From positions 1 through 62,181 of the forward strand of contig JAFEFT010000026.1 in NCBI GenBank assembly GCA_018240435.1: a DNA stretch of 62,181 nucleotides. The letters run 5' to 3'. This DNA is from Pseudomonadota bacterium (GTDB taxonomy: Bacteria > Pseudomonadota > Gammaproteobacteria > Xanthomonadales > Xanthomonadaceae). Below, in pieces: positions 1 to 62,181 of this stretch (position 1 is its first letter; each line of letters starts with the position of its first letter). Both the position numbers and the translations under genes were made by a program. The notes beneath the pieces are model-generated. The model made no database searches. It saw only the letters and a list, made by a program, of their open reading frames with translations, and was not told where the DNA came from.

Positions 1-42
1 TCCCGACTCCCGACTCCCGACTGCCGATTCCCGATTCCCGGA
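1..42. repeat. 7-bp tandem repeat (TCCCGAC-type)
   Basis: Six consecutive heptamers: three exact TCCCGAC units followed by TGCCGAT, TCCCGAT and a partial TCCCGGA. The array ends just before the start of the ABC transporter gene and may continue leftwards outside the window. Unrelated 7-bp arrays also follow gyrB, so this looks like a genome-wide style of intergenic repeat. Confidence 0.8.
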
Positions 43-48
43 TTTCCC

Positions 49-795
49 ATGATCGAAGCCTGCAATCTGCACAAGACCTTCGCCAGCAAGGCCGGCCCGG
101 TGGTCGCGGTCGACGACGTCAGTTTCGTCGCCGGTGACGGCCAGATCACCGGCCTGCTCGGGCCCAACGGCGCCGGCAAGACCACCACCTTGCGCATGCT
201 CTACACGCTGATGAAACCCGAGCCGGGGCAGGTGCGCGTCGATGGCTTCGATTCGGTGCGCGATGCCGAGGCGGTGCGCCGGCGGCTGGGCGTGCTGCCG
301 GATGCGCGCGGCGTCTACAAGCGCCTGACCGCACGCGAGAACATCGCCTACTTCGGCCGCCTGCAGCAGATGCGCGAGGACGAGATCACCCGCCGCATCG
401 CCTTGCTGTCGGCGGCGCTGGAAATGGACGACTTCCTCGATCGCCGCAGCGAGGGTTTCTCGCAGGGCCAGCGCACCAAGACCGCGATCGCGCGCGCACT
501 GGTGCACGATCCGAAGAACGTCATCCTCGACGAACCCACCAACGGCCTGGACGTGATGACCACCCGCGGCCTGCGCGAATTCCTGCGCCGGCTGCGCGGC
601 GAGGGACGCTGCGTGATTTTCTCCAGTCACATCATGCAGGAGGTCGCCGCGTTGTGCGATCGCATCGTGGTGATCGCGCGCGGCCGGGTGGTGGCGCAGG
701 GCAGCGCCGATGAGCTGCGTGCGCAGACCGGGCAGGACAACCTCGAAGACGCCTTCGTCAAGGCGATCGGATCCGAAGAGGGCCTGCACGCATGA
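49..795 (+). CDS. ABC transporter ATP-binding protein (NatA-like)
   Basis: This is the ATPase subunit of an ABC-2 type exporter. Its 248 residues carry a Walker A motif GPNGAGKT near residue 38, the Q-loop region, an ABC signature FSQGQRTK near residue 139, Walker B VILDEPTNGLD near residue 157 and the H-loop SSH near residue 193. The closest functional family is NatA (sodium or drug extrusion), but substrate cannot be read from an ATPase. The gene overlaps the downstream permease by ATGA, so the two subunits are probably translationally coupled. The start follows a heptamer tandem repeat and has no obvious Shine-Dalgarno sequence. Assignment as an ABC ATPase is certain and the NatA label is tentative. 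Confidence 0.93.
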   Translation: MIEACNLHKTFASKAGPVVAVDDVSFVAGDGQITGLLGPNGAGKTTTLRMLYTLMKPEPGQVRVDGFDSVRDAEAVRRRLGVLPDARGVYKRLTARENIAYFGRLQQMREDEITRRIALLSAALEMDDFLDRRSEGFSQGQRTKTAIARALVHDPKNVILDEPTNGLDVMTTRGLREFLRRLRGEGRCVIFSSHIMQEVAALCDRIVVIARGRVVAQGSADELRAQTGQDNLEDAFVKAIGSEEGLHA

Positions 796-1973
796 ACGCC
801 AACGGCTTTGCCGCCCTGCTCGTGGTGATGGGCAAGGAATTGCGCGATCTGTTTCGCGACAGGCGCACCATCCGCATCACCCTGGTGATGAGTCTGTTCA
901 CGCCGCTGCTGATGCTGGGCATCATCGCCCTGACCGAGAACCGCGTCAGCACGCAACTGGAAAAACCGCTGCAACTGCCGGTGGTCGGCGCCCAGTACGC
1001 GCCCAATCTGGTGGCGTGGCTGGGCGGGCAGAACGTCGCCATCAAGCCATCGCCCGCCGATCCGGATGCGGCGATCCGCAACCAGGATGAAGATGTCATC
1101 CTGGCGATCGACAAGGACTACCCGGCCGACTGGCGCGCCGGCCGGCCGGCGCGGGTAGCGATCATCCACGACAGTTCGCGCCAGGATTCGCAGATCCCGG
1201 TCAAGCGCCTGCAAGCCCTGCTCGATGCGTATGGGCGTACCGTCGGTTCGTTGCGCCTGCTGGTGCGCGGCATCAGCCCGGTCGTGACCGCGCCCTTGCA
1301 AGTGGCGCAACGCGATCTGGCGACGCCGGAAAGCAAGCGCGGGCTGGCGCTGTCGTTCCTGCCCTACCTGCTGATCCTCGGCGCCTTCCTCGGCAGCGCC
1401 TCGCTGGTGATCGACGCCACCGCCGGCGAGCGCGAGCGGCAGTCGCTGGAGCCGCTGCTGGCGACACCGGCTGCGCGCGGGGCGATCATGAGCGGCAAGA
1501 TCGCCGCCGCCTGCGTGTTCGGCATGCTCAGCGTGATCCTGACCCTGGTCGTGTTCAAACTGGCGTTCTCGTTCGGGCCGAACATCGGCATCACCTTCGA
1601 CGTGTCGCTGCCGACCATGCTCAAGATGCTGCTGGTATTGCTGCCGATGGTGTTGCTCGGTGCCTGCCTGCTGACCTTGATCTCGGCCGCGGCCAAGAGC
1701 GTGAAGGAAGCGCAGAGTTACATGAGCGTGCTGATGCTGCTGCCGATCGTGCCCACCGTGATGCTGATGGTGAACCCGATCAAGGATCAGCTCTGGCAGT
1801 TCGCGGTGCCGTTCCTGGCGCAGAACCAGCTCATCATGAAGCTGCTGCGGATGGAGGCGATCGGCGCCGACGCGTGGGGCGTGTATCTGCTGTGCGGATT
1901 GGGGCTGGGCGCGCTGCTGTGGGCGATCGCGGCTCGCTTGTACCACCGCGAGAAGCTCGCCATCTCGGCCTGA
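792..1973 (+). CDS. ABC-2 family transporter permease (NatB-like)
   Basis: This is the membrane subunit of the exporter, 393 residues. It has the classical ABC-2/NatB layout: one transmembrane segment near residues 30-48, a large extracytoplasmic domain to about residue 190, then five or six hydrophobic segments in the C-terminal half. A conserved GERERQSLEPLLATP coupling-helix motif lies near residue 213. The start codon overlaps the stop of the ATPase gene, so the two form one operon. The substrate is unknown. A strong hairpin lies downstream, shared with the convergent TonB-domain gene. Confidence 0.92.
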   Translation: MNANGFAALLVVMGKELRDLFRDRRTIRITLVMSLFTPLLMLGIIALTENRVSTQLEKPLQLPVVGAQYAPNLVAWLGGQNVAIKPSPADPDAAIRNQDEDVILAIDKDYPADWRAGRPARVAIIHDSSRQDSQIPVKRLQALLDAYGRTVGSLRLLVRGISPVVTAPLQVAQRDLATPESKRGLALSFLPYLLILGAFLGSASLVIDATAGERERQSLEPLLATPAARGAIMSGKIAAACVFGMLSVILTLVVFKLAFSFGPNIGITFDVSLPTMLKMLLVLLPMVLLGACLLTLISAAAKSVKEAQSYMSVLMLLPIVPTVMLMVNPIKDQLWQFAVPFLAQNQLIMKLLRMEAIGADAWGVYLLCGLGLGALLWAIAARLYHREKLAISA

Positions 1974-2092
1974 GCGGGGAGGCGTTTTTCAGCCGCGCAG
2001 GTCGGCCACGGATGCCCGGCAGATCATTGGCCCGGGACGCGGGAACCATCGCCGACTCCGGGCGCATCGCCACCGTGGCGTCGACCCGCAAT

Positions 2093-2122
2093 GAACGAAG
2101 CCGGCTGGTGCCGGCTTCGTTC
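2093..2122. terminator. Bidirectional hairpin between convergent genes
   Basis: A perfect 13-bp stem (GAACGAAGCCGGC pairing with GCCGGCTTCGTTC) closes a TGGT tetraloop. It lies between the rightward ABC exporter operon and the leftward TonB-domain gene. It has no long T-tract on either side, so intrinsic termination is inferred from stem strength and position. Confidence 0.75.
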
Positions 2123-2151
2123 GTCCCACGTGCTGCTCGCGCCGCCGGCGA

Positions 2152-3189
2152 TCAGTTGCCGGGATTGAACACGAAGGTGCGGGTGCCGGTGACCGCCTCG
2201 CCGGGCGCTTCGAACTTCCACTTGCGGATCGCGTCGAGCGCCGCACCATCGAACACGCGCCTGGGATTGGAACGCACCACCGATGCGCCGGTGACGCTGC
2301 CATCGGCGCTGACGGTGAACGACACCGTCACTTCGCCGGCCAGATTGTCGCGCAAGGCCGCGCGCGGATACTCCGGCTGCACGCTGCTGACCACCGGCGG
2401 CAGCGACCCCGGCGCCCGGGTCGGCTTGGGCGGCGGTGGCGGCGGCGTCACGTGCTCGGGCGACGCGGCCGCGGCCGGCGGCGGCGTTGCCGGCGACGCG
2501 GCCGGATGGGTCTGCGCCGATTGCGCCGGATGGGCCGCCGGCGACGACGTCGTCGCGACGTGCTCGGGCGAGGCGGCTGTTTGCTGCTGTTGCTGCTGTT
2601 GCTGCTGCTGCTGGAGTTTGGCGGCCTGTGCGGCCTTGTCGGCGGCGGCTTTCTTTTCCAGATCGTCCTGCGCCTTCTTTGCCGCGGCCTGTTGTTGCTG
2701 GAGTTCGGCGGCGGCCTCCTTTTGCATCATCGCGCGCAGACGCGGCAACGACGGTGCATTGGCATCGACGCGTTCGAGCAGGGCGAAGATGCGTGCGGCT
2801 TCCTGGCGACCGGCTTCATCGCCTTTCTTCAGATTCTGCTCGGTGGCGATCATCGCGTACGGGAACAGGTCGGTCAGTGCCGACTTCACGCTCTCGTCAT
2901 TGGGATTGCGGGCGCGCAGTTGCAGGTAGTACTCGATGGCGTTGTTGCCCGCCGGCGCATACAGGCGCTTTTCGTTTTCGGCGGTCTTGGCCTTGGTCAG
3001 CAAGTCGGCGTCGGTGTCGACATGCTCGGCCGGTGCGGTCGCCGCGGTCGCCGCCGATGGCGCAGCCGCGCCCGAGGCCGCCGGCGCTTCCGGTGTCTTC
3101 TTGTGACAGCCGGCGATACCCATGGCAGCGATGATCGCGGCGGCCAGCGCCGCATGTTTCCAGCCAGCCTTGAATCCGACTTGCGTCAT
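2152..3189 (-). CDS. TonB C-terminal-domain lipoprotein with polyglutamine tract
   Basis: A 345-residue protein. The N-terminal hydrophobic segment ends in a lipobox IAGC with His at +2, so it is predicted to be lipidated. A middle region (about residues 60-150) resembles a helical repeat or coiled coil. It is followed by an 11-glutamine run encoded by mixed CAG/CAA codons (2581-2613), a Pro/Ala/Ser-rich linker, and a C-terminal TonB domain of about 85 residues with the typical YPRAALRDNLAGEVTVSF start. The ATG at 3189 is preferred over 3201 because GGAGGG lies about 4-5 nt upstream of it. A lipid-anchored TonB domain is unusual. The protein may instead act as a periplasmic or outer-membrane partner rather than a true energy transducer. 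Confidence 0.8.
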   Translation of the reverse strand: MTQVGFKAGWKHAALAAAIIAAMGIAGCHKKTPEAPAASGAAAPSAATAATAPAEHVDTDADLLTKAKTAENEKRLYAPAGNNAIEYYLQLRARNPNDESVKSALTDLFPYAMIATEQNLKKGDEAGRQEAARIFALLERVDANAPSLPRLRAMMQKEAAAELQQQQAAAKKAQDDLEKKAAADKAAQAAKLQQQQQQQQQQQTAASPEHVATTSSPAAHPAQSAQTHPAASPATPPPAAAASPEHVTPPPPPPKPTRAPGSLPPVVSSVQPEYPRAALRDNLAGEVTVSFTVSADGSVTGASVVRSNPRRVFDGAALDAIRKWKFEAPGEAVTGTRTFVFNPGN

Positions 3190-3373
3190 GGAACCCTCCA
3201 TCGCGATTGGGCGGATGACCGAGTTTAACCAGATTTTTCGTCGATGGTGTGCTCGATTTCACGGGATGGCGAACCGGCGGCCGGATCGACACCGCGAGCC
3301 GCGCTCCCTGACTGCGGGCGCTGGCCGCCGCGGCAACGCCCCCGATGGCCGCGCCTGCGCCCTTGCCGCTGCG

Positions 3374-4735
3374 TCACTTGCCGATGCAGAAGCCGGCGAA
3401 GATGGCGCCGAGCAGCGCATCGCTGTCGACGACGCCGGTGATTTCATCCAGTGCACGCTGTGCCAGCCGCAGCTCCTCGGCCGCCAGTTCGCCCGCGCGG
3501 TCGATCCGCAGGCGGATGGCGGCCTGCCGAAGCTGTTCGCCGACCCGGCGCAGCGCCTCGACGTGGCGGGCGCGGGCGCTGAAGTCGCCGGCGCCAGCGC
3601 CGGCGCCGGCGCCGCCGGCTGCCACGTGCAAGCGCCGGCGCAACTCGTCCAGGCCGCTGCCGTCGCGCACGCTGATCCACAGGCCGTCGGGCGCAGCCAG
3701 TTCGGCAACGGGCAAGCGCCGATCGTCGGGCACCAGGTCGGCCTTGTTGTACAGCCACCAGACCGCCTTGGCCTCGGCCAATTCGGCGATCAGACTCGCC
3801 GGCACCGGCGCGCTGCCATCGACGACCGCCAGCACGAGGTCGGCTGCCTGCCATTCGGCGCGAGCGCGGCGCACCCCTTCGCGTTCGATGGCATCGACCG
3901 ATGCGCGCAGGCCGGCAGTATCGGCCAAGGTCAGCTCGACGCCATCGACGACGATCGCCTCGCGCAGCACATCGCGGGTAGTGCCGGCCTGGGCGGTGAC
4001 GATGGCGCGCTCGAAACCGGCCAGAGCGTTGAGCAGGCTCGACTTGCCGGCGTTGGGCGCGCCGACGATGGCCACGTGCAGGCCATCGCGCAGGCGGCGG
4101 CCGCGCGCGGCGTCGAGCAACAAGGCATCGTGTTCGGCGATCACCGCATCGAGCCGGCGCATCAATTCGGCATCGGCGAGAAAGTCGATTTCCTCCTCGG
4201 GGAAGTCGATGGCCGCTTCGACATGCACGCGCAGCGCCGTCAGCGCCGCCTGCAAGGCGGTCACGCGGCGCGAGAAGACGCCGTCCAGCGCGCGTCGGGC
4301 CGCACGCGCGGCCGCTTCGCTGCCGGCGGCGATGAGGTCGGCCACCGCCTCGGCCTGAGCCAGGTCGAGGCGGCCGTTGCGATAGGCCCGTTCGGTGAAT
4401 TCACCGGGCCGTGCCGACCGCGCACCGGCCTGAAGACAGCACCGCAGCAGCCATGCCAGCAACACCGGGTTGCCGTGGGCTTGCAGTTCGACGACATCCT
4501 CGCCGGTATACGAATGCGGCGCTGGAAACGCCAACACGATGCCATCGTCGATGATCTCACGGCGATCATCGCGAAAAATGACATGGCTAGCGTAGCGCGG
4601 CCGCAGCCGCCGGCCGCTGAGGGCGGCGCCGATCGCCAACGCCTGCGGGCCGGACAGACGCACCACTCCGATGCCACCGCGACCATTGGCGGTGGCGATC
4701 GCGGCGATGGTGTCGCTGCCGGTATGGTCGGTCAT
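3374..4735 (-). CDS. mnmE: tRNA uridine-5-carboxymethylaminomethyl(34) synthesis GTPase MnmE
   Basis: MnmE works with MnmG to modify the wobble uridine of certain tRNAs. The 453-residue length is normal. The N-terminal folate-binding domain begins with DTIAAIAT and contains the GRGGIGVVRLSG stretch. The inserted G domain has G1 GAPNAGKS, G3 DTAGL and G4 NKAD, and the protein ends in the catalytic CIGK motif. It is the last gene of the leftward rpmH-rnpA-yidC-mnmE group, starting 22 nt after yidC. The motif set makes the identification secure. Confidence 0.97.
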   Translation of the reverse strand: MTDHTGSDTIAAIATANGRGGIGVVRLSGPQALAIGAALSGRRLRPRYASHVIFRDDRREIIDDGIVLAFPAPHSYTGEDVVELQAHGNPVLLAWLLRCCLQAGARSARPGEFTERAYRNGRLDLAQAEAVADLIAAGSEAAARAARRALDGVFSRRVTALQAALTALRVHVEAAIDFPEEEIDFLADAELMRRLDAVIAEHDALLLDAARGRRLRDGLHVAIVGAPNAGKSSLLNALAGFERAIVTAQAGTTRDVLREAIVVDGVELTLADTAGLRASVDAIEREGVRRARAEWQAADLVLAVVDGSAPVPASLIAELAEAKAVWWLYNKADLVPDDRRLPVAELAAPDGLWISVRDGSGLDELRRRLHVAAGGAGAGAGAGDFSARARHVEALRRVGEQLRQAAIRLRIDRAGELAAEELRLAQRALDEITGVVDSDALLGAIFAGFCIGK

Positions 4736-4757
4736 GCGCGGGCGCCCGCAGCCCGGT

Positions 4758-6452
4758 TCAGGCCTTCTTTGCCGCCACCCCGGGGGCGCCGTGCTTGCGC
4801 ATCAGCCACCATTGCTGGAGCAGGCCGAGCGAGCCGTTGACCACCCAGTACAACACCAGGCCGGCCGGGAAGAACACGAACATCACGCCGAACACCAGCG
4901 GCATCGCCTGCATCATCTTCTTCTGGGTCGGATCCATGCCCGGCGTCGGTGTCAGCTTCTGGGTGGCGAACATCACCGCCAGGTAGATCACCGGCAACAC
5001 GAAATACGGATCGGGATCGGACAGGCTGTGGATCCAGCCCGCCCACGGTGCATGGCGCAGCTCGACGCTGTACAGCAGCACCCGATACAACGCCAGGAAG
5101 ATCGGAATCTGGATCAGCATCGGCAGGCAGCCGCCGGCCGGGTTGACCTTCTCCTTCTTGTACAACTCCAGCATCGCCATCTGGAACTGCTGCTTGTCAT
5201 CGCCGTAGCGCTCCTTGAGCGCCTCCAGCCGCGGTTGCAGCGCGCGCATCTTCGCCATCGAGCGGTATTGCGCATCGGACAGCTTGTACATCGCCAGCTT
5301 GATCAGCAGCACCAGCAGCACGATCGACCAGCCCCAGTTGCCGATCAGCAGGTGAATTTTCGCCAGCAGCCAGTAGATCGGACCGGCGAACAGGGTGAAC
5401 CAGCCGTAGTCGACGGTCAGCTGCAGGCCCGGCGCCACGTTCGGCAGCACGTCCTGCAAGGCCGGGCCGACGTACAGGCGCGAGCTGCTGACGTGACTGC
5501 CGCCAGCCGGGATCTGCATGCCGGGGCCCTGGCCGATGATGCTGTAGTACGTTTGCCCGCCGGCGTTGGTGCTGGCGATCGACAGCTTCATCGGCTCTTT
5601 CGGATCGGGTATCCAGGCGGCAAGGAAGTAATGCTGGACCATCGCCATCCAGCCACCGGTGACGGTCTTGTCCAGCGCCGGCTCGAACTTCGACAGCGCC
5701 CGGGTTTCGTACTTGTCCTCCGGGCTCCACCACGAGGCGCCGACGAAGGCATAGGCCTCGGGATTGGTCAGGCTGCCGCCGGCGGTTTTCTTCATCACCG
5801 GCGGTGCCCGCCGCAGCCAGCGGTAGTCGTTGCCCGTCCATGTACCGGCGCTGCCGTTGCGGATTTCCTCGCGCAAGTCGATGACGTAGCTGCCGCGGTG
5901 CAAGGTCCAGGTCTTGCGCACGCTCAGGCCGCTGGGATCGGTCCAGACGAACGTGCGCGACACCGATGGGGCGCCGGCGGCCAGATCGATGCGGCTCGGC
6001 CCTTCGACCTGGTACGGCGCACTGTGGCTGGGCGCATGGCCGCTGGCGCTGACCAGGCCCGATTCGGCGACGAACAGGCTCGCCGGACGATCGTCGAGCA
6101 GTTCGATCGGCGGGCTGTTGTGCGCCTCGGTCTGCTGGTAACGCAACAGGTCGGCGCCGACGAGGTTGGCGCCGAGCGGGTCGATGCGCAGGCGCAGCAC
6201 ATCGTTGCCCAGCTCGACCGGCGCCGCGGCATGGGCGGGCGTCGACGGCGCGGGTGGGATGGCCGCCGCGGGATGGGTCTGGGTCGGGCCGGGAATGGCG
6301 GGCAGCGCGCTTGCGCTGGCCGCTGCCGGGCTGGCGGCGGCACTGGCGGCGGGCGCGGCGGGCGGCGGCGCGTGATCTTGCTCCCACGCCTGCCAGCACA
6401 GCACGGCCAGCATCACCCAGGCGATCATCAGGAAGGTGCGGGTCTGGTTCAT
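4758..6452 (-). CDS. yidC: Membrane protein insertase YidC
   Basis: YidC inserts proteins into the inner membrane alone or with SecYEG. The 564-residue protein has the gram-negative architecture: an N-terminal signal-anchor helix (residues 5-24), an Ala/Pro-rich linker, a large periplasmic beta-sandwich domain to about residue 340, then five C-terminal helices. The latter include the conserved region around GGCLPMLIQIPIFLALYRVL. It starts only 6 nt after the rnpA stop, leaving no room for yidD, which commonly sits between these two genes. Confidence 0.97.
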   Translation of the reverse strand: MNQTRTFLMIAWVMLAVLCWQAWEQDHAPPPAAPAASAAASPAAASASALPAIPGPTQTHPAAAIPPAPSTPAHAAAPVELGNDVLRLRIDPLGANLVGADLLRYQQTEAHNSPPIELLDDRPASLFVAESGLVSASGHAPSHSAPYQVEGPSRIDLAAGAPSVSRTFVWTDPSGLSVRKTWTLHRGSYVIDLREEIRNGSAGTWTGNDYRWLRRAPPVMKKTAGGSLTNPEAYAFVGASWWSPEDKYETRALSKFEPALDKTVTGGWMAMVQHYFLAAWIPDPKEPMKLSIASTNAGGQTYYSIIGQGPGMQIPAGGSHVSSSRLYVGPALQDVLPNVAPGLQLTVDYGWFTLFAGPIYWLLAKIHLLIGNWGWSIVLLVLLIKLAMYKLSDAQYRSMAKMRALQPRLEALKERYGDDKQQFQMAMLELYKKEKVNPAGGCLPMLIQIPIFLALYRVLLYSVELRHAPWAGWIHSLSDPDPYFVLPVIYLAVMFATQKLTPTPGMDPTQKKMMQAMPLVFGVMFVFFPAGLVLYWVVNGSLGLLQQWWLMRKHGAPGVAAKKA

Positions 6453-6458
6453 GGCTCG

Positions 6459-7046
6459 TCAATCGTCCTGCGGGTTCGGCGGGCGGTCGCGCGCCGTTGC
6501 CGGCCGCGAATCGGTCCGGGCATCTTCGCGAGCAATGGTGGGAGATCTGGCCTGGCCGGCAAGCGCCGGTCGATGCCTGGAGTCGCGCATTGTGGGGGTG
6601 GCGTCGGCCGGCTTCAACGTGGCCGCTCGCCGCCACAGGCCGGCCAAGGCGTCACGCAACGCGGGCGCCGGAGCGGCGGCGGCCGCGCGCTGTGCCACCA
6701 GTACGTAATCAACCGCCGCCAGTTGCCCGCGGCGGTGGCGGAAATCCTCGCGGACGATGCGACGGATGCGGTTGCGCTCGACGGCACTGGCGGCGACGCG
6801 CTTGGGGACGGCGATACCCAGCCGTGGCACCGGCGCCCTGCGATCGGCCGCGTCTGCGACCATTGCCGCGTTGGCGGCGTCGCGAACGTGCAGCCGGAAC
6901 ATCGTGCCGTTCAGGCGCTGGCCGCCCGCGAATACGTTCTCGAATTGCGCCGGGCGCAGCAACCGCGCCGTACGCGGAAACCGACCGCCCGCGCAGGCGT
7001 GCGCTGCCGTCACGGCATCGACCGGCGTTGCCGCAGCCGGACGCAA
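6459..7046 (-). CDS. rnpA: Ribonuclease P protein component (with long C-terminal tail)
   Basis: This is the protein subunit of RNase P, which helps the catalytic RNA process tRNA 5' ends. The family core is clear: FPRTARLLRPAQFENVF near the N-terminus, PRLGIAVPKRVAASAVERNRIRR with the RNR motif, and VLVAQRAA. The reading frame from a TTG at 7046 gives 195 residues, and an internal GTG at 7013 would remove 11. About 65 residues after the core form a Pro/Arg/Ala-rich tail that most RnpA proteins lack. It sits directly between rpmH and yidC, with no yidD ORF. Function is certain, while the start and the role of the tail are not. Confidence 0.93.
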   Translation of the reverse strand: MRPAAATPVDAVTAAHACAGGRFPRTARLLRPAQFENVFAGGQRLNGTMFRLHVRDAANAAMVADAADRRAPVPRLGIAVPKRVAASAVERNRIRRIVREDFRHRRGQLAAVDYVLVAQRAAAAAPAPALRDALAGLWRRAATLKPADATPTMRDSRHRPALAGQARSPTIAREDARTDSRPATARDRPPNPQDD

Positions 7047-7055
7047 CGCGCCGGA

Positions 7056-7196
7056 TCAGACGGCGAGGCGGGCGCGGCCCTTGGCGCGGCGACGGGCCAG
7101 CACCTTGCGGCCATCGGCGGTTTTCATGCGGGCGCGAAAGCCGTGGTCGCGCTTGCGCTTGATGTTGCTGGGCTGGTAGGTACGTTTGGTGGCCAT
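7056..7196 (-). CDS. rpmH: 50S ribosomal protein L34
   Basis: A 46-residue basic protein starting [16 protein letters not shown] and ending GRARLAV, which is diagnostic for L34. It is the first gene of the leftward rpmH-rnpA-yidC-mnmE group and diverges from dnaA, the standard arrangement at bacterial chromosome origins. Its ATG is at 7196 and its stop at 7056. A sigma70-like promoter lies about 40-65 nt upstream. Confidence 0.98.
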
Positions 7197-7232
7197 GGCG
7201 AACCGCTCGGCTTTGTGAAGTCAAGACTGCGA

Positions 7233-7261
7233 ACTATAGCGTGCGCGCAAGCATCCCGCAA
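7233..7261 (-). promoter_or_regulatory. Candidate sigma70 promoter of rpmH
   Basis: Read on the minus strand: TTGCGG (7261-7256), a 17-bp spacer, then TATAGT (7238-7233). The -10 element is about 37 bp upstream of the rpmH ATG. Both elements and the spacing fit a housekeeping promoter. It is inferred from sequence only. Confidence 0.6.
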
Positions 7262-7376
7262 GATGATGCTTGGAACCGTCGGCGAGCGGCGCTAGACTCA
7301 CCACTCCCCACCGTTCGGCCCGCGGTCGGCCTCCACGCCGCCCGACGGCAACGTCGTTCCGCCGTCGCACCCTCCG

Positions 7377-8759
7377 ATGCATCGCATGCCCCAAGAGCCT
7401 GCCCCCGTTGCGATGCCTGCCGTCTGGCCGCGCTGCCTGGAACGCCTGCAGGCCGAGCTGACGGCCGAGGTCGTCTATACCCTGATCATGACCTTGCAAG
7501 GCGACGAGCGCGACGGGCGCCTGACCTTGTACGCGCCCAACGCCTACGTGGTCGAGGAATTGCGGCCACACGTGCCGCGCATCAGCGAATTGGCGACCCA
7601 TTTCGCTGGCGCGCCGATGGCGGTCCGGCTGGATGTCGGCACCGCACCGCGGGCCGCGGCGGCCGCGGCGACGGCGGCGACAATCGCCAGCGACGACGAG
7701 GATCTGGCGGACGCCGCCGAGGCCTTGCCGTCCACGCTCGATCCCCACTACACGTTCGAAAACTTCGTCGAGGGGCGCTCCAACCAGCTGGCCAAGGACG
7801 CCGCCCGGCAAGCGGCCATGCGTCCAGGCGACAGGGTTCACAATCCGCTGCTGCTGTATGGCGGCACCGGCCTTGGCAAGACCCACCTGATGATCGCCGC
7901 CGGCAACGCCTTGTGCGCAAGCCGGGTCGGCGCGCGCGTGCTCTACCTGCGATCGGAGCAGTTTTCCAACGCCTTCCGCAAGGCGCTGTGGGATCGTCGT
8001 GGCGGCGGCATCGACGCCTTCAAGCAGCAGTTCAAGGGTGTCGACGCCTTGTTGATCGACGATATCCAGTTCTTCGCCGGCAAGGATCGCACCCAGGAGG
8101 AATTCTTCCACACCTTCAACGCCCTGATCGAAGGCCGACAGCAGATCATCCTGACCTGCGACCGCTATCCGCGCGAAGTCGAAGGCCTGGAAGCGCGGCT
8201 GAAATCGCGTCTGGGCTGGGGGTTGGCGGTGGCGATCGATCCGCCCGACTTCGAGACGCGGGCGGCGATCGTGCTGGCCAAGGCGCGCGATCGCGGCCTG
8301 CACATCCCCGAGGATGCCGCACTGCTGATGGCGCGGCGGCTGCGCTCGAACGTGCGCGACCTGGAAGGCGCGCTCAACACCCTGGCCGCGCGCGCCAATT
8401 TCACCGGCCGCGCGATCACCGTCGAGTTCGTGCAGGATGCCTTGCGCGATACCTTGCGCGCGCAGCGCCAGGCGATCTCGATCGATAACATCAAGAAGAC
8501 CGTGGCAAACTACTTCGGTTTGCAGCTCAAGAGCATGGACTCCAAGCAGCGCGCGCGCTCGATCGCCCGGCCGCGGCAGTTCGCGATGGCGCTGGCGCGG
8601 GAATTGACCGAACACAGCCTGCCGGAAATCGGCGAGGCCTTCGATGGGCGCGACCACACGACCGTGCTGTACGCTTGTGACCGCATCCGCGGGCTGGTCG
8701 AGCAGGACGCCAAGGCACGCGAGGACTGGGACAAACTGATCCGCAAGCTCAACGAGTGA
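7377..8759 (+). CDS. dnaA: Chromosomal replication initiator protein DnaA
   Basis: DnaA binds DnaA boxes and opens oriC. Domain III is standard: [16 protein letters not shown], Walker [10 protein letters not shown], Walker [10 protein letters not shown]. Domain IV carries the helix-turn-helix and the DnaA signature around [14 protein letters not shown]. ATGs at 7377, 7386 and 7413 are all in frame. The last ([12 protein letters not shown]) fits the family N-terminus best, but no clear ribosome binding site decides. Domain I is atypical: the stretch after LQAELTAE reads [12 protein letters not shown] where most relatives have a tryptophan-containing motif. The domain II linker is short. Confidence 0.96.
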
Positions 8760-8961
8760 ACTGGCTGTGGAAAATCTGGGGACGGACGTCGGAAACGAAA
8801 ACGATCCACAGCTTTCCCACCACCGACCCGGCGCCGATCCACAATCTTGCCGAATGAAAATTTCGTTTCAAATCAAATAGTTGAACACCATTCCCGCAAC
8901 AATGACCGGTCACCACGACCACCATTGATTTCAATATTCAACAAAAGAACAGGATCGGCCC
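8760..8961. other. Probable oriC in the dnaA-dnaN intergenic region
   Basis: This spacer is far more AT-rich than its surroundings in its right half (8855-8950). It holds three DnaA-box-like 9-mers. TGTGGAAAA at 8766-8774 is the reverse of TTTTCCACA and differs from the consensus TTATCCACA at one position. CGATCCACA occurs at 8802-8810 and again at 8835-8843, two mismatches each. Clustered boxes beside an AT-rich stretch next to dnaA are the usual hallmarks of a bacterial origin. GC skew or replication profiling would be needed to prove it. Confidence 0.65.
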
Positions 8962-10062
8962 ATGCGGTTTTCTCTCCAGCGCGAAGCCCTGCTCAAGCCA
9001 CTCCAGCAAGTGGTGAATGTCGTGGAACGGCGACACACGATGCCGGTGCTGGCCAATTTCCTGTTCGTGGTCAATGGCGGCACGCTGGCGGTGACGGCGA
9101 CCGACCTGGAAGTGGAAATGATCGCCCGCAATGCGATCGAGGACGCGCGCGACGGCGAAGCCACCGTGCCGGCGCGCAAGCTGTTCGAGATCGTGCGTGC
9201 CTTGCCTGATGGCAGCCGGATCACCCTGACCCAGACCGATGGCAAGGTCACCGTGCAGACCGGGCGCAGCCGTTTCACGCTGGCCACGCTGCCGGCGACC
9301 GACTTCCCGGCGGTCGAGGACATCGATCTGCTCGAACGCGTGCGCGTGCCGGAAGCGGCGCTGAAGGATCTGATCGAGCGTACCGCCTTCGCCATGGCGC
9401 AGCAGGACGTGCGCTATTACCTCAACGGGCTGCTGCTGGATTTGCGCGAGAGCGCCCTGCGCTGCGTGGCCACCGACGGGCATCGTCTTGCGTTATGCGA
9501 AATGCCGCTGCCAAGCGGAGCGCAGACGCGCAAGCAGATCATCCTGCCCCGCAAGGGCGTGCTCGAGCTGCAAAGGCTGCTGGAGACGGCCGATCGCGAC
9601 ATCGAACTGGAGATCGGTCGCAGCCATATCCGCCTGCGTCGCGACGACTTGACCTTCACTTCCAAGCTGATCGACGGGCGATTCCCTGACTACGAGGCGG
9701 TGATCCCGATCGGCGCCGACAAGGAAATCCGGGTCGATCGCGAATCCCTGCGCGCGGCCTTGCAGCGCGCGGCGATCTTGTCCAACGAGAAGTATCGCGG
9801 CGTCAAGGTCGACGTCAGCCCCGGCCTGCTGCGCCTGGTTGCGCACAATCCGGAACAGGAAGAGGCGCAGGAAGAAATCGAGGTCGATACCCGTGTCGAC
9901 GGCCTGTCGGTGGGTTTCAACGTCACCTACCTGCTCGATGCGCTCAGTGCATTGACGGGCGAGACCATCGTCGTCGCCTTGCGCGATGCCAATTCCAGTG
10001 CGCTGCTGCGGGAGGCCGACAGCGATCGTTGCCGGCACGTGGTGATGCCGCTGCGGTTGTGA
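8962..10062 (+). CDS. dnaN: DNA polymerase III beta subunit (sliding clamp)
   Basis: The ring-shaped clamp that tethers DNA polymerase to its template. At 366 residues it has the normal length. The N-terminus MRFSLQREALLKPLQQV, the VVERRHTMPVLANFL region and the C-terminal VVMPLRL are textbook DnaN, comprising three repeated clamp folds. It follows dnaA after a 202-bp spacer that probably contains oriC, and precedes recF by 34 bp. Confidence 0.98.
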   Translation: MRFSLQREALLKPLQQVVNVVERRHTMPVLANFLFVVNGGTLAVTATDLEVEMIARNAIEDARDGEATVPARKLFEIVRALPDGSRITLTQTDGKVTVQTGRSRFTLATLPATDFPAVEDIDLLERVRVPEAALKDLIERTAFAMAQQDVRYYLNGLLLDLRESALRCVATDGHRLALCEMPLPSGAQTRKQIILPRKGVLELQRLLETADRDIELEIGRSHIRLRRDDLTFTSKLIDGRFPDYEAVIPIGADKEIRVDRESLRAALQRAAILSNEKYRGVKVDVSPGLLRLVAHNPEQEEAQEEIEVDTRVDGLSVGFNVTYLLDALSALTGETIVVALRDANSSALLREADSDRCRHVVMPLRL

Positions 10063-10096
10063 AAGCGGGTCGGCCCGACACCGTCCTGGCGGCAGC

Positions 10097-11176
10097 ATGC
10101 AGCTCGAACGCCTGACCCTGGATCGATTCCGCTGTTTTTCGTCAGTGCAATGGCAGCCTGAACCCGGCATCAACCTGATCGTCGGCGACAATGGCGTCGG
10201 CAAGACCAGCCTGCTGGAAGCGGCGCATCTGCTGGCCAACGGTCGATCCTTTCGCGGTCGCGTTCGCGATGGCTTGGTCCGCCATGGCGACGAATCGCTG
10301 GAAATCTTTGCGCAATGGCGCGAAGGCGAGAGTCGGAATCGGCGTGCCGGTTTGCGCCACAGCGGGCGCGATTGGCAGGCGCGGCTGGATGGGCAGGTCG
10401 TCGCCAGCCTGGCCGAGTTGTGCACCGCGCTGGCAGTGTTGAGTTTCGAGCCGGGCAGCCATGCGCTGGTGTCCGGGGGTTCGGAGGCACGCCGCCGCTG
10501 CATCGACTGGGCACTGTTCCACGTGGAACCAGAGTTTTTGTCGGTGTGGCGGCGTTGCGCGCGCGCCATCAAGCAGCGCAACGCCCTGCTCAAGGCACGT
10601 CCGCGCGCGGCGGACCTCGACCCTTGGGATCACGAACTGGCCGTCGCAGGCGAGGCGATCACGCGGATGCGCGCCTTGTATCTGGCGAAGCTGGAGCCCT
10701 TCCTGGCGGACAACCTGACCCGTTTCGTTCCGGAGTTGGGCCCATTTGCGCTTGAATTTCTCCCTGGCTGGAAGCGGGACAGCCAACCCTTGCTGTCGGC
10801 GTTGGCGCAGGCGCGCGAGCGAGATCTGGCGCTCGGTCATGGCTCCGTCGGCCCGCATCGCGCCGACTGGCGTCTGGCGTTCGAGCGATTGCCGGATTGG
10901 TCGGTCGTCTCCCGTGGTCAAGAGAAGCTGGTGGCGCTGTCCTGCGTGCTGGCACAGGCCCGCTGTCATGCTGCGTCACGCGGCGAATGGCCGGTCATCG
11001 CGTTCGACGACCTGGGATCGGAGCTCGACGGCGAGCACCAATCGCGGGTGTTGCAGGACCTGGCTACATCGGGCGCGCAGGTTCTCGTTACCGGCACCGC
11101 GATTCCGTCGACCATGACAGCCGCGAATGCGACCGTGTTCCACGTGGAACATGGCCAGATCCGGCGACGCAACTGA
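10097..11176 (+). CDS. recF: DNA replication and repair protein RecF
   Basis: An SMC/ABC-like ATPase that loads RecA at gaps through the RecFOR pathway. The 359 residues show Walker A GDNGVGKTS near residue 31, an ABC signature SRGQEKLVALS near residue 272 and Walker B VIAFDDLGSELD near residue 300. The N-terminal LERLTLDRFRCF is typical. Its place between dnaN and gyrB is the conserved order. Two CACGTGGAA-containing patches (near 10519 and 11142) are coding sequence, not operators. Confidence 0.97.
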   Translation: MQLERLTLDRFRCFSSVQWQPEPGINLIVGDNGVGKTSLLEAAHLLANGRSFRGRVRDGLVRHGDESLEIFAQWREGESRNRRAGLRHSGRDWQARLDGQVVASLAELCTALAVLSFEPGSHALVSGGSEARRRCIDWALFHVEPEFLSVWRRCARAIKQRNALLKARPRAADLDPWDHELAVAGEAITRMRALYLAKLEPFLADNLTRFVPELGPFALEFLPGWKRDSQPLLSALAQARERDLALGHGSVGPHRADWRLAFERLPDWSVVSRGQEKLVALSCVLAQARCHAASRGEWPVIAFDDLGSELDGEHQSRVLQDLATSGAQVLVTGTAIPSTMTAANATVFHVEHGQIRRRN

Positions 11177-11316
11177 CACGAACAGGATCGCCCCGGTAGC
11201 AGCGATCGGACGGCACCCCGAGGTACTGGCACCTCGCGCACGGCATGGCCGGCAGGCTGTCGAAGATCGCTGCCAACGGTCGCTGCAAAGGATCGCCCGG
11301 ATGTGGGCTGCTGCGC

Positions 11317-13822
<2,506 letters not shown>

Positions 13823-13824
<2 letters not shown>

Positions 13825-13850
13825 GGACAGAGGACAGAGGACAGAGGACA
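13823..13850. repeat. 7-bp tandem repeat (GAGGACA x4)
   Basis: Four exact GAGGACA heptamers directly after gyrB. The first unit overlaps the gyrB stop codon. The unit length equals that of the array at the window start and of the GAGTGGT array 30 bp downstream, but the sequences are unrelated. Confidence 0.9.
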
Positions 13851-13881
13851 GAAGGTAATCGGTGAACGGTGGACTGGTGGC

Positions 13882-13908
13882 GAGTGGTGAGTGGTGAGTG
13901 GTGAGTGA
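13882..13908. repeat. 7-bp tandem repeat (GAGTGGT x3 plus partial)
   Basis: Three exact GAGTGGT heptamers and a partial fourth (GAGTGAG) in the gyrB-TPR gene spacer. This is the third heptameric array in the first 14 kb of the window. Confidence 0.85.
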
Positions 13909-13950
13909 GGGTGGTCATGCCATCTATCTCGCGCAAGCCGGGAGCCAAAG

Positions 13951-13973
13951 CCCCTCTCCCATCGGGAGAGGGG
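13951..13973. terminator. Strong hairpin downstream of gyrB
   Basis: A perfect 10-bp stem (CCCCTCTCCC / GGGAGAGGGG) with an ATC loop, followed by GTTGGGGTGAGGGG. The motif resembles a dispersed intergenic repeat seen in many GC-rich proteobacteria, so it may be a repeat element as well as, or instead of, the gyrB terminator. It lacks a T-tract. Confidence 0.6.
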
Positions 13974-14112
13974 TTGGGGTGAGGGGTGCCAGCACCCGCC
14001 AACTCCACGAACGGCCGCTTCGGTGCATCGCACGTATTGAGCAAAGGCACTAATTGCGTATAGGCTGTCAGCCCCCGCGCCGGATGGCGCGGAGCATTCC
14101 AGGGGAAATTGC

Positions 14113-15345
14113 ATGTCGGCGCCACGTCTTTCGCACCTGTTCACGTCCATTGCCCTCGCGGTGGCGATGCTCGCCCCCTTGGTGGCCTCGGCGCAGGACG
14201 ACAACGTCCAGCAGTCCGATCGCCACAGTGCACGGCGCGAGCGCGAGCCCAAGGCGCCGCCCAAGCTGTATCCCGATGCCACCCGCGTCGAGCCGAAAGC
14301 AGCGGCCAGCAGCGCTGCAATGGTGAAGAGCATCAACCAGCTGCACGATCTGGTCGGCAAGAATCAGGACGACCAGGCGATCGCGCTGGCGCAGACCATG
14401 CTGGCCGATCCCAAGGCCAACGACTTCGACAAGTCGGCCGCATGGCAGGCGATCGGTTATGCCAGCTTCGCCAAGCGCGACTACCCGAAGACGGTCGAAG
14501 GTCTGCAGCACGCGATCGATGCCAACGGCCTGCCCAACAACGATCACTACGAGACGATGTACAACCTCGCCCGCGCCCAGGTCGCTGCCGGGCAGCCCGA
14601 CGCGGCGCTGGCGACGGTCAACCGCCTGGCGAGCGAGACCAAGCTGGAGAAGCCAGCCTACGATGGCCTGCGCGGCATGGCGTATTTCGGCAAGAAGGAT
14701 TACGCCGCCGCCGCGACGGCATTGCAGAAGTCGCTGGCCGCCGCCGGCGACAAGCCCGACGGCAACGAGCAGCAGATGCTGTTCGCCAGCTATTTCGAGC
14801 TCAAGCAGTACGACAAGGCGGTCGCGCTGGCCGAGGCCATCCATCTGGCGCATCCGGACGACAAGGCGGCGACGATGAACCTCGCCGCGACCTACCAGCA
14901 AGCCGGACAGGCCCAAAAAGCGCAGGCGGTGCTCGACGACGCCCGCAAGCGCGGCATGCTCACCACCGCCGACGATTACCGCAAGCTGATCCAGATTTAC
15001 GCCAATGCCAAGGGCGCCGAGGCGCAGACGATCGCCATCATCAACGAGGGCCTGCAGAAGGGTGCGTTGCCGCCGGCGGTGGATGTCTACTCGGTGCTGG
15101 CGCAGAACTACTACGCACTGGGCAAGACCGATGAAGCCGCCGATGCCTACAAGAAAGCCGATGCGCTTTCCAGCAACGGCGAGGCGGCGCTGAATCTGGC
15201 GCGGGTATACAACAACACCGGTCGCCGTGCCGAAGCCAAGGCGGCGGCGGAGCGGGCGCTGGCCAAGGGCGTGTCCGATCGGGCCGCGGCGCAGCGGATC
15301 ATCGCGGTCGGGACGCCGGTGAAGCCGGCTACCCGGAAAAAGTGA
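14113..15345 (+). CDS. Secreted tetratricopeptide-repeat protein
   Basis: A 410-residue protein with a clear signal peptide (hydrophobic core SIALAVAMLAPLV, cleavage near ASAQ). The helical TPR-like body repeats motifs such as LAATYQQAGQAQKAQAVL and LARVYNNTGRRAEAKAAAERAL. TPR proteins act as scaffolds, and the partner here is unknown. AGGGG lies 8 nt before the ATG. It lies upstream of the tonB operon in the same orientation, and a separate promoter in the gap suggests independent transcription. A role in TonB-dependent uptake is only a guess from position. Confidence 0.85.
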   Translation: MSAPRLSHLFTSIALAVAMLAPLVASAQDDNVQQSDRHSARREREPKAPPKLYPDATRVEPKAAASSAAMVKSINQLHDLVGKNQDDQAIALAQTMLADPKANDFDKSAAWQAIGYASFAKRDYPKTVEGLQHAIDANGLPNNDHYETMYNLARAQVAAGQPDAALATVNRLASETKLEKPAYDGLRGMAYFGKKDYAAAATALQKSLAAAGDKPDGNEQQMLFASYFELKQYDKAVALAEAIHLAHPDDKAATMNLAATYQQAGQAQKAQAVLDDARKRGMLTTADDYRKLIQIYANAKGAEAQTIAIINEGLQKGALPPAVDVYSVLAQNYYALGKTDEAADAYKKADALSSNGEAALNLARVYNNTGRRAEAKAAAERALAKGVSDRAAAQRIIAVGTPVKPATRKK

Positions 15346-15369
15346 CGGATCGTTCAGAACGTGGATCAC

Positions 15370-15399
15370 TTGTTTGATCGCTCGTGCGTTTGCTATAAG
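15370..15399 (+). promoter_or_regulatory. Candidate promoter of the tonB operon
   Basis: TTGTTT (15370-15375), an 18-bp spacer and TATAAG (15394-15399), with the extended -10 dinucleotide TG at 15391-15392. It lies 75 bp upstream of the tonB ATG. No consensus Fur box is visible in this spacer. Confidence 0.55.
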
Positions 15400-15473
15400 C
15401 TAATAGTTTCCGCGTCCGGATGGGCGCGGGGGGTCGGGGTACCATCGCTGCTCAAGCCGGGTCGCCAAGGCAA

Positions 15474-16139
15474 ATGACGTCTTACTACTATTCCCGCTCC
15501 GGTCCCGACACCCTCAGCTGGGGGCGGGTGTGCGGCATCGCCTTCGCGATCACCGTGCAGGCATCGCTGTTCATGATGCTGCTGGTGCCGCCGTCGGCCG
15601 ACAACCAGAGCAAGGACGACACCGACAAGCCGCGCGCCGTCATCATCCAGCCGCCGCCGAAGCCGCCGCCGCCGCCGCCGCCGCCGCCCAAGGACATCAA
15701 GACGCCGCCGCCGCCCAAGGACGTGCCGCCGCCGCCCAAGCAGGTGGCGACGCCGCCGCCGCCGGTGCCGCCGCCGCAGGTCATCACCAATCAGCAGACG
15801 CTGATGACGCCGCCCGCGGCACCGCCGGCGCCGCCGGCCAAACCGCCGCCGATCACCGATGTCGGCGGCAGCGTCGACATCAGTTTCATGCGCGCCAATC
15901 CGCCGGAGTATCCGCCGAAGGAAATGTCGGAGGGTGTCACCGGCACGGTGACGCTGGTGTGCAGGGTGAGTGCGGAGGGCGTGCCCGAATCGTGCAACGT
16001 CGAGAAGGACACCAGCCACAACCGCAATCTGCAACGAGCGGCCAAGGATGCCGCGATGAAGTGGCGTTACAACCCGACCGTCAAGAATGGTGTCAAGGTC
16101 GAGGATTACGTCCGCGTTCCCGTCGAGTTCAAACTCTGA
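15474..16139 (+). CDS. tonB: Energy transducer TonB
   Basis: TonB couples the inner-membrane proton motive force to outer-membrane TonB-dependent receptors. From the ATG at 15474 it has 221 residues. There is one N-terminal membrane anchor (GIAFAITVQASLFMMLLV), a proline-rich periplasmic span of about 60 residues with runs of up to nine prolines interrupted by lysines, and a C-terminal TonB domain starting near YPPKEMSEGVTGTV. The upstream in-frame ATG at 15420 would add a Gly-rich leader with no membrane logic. It is first in a tonB-exbB-exbD1-exbD2 operon, the arrangement known from Xanthomonas. Confidence 0.94.
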   Translation: MTSYYYSRSGPDTLSWGRVCGIAFAITVQASLFMMLLVPPSADNQSKDDTDKPRAVIIQPPPKPPPPPPPPPKDIKTPPPPKDVPPPPKQVATPPPPVPPPQVITNQQTLMTPPAAPPAPPAKPPPITDVGGSVDISFMRANPPEYPPKEMSEGVTGTVTLVCRVSAEGVPESCNVEKDTSHNRNLQRAAKDAAMKWRYNPTVKNGVKVEDYVRVPVEFKL

Positions 16140-16169
16140 TCTGATTCCATCAACCCAAGGGCTAGCCCA

Positions 16170-16946
16170 ATGTTGCAAGAAGCCACCTCCACGGCCGCCG
16201 CGGCCGCTTCGCCGGCCGCCGCCGCCACCGGCCCCTCCAATGCCGAGCAGCTCAGCCGATTGGGTTTCGAGCACATGTGGGGGACGTTCGTCTCCGGCGA
16301 CAACATCGTCGGCCTGCTGGTGTTCCTCACCTTGTGCGTATTCATGTCGCTGTCGCTGTTCTACATGGTGGTGAACGTGTTCCGCAACGTGCGCATCCGC
16401 ACCGTGTCCGACAAGGTGATCAGCACCTTCTGGGAAACCCAGAACGCGCAGGATGCGATCCAGTTCATGGAACAGCAGTCCAAGAGCGAGCCGTTCTCGA
16501 AGATCGCGCTCGACTGCGCCGAAGCGGCCGCCCACCACCAGCGCAACGAGGGCGGTCGCCTGACCGGCGCCCTGAACCGCTCCGAGTTCATCGACCGCGC
16601 CCTGCGCCAGGCGGTATCGCGCGAGAGCGAGAACCTCGAGAACGGCCTGACCGTGCTCGCCACCGTCGGTTCGACGGCGCCGTTCGTCGGCCTGCTCGGC
16701 ACCGTGTGGGGCATCTACCACGCCCTGATCAACATCGGCCAGACCGGCGAATCGTCGATCGGTGCGGTCGCCGGCCCGGTCGGCGAGGCGCTGATCATGA
16801 CCGCGCTGGGCCTGTTCGTCGCCATCCCGGCGGTGCTCGGCTACAACTTCTTCGTGCGCCAGAACCGCGTCACCAATTCGGCCTTCGACGCCTTCGCGCA
16901 CGACCTGCACGACTTCTTCGCCACCGGCTCGCGCGTGGGCGCCTGA
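16170..16946 (+). CDS. exbB: TonB-system proton channel subunit ExbB
   Basis: A MotA/TolQ/ExbB family protein that forms a pentameric proton-conducting channel around ExbD. Its 258 residues include an Ala-rich N-terminus, a first membrane helix near residues 48-70, and the diagnostic TM2-TM3 region with GSTAPFVGLLGTVWGIYHAL and LIMTALGLFVAIPAVLGYN. It begins 30 bp after tonB and is followed by two exbD genes. The length and motifs favour ExbB over TolQ, and the tonB context settles it. Confidence 0.95.
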   Translation: MLQEATSTAAAAASPAAAATGPSNAEQLSRLGFEHMWGTFVSGDNIVGLLVFLTLCVFMSLSLFYMVVNVFRNVRIRTVSDKVISTFWETQNAQDAIQFMEQQSKSEPFSKIALDCAEAAAHHQRNEGGRLTGALNRSEFIDRALRQAVSRESENLENGLTVLATVGSTAPFVGLLGTVWGIYHALINIGQTGESSIGAVAGPVGEALIMTALGLFVAIPAVLGYNFFVRQNRVTNSAFDAFAHDLHDFFATGSRVGA

Positions 16947-16979
16947 CGGCTCGCCGCGACCGGCAATCAGGAGTCCGCG

Positions 16980-17402
16980 ATGGCTTTCAGCAGCAATGAC
17001 AGCGGTGGGCCGATGGCCTCGATCAACGTCACGCCCCTCGTGGACGTGATGTTGGTGCTGCTGATCATCTTCATGATCACCACTCCGCTGATGCGGCACA
17101 AGGTGCAGGTCAAACTGCCCAACGCGGTGCTGCGGCACAAGCCGGACGATCCGCCGCGGCCGCCGGTCACGGTGACGGTCAAGGCCGACGGCAGCATCTT
17201 CTGGAACGATGATCCGGTCGATCAGGGCGTGCTCGATGCCAAGCTGGCCGGCATCGCGCCCTTGTTGCCGCAGCCGGAGGTCGACGTCCGCGCCGACAAG
17301 AACACCCACTACGGCACGATCTGGAAAGTGGTCAAGACCGCCCAGGCCAATGGCATCCTGAAGATCGGTTTCGTGTCGGCGCCCAAGGGCGACGGCCACT
17401 AA
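16980..17402 (+). CDS. exbD1: Biopolymer transporter ExbD (first copy)
   Basis: ExbD provides the membrane aspartate used for proton translocation with ExbB. The 140-residue protein has a short cytoplasmic start (MAFSSNDSGGP), one helix carrying the key Asp in PLVDVMLVLLIIFMITT, and a periplasmic domain. A second exbD follows 11 bp downstream. A 51-nt block encoding the helix (17025-17075) is identical to the same region in the second copy. Confidence 0.95.
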   Translation: MAFSSNDSGGPMASINVTPLVDVMLVLLIIFMITTPLMRHKVQVKLPNAVLRHKPDDPPRPPVTVTVKADGSIFWNDDPVDQGVLDAKLAGIAPLLPQPEVDVRADKNTHYGTIWKVVKTAQANGILKIGFVSAPKGDGH

Positions 17403-17413
17403 CGAGGCACGAA

Positions 17414-17827
17414 ATGGCATTTTCCACCGGCAACAGCGGCGGCCCCATGGTCGACATGAACGTCACGCCCCTCGTGGACGTGATGTTGGTGCTGCTGATC
17501 ATCTTCATGGTCACCATGCCGCCGACCACCTATCCGATCGGCGTCGATCTGCCGATTCCGACCACCAACCCGCCGCCGCCGACCAAGGCCGAGCCGATCA
17601 CCCTGAAGATCGATGCCGGCGGCAACATCACCTGGAACGGCACGCCGGTGCAATTGGGCAACCTGCGCGACCAGATGCAGATCGAGGCCGACCGCTACAA
17701 CGATCCGAAAGAGCAGCCGGTGATCCAGATCGACACCGACGACAGCGCCGAGTACGAAGTGCTGGCCAAGGTGCTGGCGGCGGCCAAGAATGCCGGCATG
17801 GTCAAGATCGGTTTCGTCGAGAAGTAG
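17414..17827 (+). CDS. exbD2: Biopolymer transporter ExbD (second copy)
   Basis: A 137-residue ExbD paralogue with the same layout: MAFSTGNSGGP, the helix PLVDVMLVLLIIFMVTM with the catalytic Asp, then a periplasmic domain that differs from ExbD1 (IPTTNPPPPTKAEPITLKID). Xanthomonas campestris also has tandem exbD genes, where the second copy has a separable role. The gene closes the operon and is followed by a T-tailed hairpin terminator, with pdxJ converging from the right. Confidence 0.95.
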   Translation: MAFSTGNSGGPMVDMNVTPLVDVMLVLLIIFMVTMPPTTYPIGVDLPIPTTNPPPPTKAEPITLKIDAGGNITWNGTPVQLGNLRDQMQIEADRYNDPKEQPVIQIDTDDSAEYEVLAKVLAAAKNAGMVKIGFVEK

Positions 17828-17852
17828 CCGCCGGTTTGCCGCGCGACGACGG

Positions 17853-17874
17853 CGCCGCCTGCGGGCGGCGTTTT
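17853..17874 (+). terminator. Rho-independent terminator of the tonB operon
   Basis: Stem CGCCGCC / GGCGGCG with a TGCG loop, followed directly by TTTT. It lies 25 bp after the exbD2 stop, between exbD2 and the convergent pdxJ. Confidence 0.8.
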
Positions 17875-17921
17875 CGTGTGCGCCGTCCACACGCAGCGGT
17901 CGCGGCGGTCGCCGACACGAT

Positions 17922-18683
17922 TCAATCGCGAGCGCCGGCGAGCACTCGAAGGTAGGCGCGCACGGTCGCGTCCAGGCCCGCGTACAGCGCTTCGCCGATC
18001 AGGGCGTGGCCGATCGAGACTTCGGCAATCTGCGGCGCGGCCTTGAGCAAATCGCCGAGGTTGTGCAAGTCCAGATCGTGGCCGGCGTTCACGCCCAGCC
18101 CGGCGGCAGTGGCACGGCGGGCGCTGCGAGCGCAGGCCTGCAATGCAGCGAAGGCATCGCCGTGCGCGTGCGCATGTGCGTACGGGCCGGTGTAGAGCTC
18201 GATCCGCGTTGCCCCGATCTCGGCGGCGCGCTCCAGCGCGGGCGTATCGGGATCCATGAACAACGACACCCGGCAACCGAGCGCGGCAAACGCGCGCACC
18301 AGCGGTTGCAGGCGCTCGCCGTCGCGTTGCAGGTCGAAGCCGTGATCGGAGGTGAGCTGGCCGTCGCCGTCGGGCACCAGGGTCACCTGCTGCGGTCGCG
18401 TCTGCTCGACCAATGGCAGCAAACCCGGATAGTCGCCGCGCGCCGGCGCGAACGGGTTGCCCTCGATGTTGAACTCGACCCGATCGCGGCACAGCGCGGC
18501 GAGCAGGCGCACGTCGTCGGGACGGATATGGCGCTGGTCGGGACGCGGATGCACGGTGATGCCACCGCAGCCGGCGGCGATTACCGTTTCGGCGGCGGTG
18601 CGCAGGTCGGGGCGGGCGCCGCCGCGCGAATTGCGCAACACGGCGATCTTGTTGAGATTGACACTCAGGGTCGTGCGACTCAT
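17922..18683 (-). CDS. pdxJ: Pyridoxine 5'-phosphate synthase
   Basis: Condenses 3-amino-2-oxopropyl phosphate with deoxyxylulose 5-phosphate to make pyridoxine 5'-phosphate, the last ring-forming step of vitamin B6 synthesis. The 253-residue TIM barrel shows [17 protein letters not shown] at the start, [13 protein letters not shown] (active-site HPR) and [29 protein letters not shown] and EVSIGHALI. Adjacency to tonB-exbBD is as in Xanthomonas. It is convergent with exbD2. Confidence 0.97.
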
Positions 18684-18850
18684 GGCGGCAGACTAGCAGG
18701 TCGGCGTCACGCTGGCGCCATCGCGCATGCCGGCGGCAGGCTGCGGTGATTCGTGATCGCCGTCACGACCTCGCAAACCCGTCCGCGCTGCAATGCCGAT
18801 CGGTGCGTCGTGACCTTCAATTGCCCGATCGCGGCAAGCATACTGCGCGC

Positions 18851-21715
18851 GTGAAGCCGACCGTGCGCGCCATCGTCCTGGGTCTCGTTCTCGCCGTCTG
18901 CTGCGCCGGCGATGCAGGCGCGGCGTTTCCCGGCGACCCGCTGCTGCAGCGGTTCACCCCGGCCGACTTCAAGGCCACGCCCTATCTGTTCGGCTTGGCC
19001 CGCGATGGGCAAGGGCGCTTGTACGTCGGCAACACCGATGGCGTGTTGCGCATGCAGGGCCGGCAGTGGGACACCATCGCCCTGCCCGGCGGCATGGGCG
19101 CCGGCTGGCTCGCGCGGGGCAGCGATGGCAATGTCTACCTCGCCGGCCACGACAGCTTCGGCATGATCGACACCGATGCCCGCGGCGGCGCCGTCTACCA
19201 CGATCTGCGCGATGCCTTCGGCCTGCAGGGCAGTGCGCGCGCGCTGGGCTGGATGGGGCAGGTATTGCCGGTGGCCGATGGCGTCTACTTCCGTGCCCAG
19301 CGCGAGCTGTTCTTCTACGGCTTTTCCGGGCAGCGCCGGCAATGGCCGCTGGCCGAGGACAACAGCGGCTTCGTCGCCTGGCGGGGCAACTTGTACACGC
19401 TCGACATGACCGCCGGCCTGGAACGCTTCGCCGATGGCAAACTGGTCCCGGTGGCCGGCGGGGCGATCATGCGCGGCCATCGTGGCGCCGACTTGGTCGA
19501 TCAGGGCAGCAGCGCGATCGTGATTTCGGTCGGCGGCTTCTACCGCCTCGACGCGCAAGGCGTGCACGCCATCGATGTGCCGCCGCTGCCCGCCGATGCC
19601 GGCATCTTCACCGTTGCGCACACGCTTGCCGGCGGCCAATTCATCGTCGCCACCTCCCATGGCGAATTGCTCGCCTACGACGCCGGCGCGCACCTGTTGT
19701 CGCGGCACAAGGTGGCCTACAGCGCGATCGCCGCGCTCGACACCGACGACGACCACGGCCTGTGGGCGAACAGCGAGGACGAGCTGATTCGCCTGCAGGT
19801 GCCATCGCCGTGGTCGCGCATCGGCGTGGGCGATCTGGGCGGAGTCATCGCCGATGTCGAGCAGCGTGGCGACGCGCTCTGGCTGGCGGTCGGCACGCGC
19901 GGCCTGGTGCGCCTGACCGCCGCGCCCGGCGGCATGCAGGACACCTGGATCGCCGGCGAGAACCGCAACCAGATCTTCGCCCTGCGCAGCGTCGAAGAAG
20001 GTGTTCTGGTGGCGCGCGATGGCGGTATCGACCTGGTCGGCGACGATGACAAGGTGGTGCCGCTGCTGGCGCGTGACCAGCCGGTGTTCGGCATCGTGCG
20101 ATCCCGTCACGATCCCGATCTGGTCTATGCACCCGGCGACGAGGGCGTGTATGTGCTGCATCGCAGCGCGCACCACTGGCGCTATGTCGGGCTGATGCCG
20201 GCGCCGGAACTGGCCACCCAGTACCTGATCGAGACCGCGCCGGGCGTGTTGTGGGTCAACAACACCCGCGGCCTGCCCGAGCGCTGGCAGGTCGATCCGG
20301 CGACCGCGCGGATCGGCAAGCGCGAGCGCTTCGCGTTGGCGGCGGGCGCCGGGCGTCCGGATCCGAACCAGTCGTCGCAGATCTATGCCCTGTCGGGGCA
20401 GGTGTACGTCAGCATCGGCACCCAGGTATTTCGCTTCGATGGCCGTCAATTCGTGCCGTATTCGGGCGCGCCGTTCTCCTACATGCGCAACCCCAATGCC
20501 TTCCAGGTCGTGGAAACGCCGGCGGGTGCGTTTGCCTACACCGGTGCGCGCCTGTACCGGCAAATCGCCGACGGGCGCTGGCAGCGCGAGGATTTCGGCG
20601 CCCAGGCGCCAGCCTCGCAAACGCTGTTGCGCTACGGCAGCGACGGCGTGCTGCGGGTCGGCATCTGGCGTGGCCTGTTGCAGTTCCGTCCGGACGATGC
20701 CGCCGCCGCATCGGCGACGACGCCGCTGCCGGTGCGGCTGACCGCGATCCGGCGCTTGCATGCCGATGGCAATGGCGAAGACTTGCCGTTGACCACGCAA
20801 GGGGTCGATGCCTTCACGCAGGATCAGAGCCTGAGCGTCGAGTACACGGTATTCAGCGCCGAACCGGGTGTCGAATACCGCTACCGCGTGCCGATGCTCA
20901 ATGCCGGCTGGAGCGACTGGCGCGAGCAGTCGATACTGAGTCTGGGCAGCATGGATCGCCCCGGCGACTACAACATCGAGATCCAGGGGCGCACGCCCAG
21001 CGGACGGCCGGTGCTGCCGGTGTCGTATTCGTTCACCGTGCTGCCGCGCTGGTACCAGATCACCGTGGTGCGCTTGCTGTTCGTGCTGGCGGCACTGATC
21101 GTGCTGTGGGTGTTCATCCGCTGGCGTGATGCCCGGCAGGCGCGGATCTATCTGCAGCGACAACAGTTGCTGGAAACGAAGATCGCCGAGCGTACCGCCG
21201 AGCTGGAAGCGGCCAATCACAAGCTCGCCGAGCTGGCGACCGAGGACAGCCTGACCGGCATCGCCAACCGCCGCGCGCTCGAAGCGGCCTTGCAGCGCGA
21301 ATGGCAGCGCTGCGGCGATCAGCACGAACCGATCGGCTTGCTGATGATCGACGTCGATCACTTCAAGCAGTTCAATGATCGCCACGGCCATCAGGCCGGC
21401 GACGAGGTGCTGCGCCAGGTCGCGACGCGGCTGGCGATCGGCGTGCAGCCGCCGCGCGAGTTGCTGGCGCGCTACGGCGGCGAGGAGTTCTGCTTGCTGC
21501 TGCCGGGCATGGATGCCACCGCCGCGGCGATGCGCGCCGAAGCGGCGCGGGCGGCGTTTTCCGGCGCCGACTCGCAGGTGACGATCAGCATCGGCGTGGC
21601 CGCGCGCGTGCCGCAGGGCGACGACAGTCCGGAAGCGCTGCTGCGTTCTGCCGACGAGAAGCTCTACGAGGCCAAGCGCCGTGGCCGCAACCGGGTGGAA
21701 GTGGCCGGGTCGTGA
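18851..21715 (+). CDS. Beta-propeller / Y_Y_Y sensor diguanylate cyclase
   Basis: A predicted periplasmic sensor that makes c-di-GMP. The GTG at 18851 is chosen because the signal peptide (VRAIVLGLVLAVCCAGDAGA) follows at once, giving 954 residues. A long periplasmic region of repeated FGLARDGQGRLYVGNTDGV-like blades resembles the two-component-regulator propeller, ending in a Y_Y_Y-type domain (EYRYRVPMLNAGWSDWRE). One membrane helix lies near residues 740-760, followed by a short coiled coil and a GGDEF domain with an active GGEEF at residues 876-880. The RxxD inhibitory site normally five residues upstream is absent, so product inhibition may be lost. The ligand is unknown. Confidence 0.9.
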   Translation: MKPTVRAIVLGLVLAVCCAGDAGAAFPGDPLLQRFTPADFKATPYLFGLARDGQGRLYVGNTDGVLRMQGRQWDTIALPGGMGAGWLARGSDGNVYLAGHDSFGMIDTDARGGAVYHDLRDAFGLQGSARALGWMGQVLPVADGVYFRAQRELFFYGFSGQRRQWPLAEDNSGFVAWRGNLYTLDMTAGLERFADGKLVPVAGGAIMRGHRGADLVDQGSSAIVISVGGFYRLDAQGVHAIDVPPLPADAGIFTVAHTLAGGQFIVATSHGELLAYDAGAHLLSRHKVAYSAIAALDTDDDHGLWANSEDELIRLQVPSPWSRIGVGDLGGVIADVEQRGDALWLAVGTRGLVRLTAAPGGMQDTWIAGENRNQIFALRSVEEGVLVARDGGIDLVGDDDKVVPLLARDQPVFGIVRSRHDPDLVYAPGDEGVYVLHRSAHHWRYVGLMPAPELATQYLIETAPGVLWVNNTRGLPERWQVDPATARIGKRERFALAAGAGRPDPNQSSQIYALSGQVYVSIGTQVFRFDGRQFVPYSGAPFSYMRNPNAFQVVETPAGAFAYTGARLYRQIADGRWQREDFGAQAPASQTLLRYGSDGVLRVGIWRGLLQFRPDDAAAASATTPLPVRLTAIRRLHADGNGEDLPLTTQGVDAFTQDQSLSVEYTVFSAEPGVEYRYRVPMLNAGWSDWREQSILSLGSMDRPGDYNIEIQGRTPSGRPVLPVSYSFTVLPRWYQITVVRLLFVLAALIVLWVFIRWRDARQARIYLQRQQLLETKIAERTAELEAANHKLAELATEDSLTGIANRRALEAALQREWQRCGDQHEPIGLLMIDVDHFKQFNDRHGHQAGDEVLRQVATRLAIGVQPPRELLARYGGEEFCLLLPGMDATAAAMRAEAARAAFSGADSQVTISIGVAARVPQGDDSPEALLRSADEKLYEAKRRGRNRVEVAGS

Positions 21716-21745
21716 TCGTTGCGGCGGCGCGTTCGCCGCGCGCGA

Positions 21746-22162
21746 TCAGGTGAATTGCAGGGCGTGACCGTCGCGGTCGAAAGCGGCGAATTGCGCGATC
21801 TTGCCGTCGTTGATGGCGTTGATCATGAAGCGCAGCGGTTGCGCCGCCTCGTCTGCGCTTGGCGCGATGCCACCGCGGCCGTCGAGGCCGCCGACGAAGA
21901 CCACGTCCCAGTGCTTGCCGGTGTGCTCGGATTCGGCCACCAGCGCGGCAAAGCTGGCGATCTCGGCGGGGAGCTTGTCCACGCACAGCAGCGGTTGCAG
22001 GTAGCCGCCTTCGCCGGCCTCGAAGCGCGCGCGCTGGGCGGCGGTGGCGTGGTGATCGATTTCGCGGCGGGCGAACACCAACAGCAACCGCTGCGGCTCG
22101 GGCTGCGTGCGCGCGGCTTGCAGCAGGGCGGCGAAATCTTCCAGCACGGCAGCGTCGGTCAT
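21746..22162 (-). CDS. Conserved hypothetical protein
   Basis: A 138-residue soluble protein beginning MTDAAVLEDFAALLQAART. It has regularly spaced features such as EPQRLLLVFARREI, VGGLDGRGGIAPSADEA and a C-terminal FAAFDRDGHALQF. There are no signal peptide, membrane segment or recognisable catalytic motif. I recall similar small proteins with confusing database names but see nothing here that supports an enzymatic function. It lies 60 bp after the cysteine-synthase-like gene in the same orientation and may be the last gene of that run. Confidence 0.7.
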   Translation of the reverse strand: MTDAAVLEDFAALLQAARTQPEPQRLLLVFARREIDHHATAAQRARFEAGEGGYLQPLLCVDKLPAEIASFAALVAESEHTGKHWDVVFVGGLDGRGGIAPSADEAAQPLRFMINAINDGKIAQFAAFDRDGHALQFT

Positions 22163-22222
22163 GGCAGGATCGGCTCTTGCGAAGGTGGGGGTGAGACGGT
22201 TCGCGGCTTGTCGAACATCCCG

Positions 22223-23182
22223 TCAATGGAACGGCACCGGCGAGCCGCCGTGCATCGCCGCCGGCATGAAGAAATCATGCAGGTATTTCTCGCCTTCGTC
22301 GTCGAGGATGGTGACCACGGTCTTGAGCTCCGGGTGCTGCTCGCGCACGCGCTGCGCGGCGAGCAGGTGGGCGCCGGAACTCGGCCCGCACAGCAGGCCA
22401 CGCGTGCGCGCCAGCTTGCGCATCATCGCCACCGCATCCGTGCTCGACACCCCCAGCATCGCGTTCACCTGGGTGCGGTGGCGGGCGAAGATGCCGGGCA
22501 CGAAGCCATCGGAGATTCCCTCGATCTGGTGCAGGGCGACCTCGCCGCACAGGATGGTGCGCGATTCGCTCGGCTCCATCGCGAACACCCGCACGTTCGG
22601 ATTGACCGCGCGAAAGGCCTGGCCGACGCCGATCAGGGTGCCGCCGGTGCCGACGCCATGCACGAAGGCATCGGGCACGCGGCCATCGGGCAACTGCGCG
22701 AGGATCTCCGGGCCCAACCACTCGCGGTTTTCCTGCACATTCCATTCCGACTCGAACTGGCCGGGGAAGAAGAATCCGGGCTGGCGGCCGAGCTCGCGCG
22801 CGCGCTCGAGGGCATCGTTGACGTGGAAGGTGCCGCAAAACAAGACCTCGGCACCGTAGGCGCGCGAGATCGCCACCCGTTCGCTGGACAACCCTTCGGG
22901 CATCACCACGAGCATCCGGTAGCCCTTGACCGCGGCGACCATCGCGAACGCATTGCCGGTGTTGCCGCTGGTCGCCTCGACGATGGTATCGCCGGGCTTG
23001 AGCTGGCCGGATTGCTCGGCGCGCTCGACGATGTACTTGGCGATGCGCGCCTTGATCGAGCCCGATGGATTGAGAAATTCGCACTTGGCGAACACGCCGT
23101 CGATTTCCAGCAACGGGGTATCGCCGACGGCGTCGAGGATGTCGGTCGAAGGTTTCGTGTAGCGCACGGGCTGGCCGGCCAT
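22223..23182 (-). CDS. PLP-dependent cysteine synthase family protein
   Basis: A fold-type II pyridoxal-phosphate enzyme of the O-acetylserine sulfhydrylase / cystathionine beta-synthase family, 319 residues from the ATG at 23182. An upstream in-frame extension to 23362 overlaps the neighbouring gene and is not credible. Diagnostic motifs are NPSGSIKAR with the PLP lysine, TSGNTG, GTGGTLIGVG and GPSSGAH. Substitutions around the substrate loop (GQFESEWNVQENREW) make CysK versus a specialised paralogue undecidable. It starts 2 nt after the AhpD-like gene, suggesting translational coupling. Confidence 0.9.
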   Translation of the reverse strand: MAGQPVRYTKPSTDILDAVGDTPLLEIDGVFAKCEFLNPSGSIKARIAKYIVERAEQSGQLKPGDTIVEATSGNTGNAFAMVAAVKGYRMLVVMPEGLSSERVAISRAYGAEVLFCGTFHVNDALERARELGRQPGFFFPGQFESEWNVQENREWLGPEILAQLPDGRVPDAFVHGVGTGGTLIGVGQAFRAVNPNVRVFAMEPSESRTILCGEVALHQIEGISDGFVPGIFARHRTQVNAMLGVSSTDAVAMMRKLARTRGLLCGPSSGAHLLAAQRVREQHPELKTVVTILDDEGEKYLHDFFMPAAMHGGSPVPFH

Positions 23183-23184
23183 CG

Positions 23185-23535
23185 TCAGCCTCCGCCGGAT
23201 TTCTCGGCGTGCTGATGCATCGTGTCGATCGCCAGCGCCGAATGCGCGAAGGCGCCGCCGGCACGCATCTCGGCGGCGACCCAGATCGCTTCCATGAGTT
23301 CTTGCTCGCTGGCACCAGCACGCAGCGCCGCTTCGGTATGGCCGCGGATGCAGTACGGACATTGGGTGACGTGCGCCACCGCGACCGCGATCAGTTGCTT
23401 GGTCTTGCCGGGCAGCGCGCCTTCGGCGAACACCGCCTGGCTGAAAGCCTTGAAGGCTTCCATCTGCTTTGGCGCCAGTTCGCGGCGCTTGCGCGAAATC
23501 TCCGGCCCGGATGGTGGATACATGGCGTGATCCAT
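23185..23535 (-). CDS. Carboxymuconolactone decarboxylase / AhpD-like protein
   Basis: A 116-residue all-helical AhpD-like protein. The conserved redox/catalytic motif CPYCIRGH (CxxC plus His) is present, which in AhpD relatives gives weak peroxidase or disulfide reductase activity. The ATG at 23535 has AAGGAG 7 nt upstream. A TTG two codons earlier is less likely. It lies between lipA and the cysteine-synthase-like gene, a redox/sulfur-flavoured neighbourhood, but no specific substrate can be claimed. Confidence 0.88.
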   Translation of the reverse strand: MDHAMYPPSGPEISRKRRELAPKQMEAFKAFSQAVFAEGALPGKTKQLIAVAVAHVTQCPYCIRGHTEAALRAGASEQELMEAIWVAAEMRAGGAFAHSALAIDTMHQHAEKSGGG

Positions 23536-23578
23536 GACCAAACTCCTTGCGAGAAAATCGTCGGCGTGGCGGCCGTGT

Positions 23579-24562
23579 TCAGAGGCCGGCGTTGTTGCGA
23601 TCGAGCACCCGCTCGGCGCGATAGCTCGAGCGCACCAGCGGCCCGGCCACCGCTTCGACGAAGCCCTTGGACAGGGCCAGTTCGCGGTAGCCGTGGAATT
23701 GCTCGGGGGTAACGAAACGCTCCACCGGCAGATGGTGCTCGCTCGGGCGCAGGTATTGCCCCATCGTGACGATGTCGACGCCGGCGGCGCGCATGTCGTC
23801 GAGCGCCTGTTCGATTTCGGCGTCGGTTTCGCCCAGGCCGAGCATCAGGCTGGTCTTGGTGAGCGTCTGCGGCGCGTGGCGCTTGGCGAAAGCGAGCACG
23901 GCGAGCGTCTGCGCATAGCCGGCGCGCGGATCGCGCACGCGGCGGGTCAGGCGCTCGACGGTTTCCAGATTCTGCGCGTAGGTGGCCAGACCGGCGTCGA
24001 GCACGGTGGCCACCGCGTCGTGGCGACCGGAGAAATCCGGCGTCAGCGCCTCGACCGCAGTGTCCGGGGCGTGCTGGTGGATCGTGCGGATGCAGGCGGC
24101 GTAATGGCCGGCACCGCCATCGGGCAGGTCGTCGCGATCGACCGAGGTCAGCACGATGTAGCGCAGCTTCATCAGCGCCACCGCCTGGGCGACGTGCAGC
24201 GGTTCGAGCGGATCGAGCCAGCCATGCGGGTTGCCGGTGCTGACCGCGCAGAACTTGCAGGCGCGGGTGCACACCTCGCCCATCAGCATCATCGTCGCGG
24301 TGCCGCTGGACCAGCATTCGGCGATGTTGGGGCAGCGCGATTCCTCGCAGACGGTATGCAGCTTGTGGCTCTTGACGATGTCGTGCACCGACTCGTAGCG
24401 GGCACCGCTGGGCAGGCGGATGCGCAGCCACGGCGGCTTGCGGCCGACATCGGGCTTGCTGCTTTCGGCATTCGGGCGGATGCCGCCGAAGACGGCGCGC
24501 ACGCCGTCCGGGGTGGTGTATTTGTCGCCGCTGCGGCGCGGCGCGGAACTGTCGTCGGTCAC
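23579..24562 (-). CDS. lipA: Lipoyl synthase
   Basis: A radical-SAM enzyme that inserts two sulfurs into octanoyl groups to make lipoate. The GTG at 24562 starts a 327-residue protein, the usual size, only 4 nt after the fdxA stop. Both cluster motifs are intact: [13 protein letters not shown] for the auxiliary sulfur-donating cluster and [10 protein letters not shown] for the radical-SAM cluster. GLGETDAEI and the C-terminal [10 protein letters not shown] are also typical. Coupling to a ferredoxin gene suggests a possible electron source, which is an inference from position. Confidence 0.97.
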
Positions 24563-24566
24563 GGCA

Positions 24567-24890
24567 TCAGCGCTCGAGCAGCGGCAGTTTGCCGGGCTTG
24601 CCATTCCACTCGTCGGCATCGGCGGGCGCGGCGATGCGGGTGGCGATCACCGGCCAGCGCGGCGCCAGTTCGGCATTGAGGGCGATGTAGTTTTCCTGCC
24701 CCGCCGGCACGTCATCCTCGGGGAAGATCGCCTCGGCCGGGCACTCGGCCACGCACAGCGTGCAATCGATGCACTCGTCCGGGTCGATGGCGAGGAAGTT
24801 CGGGCCTTCGTGGAAGCAGTCCACCGGGCACACTTCGACGCAATCGGTGTACTTGCACTTGATGCAATTGTCGGTGACGACGTGCGTCAC
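24567..24890 (-). CDS. fdxA: 7Fe-type ferredoxin FdxA
   Basis: A 107-residue ferredoxin. The N-terminal half carries [17 protein letters not shown] and [12 protein letters not shown], the pattern of one [3Fe-4S] and one [4Fe-4S] cluster. The C-terminal extension [10 protein letters not shown] is typical of the FdxA (Azotobacter-type) family. It is immediately upstream of lipA and probably cotranscribed. A cytochrome c gene lies 64 bp upstream in the same direction. Confidence 0.95.
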
Positions 24891-24954
24891 GGGGCTCTCC
24901 TGGGGCGGCTCGGCGCGTCGGTCGCCGGCTCGCCGTGCCGGCGACGCGGCGCGG

Positions 24955-25263
24955 TCAGGGCTTGAGCGTGGACACGTACGCCGAGAGGTTGGCGATGTCG
25001 GTATCGGTCAGGCCTTTGGCCATCGGCGCCATGATAGCACTGGGCCGGCTGCCATCACGGAAGGCCTTGAGCTGGGCGCTGACGTATTCGTCCTTCTGGC
25101 CGGCGACGTTGGGATAGATCGGCGCGATCGAGATGCCGTTGGCGCCGTGGCAGGCGATGCATGTCCCTTCGTATTTGGCCTTGCCGGCGGCCGGATCGGC
25201 GGCACGGGCGCCGGTGGCGGCGAGCACGGCGACGATGCCGAGGATGACGGGAAGTCTGTTCAT
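24955..25263 (-). CDS. Periplasmic class I cytochrome c (c553/c4-like)
   Basis: A 102-residue cytochrome with a signal peptide ([18 protein letters not shown]), one CIACH haem-binding motif and an axial Met in [19 protein letters not shown]. The ATG at 25263 gives a complete leader. An upstream extension to 25503 has no support. It is the last gene of the norC-norB run and is plausibly the electron donor to nitric oxide reductase, an inference from position. Confidence 0.92.
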
Positions 25264-25301
25264 GGGGGCTCCTGCGCGAGGCGTGCGGATGCGGCGGAAG
25301 A

Positions 25302-25634
25302 TCAGCGGGCCGGCGCCGGCGGCGGCCGGTACAGGGCGGCCCACAGGGCGATCGTCGGCACCAGTGCGCCGACCCAGAAACCGCCCCAGAAGGTGAGATT
25401 GGGCAAGGTGGCCAATGGCAGCAGCGACATCACTCCCAGCGCGATGGCGAGCACGATGTTGGTGCTGGAGAACCACTTGGCCGGGTCGCTGCGGCGCGCC
25501 CACAGCGCCATCACCAGGATGATGCCGGCGAACGCGGCCAGCGGCAGGTAGCGTTGCTCGACCCAGGTCGGCTTCAGCACCGTGGCGTACACCAGCACCA
25601 GCCCGGTGATGGTGTTGACGAGGTTGGGGATCAT
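25302..25634 (-). CDS. Small membrane protein of the nor operon (110 aa)
   Basis: Begins MIPNLVNTITGLVLVYATVL and contains three to four hydrophobic helices ending with a Pro-rich tail (RPPPAPAR). I do not recognise a named family. Its ATG overlaps the stop of the 99-residue membrane gene (TCAT on the plus strand at 25631-25634), which in turn overlaps norB, so all three are translated together. It may be an accessory subunit of the NO reductase. No cofactor motif is visible. Confidence 0.8.
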   Translation of the reverse strand: MIPNLVNTITGLVLVYATVLKPTWVEQRYLPLAAFAGIILVMALWARRSDPAKWFSSTNIVLAIALGVMSLLPLATLPNLTFWGGFWVGALVPTIALWAALYRPPPAPAR

Positions 25635-25930
25635 CGTGTCGGCTCCTGTTCGTCGTGCAGGCGTTCGAGGTAGCGCCAGGTCATCGGCGGGATGACCGCA
25701 TAGACCAGCGCGCTGACCAGGATCAACAGCTTCCAGCCCGGATCGAGCGGCGTATCGACCGCGATGGCGAGCGCGATGAGCATGGCGATGCCCCAGCAGA
25801 TGCCGCCGGCGCGCACCATCGCCGGCTGCGCGCGCAGCCGGCCCAGGCTGTACAGGCCGCCGTAGCCGCCGCCGGCGAGCACGAACAGGCCCATCAGCAT
25901 CGCCGTTTCGAGCAGCGCGGTCGGGCTCAT
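25631..25930 (-). CDS. Small membrane protein of the nor operon (99 aa)
   Basis: A 99-residue protein with about three membrane helices: LLETAMLMGLFVLAGGGYGG, ICWGIAMLIALAIAV and KLLILVSALVYAVIPPM. It has no known catalytic motif. Its start overlaps the norB stop and its stop overlaps the next small membrane gene by ATGA, indicating obligate cotranslation. The usual norQ and norD maturation genes are not in this place, so these two short proteins occupy the accessory position instead. Confidence 0.8.
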   Translation of the reverse strand: MSPTALLETAMLMGLFVLAGGGYGGLYSLGRLRAQPAMVRAGGICWGIAMLIALAIAVDTPLDPGWKLLILVSALVYAVIPPMTWRYLERLHDEQEPTR

Positions 25931-27330
25931 GCCGGCTCCGGCAAGGCCTGCGTTTGCAGTGCCGGCTCACGGCGCGGCGCGGTCAGCAGGTCGTAGACGA
26001 GCACGCCATAGCCGGCCGCGAAGATCGCGCCGAAGAACATCCGCGCCCACATGCCGGACTGGAACCACGGGTTCTCCGAGGCGGTGGTGAAGGCCATCAG
26101 CGTCGAGCCGCCGATCGCGCGGCCGAAGAAGGCCTGCGCCATGCCCGCCAGCAGCAGCCCCATCACCATGCCGACCATGCCCAGGTTGAGCAGCCCGAAG
26201 CCCCACTTCCAGGCGCGCCCGGCGAGCATGTCGACGCCGGAGGTCTGCTGCTTGGCCACGTACAGCACCGCGATCACGCCGCAGACGTAGGCGCCGTAGA
26301 ACGCGAAGTGGCCATGCGAGACCGTCCACTGGGTGCCGTGCGAGAACAGGTTGATCTGCGGCAGCGTCATCATGAATCCCCAGATGCCGGCGCCGATGAA
26401 GTTGCCGAACGCCTCGGCGGTGATCCAGTAGAACGCCGGCTTGTTGCGCGTTTTCATGCGGTGCATGCCGGCGTCGTAGATGGCATGCACCACCATGCCC
26501 AGCAGCGGCAGCGGTTCGAGCGCCGAGAAGAAGCCGCCGATGCCCAGCCAGTACTGCGGCGTGCCGATCCAGAAATAGTGATGGCCCAGGCCGAGGATGC
26601 CGGCGCCGAGCACCAGCATCACCTCGATGTACAGCCACGCCTCGACGATCCGCCGCGAGGTGCCCATCACGTCCATCAGCACCAGCGCCATGATGCAGCC
26701 GATCAGCACCTCCCACGTGCTTTCGACCCACATGTGCACCAGCCACCACCACCAGTACAGGTCGCGCGACATGTTGGTGTCGACCGGAAAGGCGTCCAGG
26801 TAGACCACCAGCAGCGGGATCATGTCCAGCACCAGCACCCACATCACGCCGGTCATGCGGCTGCCGGCCTTGATGCAGGTGGCGGCGACGTTGTACGCGA
26901 ACACGCCCATGATGGCGACGATGCCGATCGCCGCCCAGCGCGGCGCCTCGACGTACTTGCGGCCCTGGTTGATCAGCCACAGCGTGGTGTCGTTGGCCGG
27001 CCCGTACTGCACGACGATGAACACCGCCGCGACGATTGCCACCGCCACGCAGAACACCCAGAACATCAGCTCGCCCAGCCAGATGCCCTCGACTTCGCGC
27101 CCCAGTTCCTTGGGCAGATACCAGTACACTGCGCCCATGAAACCCATCAACAGCCAGATCACCAGCGTGTCGATGTGCATGATCTTGGCGGTGTTGAAGT
27201 TGAAGACGTTGAACAGCGTCGACGGCGCCAGGTAATACAGCGCCGACAGCAGGCCGAACACGATCATCACCCCGAACAAGGTGACCGCCGCGGTGAAGTA
27301 GCGCAGCGCGAGCTTCTGGGAACGGTACAC
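25927..27330 (-). CDS. norB: Nitric oxide reductase subunit B (cNOR type)
   Basis: The catalytic subunit that reduces two NO to N2O, a haem-copper oxidase relative. The GTG at 27330 has GGAGGC 6 nt upstream and gives 467 residues with twelve predicted helices. Conserved ligands are visible: IMHIDTLVIW (low-spin haem His), LVHMWVESTWE (FeB His and the two functional glutamates), GLGHHYFW (FeB His pair) and VSHGHFAFYGAY (haem ligands). The lack of a long N-terminal quinol-oxidase extension and the adjacent norC make it the cytochrome-c-dependent form. Confidence 0.95.
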   Translation of the reverse strand: MYRSQKLALRYFTAAVTLFGVMIVFGLLSALYYLAPSTLFNVFNFNTAKIMHIDTLVIWLLMGFMGAVYWYLPKELGREVEGIWLGELMFWVFCVAVAIVAAVFIVVQYGPANDTTLWLINQGRKYVEAPRWAAIGIVAIMGVFAYNVAATCIKAGSRMTGVMWVLVLDMIPLLVVYLDAFPVDTNMSRDLYWWWWLVHMWVESTWEVLIGCIMALVLMDVMGTSRRIVEAWLYIEVMLVLGAGILGLGHHYFWIGTPQYWLGIGGFFSALEPLPLLGMVVHAIYDAGMHRMKTRNKPAFYWITAEAFGNFIGAGIWGFMMTLPQINLFSHGTQWTVSHGHFAFYGAYVCGVIAVLYVAKQQTSGVDMLAGRAWKWGFGLLNLGMVGMVMGLLLAGMAQAFFGRAIGGSTLMAFTTASENPWFQSGMWARMFFGAIFAAGYGVLVYDLLTAPRREPALQTQALPEPA

Positions 27331-27341
27331 GGGCGAGCCTC

Positions 27342-27938
27342 CTACTGGGGCCGGGCGGCCGGGCCGAAGTTGGCCGGGAAACCGTTGGTGTCGATCGACG
27401 ACAGCCACTTCAGGTAGGCGACGGTGGCGCGCGCCTCGGCCTGGGTCAGGTGCAGGTTGGGCATCGCCCGGTTCCACGTCGGGTATTTGTCCGGGTGCAT
27501 CAGGAACTCGACCATCGCCTCCTCGCGGGTGGCCTTGCCGGTCATCGGCATCCAGATCTGCTGCCAGGCCGGATCGAGCCAGGACTTGGTCAGGTCCGGG
27601 CCGTAATAGGCGCCGTTGCCGAAGATGGTGTGGCAATCCATGCAGGCCCGGCTCTGGATGACCAGCTTGCCGGTGTGCATCAGTTCGCTGGCTTCGGCGA
27701 GGCTGACGGTCTTGCCGAACAGCGGCTCGGCGCCACCGATCACCGGCACCGCCGCCCGCCGCGACCAGTCGTAGCGGTAGTCGATGTGACGGTTGATGAT
27801 GTCGTAGTTGGGCACGTTGCGGCCGCCGGCGGTGATCACGGCCATGCTGTCGATCGACAGGAAGGCCAGCACCACCAGCATCACCAGCGTGGTGCTGATG
27901 GCGCCGGCGCGCCAGAAGCCCGGATCCTGATAGTCCAT
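27342..27938 (-). CDS. norC: Nitric oxide reductase subunit C
   Basis: A membrane-anchored cytochrome c that delivers electrons to NorB. Its 198 residues comprise an N-terminal helix (ISTTLVMLVVLAFLSID), a haem motif CMDCH and conserved GNGAYYGPDL and MPNLHLT (axial Met). It is longer than many NorC proteins because of an insertion of about 30 residues between the anchor and the haem domain (NVPNYDIINRHIDYRYDW). It is the first gene of the operon, 12 nt ahead of norB, with an FNR-like box 120 bp upstream. Confidence 0.94.
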   Translation of the reverse strand: MDYQDPGFWRAGAISTTLVMLVVLAFLSIDSMAVITAGGRNVPNYDIINRHIDYRYDWSRRAAVPVIGGAEPLFGKTVSLAEASELMHTGKLVIQSRACMDCHTIFGNGAYYGPDLTKSWLDPAWQQIWMPMTGKATREEAMVEFLMHPDKYPTWNRAMPNLHLTQAEARATVAYLKWLSSIDTNGFPANFGPAARPQ

Positions 27939-28057
27939 GTGCTCCCCTCCCTCGCAACTGCCTGCGGAGGCGGCGGTGCCGGCGTCGGGTGAGCGGCGGC
28001 GCGTGCAAGGTCGCTGCGGCAGCGCGGTCAAGGTGCGCCTGCGCGTCGTCGGTTTCC

Positions 28058-28071
28058 TTGACTTGCGTCAA
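28058..28071. promoter_or_regulatory. FNR/DNR-family binding site upstream of norC
   Basis: TTGAC-TTGC-GTCAA, a perfect inverted repeat matching the CRP/FNR superfamily consensus TTGAT-N4-ATCAA except for a symmetrical T-to-C change. Centred about 127 bp upstream of the norC ATG, it fits NO- or low-oxygen-dependent activation by a DNR/NnrR/FNR-type regulator, assuming an untranslated leader of about 85 nt. Confidence 0.7.
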
Positions 28072-28148
28072 GCCCGGCGGCGTGCGGGTGTGCTGGCGCG
28101 GCAAGACGGGTTGTGGCTGGCCTTCGCGGTTGGAAGGGGCGACGTCGC

Positions 28149-28814
28149 TCAACCCACCCGCATGCCGCGCGCGGTCGCCGCAAGATCGTCACAGGCGAGG
28201 ACGAGGCTGTGCTCGGGCGTCGGCGCGAGGCGATGGAAGCGCCAGCGCGAACGCGCGCCGGCGGCGTCGGGCAGGGCGAGCAGGTGCGGTGCGCCGTCGC
28301 CATCGTCGACGGCAAAGCGCCATTCCCGCAGGTGCCCGAAGATGCCGGTGCCGGTGGCCTTGCAGGCCGCTTCCTTGGCTGTCCACAGGTGCAGGAAGGC
28401 CAGCCGCGCCGCCGCGGGCGCCAGCGCCCGCAGCCGGTCCGCTTCCTCGGCGGCGAACCAGCGGTCGGCCAGCGCTTGCACGGCAACGGCGCGATCGCGC
28501 CGTTCGATGTCCACGCCCACGCGCCCGTGCGCGGCGATCGCCAGCGCCGTGCCGCCGGTGGTGTCGCTGAGGTTGAAATCGGGGGCGCCGGCGTGTTGCA
28601 GGAATGGCCGGCCGTGTGGCTCACGGCCGAAGCGGAGCTGTTCGGGCGCCAGCGCCAGGTACGGCGCCAGCAACGTGCGCAAGATCGTGTCGGTGCGCTG
28701 CCGGCGGCCGGCAGCGGGCGGGTACAGCGCTTCCGGCCACCACCACAGGTCCAGCGGCTCGGCGCGGCGGACGCCGTCGGCCAGGCGAGCACGATCGACG
28801 TGCAGCCAATGCAT
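28149..28814 (-). CDS. 4'-phosphopantetheinyl transferase (Sfp type)
   Basis: Transfers the phosphopantetheine arm of CoA to carrier proteins. From the ATG at 28814 it is 221 residues. The diagnostic Mg/CoA motifs are VGVDIE (residues about 118-123) and WTAKEAACKATG (about 163-174), with FNLSDTTGGTALAIA ahead of them. Longer upstream readings run through the neighbouring membrane gene and are rejected. No polyketide or non-ribosomal synthase is in the window, so its carrier-protein partner is elsewhere. Confidence 0.93.
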   Translation of the reverse strand: MHWLHVDRARLADGVRRAEPLDLWWWPEALYPPAAGRRQRTDTILRTLLAPYLALAPEQLRFGREPHGRPFLQHAGAPDFNLSDTTGGTALAIAAHGRVGVDIERRDRAVAVQALADRWFAAEEADRLRALAPAAARLAFLHLWTAKEAACKATGTGIFGHLREWRFAVDDGDGAPHLLALPDAAGARSRWRFHRLAPTPEHSLVLACDDLAATARGMRVG

Positions 28815-28837
28815 CGGCACCGATGCCGGGGCCGTGT

Positions 28838-29149
28838 TCAGGCGTTGGCCGGCGGCGTCGGCGGCGCCGGATCGCGGGTCGCCGCCGCCGAGGCGACCGC
28901 GGTTTCGCTGGCGGCGGGCGCTTGCTTGCGCGCCTGCGCTTGTTCGCGATACCGCCGCAATTCCTCCGGCGAGATGATATGGCCGGCGTCGCGGCTGGCG
29001 TTGCCGACCTGGGCGGCGATCAGCTTGAGGGTGCCGGCGGTGAAGAACACGATCACCAGCACGGTCCACAGGATGCCAAGCAGCAACGAGTGCGCGTAGC
29101 ACAGCAGCACGAAGCTCAACACCGCCAGCAAGAACATCAGCCAAGGCAT
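28838..29149 (-). CDS. Small membrane protein with charged tail
   Basis: A 103-residue protein with two N-terminal helices (LMFLLAVLSFVLLCYA and LLGILWTVLVIVFFTAGTLKL), then a cytoplasmic-looking segment ISPEELRRYREQAQARKQ and an Ala/Pro-rich end. I do not recognise the family. It lies between a 55-residue hydrophobic gene and the phosphopantetheinyl transferase, all in the same direction. The function is unknown. Confidence 0.7.
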   Translation of the reverse strand: MPWLMFLLAVLSFVLLCYAHSLLLGILWTVLVIVFFTAGTLKLIAAQVGNASRDAGHIISPEELRRYREQAQARKQAPAASETAVASAAATRDPAPPTPPANA

Positions 29150-29207
29150 GGCACGATCTCTGACGCGAACGCGTCGAAGTCTAGCGGATTTGCGCCGCGG
29201 TCGACGT

Positions 29208-29375
29208 TCAGCGGCCGCGCGCGAGCGGGCCCTTGCCGGCAGCCAGCAGCATCATCGTCGCCACCAGTGTCAGCAGCAGGCTGACGACCATGCAGACGAT
29301 GCCCAGCAACAGCGAGGGCGCGAAGAAAATCGCCACCAGCGATGCCAGCGCCAATGCGAAACACAACCAGGCCAT
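29208..29375 (-). CDS. Very small hydrophobic membrane protein (55 aa)
   Basis: An ATG at 29375 with GGAG 8 nt upstream starts a 55-residue protein, MAWLCFALALASLVAIFF onward. Two hydrophobic helices separated by a Pro/Gly turn end in a basic KGPLARGR tail that suggests a cytoplasmic C-terminus. The ribosome-binding site, the complete frame and the position in a same-strand run support a real gene. No family was recognised. Confidence 0.6.
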   Translation of the reverse strand: MAWLCFALALASLVAIFFAPSLLLGIVCMVVSLLLTLVATMMLLAAGKGPLARGR

Positions 29376-29432
29376 CAACGGTTCTCCAGGGTCGGCATGG
29401 CCAGCGACGGCCGCGATCGACGGCAGCGACGA

Positions 29433-30461
29433 TCAGCCGCCGGCATCATGCGCGAGGTGCAGCGCCACCGCGTACTCGACTTCCTGTTTCGAGCCGAGGA
29501 ACACCGGCACCCGCTGATGCAATTTTTCCGGCTGCACGTCGAGCATCCGCATGCGGCCGGTGCTGGCCGCGCCGCCGGCCTGCTCGACCAGCAGCGCCAT
29601 CGGATTGGCCTCGTACAACAGGCGCAGCTTGCCGCCCTTGTCCTGGTTCTTGGCGTCGAGCGGATAGATGAACACGCCGCCGCGAGTGAGGATGCGGTGC
29701 ACGTCGGCGACCATGCTCGCCACCCAGCGCATGTTGTAATCCTTGCCGCGCGGGCCGTGCTTGCCGGCCAGCATCTCGGCGACGTAGCGCTGCATCGGCG
29801 GTTGCCAGTGGCGCTGGTTGGAGGCGTTGGCGGCAAACTCTTTGGTTTCTTCGGGGATGCGGATGTCGCGTCGGGTCAGCACGAAACTGCCGACTTCGCG
29901 GTCGAGCGTGAAGGCATGGGTGCCGTGGCCGATGGTCAGCACCAGCACCGTGCTCGACCCGTAGGCGGCATACCCGGCGGCGACCTGCGCCGTGCCCGGC
30001 TGCAGGAAGTGTTCGTCGCCGGGCGTGGTCACACCTTCCGGGCAGCGCAGCACCGAAAAGATGGTGCCGACGGTGACGTTGACATCGATGTTCGAGCTGC
30101 CGTCGAGCGGATCGAACACCAGCAGGTAATTGCCTTTCGGATAGCGATCGGGAATCGGCTGGCTGTGATCCATTTCCTCCGACGCGCAGGCGGCCAGATG
30201 CCCGCCCCAGGCGTTGGCTTCCAGCAGGATCTCGTTGGACAGCACGTCGAGCTTCTTCTGCGCCTCGCCCTGGACATTGATGCTGGCGCCGCCGGGGCCA
30301 CCGGCATCACCCAGCACGCCGCCGAGCTCGCCCTTGCCGACCGCGATGGCGATCGACTTGCAGGCGCGGGCGACGACTTCGATCAGCAGCCGCAAGTCGG
30401 CGCAGATGCGGCCGGCGTGCTGCTCCTCGATCAGATAGCGGCTCAGCGAAACGTGTTCCAT
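29433..30461 (-). CDS. fbp: Fructose-1,6-bisphosphatase class I
   Basis: Hydrolyses fructose 1,6-bisphosphate to fructose 6-phosphate in gluconeogenesis. From the ATG at 30461 it has 342 residues. Metal- and substrate-binding motifs include [26 protein letters not shown] and the RYVAEMLAG / GGVFIYPLD region, all typical of class I enzymes. A longer upstream frame to 30689 has no support. It appears to be the first gene of a leftward run that continues with small membrane proteins. Confidence 0.97.
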
Positions 30462-30568
30462 GGCGGGCTCGTTGGCGGAAAACCGGCATTGTACGTTGCC
30501 GGCCGCTGCGGCATGCTGGCGCTTCGGGGTCGCTGTGCCGGCGACCGCTTGCATCCGGAGACGCCATC

Positions 30569-31129
30569 GTGAAGCCGAGCCTCGCCCTGCCAGCCGCATT
30601 CGTTTTCGCCGGCCTGGCCGGCATCGCCGTGGCTGCGCCGCCGCCGCCGGCCGCCAAGCCGGCGCCCGCGGCGACGGCGCCGACGGCACCTGCCGCCTTC
30701 AAGCTCTCGCCGGCCGATCGCAACTTCCTCGCCGACGTGCTGGCGACCAACCAGCTGGAAATCGACGTATCGGCCTATGCCGCCACCCAGGCCCATTCGG
30801 AAAAGGTGCGCGCCTTCGCCAAGGCGCGGGTAGCCGCGCACAAGGAACTGGCGGCGCAATTCCAGAAGGCCAACGATGGCCTCGTGGCGCCGCCGGGCAC
30901 GACATCGCAGCCGGGCATCAACCTGCTCGGCAAGACCGGCGCCGATTTCGACCATGCCTACATGACCTTGATGGCCGCCTACGACCACGGCCTGATGACG
31001 CGCTTTTCCGTCGCCGATGGGCCGCAGCACGGCGAGCCGATCCGGGCGATGGTGCGGGCGACGTTGCCGACGATTCGCAAGAACGACGCCGAGTCGCGGG
31101 CGCTGGAGCGGGCGGTGCCGATCCGCTGA
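30569..31129 (+). CDS. DUF4142-type periplasmic protein
   Basis: A 186-residue protein starting at a GTG with CGGAG nearby. It has a signal peptide ([18 protein letters not shown]), a Pro/Ala-rich spacer, then a helical domain with the pattern of DUF4142: [40 protein letters not shown] and a late [13 protein letters not shown]4142 proteins are ferritin-like helical bundles of uncertain role. It is convergent with an outer-membrane barrel gene, the two being separated by a strong terminator. Confidence 0.8.
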
Positions 31130-31164
31130 GCGGCGCCAGCGGCACGCCGCGTCGTGCGAAAAAA

Positions 31165-31192
31165 GAAACGGCCATCCGGAGATGGCCGTTTC
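31165..31192. terminator. Bidirectional terminator hairpin
   Basis: A perfect 12-bp stem (GAAACGGCCATC / GATGGCCGTTTC) with a CGGA loop. Six As precede it, giving a T-tail for the leftward outer-membrane gene. It lies between two convergent genes and should also stop rightward transcription. Confidence 0.85.
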
Positions 31193-31213
31193 GGGGCATT
31201 GCCTGCGAATGGA

Positions 31214-31759
31214 TCAGAACCGCACTTCCAGGCCGCCGGTCCAGCTCGACACATGGCCGCCGAAGCCGTAGGCGCCGGCGCCGGTGTAGTCGTAGTTGGC
31301 GCTGATGCCGACGTTGCGGCTGAAGTCGTAGCCCAGGCCGGCGCCGACGTAACCCTTGGTGGAGTTGTCCGAGCCGATCTTGACGCCGGCGACCTTCACG
31401 TCGGTGGTGACGCGGGCGATGCCGGCGCGACCCTGGATGAAGAAGCCATTGCCGTCGGGGCCGAAATTCTGCTTGCCGACCACGCCCAGCCCCCAGCCGT
31501 CGACGCCGAGCTCGTTGCCGAAGCCGTCGCTGCGATTGCCGAAATTGGAGTACGAGCCCTCGACCGCGAAGTTGCGGTTGAAGTAATAACCGGCGCGGAC
31601 GCTGGCGGCGGTGTCGGAGCTGTTGCCGAACACGCCATTGGCGCTGATGTCCGAACGGCCGACTTCACCGCGGATGTACCAGCTGTCGTCTGCCGCCGCC
31701 GCCACCGAGGTCAGGCTGGCCAATGCCAGTGCGCAGGCCACCAGAATCGTCTTGTTCAT
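31214..31759 (-). CDS. OmpA/opacity-like outer-membrane beta-barrel protein
   Basis: A 181-residue secreted protein: signal peptide ILVACALALASLTSVAAA, then about eight alternating beta strands such as GEVGRSDISAN, SVRAGYYFNRNFAVEGSYSNFG and VGAGLGYDFSRNVGISANYDY. It ends in aromatic F (GGLEVRF), the usual outer-membrane assembly signal. It is of the eight-stranded Opacity/OmpA-like porin fold, with function unknown. The ATG at 31759 is preferred over the upstream frame. A promoter-like TTGCGA-N16-TATCTT lies 50-77 bp upstream. Confidence 0.88.
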   Translation of the reverse strand: MNKTILVACALALASLTSVAAAADDSWYIRGEVGRSDISANGVFGNSSDTAASVRAGYYFNRNFAVEGSYSNFGNRSDGFGNELGVDGWGLGVVGKQNFGPDGNGFFIQGRAGIARVTTDVKVAGVKIGSDNSTKGYVGAGLGYDFSRNVGISANYDYTGAGAYGFGGHVSSWTGGLEVRF

Positions 31760-31808
31760 GTGAGTTCTCTTTGCGTTTTGGAAGTAGCCCGGGATTTGGG
31801 GCAGCGCA

Positions 31809-31836
31809 AAGATAGGGCTTCGAATCTGAATCGCAA
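31809..31836 (-). promoter_or_regulatory. Candidate promoter of the outer-membrane barrel gene
   Basis: Minus-strand TTGCGA (31836-31831), a 16-bp spacer and TATCTT (31814-31809), 50 bp before the start codon. It lies within an unusually AT-rich patch. Confidence 0.45.
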
Positions 31837-31962
31837 CCAATTTTTAACGTTGCCGACCGGATTCGTTCATGGACTCGTCAGGCTGCTGAGCCGCTGCTGA
31901 AGAGACGCCCGGCGCCGGCGGAACCTTCCGCGGGCGCGGTCGGCAGCGGCTGGCGGCCGGCT

Positions 31963-32853
31963 TCAGACGTCGCCGTCGGCCAGCCAGCCCTCGCCGGTGC
32001 CGCGGTTGTAGAGGCGATCGCTGGCAAGCACATCGCCTGCGGAGATCGACTCTGATCCCGCCAACTCGCCGTAGATCGGTGCAAAATCGACGGCAGTGGC
32101 GTCCATCAATTGATGATAGCCATCGATCACGAAATACGTTTTCTGGTAGCTGTCGATGCGATAGCGGGTGCGCATCACCCGGCGCAGGTCGAAGCCGATG
32201 CGGTTGGGCGCGGCCGATTCGAGACAGTGGATGGATTCGCCCTTCGACGAGACGATGCCGGCGCCGTAGATGCGCAGGCCGGACGGCTCACGGATCAGGC
32301 CGAATTCCACCGTGTACCAGTAAAGGCGGGTCAGCCGCGTCAGCGCCTCGGCGCCGAAGCCGTGCGCGCGCAGGCCGCCCTGGCCATAGGCCTGCATGTA
32401 ATCGGCGAAGGCCGGTTCCATCAGCAGCGGCACGTGGCCGAACAGGTCGTGGAACAGGTCGGGCTCGGCCAGATAGTCGATCTGCTCGGGACGGCGGATC
32501 CACCACGTCACCGGGAAGCGGCGGTTGGCCAGATGTTCGAAGAAGGTCAGCTCCGGCAGCAGGCCTTCGACGCCAATCAGTTCCCAGCCGGTGCTCCGGC
32601 GCAGTAGCGGATTGAGGTCGTCGAATTTCGGGATGCCGTCGGCGCGCATCGCCAGCCGCGCGAGGTTGTCGAGAAAGGTCTGCGAAACCCGCCCCGGCAG
32701 CAGCGCCTGCTGGCGCGCGAACAGCCGCGCCCAGGTCTGGTGGTCGGTGGCGGTGTAGCTCGCCCACGGCTGCTCCACCACCGCGGTGGTGTAGACCGGC
32801 ACATAGCCCTTGTCGGTCATCAGGTGTTCGGCGCGTTGCGGGGTGGCGTTCAT
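31963..32853 (-). CDS. phhA: Phenylalanine 4-monooxygenase
   Basis: A non-haem iron, tetrahydropterin-dependent hydroxylase converting phenylalanine to tyrosine. From the ATG at 32853 it has 296 residues. Iron ligands are visible in HDLFGHVPLL (two His) and YWYTVEFGL (Glu), and the preceding RRFPVTWWIRRPEQIDYL is also family-typical. It diverges from an Lrp/AsnC-type regulator across a 120-bp spacer, a common arrangement for amino-acid catabolism genes, so regulation by that protein is likely but inferred. Confidence 0.97.
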   Translation of the reverse strand: MNATPQRAEHLMTDKGYVPVYTTAVVEQPWASYTATDHQTWARLFARQQALLPGRVSQTFLDNLARLAMRADGIPKFDDLNPLLRRSTGWELIGVEGLLPELTFFEHLANRRFPVTWWIRRPEQIDYLAEPDLFHDLFGHVPLLMEPAFADYMQAYGQGGLRAHGFGAEALTRLTRLYWYTVEFGLIREPSGLRIYGAGIVSSKGESIHCLESAAPNRIGFDLRRVMRTRYRIDSYQKTYFVIDGYHQLMDATAVDFAPIYGELAGSESISAGDVLASDRLYNRGTGEGWLADGDV

Positions 32854-32935
32854 GGCGATGTCCGGAAGGCGTGATTGCAAAGTGTAGGTCGCGGTGCGCG
32901 CAAATGTCTTGCTTTCGTGCGACAATGCCGGCAGA

Positions 32936-32943
32936 TTGCGCAA
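32936..32943. promoter_or_regulatory. Possible regulator site between phhA and the Lrp gene
   Basis: An 8-bp perfect palindrome, TTGCGCAA, lies 30 bp before the Lrp-type gene and 83 bp before phhA. Similar ATTGC-type half-sites occur near 32874 and 32971. Lrp-family sites are degenerate, so this is only a candidate. Confidence 0.3.
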
Positions 32944-32973
32944 CATTCGTGCTTGAATTCACCAAATCACGCA

Positions 32974-33498
32974 ATGAATGACGCCGATTTCGACCGTACC
33001 GATCTGGCCATCCTGGCCGAGCTGCAACGCGACGGTCGTCTGACCAATGCCGAACTGGCGCAGCGGGTCAACCTGTCGGCCTCGGCCTGCCTGCGCCGGG
33101 TGCAACGGCTGGAAGCCGATGGCGTGATCGACGGCTACGTCGCGCGGGTCGATCCGGCGGCGGTGGGGCTGGGCTTGCAGGCATTCGTGCGGGTGCAGTT
33201 GCGCAGCCACGACGCGGCGGCCGTGCAGGCCTTCGTCGAACGTGTCGGCGGCTGGGACGAGGTGATCGCCTGCCATGCCCTGACCGGCGACATGGATTAC
33301 CTGCTGCACGTCATCGTCGAAGATCTCGAACACTTCTCGCGTTTCCTGCTCGATCACCTGCTCGACGACGGCAGTGTCGCCGATGTCAATTCGAGCTTCG
33401 TGCTGCGTACGGTCAAGCAGGCGCGCGCGCTGCCATTGGCGCAGCGCATGCGTCCTGGCAGTGGCGGCCACGAGCGGGCGCCGCGGCGGCGGCCCTGA
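32974..33498 (+). CDS. Lrp/AsnC family transcriptional regulator
   Basis: A 174-residue feast/famine regulator. It has an N-terminal helix-turn-helix (DRTDLAILAELQRDGRLTNA, then LAQRVNLSASACLRRVQRLE) and a C-terminal RAM ligand-binding domain with VIACHALTGDMDYLLHVIVED. The ATG at 32974 gives the canonical start. It faces away from phhA and probably responds to an aromatic amino acid to control it, by analogy with phhR-like and Lrp-controlled systems. The effector is inferred. Confidence 0.95.
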   Translation: MNDADFDRTDLAILAELQRDGRLTNAELAQRVNLSASACLRRVQRLEADGVIDGYVARVDPAAVGLGLQAFVRVQLRSHDAAAVQAFVERVGGWDEVIACHALTGDMDYLLHVIVEDLEHFSRFLLDHLLDDGSVADVNSSFVLRTVKQARALPLAQRMRPGSGGHERAPRRRP

Positions 33499-33722
33499 TC
33501 GAGCCACCGCCGTCGGCCACCGCCACCGCCAGCTGCCGTTCAGCTTCGCTACCATCGCGCCGCACCCGCCGCGGCCAGGCAAGTCATTGAGCGCAGGATA
33601 TTTTCGCGATGATCGACGGTGCGGCGGACGATCCGGCGCGGCGCGCCGTACCCTGGCTCACGGTCAACGCCGGCCACCGCCGCGCGTTGCGGCGGTTCCC
33701 TGAACCCATCGAGGAACCTGCC

Positions 33723-34112
33723 ATGAACTTGCGCTTGTCCACGCTCACCTTGCTGCTCGGGCTGGCCATCACCCTGCCGGCCATCGCCCAGGACGCGCCC
33801 GAAGACGATGCCGCCACCACCACTGCGCCGGCGGCGGCGTCCATGCGCGCTGCGCATCGTGGCGGCGGTCACTTGCAAGAGCGCTTCGATGCGGCCGACG
33901 GCAACCACGACGGCAAGCTCAGCCGCGATGAAGCCAAGGCGTTCCCGTGGGTGGCCAAGCACTTCGATCAGATCGATACCGATCACGACGGCTACGTCAC
34001 CATCGCCGAGATCAAGGCCGCGCATCGGCAGATGATGGCGGCGCGCAAGGCGCGGCAGGCGCAGCAGGCCGGCTCGGCGGCGACCGATGCGCCGCCACCG
34101 GCGTCGAACTGA
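33723..34112 (+). CDS. Secreted EF-hand protein
   Basis: A 129-residue protein with a signal peptide (LSTLTLLLGLAITLPAIA) and two canonical calcium-binding loops: DAADGNHDGKLSRDE and DQIDTDHDGYVTIAE. Both carry Asp or Asn at positions 1, 3 and 5 and Glu at position 12. The C-terminus is basic and Ala/Gln-rich. Such small periplasmic EF-hand proteins are common in Xanthomonadales. The role may be calcium buffering or sensing. The 224-bp gap before it shows no gene. Confidence 0.88.
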   Translation: MNLRLSTLTLLLGLAITLPAIAQDAPEDDAATTTAPAAASMRAAHRGGGHLQERFDAADGNHDGKLSRDEAKAFPWVAKHFDQIDTDHDGYVTIAEIKAAHRQMMAARKARQAQQAGSAATDAPPPASN

Positions 34113-34202
34113 CCGCCCGTACGGGATGAATCGACCTGCCGCCGGCGCATCCGCACGCCGATGCCGACGACGGCTACCCGCCGTCGCGGCCGCCCGCTTG
34201 GG

Positions 34203-34895
34203 TCAGGGCGGCGGCCCGGGTCGATCCAGCCCGGCGTCGGCGCCGTCCTCGTCGGGTTCGTCCTCCCAGCTGTAGCGCTTGCGCGGCAGCGCGGCATCGG
34301 CGCGGCGCCAGAAGATCGCCGCCAGCAAGCCACCGGCCGCGCCGCCCAGGTGCGATTGCCAGGAAATGCCGATTTCATGCGGGAAGATCGTCACCAGCAT
34401 GCCGCCGTAGAGAAAGAAGGCGAGCATGCCGGCGGCGATCGCTTGTCGATCGCGGCGCAGCAGGCCGAGGAAAAACACCAGAAACAGCAGCCCGTGGGCA
34501 ATGCCGCTGGCGCCCAGATGGGTGCTGCCCGGCAGCCCGAGCAACCACGCCCCGAGCCCCGAGGCGACCCAGATCACCGGCAGCGCCCGCGCGCTGGCGC
34601 GCGGGTAGAGCGTGCCGGCCAAGGTGCCCAGCACCAGCAGCGGCAGCGCATTGGACAGCAGATGATCCAGTGACGCATGCAACAGCGGCGCGGTAAGGAT
34701 GCCGATCAGCCCGGCCGGATCGTGCGGCCGCACCATCAGGCCATCGAACGAGGTGCCGGTCATCGCCGCGAACGCCTGGATCGCCACCAGCAAGGCGACG
34801 AACACCGTGCTCATCCACGCCGCGTGGCGGAAACGGCGATCCAGTGGCCGCGCCTGCGCGCGCGCCGCGTCCGGGTCGGGAAGATGCAGATCCAT
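34203..34895 (-). CDS. Rhomboid family intramembrane serine protease
   Basis: A 230-residue membrane protein with about six helices. The catalytic serine lies in LGASGIAHG and the catalytic histidine in WQSHLGGAAGG. Upstream, LLHASLDHLLSNALPLLVLG carries the conserved His/Asn region. The C-terminal tail is acidic (DEPDEDGADAG). It cleaves membrane-anchored substrates, which are unknown here. It diverges from the RlmI-like methyltransferase gene 89 bp away. Confidence 0.92.
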   Translation of the reverse strand: MDLHLPDPDAARAQARPLDRRFRHAAWMSTVFVALLVAIQAFAAMTGTSFDGLMVRPHDPAGLIGILTAPLLHASLDHLLSNALPLLVLGTLAGTLYPRASARALPVIWVASGLGAWLLGLPGSTHLGASGIAHGLLFLVFFLGLLRRDRQAIAAGMLAFFLYGGMLVTIFPHEIGISWQSHLGGAAGGLLAAIFWRRADAALPRKRYSWEDEPDEDGADAGLDRPGPPP

Positions 34896-34984
34896 CCGAT
34901 GCAGGTGGGGGCGATCGGCGGCGGCGCAACCGTCAACGGCATGGCAAGCCGGTCGCCGTCGCTGGCGACCGATATGATGGGCGG

Positions 34985-36169
34985 ATGAATACGACCGCCA
35001 ACCCCGTCATCCACCTCCGCACCGCCCGCCCGGCCGAGCATCCCAACGCCCAGCATCCGTGGATCTACCAGAAGATGGTGGACAAGCCTGCGGTGCGCCC
35101 CAAGCCCGGCAGCGTGGTGGAAATCATCGACAATCGCGGGCAGTGGGTCGGCCGCGGCTTCTACAACGGCCATTCGCGCATCACCTTGCGCGTGTTGACG
35201 AAGGATCAACACGAAGCCATCGACGCCGACTGGTTTCGCCGCCGCATCGCCCGCGCGGTGTCGCTGCGCCGCGACACGCTCAGGCTCGACGAAGTCAGCG
35301 ACGCCTGGCGTGTGGTGCATGCCGAAGGCGATGGCCTGTCCGGCCTCGTCGTCGATCGTTATGCTGATCTGCTGGTGGTGGAGTTCTTCTCCGCCGGCAT
35401 GTTCCGCCACCGCGAATGGATCTACGCCGCATTGCTCGACCAGTTTCCCGGCGCGCGCATCTACGCCTTCGCCGAAGACCACGTGCAAAAGCAGGAGAGC
35501 TTCGACTTCCGCGCGCCGGACGCGCCCGCGCCGGCGATCATCAGCGAGTACGGCGTGAAGTTTCGCGCCAGCCCCGGCAGCGGCCACAAGACCGGCTTCT
35601 TTGCCGACCAGCGCGACAACCGCGAATGGTTCGCCCGCCATGTGCAGGGCGCGCGCGTGCTCGACATCTGCTGCAACTCCGGCGGCTTCGGCATCTACGC
35701 GATGACCCGCGGCGCCAGCGAAGTGATCGGCCTGGACCTCGACGAGGAGATCCTCGCGATCGCCAGGAAGAACGCGCAGCTCAACGATGCGAAAGTGAAG
35801 TTCATCCAGGCCGACCTGTTCCCGTGGCTGCGCGACGCCGCCAACAACGGCGAACAGTTCGACGCCGTGATCCTCGACCCCGCGAAGATGACCCGCGACC
35901 GCGAGCAGGTCATCCCGGCGCTGAAGAAATACCTCGACATGAACAAGCTCGCGCTGTCGGTGGTCAAGCCCGGCGGCTTCTACCTGAGCTGCTCGTGCAC
36001 GGGACTGGTGAGCGAGGAACAATTCCTCGACATGCTCCGCCGCGCCGCCTTCTACGCCGGCCGTTCGTTGCAGGTGCTGAAAGTAAGCGGCGCCGGCGCC
36101 GACCATCCGTTCATGGCGCAGGTGCCGGAGAGCCGCTATCTGAAGGCGGTGTTTTGCCGGGTGGATTGA
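34985..36169 (+). CDS. rlmI: Class I SAM-dependent rRNA methyltransferase (RlmI-like)
   Basis: A 394-residue protein with an N-terminal PUA-like RNA-binding domain (PAEHPNAQHPWIYQKMV and VVEIIDNRGQWVGRGFYN) and a C-terminal Rossmann methyltransferase. The SAM motif is VLDICCNSGGFGIYA, and VILDPAKM precedes catalytic-region SCSCTG. This is the YccW/RlmI group that methylates a cytosine (C5) in 23S rRNA. The site specificity is taken from the family. The ATG at 34985 fits the family start. Confidence 0.9.
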   Translation: MNTTANPVIHLRTARPAEHPNAQHPWIYQKMVDKPAVRPKPGSVVEIIDNRGQWVGRGFYNGHSRITLRVLTKDQHEAIDADWFRRRIARAVSLRRDTLRLDEVSDAWRVVHAEGDGLSGLVVDRYADLLVVEFFSAGMFRHREWIYAALLDQFPGARIYAFAEDHVQKQESFDFRAPDAPAPAIISEYGVKFRASPGSGHKTGFFADQRDNREWFARHVQGARVLDICCNSGGFGIYAMTRGASEVIGLDLDEEILAIARKNAQLNDAKVKFIQADLFPWLRDAANNGEQFDAVILDPAKMTRDREQVIPALKKYLDMNKLALSVVKPGGFYLSCSCTGLVSEEQFLDMLRRAAFYAGRSLQVLKVSGAGADHPFMAQVPESRYLKAVFCRVD

Positions 36170-36189
36170 GGCGCGCGAATGCGGCTGCG

Positions 36190-36468
36190 TCATTCAGGAG
36201 GCAGCCATGCCCGCAGGATCACGTACCACCGTCCGTCTCGGAACGCTACGAAACCCACGACTTCCATCACGCGGTGGCGATCCCTGCGACCGAGTTTCCA
36301 ATGGAGTTCAGGGAAGTCTGTGGTGCGCTCGACGCGTTCTCGATCAGTGCCGAAATCGTCAGCAAGCCCGGCGGAAATGAGTCCGATGGGCGGTGGGCTT
36401 CTCGCTCCTTTCGGAGCGGGGATCGCGGTCGTGTGGTCAGCAGGATGTGAGTGTGGATCGCCATCCAA
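36190..36468 (-). CDS. Doubtful 92-aa ORF
   Basis: The 317-bp interval between the methyltransferase and the XRE regulator has only this weak minus-strand frame. Its C-terminal third (EVVGFVAFRDGRWYVILRAW) looks protein-like, but the N-terminal part is low-complexity. Other frames on both strands also stay open, and no ribosome binding site is apparent. It may be a decayed gene rather than an active one. Confidence 0.25.
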   Translation of the reverse strand: MDGDPHSHPADHTTAIPAPKGARSPPPIGLISAGLADDFGTDRERVERTTDFPELHWKLGRRDRHRVMEVVGFVAFRDGRWYVILRAWLPPE

Positions 36469-36486
36469 TCCGATGCCCGATGTCGA

Positions 36487-36705
36487 TCATGGCCGCCATT
36501 GGAATACGGATTCGACCCCGACCCCGAACACCCGGGCGATGCGAAACGCCAGTTCCAGCGACGGCGCGTACTTGCCGGCCTCCAGCGCGATGACCGTTTG
36601 CCGGGTGATGCCGCAGGAGTCGGCCAGCGCCTGCTGGGTCATTTCGCCATGCTCGAAACGCAGCTTGCGGATGCTGTTCTCGATCGGCGTACCGGTGGCG
36701 CTCAA
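36487..36705 (-). CDS. XRE-family helix-turn-helix regulator
   Basis: A 72-residue DNA-binding protein, one HTH domain: [39 protein letters not shown] and [18 protein letters not shown]. It starts at a TTG (36705) that overlaps the TGA stop of the upstream membrane gene, so it is made by translational coupling. Short XRE regulators of this kind are often paired with a small membrane protein of exactly this type. Autoregulation through the palindrome ahead of the operon is likely but inferred. Confidence 0.88.
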
Positions 36706-37343
36706 TGCCGATCTCGCCAGTAAGCCACGGCGGTGACGGCGTATTCCAGTGCGCAACTGGCAACCAGTCCCATCATCAAGAGATTGGATACCATCATTGG
36801 CTGCGCCCAGTGCAAACGCTCGACCGGGGTGAAGGCGAACGTCACCGCCAAACCGACGACGAATACCGAAATGCTGCCGCGGGCCCAACCATTGGCGCGC
36901 GCTTCGATCGTGCGGTCGCGCTCGTCCGCTTCCACGCGGTCGCGCCAATGATTGCGCAACACCTGCATCACCACCAGCCAGCCGACCACCAGCATGCCGA
37001 TGTGGCGTCCGATCGACGTCGCCTCCGGGGCCAGGCCTCCGTCGGCGGCCACCATCAACGGGCTGCGCAGGGCGAAATAAACGAGGATCGCGGCGGTGAA
37101 CAGCAGCCCGATCCAGGCGCCTTGTTCGCCGGGCGATGCGGCCGCCTTGGCAAGCTCGCCGCGTTGTGCCGCCTGCGCCGATGCACGCAGCGTGAGCCAC
37201 AGCTGGTACCAGATCAACCACGCCGCGGCCAGTACCGCCAAGCCGCCGGGCCAGCCGAGGTCGATGTCGGGCAGGACGAACAACGCGTAGAACGCCAGCA
37301 CGGACAAGGGCACGAAGATCAAGTAGCGCAGCGATTGTTTCAT
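36702..37343 (-). CDS. Multi-pass membrane protein cotranscribed with XRE regulator
   Basis: A 213-residue protein with about five hydrophobic helices, starting [21 protein letters not shown] cytoplasmic loop contains [21 protein letters not shown], a charged stretch that recurs in small XRE-linked membrane proteins. The function is unknown. It is the first gene of the pair and its stop overlaps the regulator's start. A consensus -35 element embedded in a palindrome lies just upstream. Confidence 0.8.
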
Positions 37344-37369
37344 GGTGTCACTCCAGCAAGACTAAATGT

Positions 37370-37404
37370 ACGGTAAACATGACAACATGTCTTGTCAACA
37401 AGAC
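37370..37404 (-). promoter_or_regulatory. Promoter/operator of the membrane protein-XRE operon
   Basis: GTCTTGT-CA-ACAAGAC (37389-37404) is a perfect 7-bp inverted repeat. On the minus strand it embeds the consensus -35 TTGACA (37398-37393), with TACCGT at -10 after 17 bp (37375-37370). A second overlapping half-repeat, GACAA/TTGTC, begins at 37381. A repressor bound here would occlude RNA polymerase. Confidence 0.65.
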
Positions 37405-37611
37405 TTAACTGGCGCTTTCCTGCGCGTTCTCATGCACCAGGGATGACCGCGGCGGGATGTGCGGTGCCGATCTACGGCACCGATGGATGCATCGCGTCGT
37501 CCGATCCGCGCGGCTGCCGGCCGATCTTTTTCGCGCTTGCGTGCGGCGCCAGTGCGATGGCTGTCGTAGCATGCGCCCTGCTGCATCGTCGTCCTCGCCT
37601 GGAGAATCCGC

Positions 37612-38220
37612 ATGACCGCCCACGAATCCGATCGCGAGCCGCCGCCGGTGAGCCGCGAGCAGGCCGAAGAGGCGGTGCGCACGTTGCTGCGCTGGGCCGG
37701 CGACGATCCGCGCCGGGAAGGTCTGCGCGACACCCCGCGGCGGGTGGTGGACGCCTATGGCGACTGGTTCTCGGGCTATCGCGACGAACCGCGCGAATTC
37801 CTCGCCCGCACCTTCGAGGAAGTCCATGGCTACGACGATTTGATCGTGCTGCGCGACATCGAGTTCGAGTCGCATTGCGAGCACCACATGGCGCCGATCA
37901 TCGGCAAGGCGCATGTCGGCTACCTGCCCGATGGCAAGGTGGTGGGCATCAGCAAGCTGGCGCGGGTGGTGGAGGCCTACGCCCGCCGCTTCCAGGTGCA
38001 GGAGACGATGACCTCGCAGATCGCCACCTGCATCGATGCCATCCTCAAGCCGCGCGGCGTCGGCGTGGTGGTGGTGGGCGCGCACGAATGCATGACCACG
38101 CGTGGCATCCACAAGCGCGGGGTGAGCATGGTGACCTCGACCATGCTCGGCACCTTCCGCGAGGATGCGCGCACGCGCGCCGAATTCCTGCGTTTCATCG
38201 ACGTCGGCCCGGGGCGCTGA
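37612..38220 (+). CDS. folE: GTP cyclohydrolase I
   Basis: Converts GTP to dihydroneopterin triphosphate, the first step of folate and tetrahydropterin synthesis. The 202-residue protein has the zinc-binding and catalytic motifs [37 protein letters not shown] and [18 protein letters not shown]. The tetrahydropterin product is the cofactor family used by PhhA, encoded 5 kb away, although pterin supply serves many enzymes. AGG-rich sequence precedes the ATG at 37612. Confidence 0.97.
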
Positions 38221-38298
38221 GCCGATCGCATCGCGGCCGCCGTCGCCGCATGCGTTGACGGTTGCCGAACGCGGCCGGCCGGGATCGGCCGGTGTCGA

Positions 38299-39033
38299 TC
38301 AGGAGGCGTCGTTGAACGCCAGCTTCACCAGTTCGATGTCGGTCAGGGTGCGCAGTTCGGGTTCGCGCTTGCCGGAGAGCACCATCGCCTCGGCGATGCA
38401 CCACGAGCGCTCGCCCTTGGCCAGCCCGCGCCGGCCCTGCAGCACCGCCAGCATGCCCTCGCGGGTCTGCCCGAGGCCGAGCGGATCGTCCATTGGCGCG
38501 GCCGCCGCGGCTGCCGCCGTCGCCGACGATCGCGGGCCGCTGCTGGCGGCGGTGAGCAGCAGCTGGATGCGCCGCTGCGCCCGTTCGAGCTCGCTGCCGG
38601 TGGCATCGTCGGCGGCCAGCGGCATCGCTTCGGCCAGCGCCGCGTGCAAGGTGGCCAGTTCCCTGGCGGCATCGGCTTGCGCCGAAGCGGCGCGTTCGAG
38701 GTCGCGTTCAAGCTCGAGGATCTGCGTCGCCGGGTCGTCCAGCACCTCGGCGTCGAGCATGTCGTGGACCTTGCGCGAAAGCTTGTCGTACAGCTCGGGG
38801 TGGCTGAGCTTGAGGCCACGGGCGGCGATCTGCCACGCGTAGGCCACCTGCTGGGCGGTCAGCGTGTCGGGCTCGGCCAGTTCGTCTTCGTCCTTTTTCT
38901 TGTCCAGCTCGGCGATGCCGGCGTCGATGCGCTTGCGCAGCGGATCGTCCTCGAATTGCCGGAAGTGCCGACGCAGGGCGGCACGGCAATCGAGCAGCAG
39001 GTTTCGCAATTGGCGCCGGTCTTTGTCTTGCAT
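38299..39033 (-). CDS. Coiled-coil protein of unknown function
   Basis: A 244-residue soluble protein from the ATG at 39033. It begins with a charged helical region (QDKDRRQLRNLLLDCRAALRR), includes KRIDAGIAELDKKKDEDEL, and has a coiled-coil core (EDLERAAS-type heptads around ILELERDLERAASAQADAA). The C-terminus is more globular (GERSWCIAEAMVLSGKREPEL). No catalytic motif was recognised. It is followed convergently by folE and preceded by the indolepyruvate oxidoreductase gene. Confidence 0.7.
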   Translation of the reverse strand: MQDKDRRQLRNLLLDCRAALRRHFRQFEDDPLRKRIDAGIAELDKKKDEDELAEPDTLTAQQVAYAWQIAARGLKLSHPELYDKLSRKVHDMLDAEVLDDPATQILELERDLERAASAQADAARELATLHAALAEAMPLAADDATGSELERAQRRIQLLLTAASSGPRSSATAAAAAAAPMDDPLGLGQTREGMLAVLQGRRGLAKGERSWCIAEAMVLSGKREPELRTLTDIELVKLAFNDAS

Positions 39034-39122
39034 GGCCGTTTCCGCGTGCCGTGCGGGCAGGGGCGGTGCTGCCATTCTTGGTCAGTCGCCCCGGTTTCGA
39101 CAAGCCCCGGCGGAAATTGGCT

Positions 39123-42100
39123 TCAAGCCGCCTCGCGCTGCCGCGCCGGTTTGCCCCAGGCGGCCATCGCCGCCTGCCAGCGCGGCAGCACCTCGGCCAG
39201 ATGTTGTTCCTTGACGTGGCCGTAGCCGCGGATGTGCTCGGGCAGGCGGGCGAAGGCCAGGGCCTGGTCGAGATTGCCGGGCGTCAGGCCGGCGAGGATG
39301 GTGCCGATGTCGCGGAAATAATCCTCGATCAGCTTGCGCTCGCTGCGGCGCTCGTCGCTGCGGCCGAACACGTCCAGCGCGCCGCCGCGCAGGAACTTCA
39401 GCTTGGCGAGCAGCCCGAACGCCTTGAGCATCCACGGCCCGTAGGCGGCCTTGATGCCGTGACCATGGGCATCGCGTTTGGCGAACAGCGGCGGGGCGAG
39501 GTGGAAGCGGATTTTGTAATCGCCCTCAAATTGTGCGGCGATGCGGCGCTGGAACTCGCCGTTCGCATATAAACGGGCGACTTCGTATTCGTCCTTGTAG
39601 GCCATCAGCTTGAAGGCGTAGCGGGCCACCGCTTCGGTGAGTGCGGTCGAGCCGGGCGCTTTCGCGGATTCGGCGGCGCGCACTTGATCGACGAGGCTGC
39701 GATAGCGTTTCGCGTACGCGGCGTCCTGGTAGTCGGTGAGGAAGGCTTCGCGGCGGGCGATGGTTTCGTCGAGGTTGCGCGACAGGCGGGTGTCGTCGAA
39801 TGGCAACTCGGTGACGCTGGCGACTCGCGGCGCGGGATCGGCGAGCGGTTGCGTGAGAGTCTTCATGCCAGCCGCGGCGCGCACGGCATCGGCATCGATC
39901 GCGGCCAGCCGGCCCCACGCGAAGGCTTCCTGATTCATCTTCACCGCCGCGCCGTTGAGTTCGATCGCGCGCAACAGCGCCTCCAGCGACACCGGCACCA
40001 GGCCTTGCTGCCAGGCCAGGCCGAGCATGAAGGCGTTGGTGGCGATGGCATCGCCGAACAAGGCGGTGGCCAGTTCGGTGGCCTCGATCAAGGTCGGCAT
40101 GCCGCCATCGAGCGCGGTGCGCACGGCGGCAACGATGCCATCGGCGGGGAAGGCCATGTCCGGGTGCATGGTGAAGCTGCCCGGCATCGCCTCGTAGGTG
40201 TTGAGCAGCACCGTGCTGCGGCCGGCGCGGATCTTCGACAGCGCCCAGTAGTCGTTGACCACCACCTGATCGCAGCCGAGCACCAGGTCGGCCTCGCCGG
40301 CGGCGATGCGCACGGCGTGGATGTCATCGGGCGTTTTCGCGATGCGCACATGCGTGGTCACCGCGCCGCCTTTTTGCGCCAGCCCGGTCTGGTCGAGCAC
40401 GCTCGCGCCCTTGCCTTCCAGATGCCCGGCCATGCCCAGCAGCGCGCCAATGGTGACCACGCCGGTGCCGCCGACGCCGGTGATGAGGATGTTCCACGGC
40501 GTGTCGAGGCTGGACTTGAACACGGGCAACGGCAGGTCGTGCAAGCGCGCGGCGATGGCGTCTTTCGACGATCCGGCGCCCTTGCCCTTGCGCAGCGAGC
40601 CGCCTTCGATGGTGACGAAGCTCGGACAAAAGCCCTTCACGCAGGACATGTCCTTGTTGCAGGCGCTCTGGTCGATTTCGCGCTTGCGGCCGAACTCGGT
40701 TTCTTTCGGCAGCACCGCCACGCAGAAGGACTTTTCGCCGCAATCGCCGCAGCCTTCGCAGACCAGCGAATTGATCACGACGCGCTTTTGCGGATCGGGC
40801 AGCTTGCCGCGCTTGCGCCGGCGGCGCTTCTCGGTGGCGCAGGTCTGGTCGAAGATCAGCACCGACACGCCTTTCACTTCGCGCAGGCGCTTTTGTGCTT
40901 CCTCCAATTCGTCGCGGTCGAGGTACTCGCAGCCGTGCGGAAACAAGTCGCGGCGGTTCTTCCACTTGCGGATGTCGTCGCTCATCACCACGATCGTGTC
41001 CACGCCCTCGCTGCGCACCTGATGGGCGATGTCGGGCACGGTGAGCGTGCCATCGACCGGTTGCCCGCCAGTCATCGCCACCGCGTCGTTGTAGAGGATC
41101 TTGTAGGTGATGTTGACCTTGGCCGCGACCGCCTGCCGGATCGCCAGCGAGCCGGAGTGGAAATAGGTGCCGTCGCCGAGGTTCTGGAACACGTGCTGCG
41201 TTTCGGTGAACGGCGCCTGCCCGCACCAGGTGACGCCTTCGCCGCCCATCTGGGTGAAGGTGTCGGTGTTGCGATCCATCCACGTCACCATGTAATGGCA
41301 GCCGATCCCGGCCAGCGCGCGCGAGCCATCGGGCACCTTCGTCGAGGTGTTGTGCGGACAGCCGGCGCAGTAGTGCGGCACGCGCGGGAAGTTGGCGCGC
41401 GGCAGCGCCAGTTCGGCTTCCTTGGCGGCGATCCAGCGCAGGCGCTGGGCGATCGCCTCGCTGGTGAAAAAGCGCGCCAGCCGCTTGGCGATCACCATCG
41501 CGATGCGCGCCGGCGTGAGTTCGTTGGTCGACGGCAGGATCCAGTCGCCGTCTTCGTCGTACTTGCCGACGATGCTCGGCCGCGTGTCGTGCGGCCAGTT
41601 GTACATGTGTTCCTTGATCTGCGATTCGAGGAATGAACGCTTCTCCTCGACGATCACGATGTCTTCCAGGCCGTGCGCGAAGGCGCGGATGCCGACCGGC
41701 TCCAGCGGCCAGGTCATGCCGATCTTGTAGACGCGGATGCCGATGTCGGCAGCCATGCGCCGGTCGATGCCGAGGTATTCGAGCGCCTGCAACACGTCCA
41801 GATAACTCTTGCCGGTGGTGACGATGCCCAGCCGCGCCCGCGGCGAGTCGATCACGATGCGGTCGATGCCATTGGCTCGCGCGAACGCCTCGGCGGCATG
41901 CACGCCGTACTGGTGCAGGCGCATCTCCTGATTCAACGGCGGATCGGGCCAGCGGATGTTCAGCCCGCCCGGCGGCATTTCGAAATCGGTGGGGATGACG
42001 ATGTCGAGCTGGTGCGGATCGACGATCACCGACGCCGAGGATTCGACCGTTTCCGCAATCGTCTTGAAGCCGACCCAGCGTCCGGTGAAGCGCGACATCG

Positions 42101-42683
42101 CCCAGCCCATCAGGCCCATGTCGAGGATGTCCTGCACCCCGGCCGGGTTGAGGACGGGCATCATCGCGCTGACGAATTCGAGTTCGCTGCCGTGCGGCAG
42201 CGTCGAGCTGCGGCAGGCATGGTCGTCGGCCGCCAGCGCCAGCACGCCGCCAAACTTCGAGGTGCCGGCGGCGTTGCCGTGCTTGAACACGTCGCCGCAG
42301 CGATCCACGCCCGGGCCCTTGCCGTACCACATCGCGAACACGCCATCGTGCTTGGCGCCGGGGAACAGGCCGGTCTGCTGGCTGCCCCAGACCATCGTCG
42401 CGCCCAGGTCTTCATTCAAGCCCGGAGTGAACTCGATGCCCGCGCCTCGCAGATGTTTTTTCGCCTTCCACAATTCGAGATCGAAGCCGCCCAGCGGCGA
42501 GCCGCGATAGCCGGAGATGAAGCCGGCGGTGTTCAGCCCGGCAGCGGCATCGCGCATGTGCTGCATGATCGGCAGCCGCACCAGCGCCTGCACCCCGGAC
42601 AGGAAGATGCGGCCGCGTTCACGGGTGTATTTGGTTTCGAGCGTGGTTTCGCGGTCGATCGCGGGCGCGGGCAGCGCGGGCAT
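39123..42683 (-). CDS. Fused indolepyruvate ferredoxin oxidoreductase
   Basis: A TPP- and iron-sulfur-dependent 2-oxoacid oxidoreductase that decarboxylates aryl pyruvates to acyl-CoA. In many proteobacteria the alpha and beta chains are fused as here, 1186 residues. The N-terminal catalytic pyrimidine/PP domains (GFISGYRGSPLGGFD, CAGCPHNTSTKVPDG, GGEGVTWCGQ) are followed by a cysteine-rich segment (CEGCGDCGEKSFC, CNKDMSCVKGFCP) and a gamma-type domain (ITGVGGTGVVTIGALLG). The ATG at 42683 has AGGGGA about 7 nt upstream. It may take part in phenylalanine/tyrosine turnover together with PhhA. Confidence 0.94.
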   Translation of the reverse strand: MPALPAPAIDRETTLETKYTRERGRIFLSGVQALVRLPIMQHMRDAAAGLNTAGFISGYRGSPLGGFDLELWKAKKHLRGAGIEFTPGLNEDLGATMVWGSQQTGLFPGAKHDGVFAMWYGKGPGVDRCGDVFKHGNAAGTSKFGGVLALAADDHACRSSTLPHGSELEFVSAMMPVLNPAGVQDILDMGLMGWAMSRFTGRWVGFKTIAETVESSASVIVDPHQLDIVIPTDFEMPPGGLNIRWPDPPLNQEMRLHQYGVHAAEAFARANGIDRIVIDSPRARLGIVTTGKSYLDVLQALEYLGIDRRMAADIGIRVYKIGMTWPLEPVGIRAFAHGLEDIVIVEEKRSFLESQIKEHMYNWPHDTRPSIVGKYDEDGDWILPSTNELTPARIAMVIAKRLARFFTSEAIAQRLRWIAAKEAELALPRANFPRVPHYCAGCPHNTSTKVPDGSRALAGIGCHYMVTWMDRNTDTFTQMGGEGVTWCGQAPFTETQHVFQNLGDGTYFHSGSLAIRQAVAAKVNITYKILYNDAVAMTGGQPVDGTLTVPDIAHQVRSEGVDTIVVMSDDIRKWKNRRDLFPHGCEYLDRDELEEAQKRLREVKGVSVLIFDQTCATEKRRRRKRGKLPDPQKRVVINSLVCEGCGDCGEKSFCVAVLPKETEFGRKREIDQSACNKDMSCVKGFCPSFVTIEGGSLRKGKGAGSSKDAIAARLHDLPLPVFKSSLDTPWNILITGVGGTGVVTIGALLGMAGHLEGKGASVLDQTGLAQKGGAVTTHVRIAKTPDDIHAVRIAAGEADLVLGCDQVVVNDYWALSKIRAGRSTVLLNTYEAMPGSFTMHPDMAFPADGIVAAVRTALDGGMPTLIEATELATALFGDAIATNAFMLGLAWQQGLVPVSLEALLRAIELNGAAVKMNQEAFAWGRLAAIDADAVRAAAGMKTLTQPLADPAPRVASVTELPFDDTRLSRNLDETIARREAFLTDYQDAAYAKRYRSLVDQVRAAESAKAPGSTALTEAVARYAFKLMAYKDEYEVARLYANGEFQRRIAAQFEGDYKIRFHLAPPLFAKRDAHGHGIKAAYGPWMLKAFGLLAKLKFLRGGALDVFGRSDERRSERKLIEDYFRDIGTILAGLTPGNLDQALAFARLPEHIRGYGHVKEQHLAEVLPRWQAAMAAWGKPARQREAA

Positions 42684-42789
42684 GGCATTCCCCTGGCTAT
42701 CGTCGTCACCGCGCAGCGGTGGATGCGGCATCGTAGCGAAACCGGCGCCGGTCGGGCAGCTTGCGCGCGCGCGCCGGGCGTGCCTGTCG

Positions 42790-43446
42790 TCAGCGTGCGC
42801 GCAGGCGGAACGAGCAATTGAACGCCACCGTGATGCGCTCGCCCTGCCCGTAAAATGGCATCACATGGTGCAACACCCAGGACGGGAACAACACCAGTTG
42901 CCCCGGCACCAGATCGAAGCCGTAGTTGCTGAACTGGTATGGGTTGCGTTGCTGGGCATTGCCGGCGTCGAGATACATCGAGCAGGTGCTGTAGGGGTTG
43001 ATGAAACTCAGCCGCCCGCTGTCGGTCTGCGCCGGATCGTGCCTGCCGGGGCTGACGCAGTACACCCCCGACCACGCCGCCATCGGATGATTGTGGACGC
43101 CGAAGTGGCCGCCGCTGCGGGTGATGTGGAACCAGGCATCGGTGGCGATGTCGATCCGCTGCAGGCTGGCCTCGTCGTAGCCGTTGATCTCGCCGACCAG
43201 ACGCAACAGCTCGCCGAGGCAAAAACGGCGCAGCTCGTTGATGCACGGCTCGGGCCAGGTGAACAAGTCGAAATGGCTCTCGAACAATTGCGCGTTGCGG
43301 ATCGTGTAGGGGTTGGGGTTGGCCCAGCGCGCGCCTTCGGCTTCGCGGGCGATGAACAATTCCCGCAAGGCGGTGTTGAGCGGCTCCGGTCGGGGATGAC
43401 GGCCGAACCCGAAGGGAACGGCGAACAAGGTGCTGATCTGCGGCAT
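42790..43446 (-). CDS. Putative 2OG-Fe(II) oxygenase (TIGR02466-like)
   Basis: A 218-residue protein with a cupin-like double-stranded beta helix. A likely metal triad is formed by GVHNHPMAAWSGVYCVS (His) and the late LHHVMPFYGQGERITVAFNC (His, then Arg for 2-oxoglutarate). It resembles the uncharacterised TIGR02466 family. A second, different 2OG-type oxygenase is encoded on the far side of the signalling pair at 47743. The substrate is unknown. Confidence 0.8.
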   Translation of the reverse strand: MPQISTLFAVPFGFGRHPRPEPLNTALRELFIAREAEGARWANPNPYTIRNAQLFESHFDLFTWPEPCINELRRFCLGELLRLVGEINGYDEASLQRIDIATDAWFHITRSGGHFGVHNHPMAAWSGVYCVSPGRHDPAQTDSGRLSFINPYSTCSMYLDAGNAQQRNPYQFSNYGFDLVPGQLVLFPSWVLHHVMPFYGQGERITVAFNCSFRLRAR

Positions 43447-43576
43447 GGTTCACGGGCGACATGCGAGGCGATCGCCGCAGCATACGCCAGCGCGCAGCGC
43501 CGGACGCGCGATCGGTGATGCTTGTCGCCCCTGCGCGCGCGGGCGTACAGTCGGCAGCACTCGAAGGGGAATCGAG

Positions 43577-44776
43577 ATGGCCTATCCGAACCTGACGGTG
43601 ATGTTGGTCGAGGATCATGGCTTTCAGCGCCGCCTGGGCCTGCGCCTGCTCGCCGAAGCGGGCGTCGGGACCGTGCTCGAAGCCGCCGAAGGTTTCGAGG
43701 CGCTCGATCTGCTGCGCAAACGGCAGGCTCCGCCCGACGTGGTGCTGGTCGATCTGGACATGCCCGGCATGGACGGCGTCGAGTTCATCGGCCTGATCGC
43801 GCAGCACCAGCTGGCGCCGGCGATCGCGGTGGTCAGCGCGATGGATGCAGCCTTGCTGCACAGCGTGCAGGTGATGGCGCAGGCGGCCGGGCTGCGCGTG
43901 CTGGGAAGCGTCGAAAAACCGCTGTCGGTGGAAAAGCTCGAGCGCGTGCTGGCCTTGCTGGCCAGCGGCCAGGGATCGGTCGTCGCCGACGCGCAGGCGG
44001 TCGACGTCACCGTCGAGCAGATTCGCGCGGCGTTGACGGCCGGCGAGATCGTGCCGTGGTTCCAGCCGCAGGCCGAGTTCGGCAATGGCAAGGTGGTCAG
44101 CGTCGAGGCGCTGGCGCGCTGGATCCAGCCCGGTGGCGCCTGCCTGTACCCGACCAATTTCATGCCGCTGATCGAGGCGCACGGCATGATCGACGCGCTC
44201 ACCGAGCGGATGCTGGTGGATAGCTGCGCGTGGTGGAAGCGCTGGAACGAGCAGGGCATGCGCATCAAGGTCGCCGTCAATGTCTCGGCGCACAACCTGA
44301 TCGGGCCGGAAGTTGCCGACCGTTATGAGCAGGTGGTGCGCAGCCACGGCATGCGCCCCGACGACATGGTGCTGGAGATCACCGAGGGCGCGGTGATGAG
44401 TGACACCGCGCGCGGGCTGGCGATGCTGGCGCGGCTGCGGCTGAAGGGGTTCGGGCTGTCGGTGGACGATTTCGGCACCGGCTATTCCTCGCTTGCCCAG
44501 CTCTCGCACATTCCGTTCACCGAGTTGAAGATCGATCGCGGCTTCGTCCACCGGGCGCACGAGCAGCCGCGCAAGCGGGCGATGATCGAGGCCAGCCTCG
44601 ACCTGGCGCGCAAGCTCGACCTGCGCGTCGTCGGCGAAGGCATCGAGACGCCGGAGGAATGGCAGCTGCTGGCGCAACTGGGCTGCGATTTCGCGCAGGG
44701 CTACCTGATCTCGCCAGCGGTGCCCGGCGAGCGCCTGCGCGAGGTGATCGGCAACTGGCGCGGGGCCAAGCATTGA
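43577..44776 (+). CDS. EAL-domain response regulator (c-di-GMP phosphodiesterase)
   Basis: A 399-residue two-domain protein. The receiver domain (residues about 1-125) has MLVEDHGFQ and the phosphoacceptor Asp61 in LVDLDMPGMDG, while the usual conserved Lys region is PLSVEK. The EAL domain (about 145-395) retains SVEALARW, NVSAHNL, LEITEGAVM, DDFGTGYSS, ELKIDRGFV and VGEGIET, so it should hydrolyse c-di-GMP. It ends 1 nt before the hybrid histidine kinase start. The kinase is the obvious candidate phosphodonor. Confidence 0.94.
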   Translation: MAYPNLTVMLVEDHGFQRRLGLRLLAEAGVGTVLEAAEGFEALDLLRKRQAPPDVVLVDLDMPGMDGVEFIGLIAQHQLAPAIAVVSAMDAALLHSVQVMAQAAGLRVLGSVEKPLSVEKLERVLALLASGQGSVVADAQAVDVTVEQIRAALTAGEIVPWFQPQAEFGNGKVVSVEALARWIQPGGACLYPTNFMPLIEAHGMIDALTERMLVDSCAWWKRWNEQGMRIKVAVNVSAHNLIGPEVADRYEQVVRSHGMRPDDMVLEITEGAVMSDTARGLAMLARLRLKGFGLSVDDFGTGYSSLAQLSHIPFTELKIDRGFVHRAHEQPRKRAMIEASLDLARKLDLRVVGEGIETPEEWQLLAQLGCDFAQGYLISPAVPGERLREVIGNWRGAKH

Positions 44777-44777
44777 C

Positions 44778-47654
44778 GTGGGCGGCTGGCGCGGCCGCTC
44801 GGCGATCCGCCTGCAACTGCTGGGCCTGTTCGGCCTGCTGATGCTGGCCGGCGCCAGCGTGCTGGCGCTGGATGAAGTCGAGCGCCGCGCACATGCGCGT
44901 GCGCTCGACGAACTGGGCAACCAGACCTTGGTCAGCCTGCGCCTGATCCAGGCGATTTCCGATGGCTACGGGCTGGACGACATCGGCACCGTGTTTCGCG
45001 TGCGCAACTACCTGATGAGCTGGGACGACGGCGCGCAGGCGGCCGAGCAGGCGCGCAAGTCCATCGACCAGCACTGGGATGCGTTGGTGAAACTGCCGCG
45101 CACGCCCGACGAGGCCGCGCTGCTGGCCGATACCGGTGCCGCCCGGGTGCGTGCCGATGCCGCCGCGGCGCGCCTGCGCGAGATCCTGCGCGGCCGCGAC
45201 ATCAAGGCGCTGGGCCATTTCGCCGATACCGAGCTGTTCCCGGCGATGGACCCGGTGACCAGCCGATTGCAGAAGCTGAGCACGCTGGTGCTGACCCACG
45301 CCCAGCAGCGCGTCGCCGACGAGAATGCGCGCGACCTGCGCGTCGGCGAGATCCGCATCGGCGTGACCATCCTCGCGCTGCTGCTGGCGGCCTGGTTCGG
45401 CAGCGGCGTGCTGCGCAACATCTATCGCGGCGTCGAAGCGCTGATCGCCGCCACCGCGCAGATGCGCCGCCACGACTACACATCCGAACCCAAATACCGT
45501 CCGGACGGCGAGCTGGGCGAGGTGCTCGACGGCTTCCTCGCCCTGCGTGCCGAAGTGCGCGACGCCGAGATCGACCACGCCGAGCTGACCTTGCGCAACG
45601 AACAGGTGCGCGCCATCCTGGCGCGCAGCGAGGAGTTCCAGCGTTCGCTGTTCACCGCCGCGCAGGTGGCGGTGATGTCGCTGGATCTGGAAGGCCGCTT
45701 TACCAGCTTCAATCCGCATGCGCAGACGCTCAGCGGATACGGTGCCGGCGAGATGATCGGCCAGCAGCGCATCGACCAGTTGCTGCTGACCGATCAAGCC
45801 GAGGAAGTCGTGCAGCGGCTGGCCGCCGAGCGCGGCCGGCAACTGCCGGCCGATGCGCGCATGTTGCCGCTGCTGCTCGAGCTGGGCGTGCACATGCAGG
45901 AAGGCACCCTGGTGCGCAAGGATGGGCAGCAGGTGCCGGTGCTGCTGGCGATCTCGGCGATCCACGGCGAGGCCGATGCCGTCACCGGCCACCTCATCAT
46001 CGCCACCGACCTGACCCGCATCAAGCAACTCGAAGCGGCGCTGCGCGCGCGCGAGATCGACGCCCGCGAGGCCAGCCGCGCCAAGGGCGACTTCCTGGCG
46101 GCGATGAGCCACGAGATCCGCACGCCGATGATCGGTGTCACCGGCATGCTGGAGGTGCTCGCGCACGGACAACTCGATCCGGAACAGCGGCGCACGGTGG
46201 CGGTGATCCAGCAGTCGGCGGCATCGTTGCTGCGGATCATCGGCGACATCCTCGATTTTTCGAAGATCGAGGCCGGGCGCATGGACCTGGCGCCGATCAC
46301 CATCAGCCTGCCGCAACTGGTGCGCTCGACGATTGCCAATTTCGCCGGTTCGGCCTCCAGCAAGGGGCTGGTGCTCGAATCGCGGATCGACCCCAACCTT
46401 GCCCCGGCGCACGTCGCCGACCCGCTGCGCCTGCGCCAGATCCTGTCCAACTTCCTGTCCAATGCCATCAAGTTCACCGAGCAGGGATTCGTGCTGGTCG
46501 CGCTCGAACGCCTCGGCGGCGCCGAGGGCGGCGAGCGCCTCTGCCTGCGCGTCACCGACACCGGCATCGGCGTCAGCGCCGAGCAGCAACAGCGGCTGTT
46601 CCAGGCCTTCAGCCAGGCCGAGGGCAGCACCACCCGCCGGTTCGGCGGCACCGGCCTGGGGCTGGTGATCTGCCGCCGGCTGGCCGAGCTGATGGGCGGG
46701 CAGGTGACGATGGAAAGCACGGTCGGCGCCGGCACCACCATGCGCCTGCTGCTGACCCTGCCCGAAGGCGCGGTCGCCGATCTGGAAGCGACTGCCGAGG
46801 AGGCGGCGCCGGCAGCGAGTTTCCAGCCACGACCGCTGCCGACGGTGCAGCAGGCGCTGGCCGAGCGCAGCCTGATCCTGCTGGTCGACGACCATCCGAC
46901 CAACCGTCTGGTGGTGGCGCGCCAGCTGGCGCTGGCCGGCTACGCCTGCGAGACCGCCGAGGACGGCGTCGACGGCCTGGCGCAATGGCGCACCGGAAGG
47001 TATGCATTGGTGCTGTCGGACATCCACATGCCACGCATGGACGGCTACCAGTTCGCCGCCGCGATCCGCGCCGAGGAAGCCGAACGCGGCCTCCCGCGCA
47101 TGCCGGTGATCGCGCTGACCGCGGCGGCGCTCAAGGGTGACGCCGAGCGCTGCCTCGCCGCCGGCATGGATGCCTATCTCAGCAAGCCGGTAACCATCCC
47201 GCAGCTGGTGGAATGCCTGGCGCACTGGCTGCCGCACGTCGCCGCCACCGCGAGCACCGTCAGCGGTGCCGCCGCCGCGACCGCACCCGCGTCGCCGCCG
47301 TTGCCGCAACTCGCCGGCGCGCCGACGCCGCTGGATCGCAAGGTGCTCGACACCCTCACCGGCGGCGATCGCGAGCAGAACCGGATGCTGCTGGACGATT
47401 ACCTCGCCGCCACCGGCAATGACCTGCGCGCGCTGCAGCGGGCGCGGGAAGCCGGCGATGCCCATCAGCTCGCGCACGAGGCGCACAAGATCAAGGGCGC
47501 GGCGATGCTTGTCGGCGCGCTGGAACTGGCGGACGCGGCACGGGCACTGGAAGCGGCCGCCAAGGCCGCCGATTGGCCGCGGGTGCTGCCGCTGGCCGCC
47601 GATGTCGACACCGCCGCCGAACGTCTGCGTCTGCACATTGCGCAGATGACCTGA
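44778..47654 (+). CDS. Hybrid sensor histidine kinase with receiver and Hpt domains
   Basis: A 958-residue BvgS/EvgS-like phosphorelay protein starting at a GTG 1 nt after the EAL regulator. A membrane helix near residues 14-32, a periplasmic helical domain, and a second helix near 195-212 precede HAMP and PAS domains. The HisKA domain has His445 in MSHEIRTPMIG, and the ATPase has ISDILDF-type and GTGLGLVICRRL motifs. The receiver contains Asp748 (LSDIHMPRMDG) and the C-terminal Hpt has His903 (HEAHKIKGAAM). All relay residues are present. Output is probably the EAL protein, so the relay would lower c-di-GMP. Confidence 0.95.
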   Translation: MGGWRGRSAIRLQLLGLFGLLMLAGASVLALDEVERRAHARALDELGNQTLVSLRLIQAISDGYGLDDIGTVFRVRNYLMSWDDGAQAAEQARKSIDQHWDALVKLPRTPDEAALLADTGAARVRADAAAARLREILRGRDIKALGHFADTELFPAMDPVTSRLQKLSTLVLTHAQQRVADENARDLRVGEIRIGVTILALLLAAWFGSGVLRNIYRGVEALIAATAQMRRHDYTSEPKYRPDGELGEVLDGFLALRAEVRDAEIDHAELTLRNEQVRAILARSEEFQRSLFTAAQVAVMSLDLEGRFTSFNPHAQTLSGYGAGEMIGQQRIDQLLLTDQAEEVVQRLAAERGRQLPADARMLPLLLELGVHMQEGTLVRKDGQQVPVLLAISAIHGEADAVTGHLIIATDLTRIKQLEAALRAREIDAREASRAKGDFLAAMSHEIRTPMIGVTGMLEVLAHGQLDPEQRRTVAVIQQSAASLLRIIGDILDFSKIEAGRMDLAPITISLPQLVRSTIANFAGSASSKGLVLESRIDPNLAPAHVADPLRLRQILSNFLSNAIKFTEQGFVLVALERLGGAEGGERLCLRVTDTGIGVSAEQQQRLFQAFSQAEGSTTRRFGGTGLGLVICRRLAELMGGQVTMESTVGAGTTMRLLLTLPEGAVADLEATAEEAAPAASFQPRPLPTVQQALAERSLILLVDDHPTNRLVVARQLALAGYACETAEDGVDGLAQWRTGRYALVLSDIHMPRMDGYQFAAAIRAEEAERGLPRMPVIALTAAALKGDAERCLAAGMDAYLSKPVTIPQLVECLAHWLPHVAATASTVSGAAAATAPASPPLPQLAGAPTPLDRKVLDTLTGGDREQNRMLLDDYLAATGNDLRALQRAREAGDAHQLAHEAHKIKGAAMLVGALELADAARALEAAAKAADWPRVLPLAADVDTAAERLRLHIAQMT

Positions 47655-47742
47655 CGAATGCCGCCCGGCGCGCTATCGTGGGCGCCATCACCGCCATGCA
47701 TTGGCAGCCGCCTGCCGTAGCGGCCGCTGCCGCCGCCCGACC

Positions 47743-48465
47743 ATGCTCAACAACGACCTCGACGTCGACCACTGGAAGCGCCAGCTGGCATTGCGCACGC
47801 GCCTGCAGATCCCCGATTTCCTGCAAGCTCCGGCGGCCGCGTTCCTGCGCGATTGCCTGATGCGGCAAGTGCCGTGGCGGCTGGCCGAACGCAGCGACGA
47901 TGGTGCGGCGCGCACGCACGGCCACGATGATGCGCTCGACGCCGACGGCTATCGCCGCGTGCTCGACGCCGCCTATCAAGGCGCCCGCGACGGATTCCGT
48001 TTCGTCTATGACAGCTACATGCTCGGTCGCGCCCGCGCCGAAGGCTGGGATCCGGACTTGCCGCTGCATGGCCTGTTCGATTTTCTCAACAGCCCCGATT
48101 ACCTCGCGTTCGCCCGCTATCTGACCGGCGATGCCGCGATCAACGCGGTCAACGCGCAGGCCACGCGTTACCGCCCGGGGCAGTTCCTCACCGCGCATGA
48201 TGACAAGAACAGCCTGGAAGGCCGGCGCTACGCCTACGTCATCAACCTCAGCCCGCGCTGGAAGGCCGAGTGGGGCGGGCAACTGCAATTCCTCGACGCC
48301 CAGGGCAATGTCATCGACACGCTGCTGCCGCGCTGGAACACGCTGTCGATCTTCAAGGTGCCGCAGCTGCACCATGTCAGCCTGGTGTCGCCCTGGGCCG
48401 GCGAACACCGGCTGGCGATCACCGGCTGGATGCTCGCCCGCGACGCGCAGGCAGGCCGGTCCTGA
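47743..48465 (+). CDS. 2OG-Fe(II) oxygenase, prolyl-hydroxylase-like
   Basis: A 240-residue protein from the ATG at 47743. The double-stranded beta helix carries the HxD metal motif in FLTAHDDKN, a distal His in LHHVSLVSPWA and an Arg for 2-oxoglutarate in EHRLAITGWML. It resembles the Tpa1/OGFOD1-type prolyl hydroxylase group acting on ribosomal or translation proteins, but the target is unknown. It follows the hybrid kinase in the same direction, 88 bp away. Confidence 0.87.
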   Translation: MLNNDLDVDHWKRQLALRTRLQIPDFLQAPAAAFLRDCLMRQVPWRLAERSDDGAARTHGHDDALDADGYRRVLDAAYQGARDGFRFVYDSYMLGRARAEGWDPDLPLHGLFDFLNSPDYLAFARYLTGDAAINAVNAQATRYRPGQFLTAHDDKNSLEGRRYAYVINLSPRWKAEWGGQLQFLDAQGNVIDTLLPRWNTLSIFKVPQLHHVSLVSPWAGEHRLAITGWMLARDAQAGRS

Positions 48466-48489
48466 CGCCTCGGCACCGCCGCGCCCGCC

Positions 48490-50001
48490 TCAATCGGCCG
48501 GCACCGTGCGGTCGCGCGCCCATTCGCGCAGCGCCTGCACCTGCTCGGCCATCAGCACCGACAGCGGCCGGGTGTTGCGCAATTCGGCGAGCAGGTCGTC
48601 CTGGGTGAGTGGATGGCGGGCAGCGCGGGCGGCGTAAAGGGACGCGACGATCGCCTGTTCGATTTCGGCACCGGAAAACCCCTCGCAGGCCGCCGCCAGC
48701 GCCGGCAGATCCAGCGCCGACGCATCCACCTTGCGCCGCGCCAGATGCAGCGCGAATACCTGCGCCCGGGTGTCGGCATCGGGCAGGTCGACGAAGAAGA
48801 TCTCGTCGAAGCGACCCTTGCGCAGCAGCTCGGCCGGCAGATCCTGCACCTGGTTGGCGGTGGCGACGAGGAACACTCGCGAAGTCCGCTCGGCCATCCA
48901 GGTCAGCAGGTAGCCCAGCACTCGCCGCGAGACGCCGCCGTCGGCATCCGACGAGCCGCTGGCCAGGCCCTTCTCGATCTCGTCCAGCCACAGCACGCAC
49001 GGCGCGATCTGTTCGGCCGAGGCCAGCGCCTCGCGCAGGTTCTTCTCGGTCTCGCCGTGGTACTTGTCGTACAAGGTGCCGAAATCCAGCCGCAGCAGCG
49101 GCACCCCGAAACCGCCAGCGATCGACTTGGCCGCCAGCGACTTGCCGCAGCCCTGCACGCCCAGCAGCAAGATGCCCTTGGGCGGGTCGAGCGGATAATC
49201 GGTGGGCGAGTTCGCCGCCGCCGAGGCCGGATCCGTCACGAACAGCTCGCGCCGCTGCTCGACCCAGCGCTTGAGCCTTCTGGCGCCAGCGACGTCGGCG
49301 AATTTCGCGGTATCGAACTCGAAGTGCAGGTGCCCGGAACGATTGAGCAGCTCGAACTTCAGCTTGGTCAGGCGCGGAATGTCGTTGCCGTCGAGCACGC
49401 CATCGTCGAACACCAGCTGGCGGGCGATGCGCTGGGCGTCGGTCATCGACAGGCCGGCGAGGTTGCGGACGATGGTCCGCACCACCTCGGCATCGAACGT
49501 CACCCGCTTGCCGCCGTTTTCGCGGGTGTATTCGGCAGCGACATCCTTGAGCATCTTCAGCAGCGCGTTGGCATCAGGCAATTGCAGATCGAAGCGCACC
49601 GCCAGCTCGTCCAGCCCCGGTGGCAGCTCGATGCGGGTGCCGACCAGCACCACCGTGTGCTCCAGGCACCCGCGCCGCTGCGCGATCTCGCGCAGCTGCC
49701 GCTGCGAGCCGGCGTAGGCCAGATACGGCATGAAATCCAGCAGCAGGTAGACGCCGCGCTGATCGGCGCTGCTGATCGCACGCAGCACGCTGGTGGCATC
49801 GGGCGGGCCTTCCGGCGGATCCTCGCGATCCATGTCCAGCCGGCTCAGGCCCTGGGTGATCGACCAGCGGTACAGGGCCCGGAAGACATCGGCCAACACC
49901 CGCCGGAACAGTTCCACCACCCGCGCCTCGTCCGGCGTCTGGATCGCGATCAGCGGCGTGTTGGCGCGGATCAACGCTGCCAGGTCCTGCAATTCCGCCA
50001 T
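48490..50001 (-). CDS. AAA-family ATPase (Ycf46-like)
   Basis: A 503-residue protein with an N-terminal domain typical of Ycf46 proteins ([21 protein letters not shown]) and a C-terminal AAA module: Walker [14 protein letters not shown], Walker [11 protein letters not shown], sensor residues in [10 protein letters not shown] and an arginine-finger region [14 protein letters not shown]. The ATG at 50001 removes 16 non-homologous residues of the longer frame. Ycf46-type AAA ATPases are linked to inorganic-carbon or stress responses, with mechanism unclear. It diverges from the PadR operon. Confidence 0.9.
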
Positions 50002-50106
50002 CGTGTCCGCGCCACCCGGGAAAAAGCGAACGATAGCAGACGTGCCCACGGCGACGCGCGGATGCTGGATGCTGGATGGGCAGCCTGCGGATCGGCGGCC
50101 ATCTGG

Positions 50107-50157
50107 CTATATCGAACCGACATATATCGTTGCCAGATATAGCGGATACGGATATAG
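50107..50157. promoter_or_regulatory. Inverted-repeat operator array upstream of padR gene
   Basis: Four copies of a TATATC/GATATA element: CTATATC at 50107, TATATC at 50123, GATATAG at 50136 and GATATAG at 50151. The inner pair forms a perfect inverted repeat with a 7-bp spacer (50123-50141), and the outer pair is a second, wider inverted repeat. PadR regulators typically bind ATAT-rich palindromes and repress themselves, so this is the likely operator. Confidence 0.65.
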
Positions 50158-50175
50158 GTACCGCCATCCGAACCC

Positions 50176-50547
50176 GTGGAACGACCGATGCCCAAGCCCG
50201 CTCCGACGCCCGCGCCGCTGACTCCGGCGATGCACCACATCCTGCTCGCCCTGCTCGATGGCGACCGCCACGGCTACGCCATCATGCAGGCGGTGGAAAC
50301 GCTCAGCGACGGCGCCATGCGCCTGGGGCCGGGCACGCTGTACGGTACCCTCAAGCGGCTGCTCGATGCGCGACTGGTCGAGGAAACCGATGAGCGTCCA
50401 GCCGCCGACGAAGACGACGAACGCCGTCGCTATTACCGCCTGACCGAAGGCGGCCGTCAGGCAGTGCATGCCGAAACCGCGCGCCTGTCGAGGCTGGTGC
50501 GGTTTGCCGCGCGCCATGCCCGCGCCCTGCTGGAGGTGCCGGCATGA
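50176..50547 (+). CDS. PadR family transcriptional regulator
   Basis: A 123-residue regulator with a winged helix: LTPAMHHILLALLDGDRHGY, AIMQAVETLSDGAMRLGPGTLYGTLKRL and YYRLTEGGRQAVHAETARL. GTG 50176 or ATG 50188 could start it, and neither has a clear ribosome binding site. It overlaps the next gene by ATGA, forming the common pair of PadR plus membrane protein. Four ATAT-type repeats lie just upstream. Confidence 0.93.
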   Translation: MERPMPKPAPTPAPLTPAMHHILLALLDGDRHGYAIMQAVETLSDGAMRLGPGTLYGTLKRLLDARLVEETDERPAADEDDERRRYYRLTEGGRQAVHAETARLSRLVRFAARHARALLEVPA

Positions 50548-51893
50548 ACCGCGACCCACACGATTCATTCGCCCTTCGCTGCCTGTGCCGGGCCTATGGC
50601 TGGTCGTTGCGGCTGTACCCGCGTGCCCATCGCCGGCGCTGGGGGACGGAAATGCAACTGGCCTTCCGCGACCGCTGCCGTGAGGCGCGGCGTGATGGCC
50701 GCCTGTGGCGGCTGCTGTTGGGAGAATGCCTACCCGACCTCGTCGTCAGCGTCGGGCGCGAACGTACTGACGCGGTGACCACATTGCCGCCGCGCCAGCG
50801 CCTGTTGCTGGCCGGCCTGCTCGGTCTGGCCGCGGCCGCGGTGGTATTCCACACCCGCCTCGGTGATGGTGCGGTCGCCATGAAGGATGCCTGGGACCAA
50901 TACCAGCAACGCCTCGACAATCGCGCCTGGCGCGGCTATCAGGGCGAACTTGCCGCCGCCGTGGAGCGTCGTGGCGGTGCGCATGCCGACGTGCTCGCCG
51001 CGCAGCTGTACTTCAGCGCCGGCGATGGTTTCAGTCTGCGCGATCCGCAAGCCGGCCAGCCCGCCTTGAGCCATGCGCAAGGCGCGTCAGTGAATGCACT
51101 TCTGGTCAAGGCCGACACGGCTTTTGCTCGCGCCTTGCGTGCCGACGACCGCTGGGCGCTTTGGCTGGCGTCCACGCAGTGCCCGGCACAGGCGTCGGTC
51201 TGCGTCGCCGCGGATTCGTTCGCGCGCTTGCGTGAGTTCGATGCCGAAAACGGCGTCGTCTGGCTGCTCGAACTCGCGCGTGCACGGCAGGCGGGCGACA
51301 ACGCCCGCGCCCGCATGGCACTGGCGCGGATGGCGGCGGCGACGCGGTACGACTGGCACTACGGCGACGCCGTGGACAGCTATCTGGCGGCAGCCAAGCT
51401 CAGCCCGCTGCCGCATCGGCTGCGGCAAACCTGGTACGGCGATGGTGGCACGGCCGACGCCGCCGATTCGGCGTCGCTGTGGGCACTGTCCCAGGCGGCC
51501 ATCACTACCGCGATCACGCAGCCGGGGACGCAACCTGTGTTCGACCTGTGCAGGTCGACCGCGGCCGACATCCGCAACGACTGCCGCGCCGTCGCCATCG
51601 CGATGGCCGATCGCAGCGATACGCTGATCGGCCACCAACTCGGCCTGGGCCTGTGGAAGCAGATGGCGGTCGGCGATGAGCGCTCGCAAGTGCTGCGCCA
51701 GGTCGCCGATGGGCGCTGGTTGCTTGCACGCATGGTCGAAGTGCTCCCGGAACTCTCTGCCGATGCCCTGCACCGTTGGCTCGATGCCTGGCACAGTGAG
51801 CGCAACGAGACTGCCGTCTATCAACGCCTGTTGCGCGAGCGTTCGATTCCGCTGCAGGCGCCCGCAGGCTACTTGTCGGCGACACCACCTTGA
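50544..51893 (+). CDS. Unknown membrane protein cotranslated with PadR regulator
   Basis: A 449-residue protein. The first about 65 residues (LRLYPRAHRRRWGTEMQLAF then GECLPDLVVSVGRERTD) resemble the N-terminal module of PadR-linked permeases. It is followed by one membrane helix (LLLAGLLGLAAAAVVF) and a long periplasmic helical domain with TPR-like features (LLVKADTAFARALRADDRWAL, GVVWLLELARARQAGDNARARMA). No family was recognised for the C-terminal 330 residues. Overlap with the PadR gene ties its expression to that regulator. Confidence 0.75.
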   Translation: MNRDPHDSFALRCLCRAYGWSLRLYPRAHRRRWGTEMQLAFRDRCREARRDGRLWRLLLGECLPDLVVSVGRERTDAVTTLPPRQRLLLAGLLGLAAAAVVFHTRLGDGAVAMKDAWDQYQQRLDNRAWRGYQGELAAAVERRGGAHADVLAAQLYFSAGDGFSLRDPQAGQPALSHAQGASVNALLVKADTAFARALRADDRWALWLASTQCPAQASVCVAADSFARLREFDAENGVVWLLELARARQAGDNARARMALARMAAATRYDWHYGDAVDSYLAAAKLSPLPHRLRQTWYGDGGTADAADSASLWALSQAAITTAITQPGTQPVFDLCRSTAADIRNDCRAVAIAMADRSDTLIGHQLGLGLWKQMAVGDERSQVLRQVADGRWLLARMVEVLPELSADALHRWLDAWHSERNETAVYQRLLRERSIPLQAPAGYLSATPP

Positions 51894-51922
51894 CCTGACC
51901 TGCCAGCAGGGCCGATGTGACA

Positions 51923-51989
51923 AGCCGGCAACGGCCCGGCAACGGTTCGCGGGATTGGACACGCGAACGATGGCGGGCCGTTGCCGGCT
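51923..51989. other. Long compound hairpin after the PadR operon
   Basis: A perfect 15-bp outer stem (AGCCGGCAACGGCCC at 51923-51937 with GGGCCGTTGCCGGCT at 51975-51989) encloses a 7-bp inner stem (GTTCGCG at 51945-51951 with CGCGAAC at 51962-51968). The 287-bp gap between the PadR operon and sixA contains no gene. The structure may be a terminator, a REP-like element or a structured RNA. Confidence 0.7.
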
Positions 51990-52180
51990 GGCCATGCCCT
52001 GCGCCGAGCAGCGCTCTTCGCTCCGGTGCCTGCAGCAAGCCCGGGAATTCGTCGCCGGCGCCATTGCGCCCGGCCGAGCGGTAATTCAGGAGCCACCGCG
52101 TCCCATTGCGCGCGACTCCGCTGTGCGCCCGCTCGTGCCCGCGCTACAGTGATAGTCCCTCCGGTCGCGGAACCACCCTC

Positions 52181-52657
52181 ATGCGCGAGCTGATCCTGCT
52201 TCGCCACGCCCACGCCGAAAGCGCGATGCCCGGCCAGGATGACCGCGACCGGGCGCTGAGCGTGCGCGGGCGCGCCGAGGCCGCCGCCGCCGGTGCCTGG
52301 CTGCGCGAGCACGGCTACATCCCCGAGCGGGTGCTGTGTTCGACCGCGCGGCGCGCGCGCGAAACCCTCGACATCGCCCAGGACACCATCGGCTACGGCC
52401 AGACCTTGCGTCTGGATGCGATCTACGAGGCCACCCCCGGCGCGCTGGCGATCCTTGCCGATTCCCATCGCGAGGTATCGCGCCTGCTGATGGTCGGCCA
52501 CAACCCGGGCTTCGAGCATCTGGCGGCGCTGATGAGCACCGGCCGCTCCGGCGATTTCCGTGGCATGCCGGCGGCCGGGATCGCCGTGCTGCGCCTGCCG
52601 GTCGACGCTGCGATCGAGCCCGGCGTGGCCGAGCTGGCCGCCTTCTGGATGCCGTGA
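52181..52657 (+). CDS. sixA: Phosphohistidine phosphatase SixA
   Basis: A 158-residue histidine-phosphatase-superfamily member. The RHG-type motif is LLRHAHAE with His8, and the second catalytic His lies in LLMVGHNPGFEHL. SixA removes phosphate from Hpt domains, notably of the ArcB phosphorelay. In this genome it could act on the hybrid kinase's Hpt domain encoded 5 kb away, which is a speculation. Its stop overlaps the GTG of the downstream phospholipase D gene. Confidence 0.93.
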   Translation: MRELILLRHAHAESAMPGQDDRDRALSVRGRAEAAAAGAWLREHGYIPERVLCSTARRARETLDIAQDTIGYGQTLRLDAIYEATPGALAILADSHREVSRLLMVGHNPGFEHLAALMSTGRSGDFRGMPAAGIAVLRLPVDAAIEPGVAELAAFWMP

Positions 52658-54645
52658 GGCGGCGCGCGAGCGAGCACACGGAGGTCGCAACCCCATCGGC
52701 CGCGACGGCCAGCGCTGCTGGTGTTGCCGCGCGCACGGCGAGCCATCGGCCGGCGCTGCTGATCGTCGCCCTGCTGCTGGTGCTGACCGCCTGCTCCAGC
52801 CTGCGTCCGCGCGATCTCGAGCGCGCCCAGGCGCTCGCCGTTGCGGCGCGCCCGACGACGGTCGATTGCGCGCGCACCGATGCCTGCGCCCAGGATTCGC
52901 CGCTGTACGATCTGGCCGCCCGCGCCGAGCGCGAGTCGACGCCGACGACGCCGGTCAATTACATCGACATCGTGGAATCCGGGCAGGACTCGCTGCTGGC
53001 GCGCATCAACCTGATCCGCGCCGCTCGCCGGCGCATCGACCTGCAGACCTTCATCTTCAGCCAGGACGACACCGGCTATCTCGTGCTCGACGAGTTGCTG
53101 GCGGCGGCGCGCCGCGGCGTGCAGGTGCACCTGCTGGTCGACCAGCTGTTCGCGCCCTCCGATCCGACCCTGCTGGCGACGCTGGCGCGCGTGCACGGCA
53201 ACTTCCACATGCGCCTGTACAACCCCACCTTCGGCCGCGCGCACACCTCGCCGGCCGGCTACGTGGCAGCGATCGGCTGCTGCTTTCGCCGCTTCAACCA
53301 GCGCATGCACATCAAGCAGATGGTGATCGACGGCCGCATCGGCATCACCGGCGGGCGCAACATCGACGATCGCTATTACGACTGGAACCCCGATCTGGCC
53401 TACCGCGACCGCGACGCGATCGTCGCCGGTCCGGCGGTGGCCGACATGCAGCACGCCTTCGATGCGTTCTGGAATGCGCCGCGCAGCGTGCCGATCGCGC
53501 GCCTGAAGGATGTCGCCCCGCTGCTGCTGGGCAGCTCGCCGCCACCGCGACCGGCATTGCTCGACCGGCCGCCGGCGCCGCGCGTGCAGGCGTTGCGCGC
53601 CGCCGTCGCCGACCCGGCGCTGATCGCCGAGCGCTTCGTCGCCCCGGCGCGGGCGGTATCGATCGTGCGCTTCATCGCCGATTCGCCCGACAAGCAAGAT
53701 CGCCTGCCGGTCGAGGGCGGGCGCGCCACCGCCGACTTGCGCGGCCTGATCGAAACCGCGCGCAACTCGGTGGTGATGCAGACGCCGTATCTGGTGCTCA
53801 CGCGCGGTGCGCGGCGGATGTTCCGCGCCATGCACAAGCGCGCGCAGCCGCCGACGGTGATCGTCTCGACCAACTCGCTGGCCTCCACCGATGCGCTGCC
53901 GGTGGCGGCGCTGGCCTACAAATACAGCCGTCGCAATCTGCGCGACCTGGGCTTCCAGATCCACCAGCTCAAGCCGTTCGCGCCGAACTTGCCGGTGGAT
54001 CTGGCGGCAACCCAATCGGGCGCGGCGACTGCGGCGGGCGGTGGCCTTGCCGCGACGCCGACCGCCGCGACCGCCGCCAGCGGCACCGCCGCGCCAGCGC
54101 GCAAGCCGGCCAAGGTGCCCAGCGAGTCGGTGCGCTTTCCGGCGCTGGGCATGGGCTCCAAGCCGGCGCCGCTGCGCACGTCCGGTCTGCGCATCAGCCT
54201 GCACGCCAAGTCGATCGTCGTCGACGGCCATATCGGCATCATCGGCTCGCACAATTTCGATCCACGTTCGGACAACTACAACACCGAGGGCGTGCTGGTG
54301 TTCGACGACCCCGTGCTGGCGCAACGGCTGCAAGCGGCGATCGAGGCCGACATCGCCCCGGACAACTCGTGGCTGACCGCGCGCCGCCGACGCACGCCGT
54401 TCACGCCGCTGACCGGTCGCATCGACCGCCTGTTCGAGAATCTGCCGGTGTTCGATTTCTGGCCGTTCCGTTATTCGACCAATTACGAACTGGTGCCCGG
54501 CTGCGAGCCGGTGCCGCGCAACGACCCGCGTTTCGACACCTGTTGGACTTCGGTCGGCGATTTTCCCGACGTGCGGATGAGCCCGCGTTCGATCATCGTG
54601 CGGGTGCTGACCGCCTTCGGCGCCGGGCTGGCGCCGATCCTGTGA
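52654..54645 (+). CDS. Phospholipase D family / cardiolipin synthase-like lipoprotein
   Basis: A 663-residue protein starting at GTG 52654, overlapping the sixA stop. The N-terminal hydrophobic segment ends in lipobox LTAC near residue 48, so it may be lipid-anchored. Two HKD active-site motifs are present: HIKQMVIDGRIGI and HAKSIVVDGHIGI, each followed by Gly-rich and Asn residues. This two-HKD plan with a leader fits ClsC/YmdC-like cardiolipin synthases. An Ala/Thr-rich insertion near residues 450-500 is low-complexity. Phospholipid transfer is the most likely activity. Confidence 0.85.
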   Translation: MRRRASEHTEVATPSAATASAAGVAARTASHRPALLIVALLLVLTACSSLRPRDLERAQALAVAARPTTVDCARTDACAQDSPLYDLAARAERESTPTTPVNYIDIVESGQDSLLARINLIRAARRRIDLQTFIFSQDDTGYLVLDELLAAARRGVQVHLLVDQLFAPSDPTLLATLARVHGNFHMRLYNPTFGRAHTSPAGYVAAIGCCFRRFNQRMHIKQMVIDGRIGITGGRNIDDRYYDWNPDLAYRDRDAIVAGPAVADMQHAFDAFWNAPRSVPIARLKDVAPLLLGSSPPPRPALLDRPPAPRVQALRAAVADPALIAERFVAPARAVSIVRFIADSPDKQDRLPVEGGRATADLRGLIETARNSVVMQTPYLVLTRGARRMFRAMHKRAQPPTVIVSTNSLASTDALPVAALAYKYSRRNLRDLGFQIHQLKPFAPNLPVDLAATQSGAATAAGGGLAATPTAATAASGTAAPARKPAKVPSESVRFPALGMGSKPAPLRTSGLRISLHAKSIVVDGHIGIIGSHNFDPRSDNYNTEGVLVFDDPVLAQRLQAAIEADIAPDNSWLTARRRRTPFTPLTGRIDRLFENLPVFDFWPFRYSTNYELVPGCEPVPRNDPRFDTCWTSVGDFPDVRMSPRSIIVRVLTAFGAGLAPIL

Positions 54646-54675
54646 GGCGTGCGCGACGCCGGCGCCGGGCACTCG

Positions 54676-54864
54676 TCACGGCACCGCCAGAAACACCAGC
54701 GCCAGCACACCGTACAGCGCGATCAACACCCAGAAATATCCCGGTTGCTGGTCACGGCTGACCGTGCGCCCCCACAGCCCGCGGCGCTCGTACACCTGCC
54801 CGCGCCAGGCGGCCCACGCGGTGTAGGTGGCGACCATCAGGCCCAGCAGCGTGCTGATCGACAT
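54676..54864 (-). CDS. Small membrane protein (62 aa)
   Basis: A 62-residue protein with two hydrophobic helices (MSISTLLGLMVATYTAWAAW and YFWVLIALYGVLALVFLAV) separated by a charged loop. No family was recognised. It is convergent with the phospholipase D gene. The composition and complete frame make it a plausible small membrane protein. Confidence 0.6.
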   Translation of the reverse strand: MSISTLLGLMVATYTAWAAWRGQVYERRGLWGRTVSRDQQPGYFWVLIALYGVLALVFLAVP

Positions 54865-55019
54865 GCGAACTCCAACATCACCAAGGCTGCCGGCGAGGGT
54901 GCCGCGCTCGCCGTGGCGGCGCCAGCCTCGTCGCCATCGTCGCCTGAGGCGCTACCGGAGGTGGCCCGTGCGGCGACGTGCCGCTGCGGTGTCGCTCACG
55001 GCGATCGGCATCGGCCGCA

Positions 55020-55826
55020 TCAACGGCGCGGCGCCGGTTTCGGCGGCGCCGGAAGATAACGATGCGGCGCCATCTTCTCCAGCAGCGCCAGATACTGCTG
55101 GCGATACGCGGCGTCGCGGAAGTCCATCGGCGTGCGGGTGATCTGCACCACGCAGCTGCCATCCTCGTTGCGCTCGATCACCGCCACGCCGGCGTCTTCC
55201 GGCGCCCGATCGAAACCCAGCACCGTCGTCGCGTGCGCACCGAACCAGTTGAGCCAGCCCATGCGCTCGCTGATCGACCAGCCATAACCCGACGGGATGC
55301 AGAGGCGGGTGTCCTGCAGCGCCGGCAGGCCGCTGGCACGGGCGCGCGAGGACACCCACGCCGGCGAATCGGCGCGCACGAAGAAGGCCGCCGACAGCCA
55401 CGCGAACTCGCGCAGCTTGCCGACCAGCACTGGCGCGGCCGGCGCATCGGCCGCCATCCGCAGCGAAAAGCGCGCCCAATCCTCGGTGTAGTTGTCGGCG
55501 AACGGCCCGATGAAGCGGCCGGCGGCGATGCGGATGTGGTTGCGATGGTTGCCGGCGTTGGCCAGCGTCACCGAGCGCTTGGGCGAGGCCCAGCCGCGCT
55601 CGATCTCCTTGCGCAGGCTGAGCGTCAACGGCTCGGGGAAAACCTCGCGCACGGTATGCCGCAGCGGCTCCTTCAGGAAGAATTCGACCTCCTGCACGAA
55701 GCGCTCGATCAGCTCGGGCGTCATCAAATCGGCGTGGCAATACCCGCACAGCTCGACGGTGTCGGGCCAGTTCATCAAGGTGATCGGGATGACCCGTTCG
55801 TCGCCGGATCGGGGCGCGTCGTTCAT
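55020..55826 (-). CDS. Protein of unknown function (268 aa)
   Basis: From the ATG at 55826, 268 residues. The first third (ITLMNWPDTVELCGYCHADL, PELIERFVQEVEFFLKEPLRH) looks globular. The middle (RMGWLNWFGAHATTVLGFDR) and C-terminus (RTPMDFRDAAYRQQYLALLE) are also well ordered, with no signal peptide or membrane helix. The one CGYCH motif is isolated, so haem binding is not claimed. I do not recognise the family. Confidence 0.7.
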   Translation of the reverse strand: MNDAPRSGDERVIPITLMNWPDTVELCGYCHADLMTPELIERFVQEVEFFLKEPLRHTVREVFPEPLTLSLRKEIERGWASPKRSVTLANAGNHRNHIRIAAGRFIGPFADNYTEDWARFSLRMAADAPAAPVLVGKLREFAWLSAAFFVRADSPAWVSSRARASGLPALQDTRLCIPSGYGWSISERMGWLNWFGAHATTVLGFDRAPEDAGVAVIERNEDGSCVVQITRTPMDFRDAAYRQQYLALLEKMAPHRYLPAPPKPAPRR

Positions 55827-55902
55827 GGCAGCTGCGCGTCGGGGTGCGTGCGCCTGATTGTAACGGCACCGTTTGCAATGCGCGTCGTGATGCGCGCCCG
55901 CC

Positions 55903-56178
55903 TCAGAACTGCCAGCCGAATTTGTACCACGCGACCACCGCCGCGATGATCGCCAGCACCCAGGTGAGAATGCGGCCGCCGCTGCCGCGCCGCGCCGCCG
56001 CATCGCATTGCTTGCGCAACCACGGATCGGCGGCGATGGCGGCATCGACCGCTGCTTTCGCCGCCGCCAGATCGAGATTCTGCCGCTCGCGCACGATCTT
56101 GATCGCGGCGATCTTCTGCCCTTGCCGCAGCGCGGCGATGGCCTCGGCGGGCAACGTCGGTGTCGAACTCATCGTCAT
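55903..56178 (-). CDS. Small membrane protein with L7/L12 C-terminal-like domain
   Basis: A 91-residue protein. The N-terminal part (PAEAIAALRQGQKIAAIKIV, then LDLAAAKAAVDAAIAADPWL) follows the alpha-hairpin pattern of the ribosomal L7/L12 C-terminal domain, used in several bacterial small proteins. A single C-terminal helix (ILTWVLAIIAAVVAWYKF) anchors it. The starts at 56178 and 56172 are both possible. The function is unknown. Confidence 0.65.
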   Translation of the reverse strand: MTMSSTPTLPAEAIAALRQGQKIAAIKIVRERQNLDLAAAKAAVDAAIAADPWLRKQCDAAARRGSGGRILTWVLAIIAAVVAWYKFGWQF

Positions 56179-56246
56179 CGCCTCGTTCTTAAACGCTGTC
56201 GGCGATGCTGCGCGCAGGCCGCATCGTCGTCAACGTCGCGCCCGGT

Positions 56247-56921
56247 TCAGTCTTGTTCGAAGCGCGCGATTTCGTCGAGCTCGCGGCGCGCCCGCGTCAA
56301 ACTTCTGCCCGCCAGTTGCGCGTCGATGAATCCGGCCAGACGCTCGCGCCCCGGCGCGCGCGACCAGCGATGCAGCGCCCACGTCGCCAGCAACCCCAGC
56401 ACGCCGACCGCGCTGCCGTACCACGCCACTTCCGGCGCGTGCTTGTACAGATCGATGCCGTTGTACGCGAACGCGACCATCAGAAACGGAATCCACAAGA
56501 ACCACCACGCCAACCCGACGACCAGCCCGCCGCGCACATACACCTGCCGCAGCCGCAGCAAACGCCGCTGGATCGCAAGCACCGGCGCGGCGAAATCGAT
56601 GCGCGCCAGCAACACCTGCACGCACACGCCGAGCGCGATCATCGCCAAGCCTGCCAGATGCACCAGCAAACCGGCGACGAACAGGTGGGTGTTGTCGCGA
56701 TACGAGGACCAGATGCCGACGCCGAGCAGCACGCAAGCCGATCCGAATACGATCTGCACGACCTGACCCCACGCCAATGGCCGCAACATTCGCCGCAGGC
56801 GATCGCCGCGATCGGCGCGCAGCATCCGGTCGTTCTGCGCCGCCTGCATTTCCAGACGATCGTTCAACGTCTTCCACGCCGCCTTGAGGTCGTCGAGCTC
56901 CATCGCGCTTTGCGCATTCAT
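56247..56921 (-). CDS. Membrane protein paired with ECF sigma factor
   Basis: A 224-residue protein from the ATG at 56921, which has GGGAG about 8 nt upstream (a start at 56939 is also open). A charged N-terminal region (ELDDLKAAWKTLNDRLEMQ) precedes about four membrane helices and a C-terminal charged segment. It is encoded directly after the sigma factor with almost no gap, so it is a candidate anti-sigma or accessory membrane protein. It lacks the zinc-binding HxxxCxxC anti-sigma motif, so that role is uncertain. Confidence 0.75.
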   Translation of the reverse strand: MNAQSAMELDDLKAAWKTLNDRLEMQAAQNDRMLRADRGDRLRRMLRPLAWGQVVQIVFGSACVLLGVGIWSSYRDNTHLFVAGLLVHLAGLAMIALGVCVQVLLARIDFAAPVLAIQRRLLRLRQVYVRGGLVVGLAWWFLWIPFLMVAFAYNGIDLYKHAPEVAWYGSAVGVLGLLATWALHRWSRAPGRERLAGFIDAQLAGRSLTRARRELDEIARFEQD

Positions 56922-56940
56922 GTCCTTGCTCCCGTTCATG

Positions 56941-57468
56941 TCATGACTCCACCAGCGCAGCGCGGATACGCTGCTTGAGACGATGGATCCTGGTGCCCAC
57001 GTTGCTGGCACCGATGCCGAGCACGTCGGCGATTTCGGCGTGGCTGCGATCATCGAGATACAGCAGCATCAGCGCGCGATCGAGCGCGCCGAGTGCGTCG
57101 ATGCAGCGGTGCAATGCGCGCAGACGCTCGTCGTCTTCGTGATTCGGACTGCGGTCGTCGGCGATGTCGTGCGCCTGCTCGTCGAGCGGCACCGCATGGC
57201 GCTCGCGCAGCCCGGCATTGCGCGCCTGCGAGATCGCCACGTTCAACGCGATCCGGTACAGCCACGTCGAAAACGCCCGCGCCGGGTCGTACTTGCCGAA
57301 TGCACGCCACGCCTGGATGGCGATTTCCTGCGCCAGATCGCGGCGATCCTCGGCGTTGCGGCAATACATGCCGGCCACCTTGCGCACGATCGCCGCGTGC
57401 TGGCCGAGCATGTCCTGGAATCGATCCCGCGCCTGCGTCATCGAAAAGTCCGTCGTGATGGCCTGCAT
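56941..57468 (-). CDS. ECF-type RNA polymerase sigma factor
   Basis: A sigma-70 family protein of the extracytoplasmic-function type, 175 residues from the ATG at 57468 (GGAG 5 nt upstream). Region 2 is visible in RKVAGMYCRNAEDRRDLAQE and YDPARAFSTWLYRIALNVA, and region 4 helix-turn-helix in LDRALMLLYLDDRSHAEIAD and IGASNVGTRIHRLKQRIR. Longer frames to 57492 are less likely. It is followed by a membrane protein, and it directly precedes the integron in gene order. Confidence 0.93.
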   Translation of the reverse strand: MQAITTDFSMTQARDRFQDMLGQHAAIVRKVAGMYCRNAEDRRDLAQEIAIQAWRAFGKYDPARAFSTWLYRIALNVAISQARNAGLRERHAVPLDEQAHDIADDRSPNHEDDERLRALHRCIDALGALDRALMLLYLDDRSHAEIADVLGIGASNVGTRIHRLKQRIRAALVES

Positions 57469-57677
57469 CGCCGCTCCCGCATCCTGCCTCATGCACGGTG
57501 ATTCGCACGAGCGGGGGAAATGTCACACGACGTTGTCGGCCGACGAACTCGGCGTGATCAGGCCAACGCGCAAGGATGCGGATGCATCGGCTGGACGCCC
57601 ACGCGCTCGGGGCCGTTGTAACGGCTGACAAGCAAGTTCAAGCCTCCGAAGAATCCTTTGGCGCGTCGCCATTGCGA

Positions 57678-58688
57678 TCAGCGCCGCCTATCGAGCGGGC
57701 TGCGCACGCCGCTGGCACCGCGTCCGAGCACATGCGTGTAGATCTGCGTCGTCGCCACGTCCTTGTGCCCGAGCAATTCCTGCACGGTGCGGATGTCGTA
57801 GCCATCCTCCAGCAGGTGGGTGGCGAACGAATGGCGCAAGCTGTGGCAGGTGGCTGGCTTGGTGATGTGGGCGCGCTGCACCGCCGCCTTCACCGCGCGT
57901 TGCAATGTCGACTCGTCGATGTGATGGCGGCGCACACGGCCATCGATCGGGTCGTGGCTGCGTGCCGCCGCCGGAAACACGTACTGCCACTCCCATTGCC
58001 GCGCCGCGTTCGGGAATTTGCGCGCCAGCGCGTTGGGAAGCCACACCGCGCCGTGGCCCGCGGCCAGATCGCGCTCGTGGACTTGCCGCACCTGCTGCAG
58101 ATGCGTGCGCAATTCGCTTTTGAGCGATGCCGGCAGGATCGTGCGCCGATCCTTGCCGCCCTTGCCTTCCCGCACGACGATCTCGCCCATCACGAAATCG
58201 ACATCCTTCACCCGTAGCCGCAAGCATTCCATCAAGCGCAGCCCCGAACCGTACAACAGCCCCGCCATCAGCGCCGACACACCTTCGATCTGCGCCAGCA
58301 CCGCCGCGACCTCGGTGCGATCGAGCACCACCGGCAATCGCCGCGGCCGCTTCGCGCGCTGGATGTCGTCCATCCACGGCAAATCACTGCCGAGCACCTC
58401 GCGATACAGGAACAGCAACGCCGCCAGCGCCTGATTCTGCGTCGACGGCGCGACCCGATCGCACGTGGCCAGCCGAGTCAGAAATGCCTCGACCTCGCGC
58501 TCGCCCATGTCGCGTGGGTGCCGCTTGCCATTGGCGAGGATGAAGCGACGAATCCAGCCGACATAGGCTTGCTCCGTCCGCAGCGCCCGCCCAAGTCGCC
58601 GCATCCGCGCACTTACTTCGTCCAACAGCTTCGGCGGTTTCCCGCGGGCTGCGGTCGTCGTCGGACGGGTAGGGCGGGGCGGATCCAT
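57678..58688 (-). CDS. intI: Integron integrase (IntI-type tyrosine recombinase)
   Basis: A site-specific tyrosine recombinase of 336 residues from the ATG at 58688 (a TTG at 58718 would add ten). Catalytic residues are present: Arg in [16 protein letters not shown], Lys in [10 protein letters not shown], His and Arg in [13 protein letters not shown], and Tyr in TTQIYTHVL. The integron-specific patch between the box regions is clear: [19 protein letters not shown], which distinguishes IntI from phage and XerC/D recombinases. It is transcribed away from the cassette array, the canonical integron orientation. A functional protein is likely because no frame or motif is broken. Confidence 0.97.
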
Positions 58689-58718
58689 GGCATCTGCTCG
58701 AAGCGGGATATGCCGCAA

Positions 58719-58855
58719 CGCTACATTCCACGACTACACCCCGCTATCGGCTTTTGACGGGATTGGGTGTAGGATTTTTCCCACACCCGCCGCTGGCCCC
58801 GCCGCACCACATCGCATGTCGACACGCCAGCTTCGAACCGAATAGATAGTTAGGC
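58719..58855. other. attI site and integron leader
   Basis: The 137-bp leader between intI and the first cassette ends in the simple-site core GTTAGGC (58849-58855), where recombination occurs between G58849 and T58850. It also contains ACACCC at 58736 and an inverted pair GGGTGT (58765) / ACACCC (58783), potential accessory integrase-binding sites. No strong Pc promoter is recognised by eye. Confidence 0.75.
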
Positions 58856-58869
58856 ATACGTGTTACGTC

Positions 58870-59211
58870 ATGGCACCTGAAACAGCCCTTGGCATCGTCG
58901 TCGTAGCGGCTTTGGTACTGAGCATTGTCGTCAAGCTCGTGCCAAAGCGCCGCCCTGCCACGAAGATCTTTACGTGCTCACGCTGTCGCGCGGTAACACC
59001 CCACAACAATCGCACCATCGAGGCGTGGCGCAACGGCAAGACCAAGTTCTATTGTCAAGCCTGTCATGCCGTCTGGCTGCAAAGTCATCCACCCCACGAG
59101 CGCCCACAATCCGGGCTGCGTTCTTCTTCCGGCAACACGGGCTGCCTCGGCTTCGCAGTCTTATTCGCACTTGTTCCGCTAAGCGGCTTGCTCACCTGGC
59201 TGTATGCCTAA
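58870..59211 (+). CDS. Cassette 1: membrane protein with zinc-ribbon-like motif
   Basis: A 113-residue protein. An N-terminal helix (TALGIVVVAALVLSIVVKLV), a CSRC - CQAC pair spaced as in a zinc ribbon (residues about 36-65), and a C-terminal helix (LGFAVLFALVPLSGLLTWLY). It starts 20 bp after the attI junction and its stop lies inside the R'' box of attC1, typical for cassette genes. The function is unknown. It is the cassette closest to attI and therefore the likeliest to be expressed. Confidence 0.85.
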   Translation: MAPETALGIVVVAALVLSIVVKLVPKRRPATKIFTCSRCRAVTPHNNRTIEAWRNGKTKFYCQACHAVWLQSHPPHERPQSGLRSSSGNTGCLGFAVLFALVPLSGLLTWLYA

Positions 59212-59299
59212 CTATGCGCTCAAGCGGACCTGCGCGGAGTAAGCTGCTCGCTCGACCACACATCCCGGCCGCGCAGGCCGCTTAGCTTGGGCGTTAGGT
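59206..59299 (+). repeat. attC site of cassette 1
   Basis: R'' GCCTAAC at 59206 and R' GTTAGGT at 59293, with inner arms CAAGCGG and CCGCTTAG and stem CCTGCGCGG / CCGCGCAGG. The recombination point is between 59293 and 59294. Confidence 0.93.
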
Positions 59300-59302
59300 G
59301 CC

Positions 59303-59860
59303 ATGAACCGTCTGCTCGCGATTACGCTTTCACTTCTGTTAGCGCTCACACCGTCCGCGATGTGTGCGGCATCCGAGACAACGATTCAAACGCCGGAGGG
59401 CCCCGTCACTACAGCCAAGAAGACTGTGGCGGCGACGCCGCAGAAGATTGAGCTAGTAGGCGCGAGGAAGCGGCTTGCGTTTGACGCGTCAGCGCGCCAA
59501 GCACGTGAATTTGTCCAGGCGTATCTTCCGGGAATCTCAAATCCTTCACTCGGGGACTTCGACAAGGCCTTTGGTCTCTGGCAAGAGGAAAAGGATCGCC
59601 GCTATACAGAGCGCCAAGTCATAGATCTTCTTGGAGCTTACCTCGGCAATCGTCTCGCCGCGGACTTTCAGATGGAGTGGGTCACGGTTACGGACCGGGA
59701 CGGCGCGGACTTCGCGGTTAGAGCAAAGAAAGCAGAAGTGATGGCGTTCCCATTCTCATCCGTAGCGAAACGAATTCAGGCCAATCAGCACGACTTCATG
59801 GTTGGTGTGTACTTCACTGTTCAGCACACACTCGCAAGCGGCGACTACAGGGCAAGGTAG
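59303..59860 (+). CDS. Cassette 2: secreted protein (DUF3806-like?)
   Basis: A 185-residue protein with a signal peptide (LLAITLSLLLALTPSAMC, cleavage near CAAS). The mature part has DFDKAFGLWQEEKDRRYTER, VIDLLGAYLGNRLAADFQMEW and AFPFSSVAKRIQANQHDF, a pattern reminiscent of DUF3806, which I name only tentatively. It starts 10 bp after the cassette boundary. This is the largest cassette in view. The function is unknown. Confidence 0.85.
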   Translation: MNRLLAITLSLLLALTPSAMCAASETTIQTPEGPVTTAKKTVAATPQKIELVGARKRLAFDASARQAREFVQAYLPGISNPSLGDFDKAFGLWQEEKDRRYTERQVIDLLGAYLGNRLAADFQMEWVTVTDRDGADFAVRAKKAEVMAFPFSSVAKRIQANQHDFMVGVYFTVQHTLASGDYRAR

Positions 59861-59869
59861 TAAAGCGGC

Positions 59870-59964
59870 ACCTAACTAGGCGCTCAAGCGGACCTGCGCG
59901 GAGTAAGCTACTCGCCAAAATCACACATCCCGGCCGCGCAGGCCGCTTAGCTTAGGCGTTAGGG
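59870..59964 (+). repeat. attC site of cassette 2
   Basis: R'' ACCTAAC at 59870 and R' GTTAGGG at 59958. R'' is the exact complement of the first bases of its own cassette (TTAGGT), the mark of an intact circularisable cassette. Confidence 0.93.
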
Positions 59965-59976
59965 CACACGGACACT

Positions 59977-60284
59977 ATGAAGCCGAAAACAACTTGGTTG
60001 CTCGTCGCGCTGGCGCTCTTTGCAATTTCAGTATTCGGCTCTTTTTCTGGCAACTCCAAGGTTGCATTCATTAGCTTTCATATCGCTTTTTGCGGGCTAC
60101 CGACCGCTCTGGTCATTGTTCAATTGGCCACGCGTCACGCCATTTCGCGTTGGGTCCAGACTACCCACGAACCACCCACCCAGTCTGGTTCTGGGTAAGC
60201 ACATGCTTGTATGCCGCGTTTTCCGTGTCGGCAGTTAGCGTCGCAGTTCAAGAGGCAGGCAGTTCCGGCATCTTTGCGCCCTAA
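59977..60284 (+). pseudogene. Cassette 3: frameshifted membrane protein
   Basis: The ATG at 59977 opens a 73-residue frame ending at 60198 (KPKTTWLLVALALFAISVFG, membrane helix 2 near CGLPTALVIVQLA). A second frame then continues to 60284, ending exactly at the R'' box with a further helix-like stretch (HPVWFWVSTCLYAAFSVSA). Cassette genes normally end at attC, so the two frames probably derive from one three-helix protein broken by a 1-nt deletion in the ACCCACCC run near 60175. A sequencing error in that run is the alternative. Confidence 0.65.
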
Positions 60285-60372
60285 CTAAGCGCTCAAGCGG
60301 ACCGTGCGGACGAAGCTGCCCGCTTGTACCATGCATCGTCGGCCGCACGGCCGCTTAGCTTAGGCGTTAGCT
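60279..60372 (+). repeat. attC site of cassette 3
   Basis: R'' CCCTAAC at 60279 and R' GTTAGCT at 60366. The stem changed to CCGTGCGG / CCGCACGG, a compensated pair of substitutions relative to attC1. Confidence 0.93.
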
Positions 60373-60377
60373 CTCAT

Positions 60378-60746
60378 ATGCGTACTGCAGCAAGCGTTGG
60401 GTTACTTTTCGGCACGCTGTTCGTCATCGTCTATTGCTATACGTGCTGGTTTATTGGCCTGCATTTCACATGGTCTTACTTGCCAGGCTTTGCATGGCCA
60501 CTCTTGCCTGCCTCTTTGGTCGCTGGCATCGCAGCATTGGCTTTTTTTCTCGGCATTCGCACCGCGTCGTCGCGGCACTCGCCACTTGCAGTCATATGTT
60601 TCGCCGTCGCCCTGTTCCCCACACTCACCATCTCTAACAAGTTGTTCTTGCCTGGTCTTTGGCCGCCTTTGCTGTTCATGGCACTTGTAGCGTTCGTCTT
60701 TGGTCGCTTGGGCAAAGCGGCATCACCACAGGTCCCGGCGAGCTAA
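60378..60746 (+). CDS. Cassette 4: four-helix membrane protein
   Basis: A 122-residue hydrophobic protein with about four helices (SVGLLFGTLFVIVYCYTCW, LLPASLVAGIAALAFFLGI, LAVICFAVALFPTL and LLFMALVAFVFGRLG). The ATG lies 12 bp after the cassette boundary and the TAA lies within the R'' box of attC4. No known domain was recognised. It could be a small transporter, an immunity-like or a phage-defence membrane protein, with no evidence to choose. Confidence 0.82.
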   Translation: MRTAASVGLLFGTLFVIVYCYTCWFIGLHFTWSYLPGFAWPLLPASLVAGIAALAFFLGIRTASSRHSPLAVICFAVALFPTLTISNKLFLPGLWPPLLFMALVAFVFGRLGKAASPQVPAS

Positions 60747-60835
60747 CTATGCGCTCAAGCGGACCTGCGCGGTGTAAGCTGCTCGCTCGATCACACAATC
60801 CTGGCCGCGCAGGCCGCTTAGCTTAGACGTTAGGC
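60741..60835 (+). repeat. attC site of cassette 4
   Basis: R'' AGCTAAC at 60741 and R' GTTAGGC at 60829. R'' complements the cassette's own 5' edge (TTAGCT), again self-consistent. Confidence 0.93.
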
Positions 60836-60843
60836 GTGAGACA

Positions 60844-60969
60844 GTGGATGTTGGTCATTGGACGCTGCTTGGCGCGCTTTTCGTGTTTGGCTCCATTGCG
60901 TGCCAGTGGCTCTTCGGTTGGCTTCAGGCGACGTGTCGTGCTTCGGACAGATTCACGGTGGGCTTGTAG
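60844..60969 (+). CDS. Cassette 5: doubtful short ORF in a degenerate cassette
   Basis: A GTG at 60844, 14 bp after the cassette boundary, gives a 41-residue frame containing a helix-like GHWTLLGALFVFGSIACQWL before a TAG at 60967. The remaining 200 bp of the cassette has no frame that both starts well and ends at attC5. Other open frames run through the attC site or have odd composition. A decayed gene is more likely than an intact short one. Confidence 0.3.
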   Translation: MDVGHWTLLGALFVFGSIACQWLFGWLQATCRASDRFTVGL

Positions 60970-61176
60970 GGCTGGGCTTCGTTGGGCATCTTTGCGCTTC
61001 GGAAGGTTCGATGAGGCTTTCAATCCTCGGCTTCGGTGCGCTCGGATGTGCTTCGGCTGGCAATTGCAGCGCGTTGGCCGAATCGGCTTCGGAGCACAGC
61101 CGGCTGGCGTTGGGTTGGCGTTCGCTTCGTCTGGCATCGCTGCTGGCTGGGAGTGCATCGCGCTCTCACTGCTATC

Positions 61177-61269
61177 GCCTAACTACTCGCTCAAGCGGAC
61201 TGTGCGGGTGAAGTTTCCGAGTAAAATCAATCATCGCGGCCGCACAGCCGCTTAGCTCAGGCGTTAGGC
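61177..61269 (+). repeat. attC site of cassette 5
   Basis: R'' GCCTAAC at 61177 and R' GTTAGGC at 61263. The stem reads CTGTGCGG / CCGCACAG, a different compensated variant. It is the most divergent attC of the set in its central spacer. Confidence 0.93.
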
Positions 61270-61274
61270 TCCAA

Positions 61275-61616
61275 ATGTTGGATCCCAGTCCACTCGAAAA
61301 CGTTATAAGCACGAGAGAACTCACGTTCACTCGCGTCGATGGTGTCGTAGAAGAAGTGATCGTTGCTATTTCTGCGCCGATGCAGATCGAAAATGACTAC
61401 TGGCAATGCCCCTACATCATCAAGGGCGAGTCATTCGCAAAGCAGTTTCGCATGGCAGGCGGCGATTCGATGCAAGCGCTCGTTCACACCGTCCGCATCA
61501 TTGCCGTAGAGCTTGATGCTCTTGCGCGTCACCACAAAGGCACGTTCCACTACTTCGGCCAGGCGGACACCATGTTCCCCAAGTGGGTGCCTGCTCTAGC
61601 GGAGCACGGAGCCTAA
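61275..61616 (+). CDS. Cassette 6: soluble protein of unknown function
   Basis: A 113-residue soluble protein starting 11 bp into the cassette and ending within attC6. Conserved-looking stretches include QIENDYWQCPYIIKGESFAK and GGDSMQALVHTVRIIAVELDA. The pattern resembles small proteins often found in integron cassettes (a DUF6968-like family in memory, unverified). There is no signal peptide or helix. It is the only clearly cytosolic cassette product here. Confidence 0.82.
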   Translation: MLDPSPLENVISTRELTFTRVDGVVEEVIVAISAPMQIENDYWQCPYIIKGESFAKQFRMAGGDSMQALVHTVRIIAVELDALARHHKGTFHYFGQADTMFPKWVPALAEHGA

Positions 61617-61704
61617 CTATGCGCTCAAGCGGACCTGCGCGGAGTAAGCTGCTCGCGCGATCACACGTTGCGGCCGCGCAGGCCGCTTAGCTTAGGCGTT
61701 AGGC
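61611..61704 (+). repeat. attC site of cassette 6
   Basis: R'' GCCTAAC at 61611 and R' GTTAGGC at 61698. The arms are almost identical to those of attC1. Confidence 0.93.
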
Positions 61705-62044
61705 TTGCAAGAGCCGGCTTCTGTCTTTCGGTCAAGTCGCAAGCGTCTCGTCCATCGCACGATCGCCGCTCGTGCTTCGCACCAGCTAGGTTCCGCACAT
61801 CCTCATCGCGACTTTCCTGTTGCGTTCAATTTATCGTGCTCCGCCGCCCGTGCTGCGCACCGGCTCAGCTCATTGCGTAGCCGTCACGTTCCCTATTCAA
61901 GCGTTCTTCGGCCGAGCGCAGTTCGCGGCCAAGCTGCTCCAGGCTCCAGTTCGCTTCGGCTGTTTCCCGGGTCGTCTTGCGCTGCTATCGTTTGCACCAA
62001 GAGCGCGTCTTCTTGCACCGCTTTCGCTCCGTGCTGGCCAGCAA
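61705..62044 (+). other. Cassette 7: no convincing gene
   Basis: The 434-bp cassette shows no ORF that starts near its 5' edge with an ATG and stops at attC7. The longest plus frames are Arg/Ser/Pro-rich and read through the attC site, and no minus frame exceeds 60 codons. It may be a non-coding or decayed cassette. Confidence 0.6.
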
Positions 62045-62138
62045 GCCTAACTATGCGTTCAAGCGGACCTGCGCGGACGAACTTTCTCGCTCAATCCAAC
62101 ATCGCGGCCGCGCAGGCCGCTTAACTTAGGCGTTAGGC
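62045..62138 (+). repeat. attC site of cassette 7
   Basis: R'' GCCTAAC at 62045 and R' GTTAGGC at 62132. The spacer differs slightly from attC1, but the arms and the extrahelical A are kept. The next cassette begins at 62133 and continues outside the window. Confidence 0.93.
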
Positions 62139-62181
62139 TTGCTTCGTTAATTTTCTGGGCTCTTCGTGGAAACGTGTGGGT

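Follow-up and report, generated by a model that had tools for sequence, protein, structure and literature searches.

The integron in the window, a 62,181-bp stretch of DNA that is an entire contig of a Lysobacterales genome, mixes protein-coding cassettes with gene-less ones, which we are inclined to read as regulatory cassettes acting as mobile promoters. The integron itself is of a known and ordinary kind; the gene-less cassette class is a new variant. Two of the seven cassettes (5 and 7) resemble this recurring, motif-studded class, whose members may be movable on-switches for their neighbours, and the best reading of the class combines mobile promoter cassettes, for which there is experimental precedent in Vibrio, with a directional motif array of unassigned role. 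An outward-facing sigma-70-type promoter near the 3′ end of a gene-less cassette would restart transcription into the following cassette; in the window, cassette 5 would drive cassette 6. Because the promoters would be carried by the gene-less cassettes, distant cassettes would be independent of the array promoter, Pc. The one-directional GGCTTCGG(n)CAG motifs, placed about every 50 bp upstream of the promoter, are putative contact sites for a factor setting its output.

The platform looks recombination-competent (Table 1). IntI, with a likely ATG start at 58688, scores 486 bits against the TIGR02249 integron integrase model (cut-off 265) and 316 bits against IntI4 (2A3V), in an alignment spanning residues 43–344; the R/K/H-R/H/Y positions, which we take to be those of the tyrosine-recombinase motif, are identical in that alignment. 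With attI next to intI, intI on the minus strand and the cassettes on the plus strand, the array diverges from intI. In all seven attC sites (93–95 bp, one orientation, 87% mean column identity) the bottom strand forms a hairpin with paired arms (folding z −2.3 to −4.7). The arm motif CTCAAGCGGAC occurs seven times in the window at no more than one mismatch, against 1.65 expected, a count reached in 0 of 100 shuffles, and a 22-base attC right-arm pattern (≤3 mismatches) has seven matches assembly-wide, every one within this array. The complete IntI, attI and seven cassettes described in the first-pass annotation are thus borne out by an uninterrupted frame, an attI-like core and seven attC sites in the same orientation. 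That the array runs past the window was also proposed; since the window is the whole contig, which ends there, the pointer to continuation is limited to the 43 bp that follow attC7.

Table 1. Features of the integron, with the basis for each assignment.
Feature	Position	Strand	Basis or description
intI, integron integrase	57678..58718	−	uninterrupted frame; TIGR02249, PF00589, PF13495, 2A3V alignment
attI core GTTAGGC, junction with cassette 1	58849..58855	+	sequence match; similar core behind intI in L122, L123, L013
Cassette 1 CDS, 113 aa, two hydrophobic segments flanking CxxC pairs	58870..59211	+	ORF, hydrophobicity
attC1	59206..59299	+	attC search, folding
Cassette 2 CDS, 185 aa, N-terminal signal-like hydrophobic segment and DUF3806	59303..59860	+	PF12713 E 6.7e-13, hydrophobicity
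attC2	59870..59964	+	attC search, folding
Cassette 3 CDS, 73 aa, two hydrophobic segments	59977..60198	+	ORF, hydrophobicity
attC3	60279..60372	+	attC search, folding
Cassette 4 CDS, 122 aa, four hydrophobic segments, without family	60378..60746	+	Pfam search, hydrophobicity
attC4	60741..60835	+	attC search, folding
Cassette 5, gene-less	60836..61176	+	11% A; no codon periodicity; six sense CTTCGG
attC5	61177..61269	+	attC search, folding
Cassette 6 CDS, 113 aa, DUF6968	61275..61616	+	PF22302 E 3.4e-15
attC6	61611..61704	+	attC search, folding
Cassette 7, probably gene-less	61705..62044	+	13% A; CTTCGG at 61906, 61954; no Pfam match for longest frame
Weak promoter-like TTTCCC-17-TATCGT in cassette 7	61963..61991	+	weight-matrix score 6.4; fails strict pattern and consensus scan
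attC7	62045..62138	+	attC search, folding
Start of cassette 8	62139..62181	+	cut by contig end

Judged by its IntI and attC sites, the array is of the typical sedentary chromosomal type, with a probable chromosomal location; the host assembly is a 3.18-Mb draft in which it lies on a 62-kb contig and not on a closed replicon. It had been called uncatalogued-looking, which holds for this contig only: relatives of IntI (long match, E < 1e-77) are encoded in 43 of the 60 genomes searched, this one included, with short or weak recombinase matches only in the others, and the integrons of Xanthomonas are already well characterised (PMC12444791; this and the other papers are cited from excerpts). A fossil array had been allowed for. 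IntI is intact and two same-genus genomes carry different first cassettes behind attI, which, at the level of the genus, is evidence against a frozen array.

The gene-less class was delimited in a pool of 350 cassettes, cut from sources with attC matches (78 with matches, 65 yielding a cassette) and including two exact duplicates and a few cassettes that contain an undetected attC (e.g. L085_5599, L058_3981). Twenty of the 21 cassettes with at least three CTTCG, less than 18% A and a length of 230–400 nt were retained, L020_1776 being removed by eye as coding-like, and two were added by eye (L066_3408, L067_2618); leaving six close relatives (three L032, two L067 and L068_7515) out of these 22 gives 16 representatives. 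Of 26 arrays in which five or more cassettes are visible, 7 contain cassettes of this type, the window's array included, and paralogous copies share one array in L032 (four) and L067 (four). Codon periodicity, tested in 338 cassettes, is absent from all 22 members (maximum chi2 11.3, mean 5.7) against a mean of 21.4 in the other 316, although low periodicity alone is not proof of gene absence, because coding cassettes 1 and 3 of the window score just 10.8 and 10.2.

Cassettes 5 and 7, passed over in the first-pass annotation, show no clear gene. Cassette 5 is clearly without a protein gene: its chi2 (1.7, 6 df) is the lowest among the 338, and this absence of periodicity, together with CTTCGG copies in all three frames (60912, 60941, 60997, 61031, 61051, 61087), leads us to reject coding. 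Cassette 7 is probably without one, at a chi2 of 8.4 (6 df) where coding cassette 1 itself reaches only 10.8. Both have at most 16% A, no periodicity and at least two sense CTTCGG, and they join the class by resemblance, not by shown descent: the profile of the best-conserved (Luteimonas/Lysobacter) subfamily gives cassette 5 a score of 4.6 bits (E 3.7), and cassette 7 is not among the matches listed. An alignable cassette start, diverged and cut at about 120 bp, is present for cassette 5 in a same-genus genome (G004). A DNA search of 299 genomes of the order returned cassette 5 itself and two matches of 25–27 bp only, and not the G004 relative, G004 possibly lying outside the genomes drawn. 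For cassette 7 there was no convincing homologue among 122 other loci (best E 0.008 over 26 bp), and the L053 member had six matches of 30–54 bp in 99 family genomes, with no array in the neighbourhoods retrieved (one weak attC-model match, 21.9 bits, L131).

What the class shares is the motif GGCTTCGG(n)CAG, on the sense strand, with copies often about 50 bp apart and in different frames inside one cassette. At least two CTTCGG are found in 22 of 91 non-periodic cassettes versus 4 of the 247 with periodicity (4 of 245 once duplicates are removed), a split made independently of the motif. Among the representatives, 19 of 36 intervals between motifs measure 42–58 bp (random mean 5.1, maximum 13 of 2000). 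Raw enrichment in the 22-member set (70 CTTCGG vs 5.6) and its strand bias (70 CTTCGG vs 1 CCGAAG, other cassettes also leaning 58:30) are partly circular, because the set was chosen partly by CTTCG count and A content. The density of GGCTTCGG is 6.3/kb in the gene-less set versus 0.20/kb, counting both strands, in 445.6 kb outside the arrays (49 copies on one strand, 41 on the other), the latter at the 87th percentile of 150 permuted 8-mers, and a genome-wide Chi-like or uptake-type signal was rejected on that basis. Our limited search of the integron literature did not find this motif architecture in print.

Six of the 16 representatives carry a putative promoter of the form TTGnnn-16..18-TAnnnT within their final 110 nt, all six facing outward with a 17-bp spacer, versus 0 of 16 on the antisense strand, 0.19 in shuffles (maximum 2 of 200) and 14 of 324 other cassettes (Fisher p 1e-4; p-values for promoter and motif are optimistic, because class members are related). 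The strict pattern is missing from the other ten, and weight-matrix scoring fails to tell gene-less cassettes from the rest (4.5 vs 4.1, p 0.18). Distances from motif to −10 hexamer near 48, 100 and 148 recur in L053, L051, L070_2750, L067_8046 and L058_924, each with at least two of the three; L070_6245, L075 and cassette 7 do not fit this register, and in L032 the hexamer there is GATGAT. Promoter evidence for the window's own cassettes is weak in cassette 7 and absent in cassette 5: the best matrix scores are 6.4, with a non-consensus −35, and −1.2, the strict pattern occurs in neither, and positions 58500–62181 hold no consensus promoter versus 1.3 in shuffles. A more specific proposal, which we regard as possible but doubtful, is that Lysobacterales integrons have a dedicated regulatory cassette class in which a mobile promoter lies behind a directional GGCTTCGG(n)CAG array (~50-bp steps) read by a specific putative host factor. 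Arrays would then be switched segment by segment, and not from Pc alone.

The strand-specific motif, subject to the selection noted above, would also suit gene-less cassettes that are transcribed and act as regulatory RNA, or as a sponge that captures a protein or small RNA through repeated single-stranded GGCUUCGG; RNA is one possibility listed for non-coding Vibrio cassettes (Boucher 2006, PMC1382264). We consider this unlikely. Sense-strand folding is not in excess (mean z +0.33 in the 22 gene-less cassettes vs −0.12 in 22 controls), motif accessibility equals that in shuffled flanks (0.436 vs 0.449, p 0.47), and Rfam gave no match at gathering score in the window and six loci bearing gene-less cassettes, nor any at E ≤1 in 60830–62181. 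None of these results supports a structured RNA, but a linear sponge motif would slip past all three tests. UUCG tetraloop hairpins were likewise rejected, with a mean closing-pair probability of 0.022 versus 0.021 in shuffled flanks (paired rank test p 2e-5, taken as a difference without practical size).

That paralogues share one array would also be expected of selfish or inert filler that only the integrase has spread and that owes its composition and motif to a single ancestor, and selfishness has been proposed for Vibrio (PMC1382264). Inert DNA would not be expected to keep its CTTCGG columns while others drift, however, and these match at 97.4% in the four L032 paralogues (77.2% elsewhere) and 100% in three L067 copies (80.5% elsewhere); the outward promoters are also placed non-randomly at the 3′ end, and we find this explanation rather improbable. 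Old pseudogenes or unusual undetected genes are least credible, even though open frames, which low A leaves by accident, span cassettes 5 and 7 and some gene-less Vibrio cassettes are reported to be degraded genes (Blanco 2024), as the longest frames tested in these two cassettes have no Pfam match, motif copies are out of frame with each other in one cassette, and the motif persists among paralogues, which have no codon periodicity.

The mobile-promoter reading has its closest parallel in Vibrionaceae, where most of 29 gene-less cassettes had sense-strand promoter activity in experiments (PMC11014356). Those cassettes are likewise gene-less and several per array, with predominantly sense-strand activity and with starts not at the cassette 5′ end; their promoters are tied to AT-richness and stated not to be identifiable in silico, whereas the Lysobacterales cassettes, known here from sequence, are rich in G+C, poor in A and marked by a spaced directional motif, a promoter being recognisable in 6 of 16. 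Non-coding Vibrio paralogues (PMC1382264) are similar in being paralogous within arrays and under apparent purifying selection, but their homologues exceed 80% identity, the excerpt gives no motif architecture, and divergence between species is much greater among the Lysobacterales members. ORF-less cassettes of oral Treponema have measured promoter activity (PMC6557892), in integrons that differ in their atypical intI orientation (per PMC11014356). Nearer to hand, Xanthomonas and other Xanthomonadales sedentary integrons (PMC12444791) have a related integrase and attC, encode mainly small proteins of unknown function and include an 'empty' cassette that recurs, with several copies in an array, and is possibly a promoter; it has no sequence description in the excerpt and is a candidate member of the gene-less class. 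Long integrons raise the open question of how a cassette distant from Pc is expressed, and promoter cassettes have been tested, in the literature covered, in Vibrio and, for a few, Treponema only (PMC11014356, PMC6557892). A recognisable gene-less class in another order makes mobile promoters testable as a general integron design, and its conserved directional motif is a concrete handle for finding a regulator.

The original reading, a chromosomal integron of the sedentary type whose products are small and membrane-bound or secreted, is upheld: cassettes 1, 2 and 4 all encode hydrophobic segments, and cassette 6, annotated as cytosolic, encodes none. Cassette 3 had been taken for a broken membrane protein, which is not established for its short ORF. 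DUF3806 and DUF6968 are the only Pfam matches above cut-off outside intI. No cassette protein tested matched a resistance family, in agreement with the first reading, nor a defence or toxin family; the suggested link to defence or toxin-antitoxin activity found no support in Pfam or PADLOC (best E 0.04 for seven proteins scanned, the frames of cassette 7 being outside the scan). Homologues of cassettes 2, 3, 4 and 6 are absent from the 122 other loci at E 1e-3, and at the same threshold the cassette 1 protein has a single homologue locus, sharing 58% amino acid identity with a cassette of L020.

The window's integron is itself ordinary. The complete IntI, attI and seven cassettes claimed in the first-pass annotation were all located, at the window's right end between 57678 and 62138, and the array would continue past the window, to judge by the 43 bp of cassette 8 before the contig stops. 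The window is one entire contig (C18; 62,181 bp) of a 3.18 Mb source genome in 71 contigs.

Features of the integron platform and of the cassettes with genes
Feature	Position	Strand	Description
intI	57678-58718	-	integron integrase
attI core	58849		adjoining intI
seven attC sites	between 59206 and 62138	+	93-95 bp each
cassette 1			113-aa protein; two hydrophobic segments, CxxC pairs
cassette 2			DUF3806 protein; N-terminal hydrophobic segment
cassette 3			73-aa hydrophobic protein, perhaps broken
cassette 4			122-aa hydrophobic protein
cassette 6			DUF6968 protein

Column identity among the seven attC sites is 87%, and in folding their bottom strands form paired-arm hairpins. IntI aligns with the solved IntI4 (2A3V) over residues 43-344 (316 bits), with the catalytic positions of the tyrosine-recombinase motif conserved. 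The best 80 of its 226 relatives in named genomes share 60-73% identity and come mainly from Luteimonas, Stenotrophomonas, Rhodanobacter and further Lysobacterales, with one record labelled Gallionella; long matches (E below 1e-77) occur in 43 of 60 related genomes, the window's included. In each of the four genomes of the window's genus with such a match (G000:C18, G001:C49, G002:C38, G004:C7), no more than a few kb separate intI from the end of its contig, a placement that assemblies breaking at repeated attC sites would produce. Three same-genus genomes share a block, GTAGGATTTTTC, that precedes the attI core by ~65-70 bp (window 58768-58780; loci L122 near 2611 and L123 near 2458) and reads TGTAGGATTTTTC in the window and L123; it may belong to Pint, to Pc or to a site bound by the integrase arm.

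Against a fossil array, IntI is intact and the first cassettes behind attI differ in two same-genus genomes (L122 from G004, L123 from G002), where cassette 1 has no match, a comparison that covers array starts only, these contigs ending shortly after. The first cassette of G004 (L122 2690-3112) seems from its sequence to encode a cupin-like protein. Among 122 other loci, the sole relative of the cassette 1 protein is in a Pseudoxanthomonas cassette (L020, 58% identity). No resistance, defence or toxin model scored above cut-off for the cassette proteins scanned, which bears out the absence of known resistance genes and leaves the proposed phage-defence or toxin-antitoxin link without backing.

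Cassettes 5 and 7 belong to a set of 22 cassettes classed as gene-less among 350 cut out with an attC model (R1), 338 of which were tested for codon periodicity (chi2, 6 df). The set lacks periodicity (mean 5.7, maximum 11.3, vs a mean of 21.4 for the remaining tested cassettes), a low chi2 alone being no proof of gene absence: values under 12.6 occur in 91 of the 338, including cassettes 1 and 3. Sense-strand A content is 10-16%. CTTCGG occurs 70 times vs 5.6 expected, with a strand ratio of 70:1, both figures being partly circular because the motif helped to pick the set; the other 328 cassettes hold 58 vs 53.9 expected. Two tests are free of this circularity: splitting by periodicity alone, at least two copies occur in 22/91 non-periodic vs 4/247 periodic cassettes, and within paralogues motif positions are conserved in 97.4% of comparisons vs 77.2% elsewhere (L032) and 100% vs 80.5% (L067). 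Between loci the values are 86% vs 44%, in an alignment that itself leans on the motif. By a test outside arrays the motif is not a genome-wide signal, and RNA structure, also tested in the gene-less cassettes, was not found.

Among 16 representatives, consecutive motifs stand 42-58 bp apart in 19 of 36 cases (5.1 at random, maximum 13 in 2000 trials). For the Luteimonas/Lysobacter subfamily, a profile built from 12 copies detects 13; its motifs tend toward ~48, 100 and 148 bp upstream of a -10-like hexamer, a register that does not fit the subfamily's L070_6245 or, outside it, L075 and cassette 7. A strict outward TTGnnn-16..18-TAnnnT lies near the 3' end of 6/16 representatives, always with a 17-bp spacer, and of none antisense (shuffles: 0.19 expected, maximum 2 in 200; other cassettes: 14/324). 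Weight-matrix promoter scores did not separate gene-less from other cassettes (p 0.18); those of gene-less cassettes exceeded their own shuffles.

Experiments have shown gene-less cassettes of Vibrio to be promoters (PMC11014356). Non-coding cassettes in Vibrio come as paralogues and are under constraint (PMC1382264), and for Xanthomonas there is mention of an 'empty' cassette that recurs (PMC12444791). Our class fits the Vibrio promoter role, and we lean slightly towards regarding it as promoter cassettes, a leaning tempered by the lesser certainty that cassette 7 is gene-less. Its sequence signature and its array of directional motifs go beyond what the literature consulted describes.

Judged by sequence, cassettes 5 and 7 are class members by composition, motif and want of a clear gene, a membership distinct from demonstrated descent; in a profile search neither aligned to the Luteimonas/Lysobacter subfamily. 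Cassette 5 carries six CTTCGG, shows no visible promoter and has, at chi2 1.7, a flatter codon profile than any other of the 338. Its start aligns with that of the second cassette of a same-genus genome (score 50; the highest score was 31 over 500 shuffles and 29 against the starts of other cassettes); the two have one CTTCGG in common, and a further copy in the relative lies opposite a CTTCGT of cassette 5. Cassette 7, probably gene-less, has two CTTCGG, 48 bp apart, and a weak promoter-like TTTCCC-17-TATCGT.

Locus L107 holds two paralogous non-periodic cassettes (3069-3407 and 3467-3798) with a variant motif (GGCTCGGACAAGTG, GGCTTGGACAAGTG), which suggests a version of the gene-less element that is drifting. 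Homologous cassettes of 520-540 nt in two Xanthomonas (L043 9432-8900, L059 2142-1626), non-periodic on the sense strand, may resemble the reverse-strand symE/sRNA-Xcc1 cassette, going by its published description.
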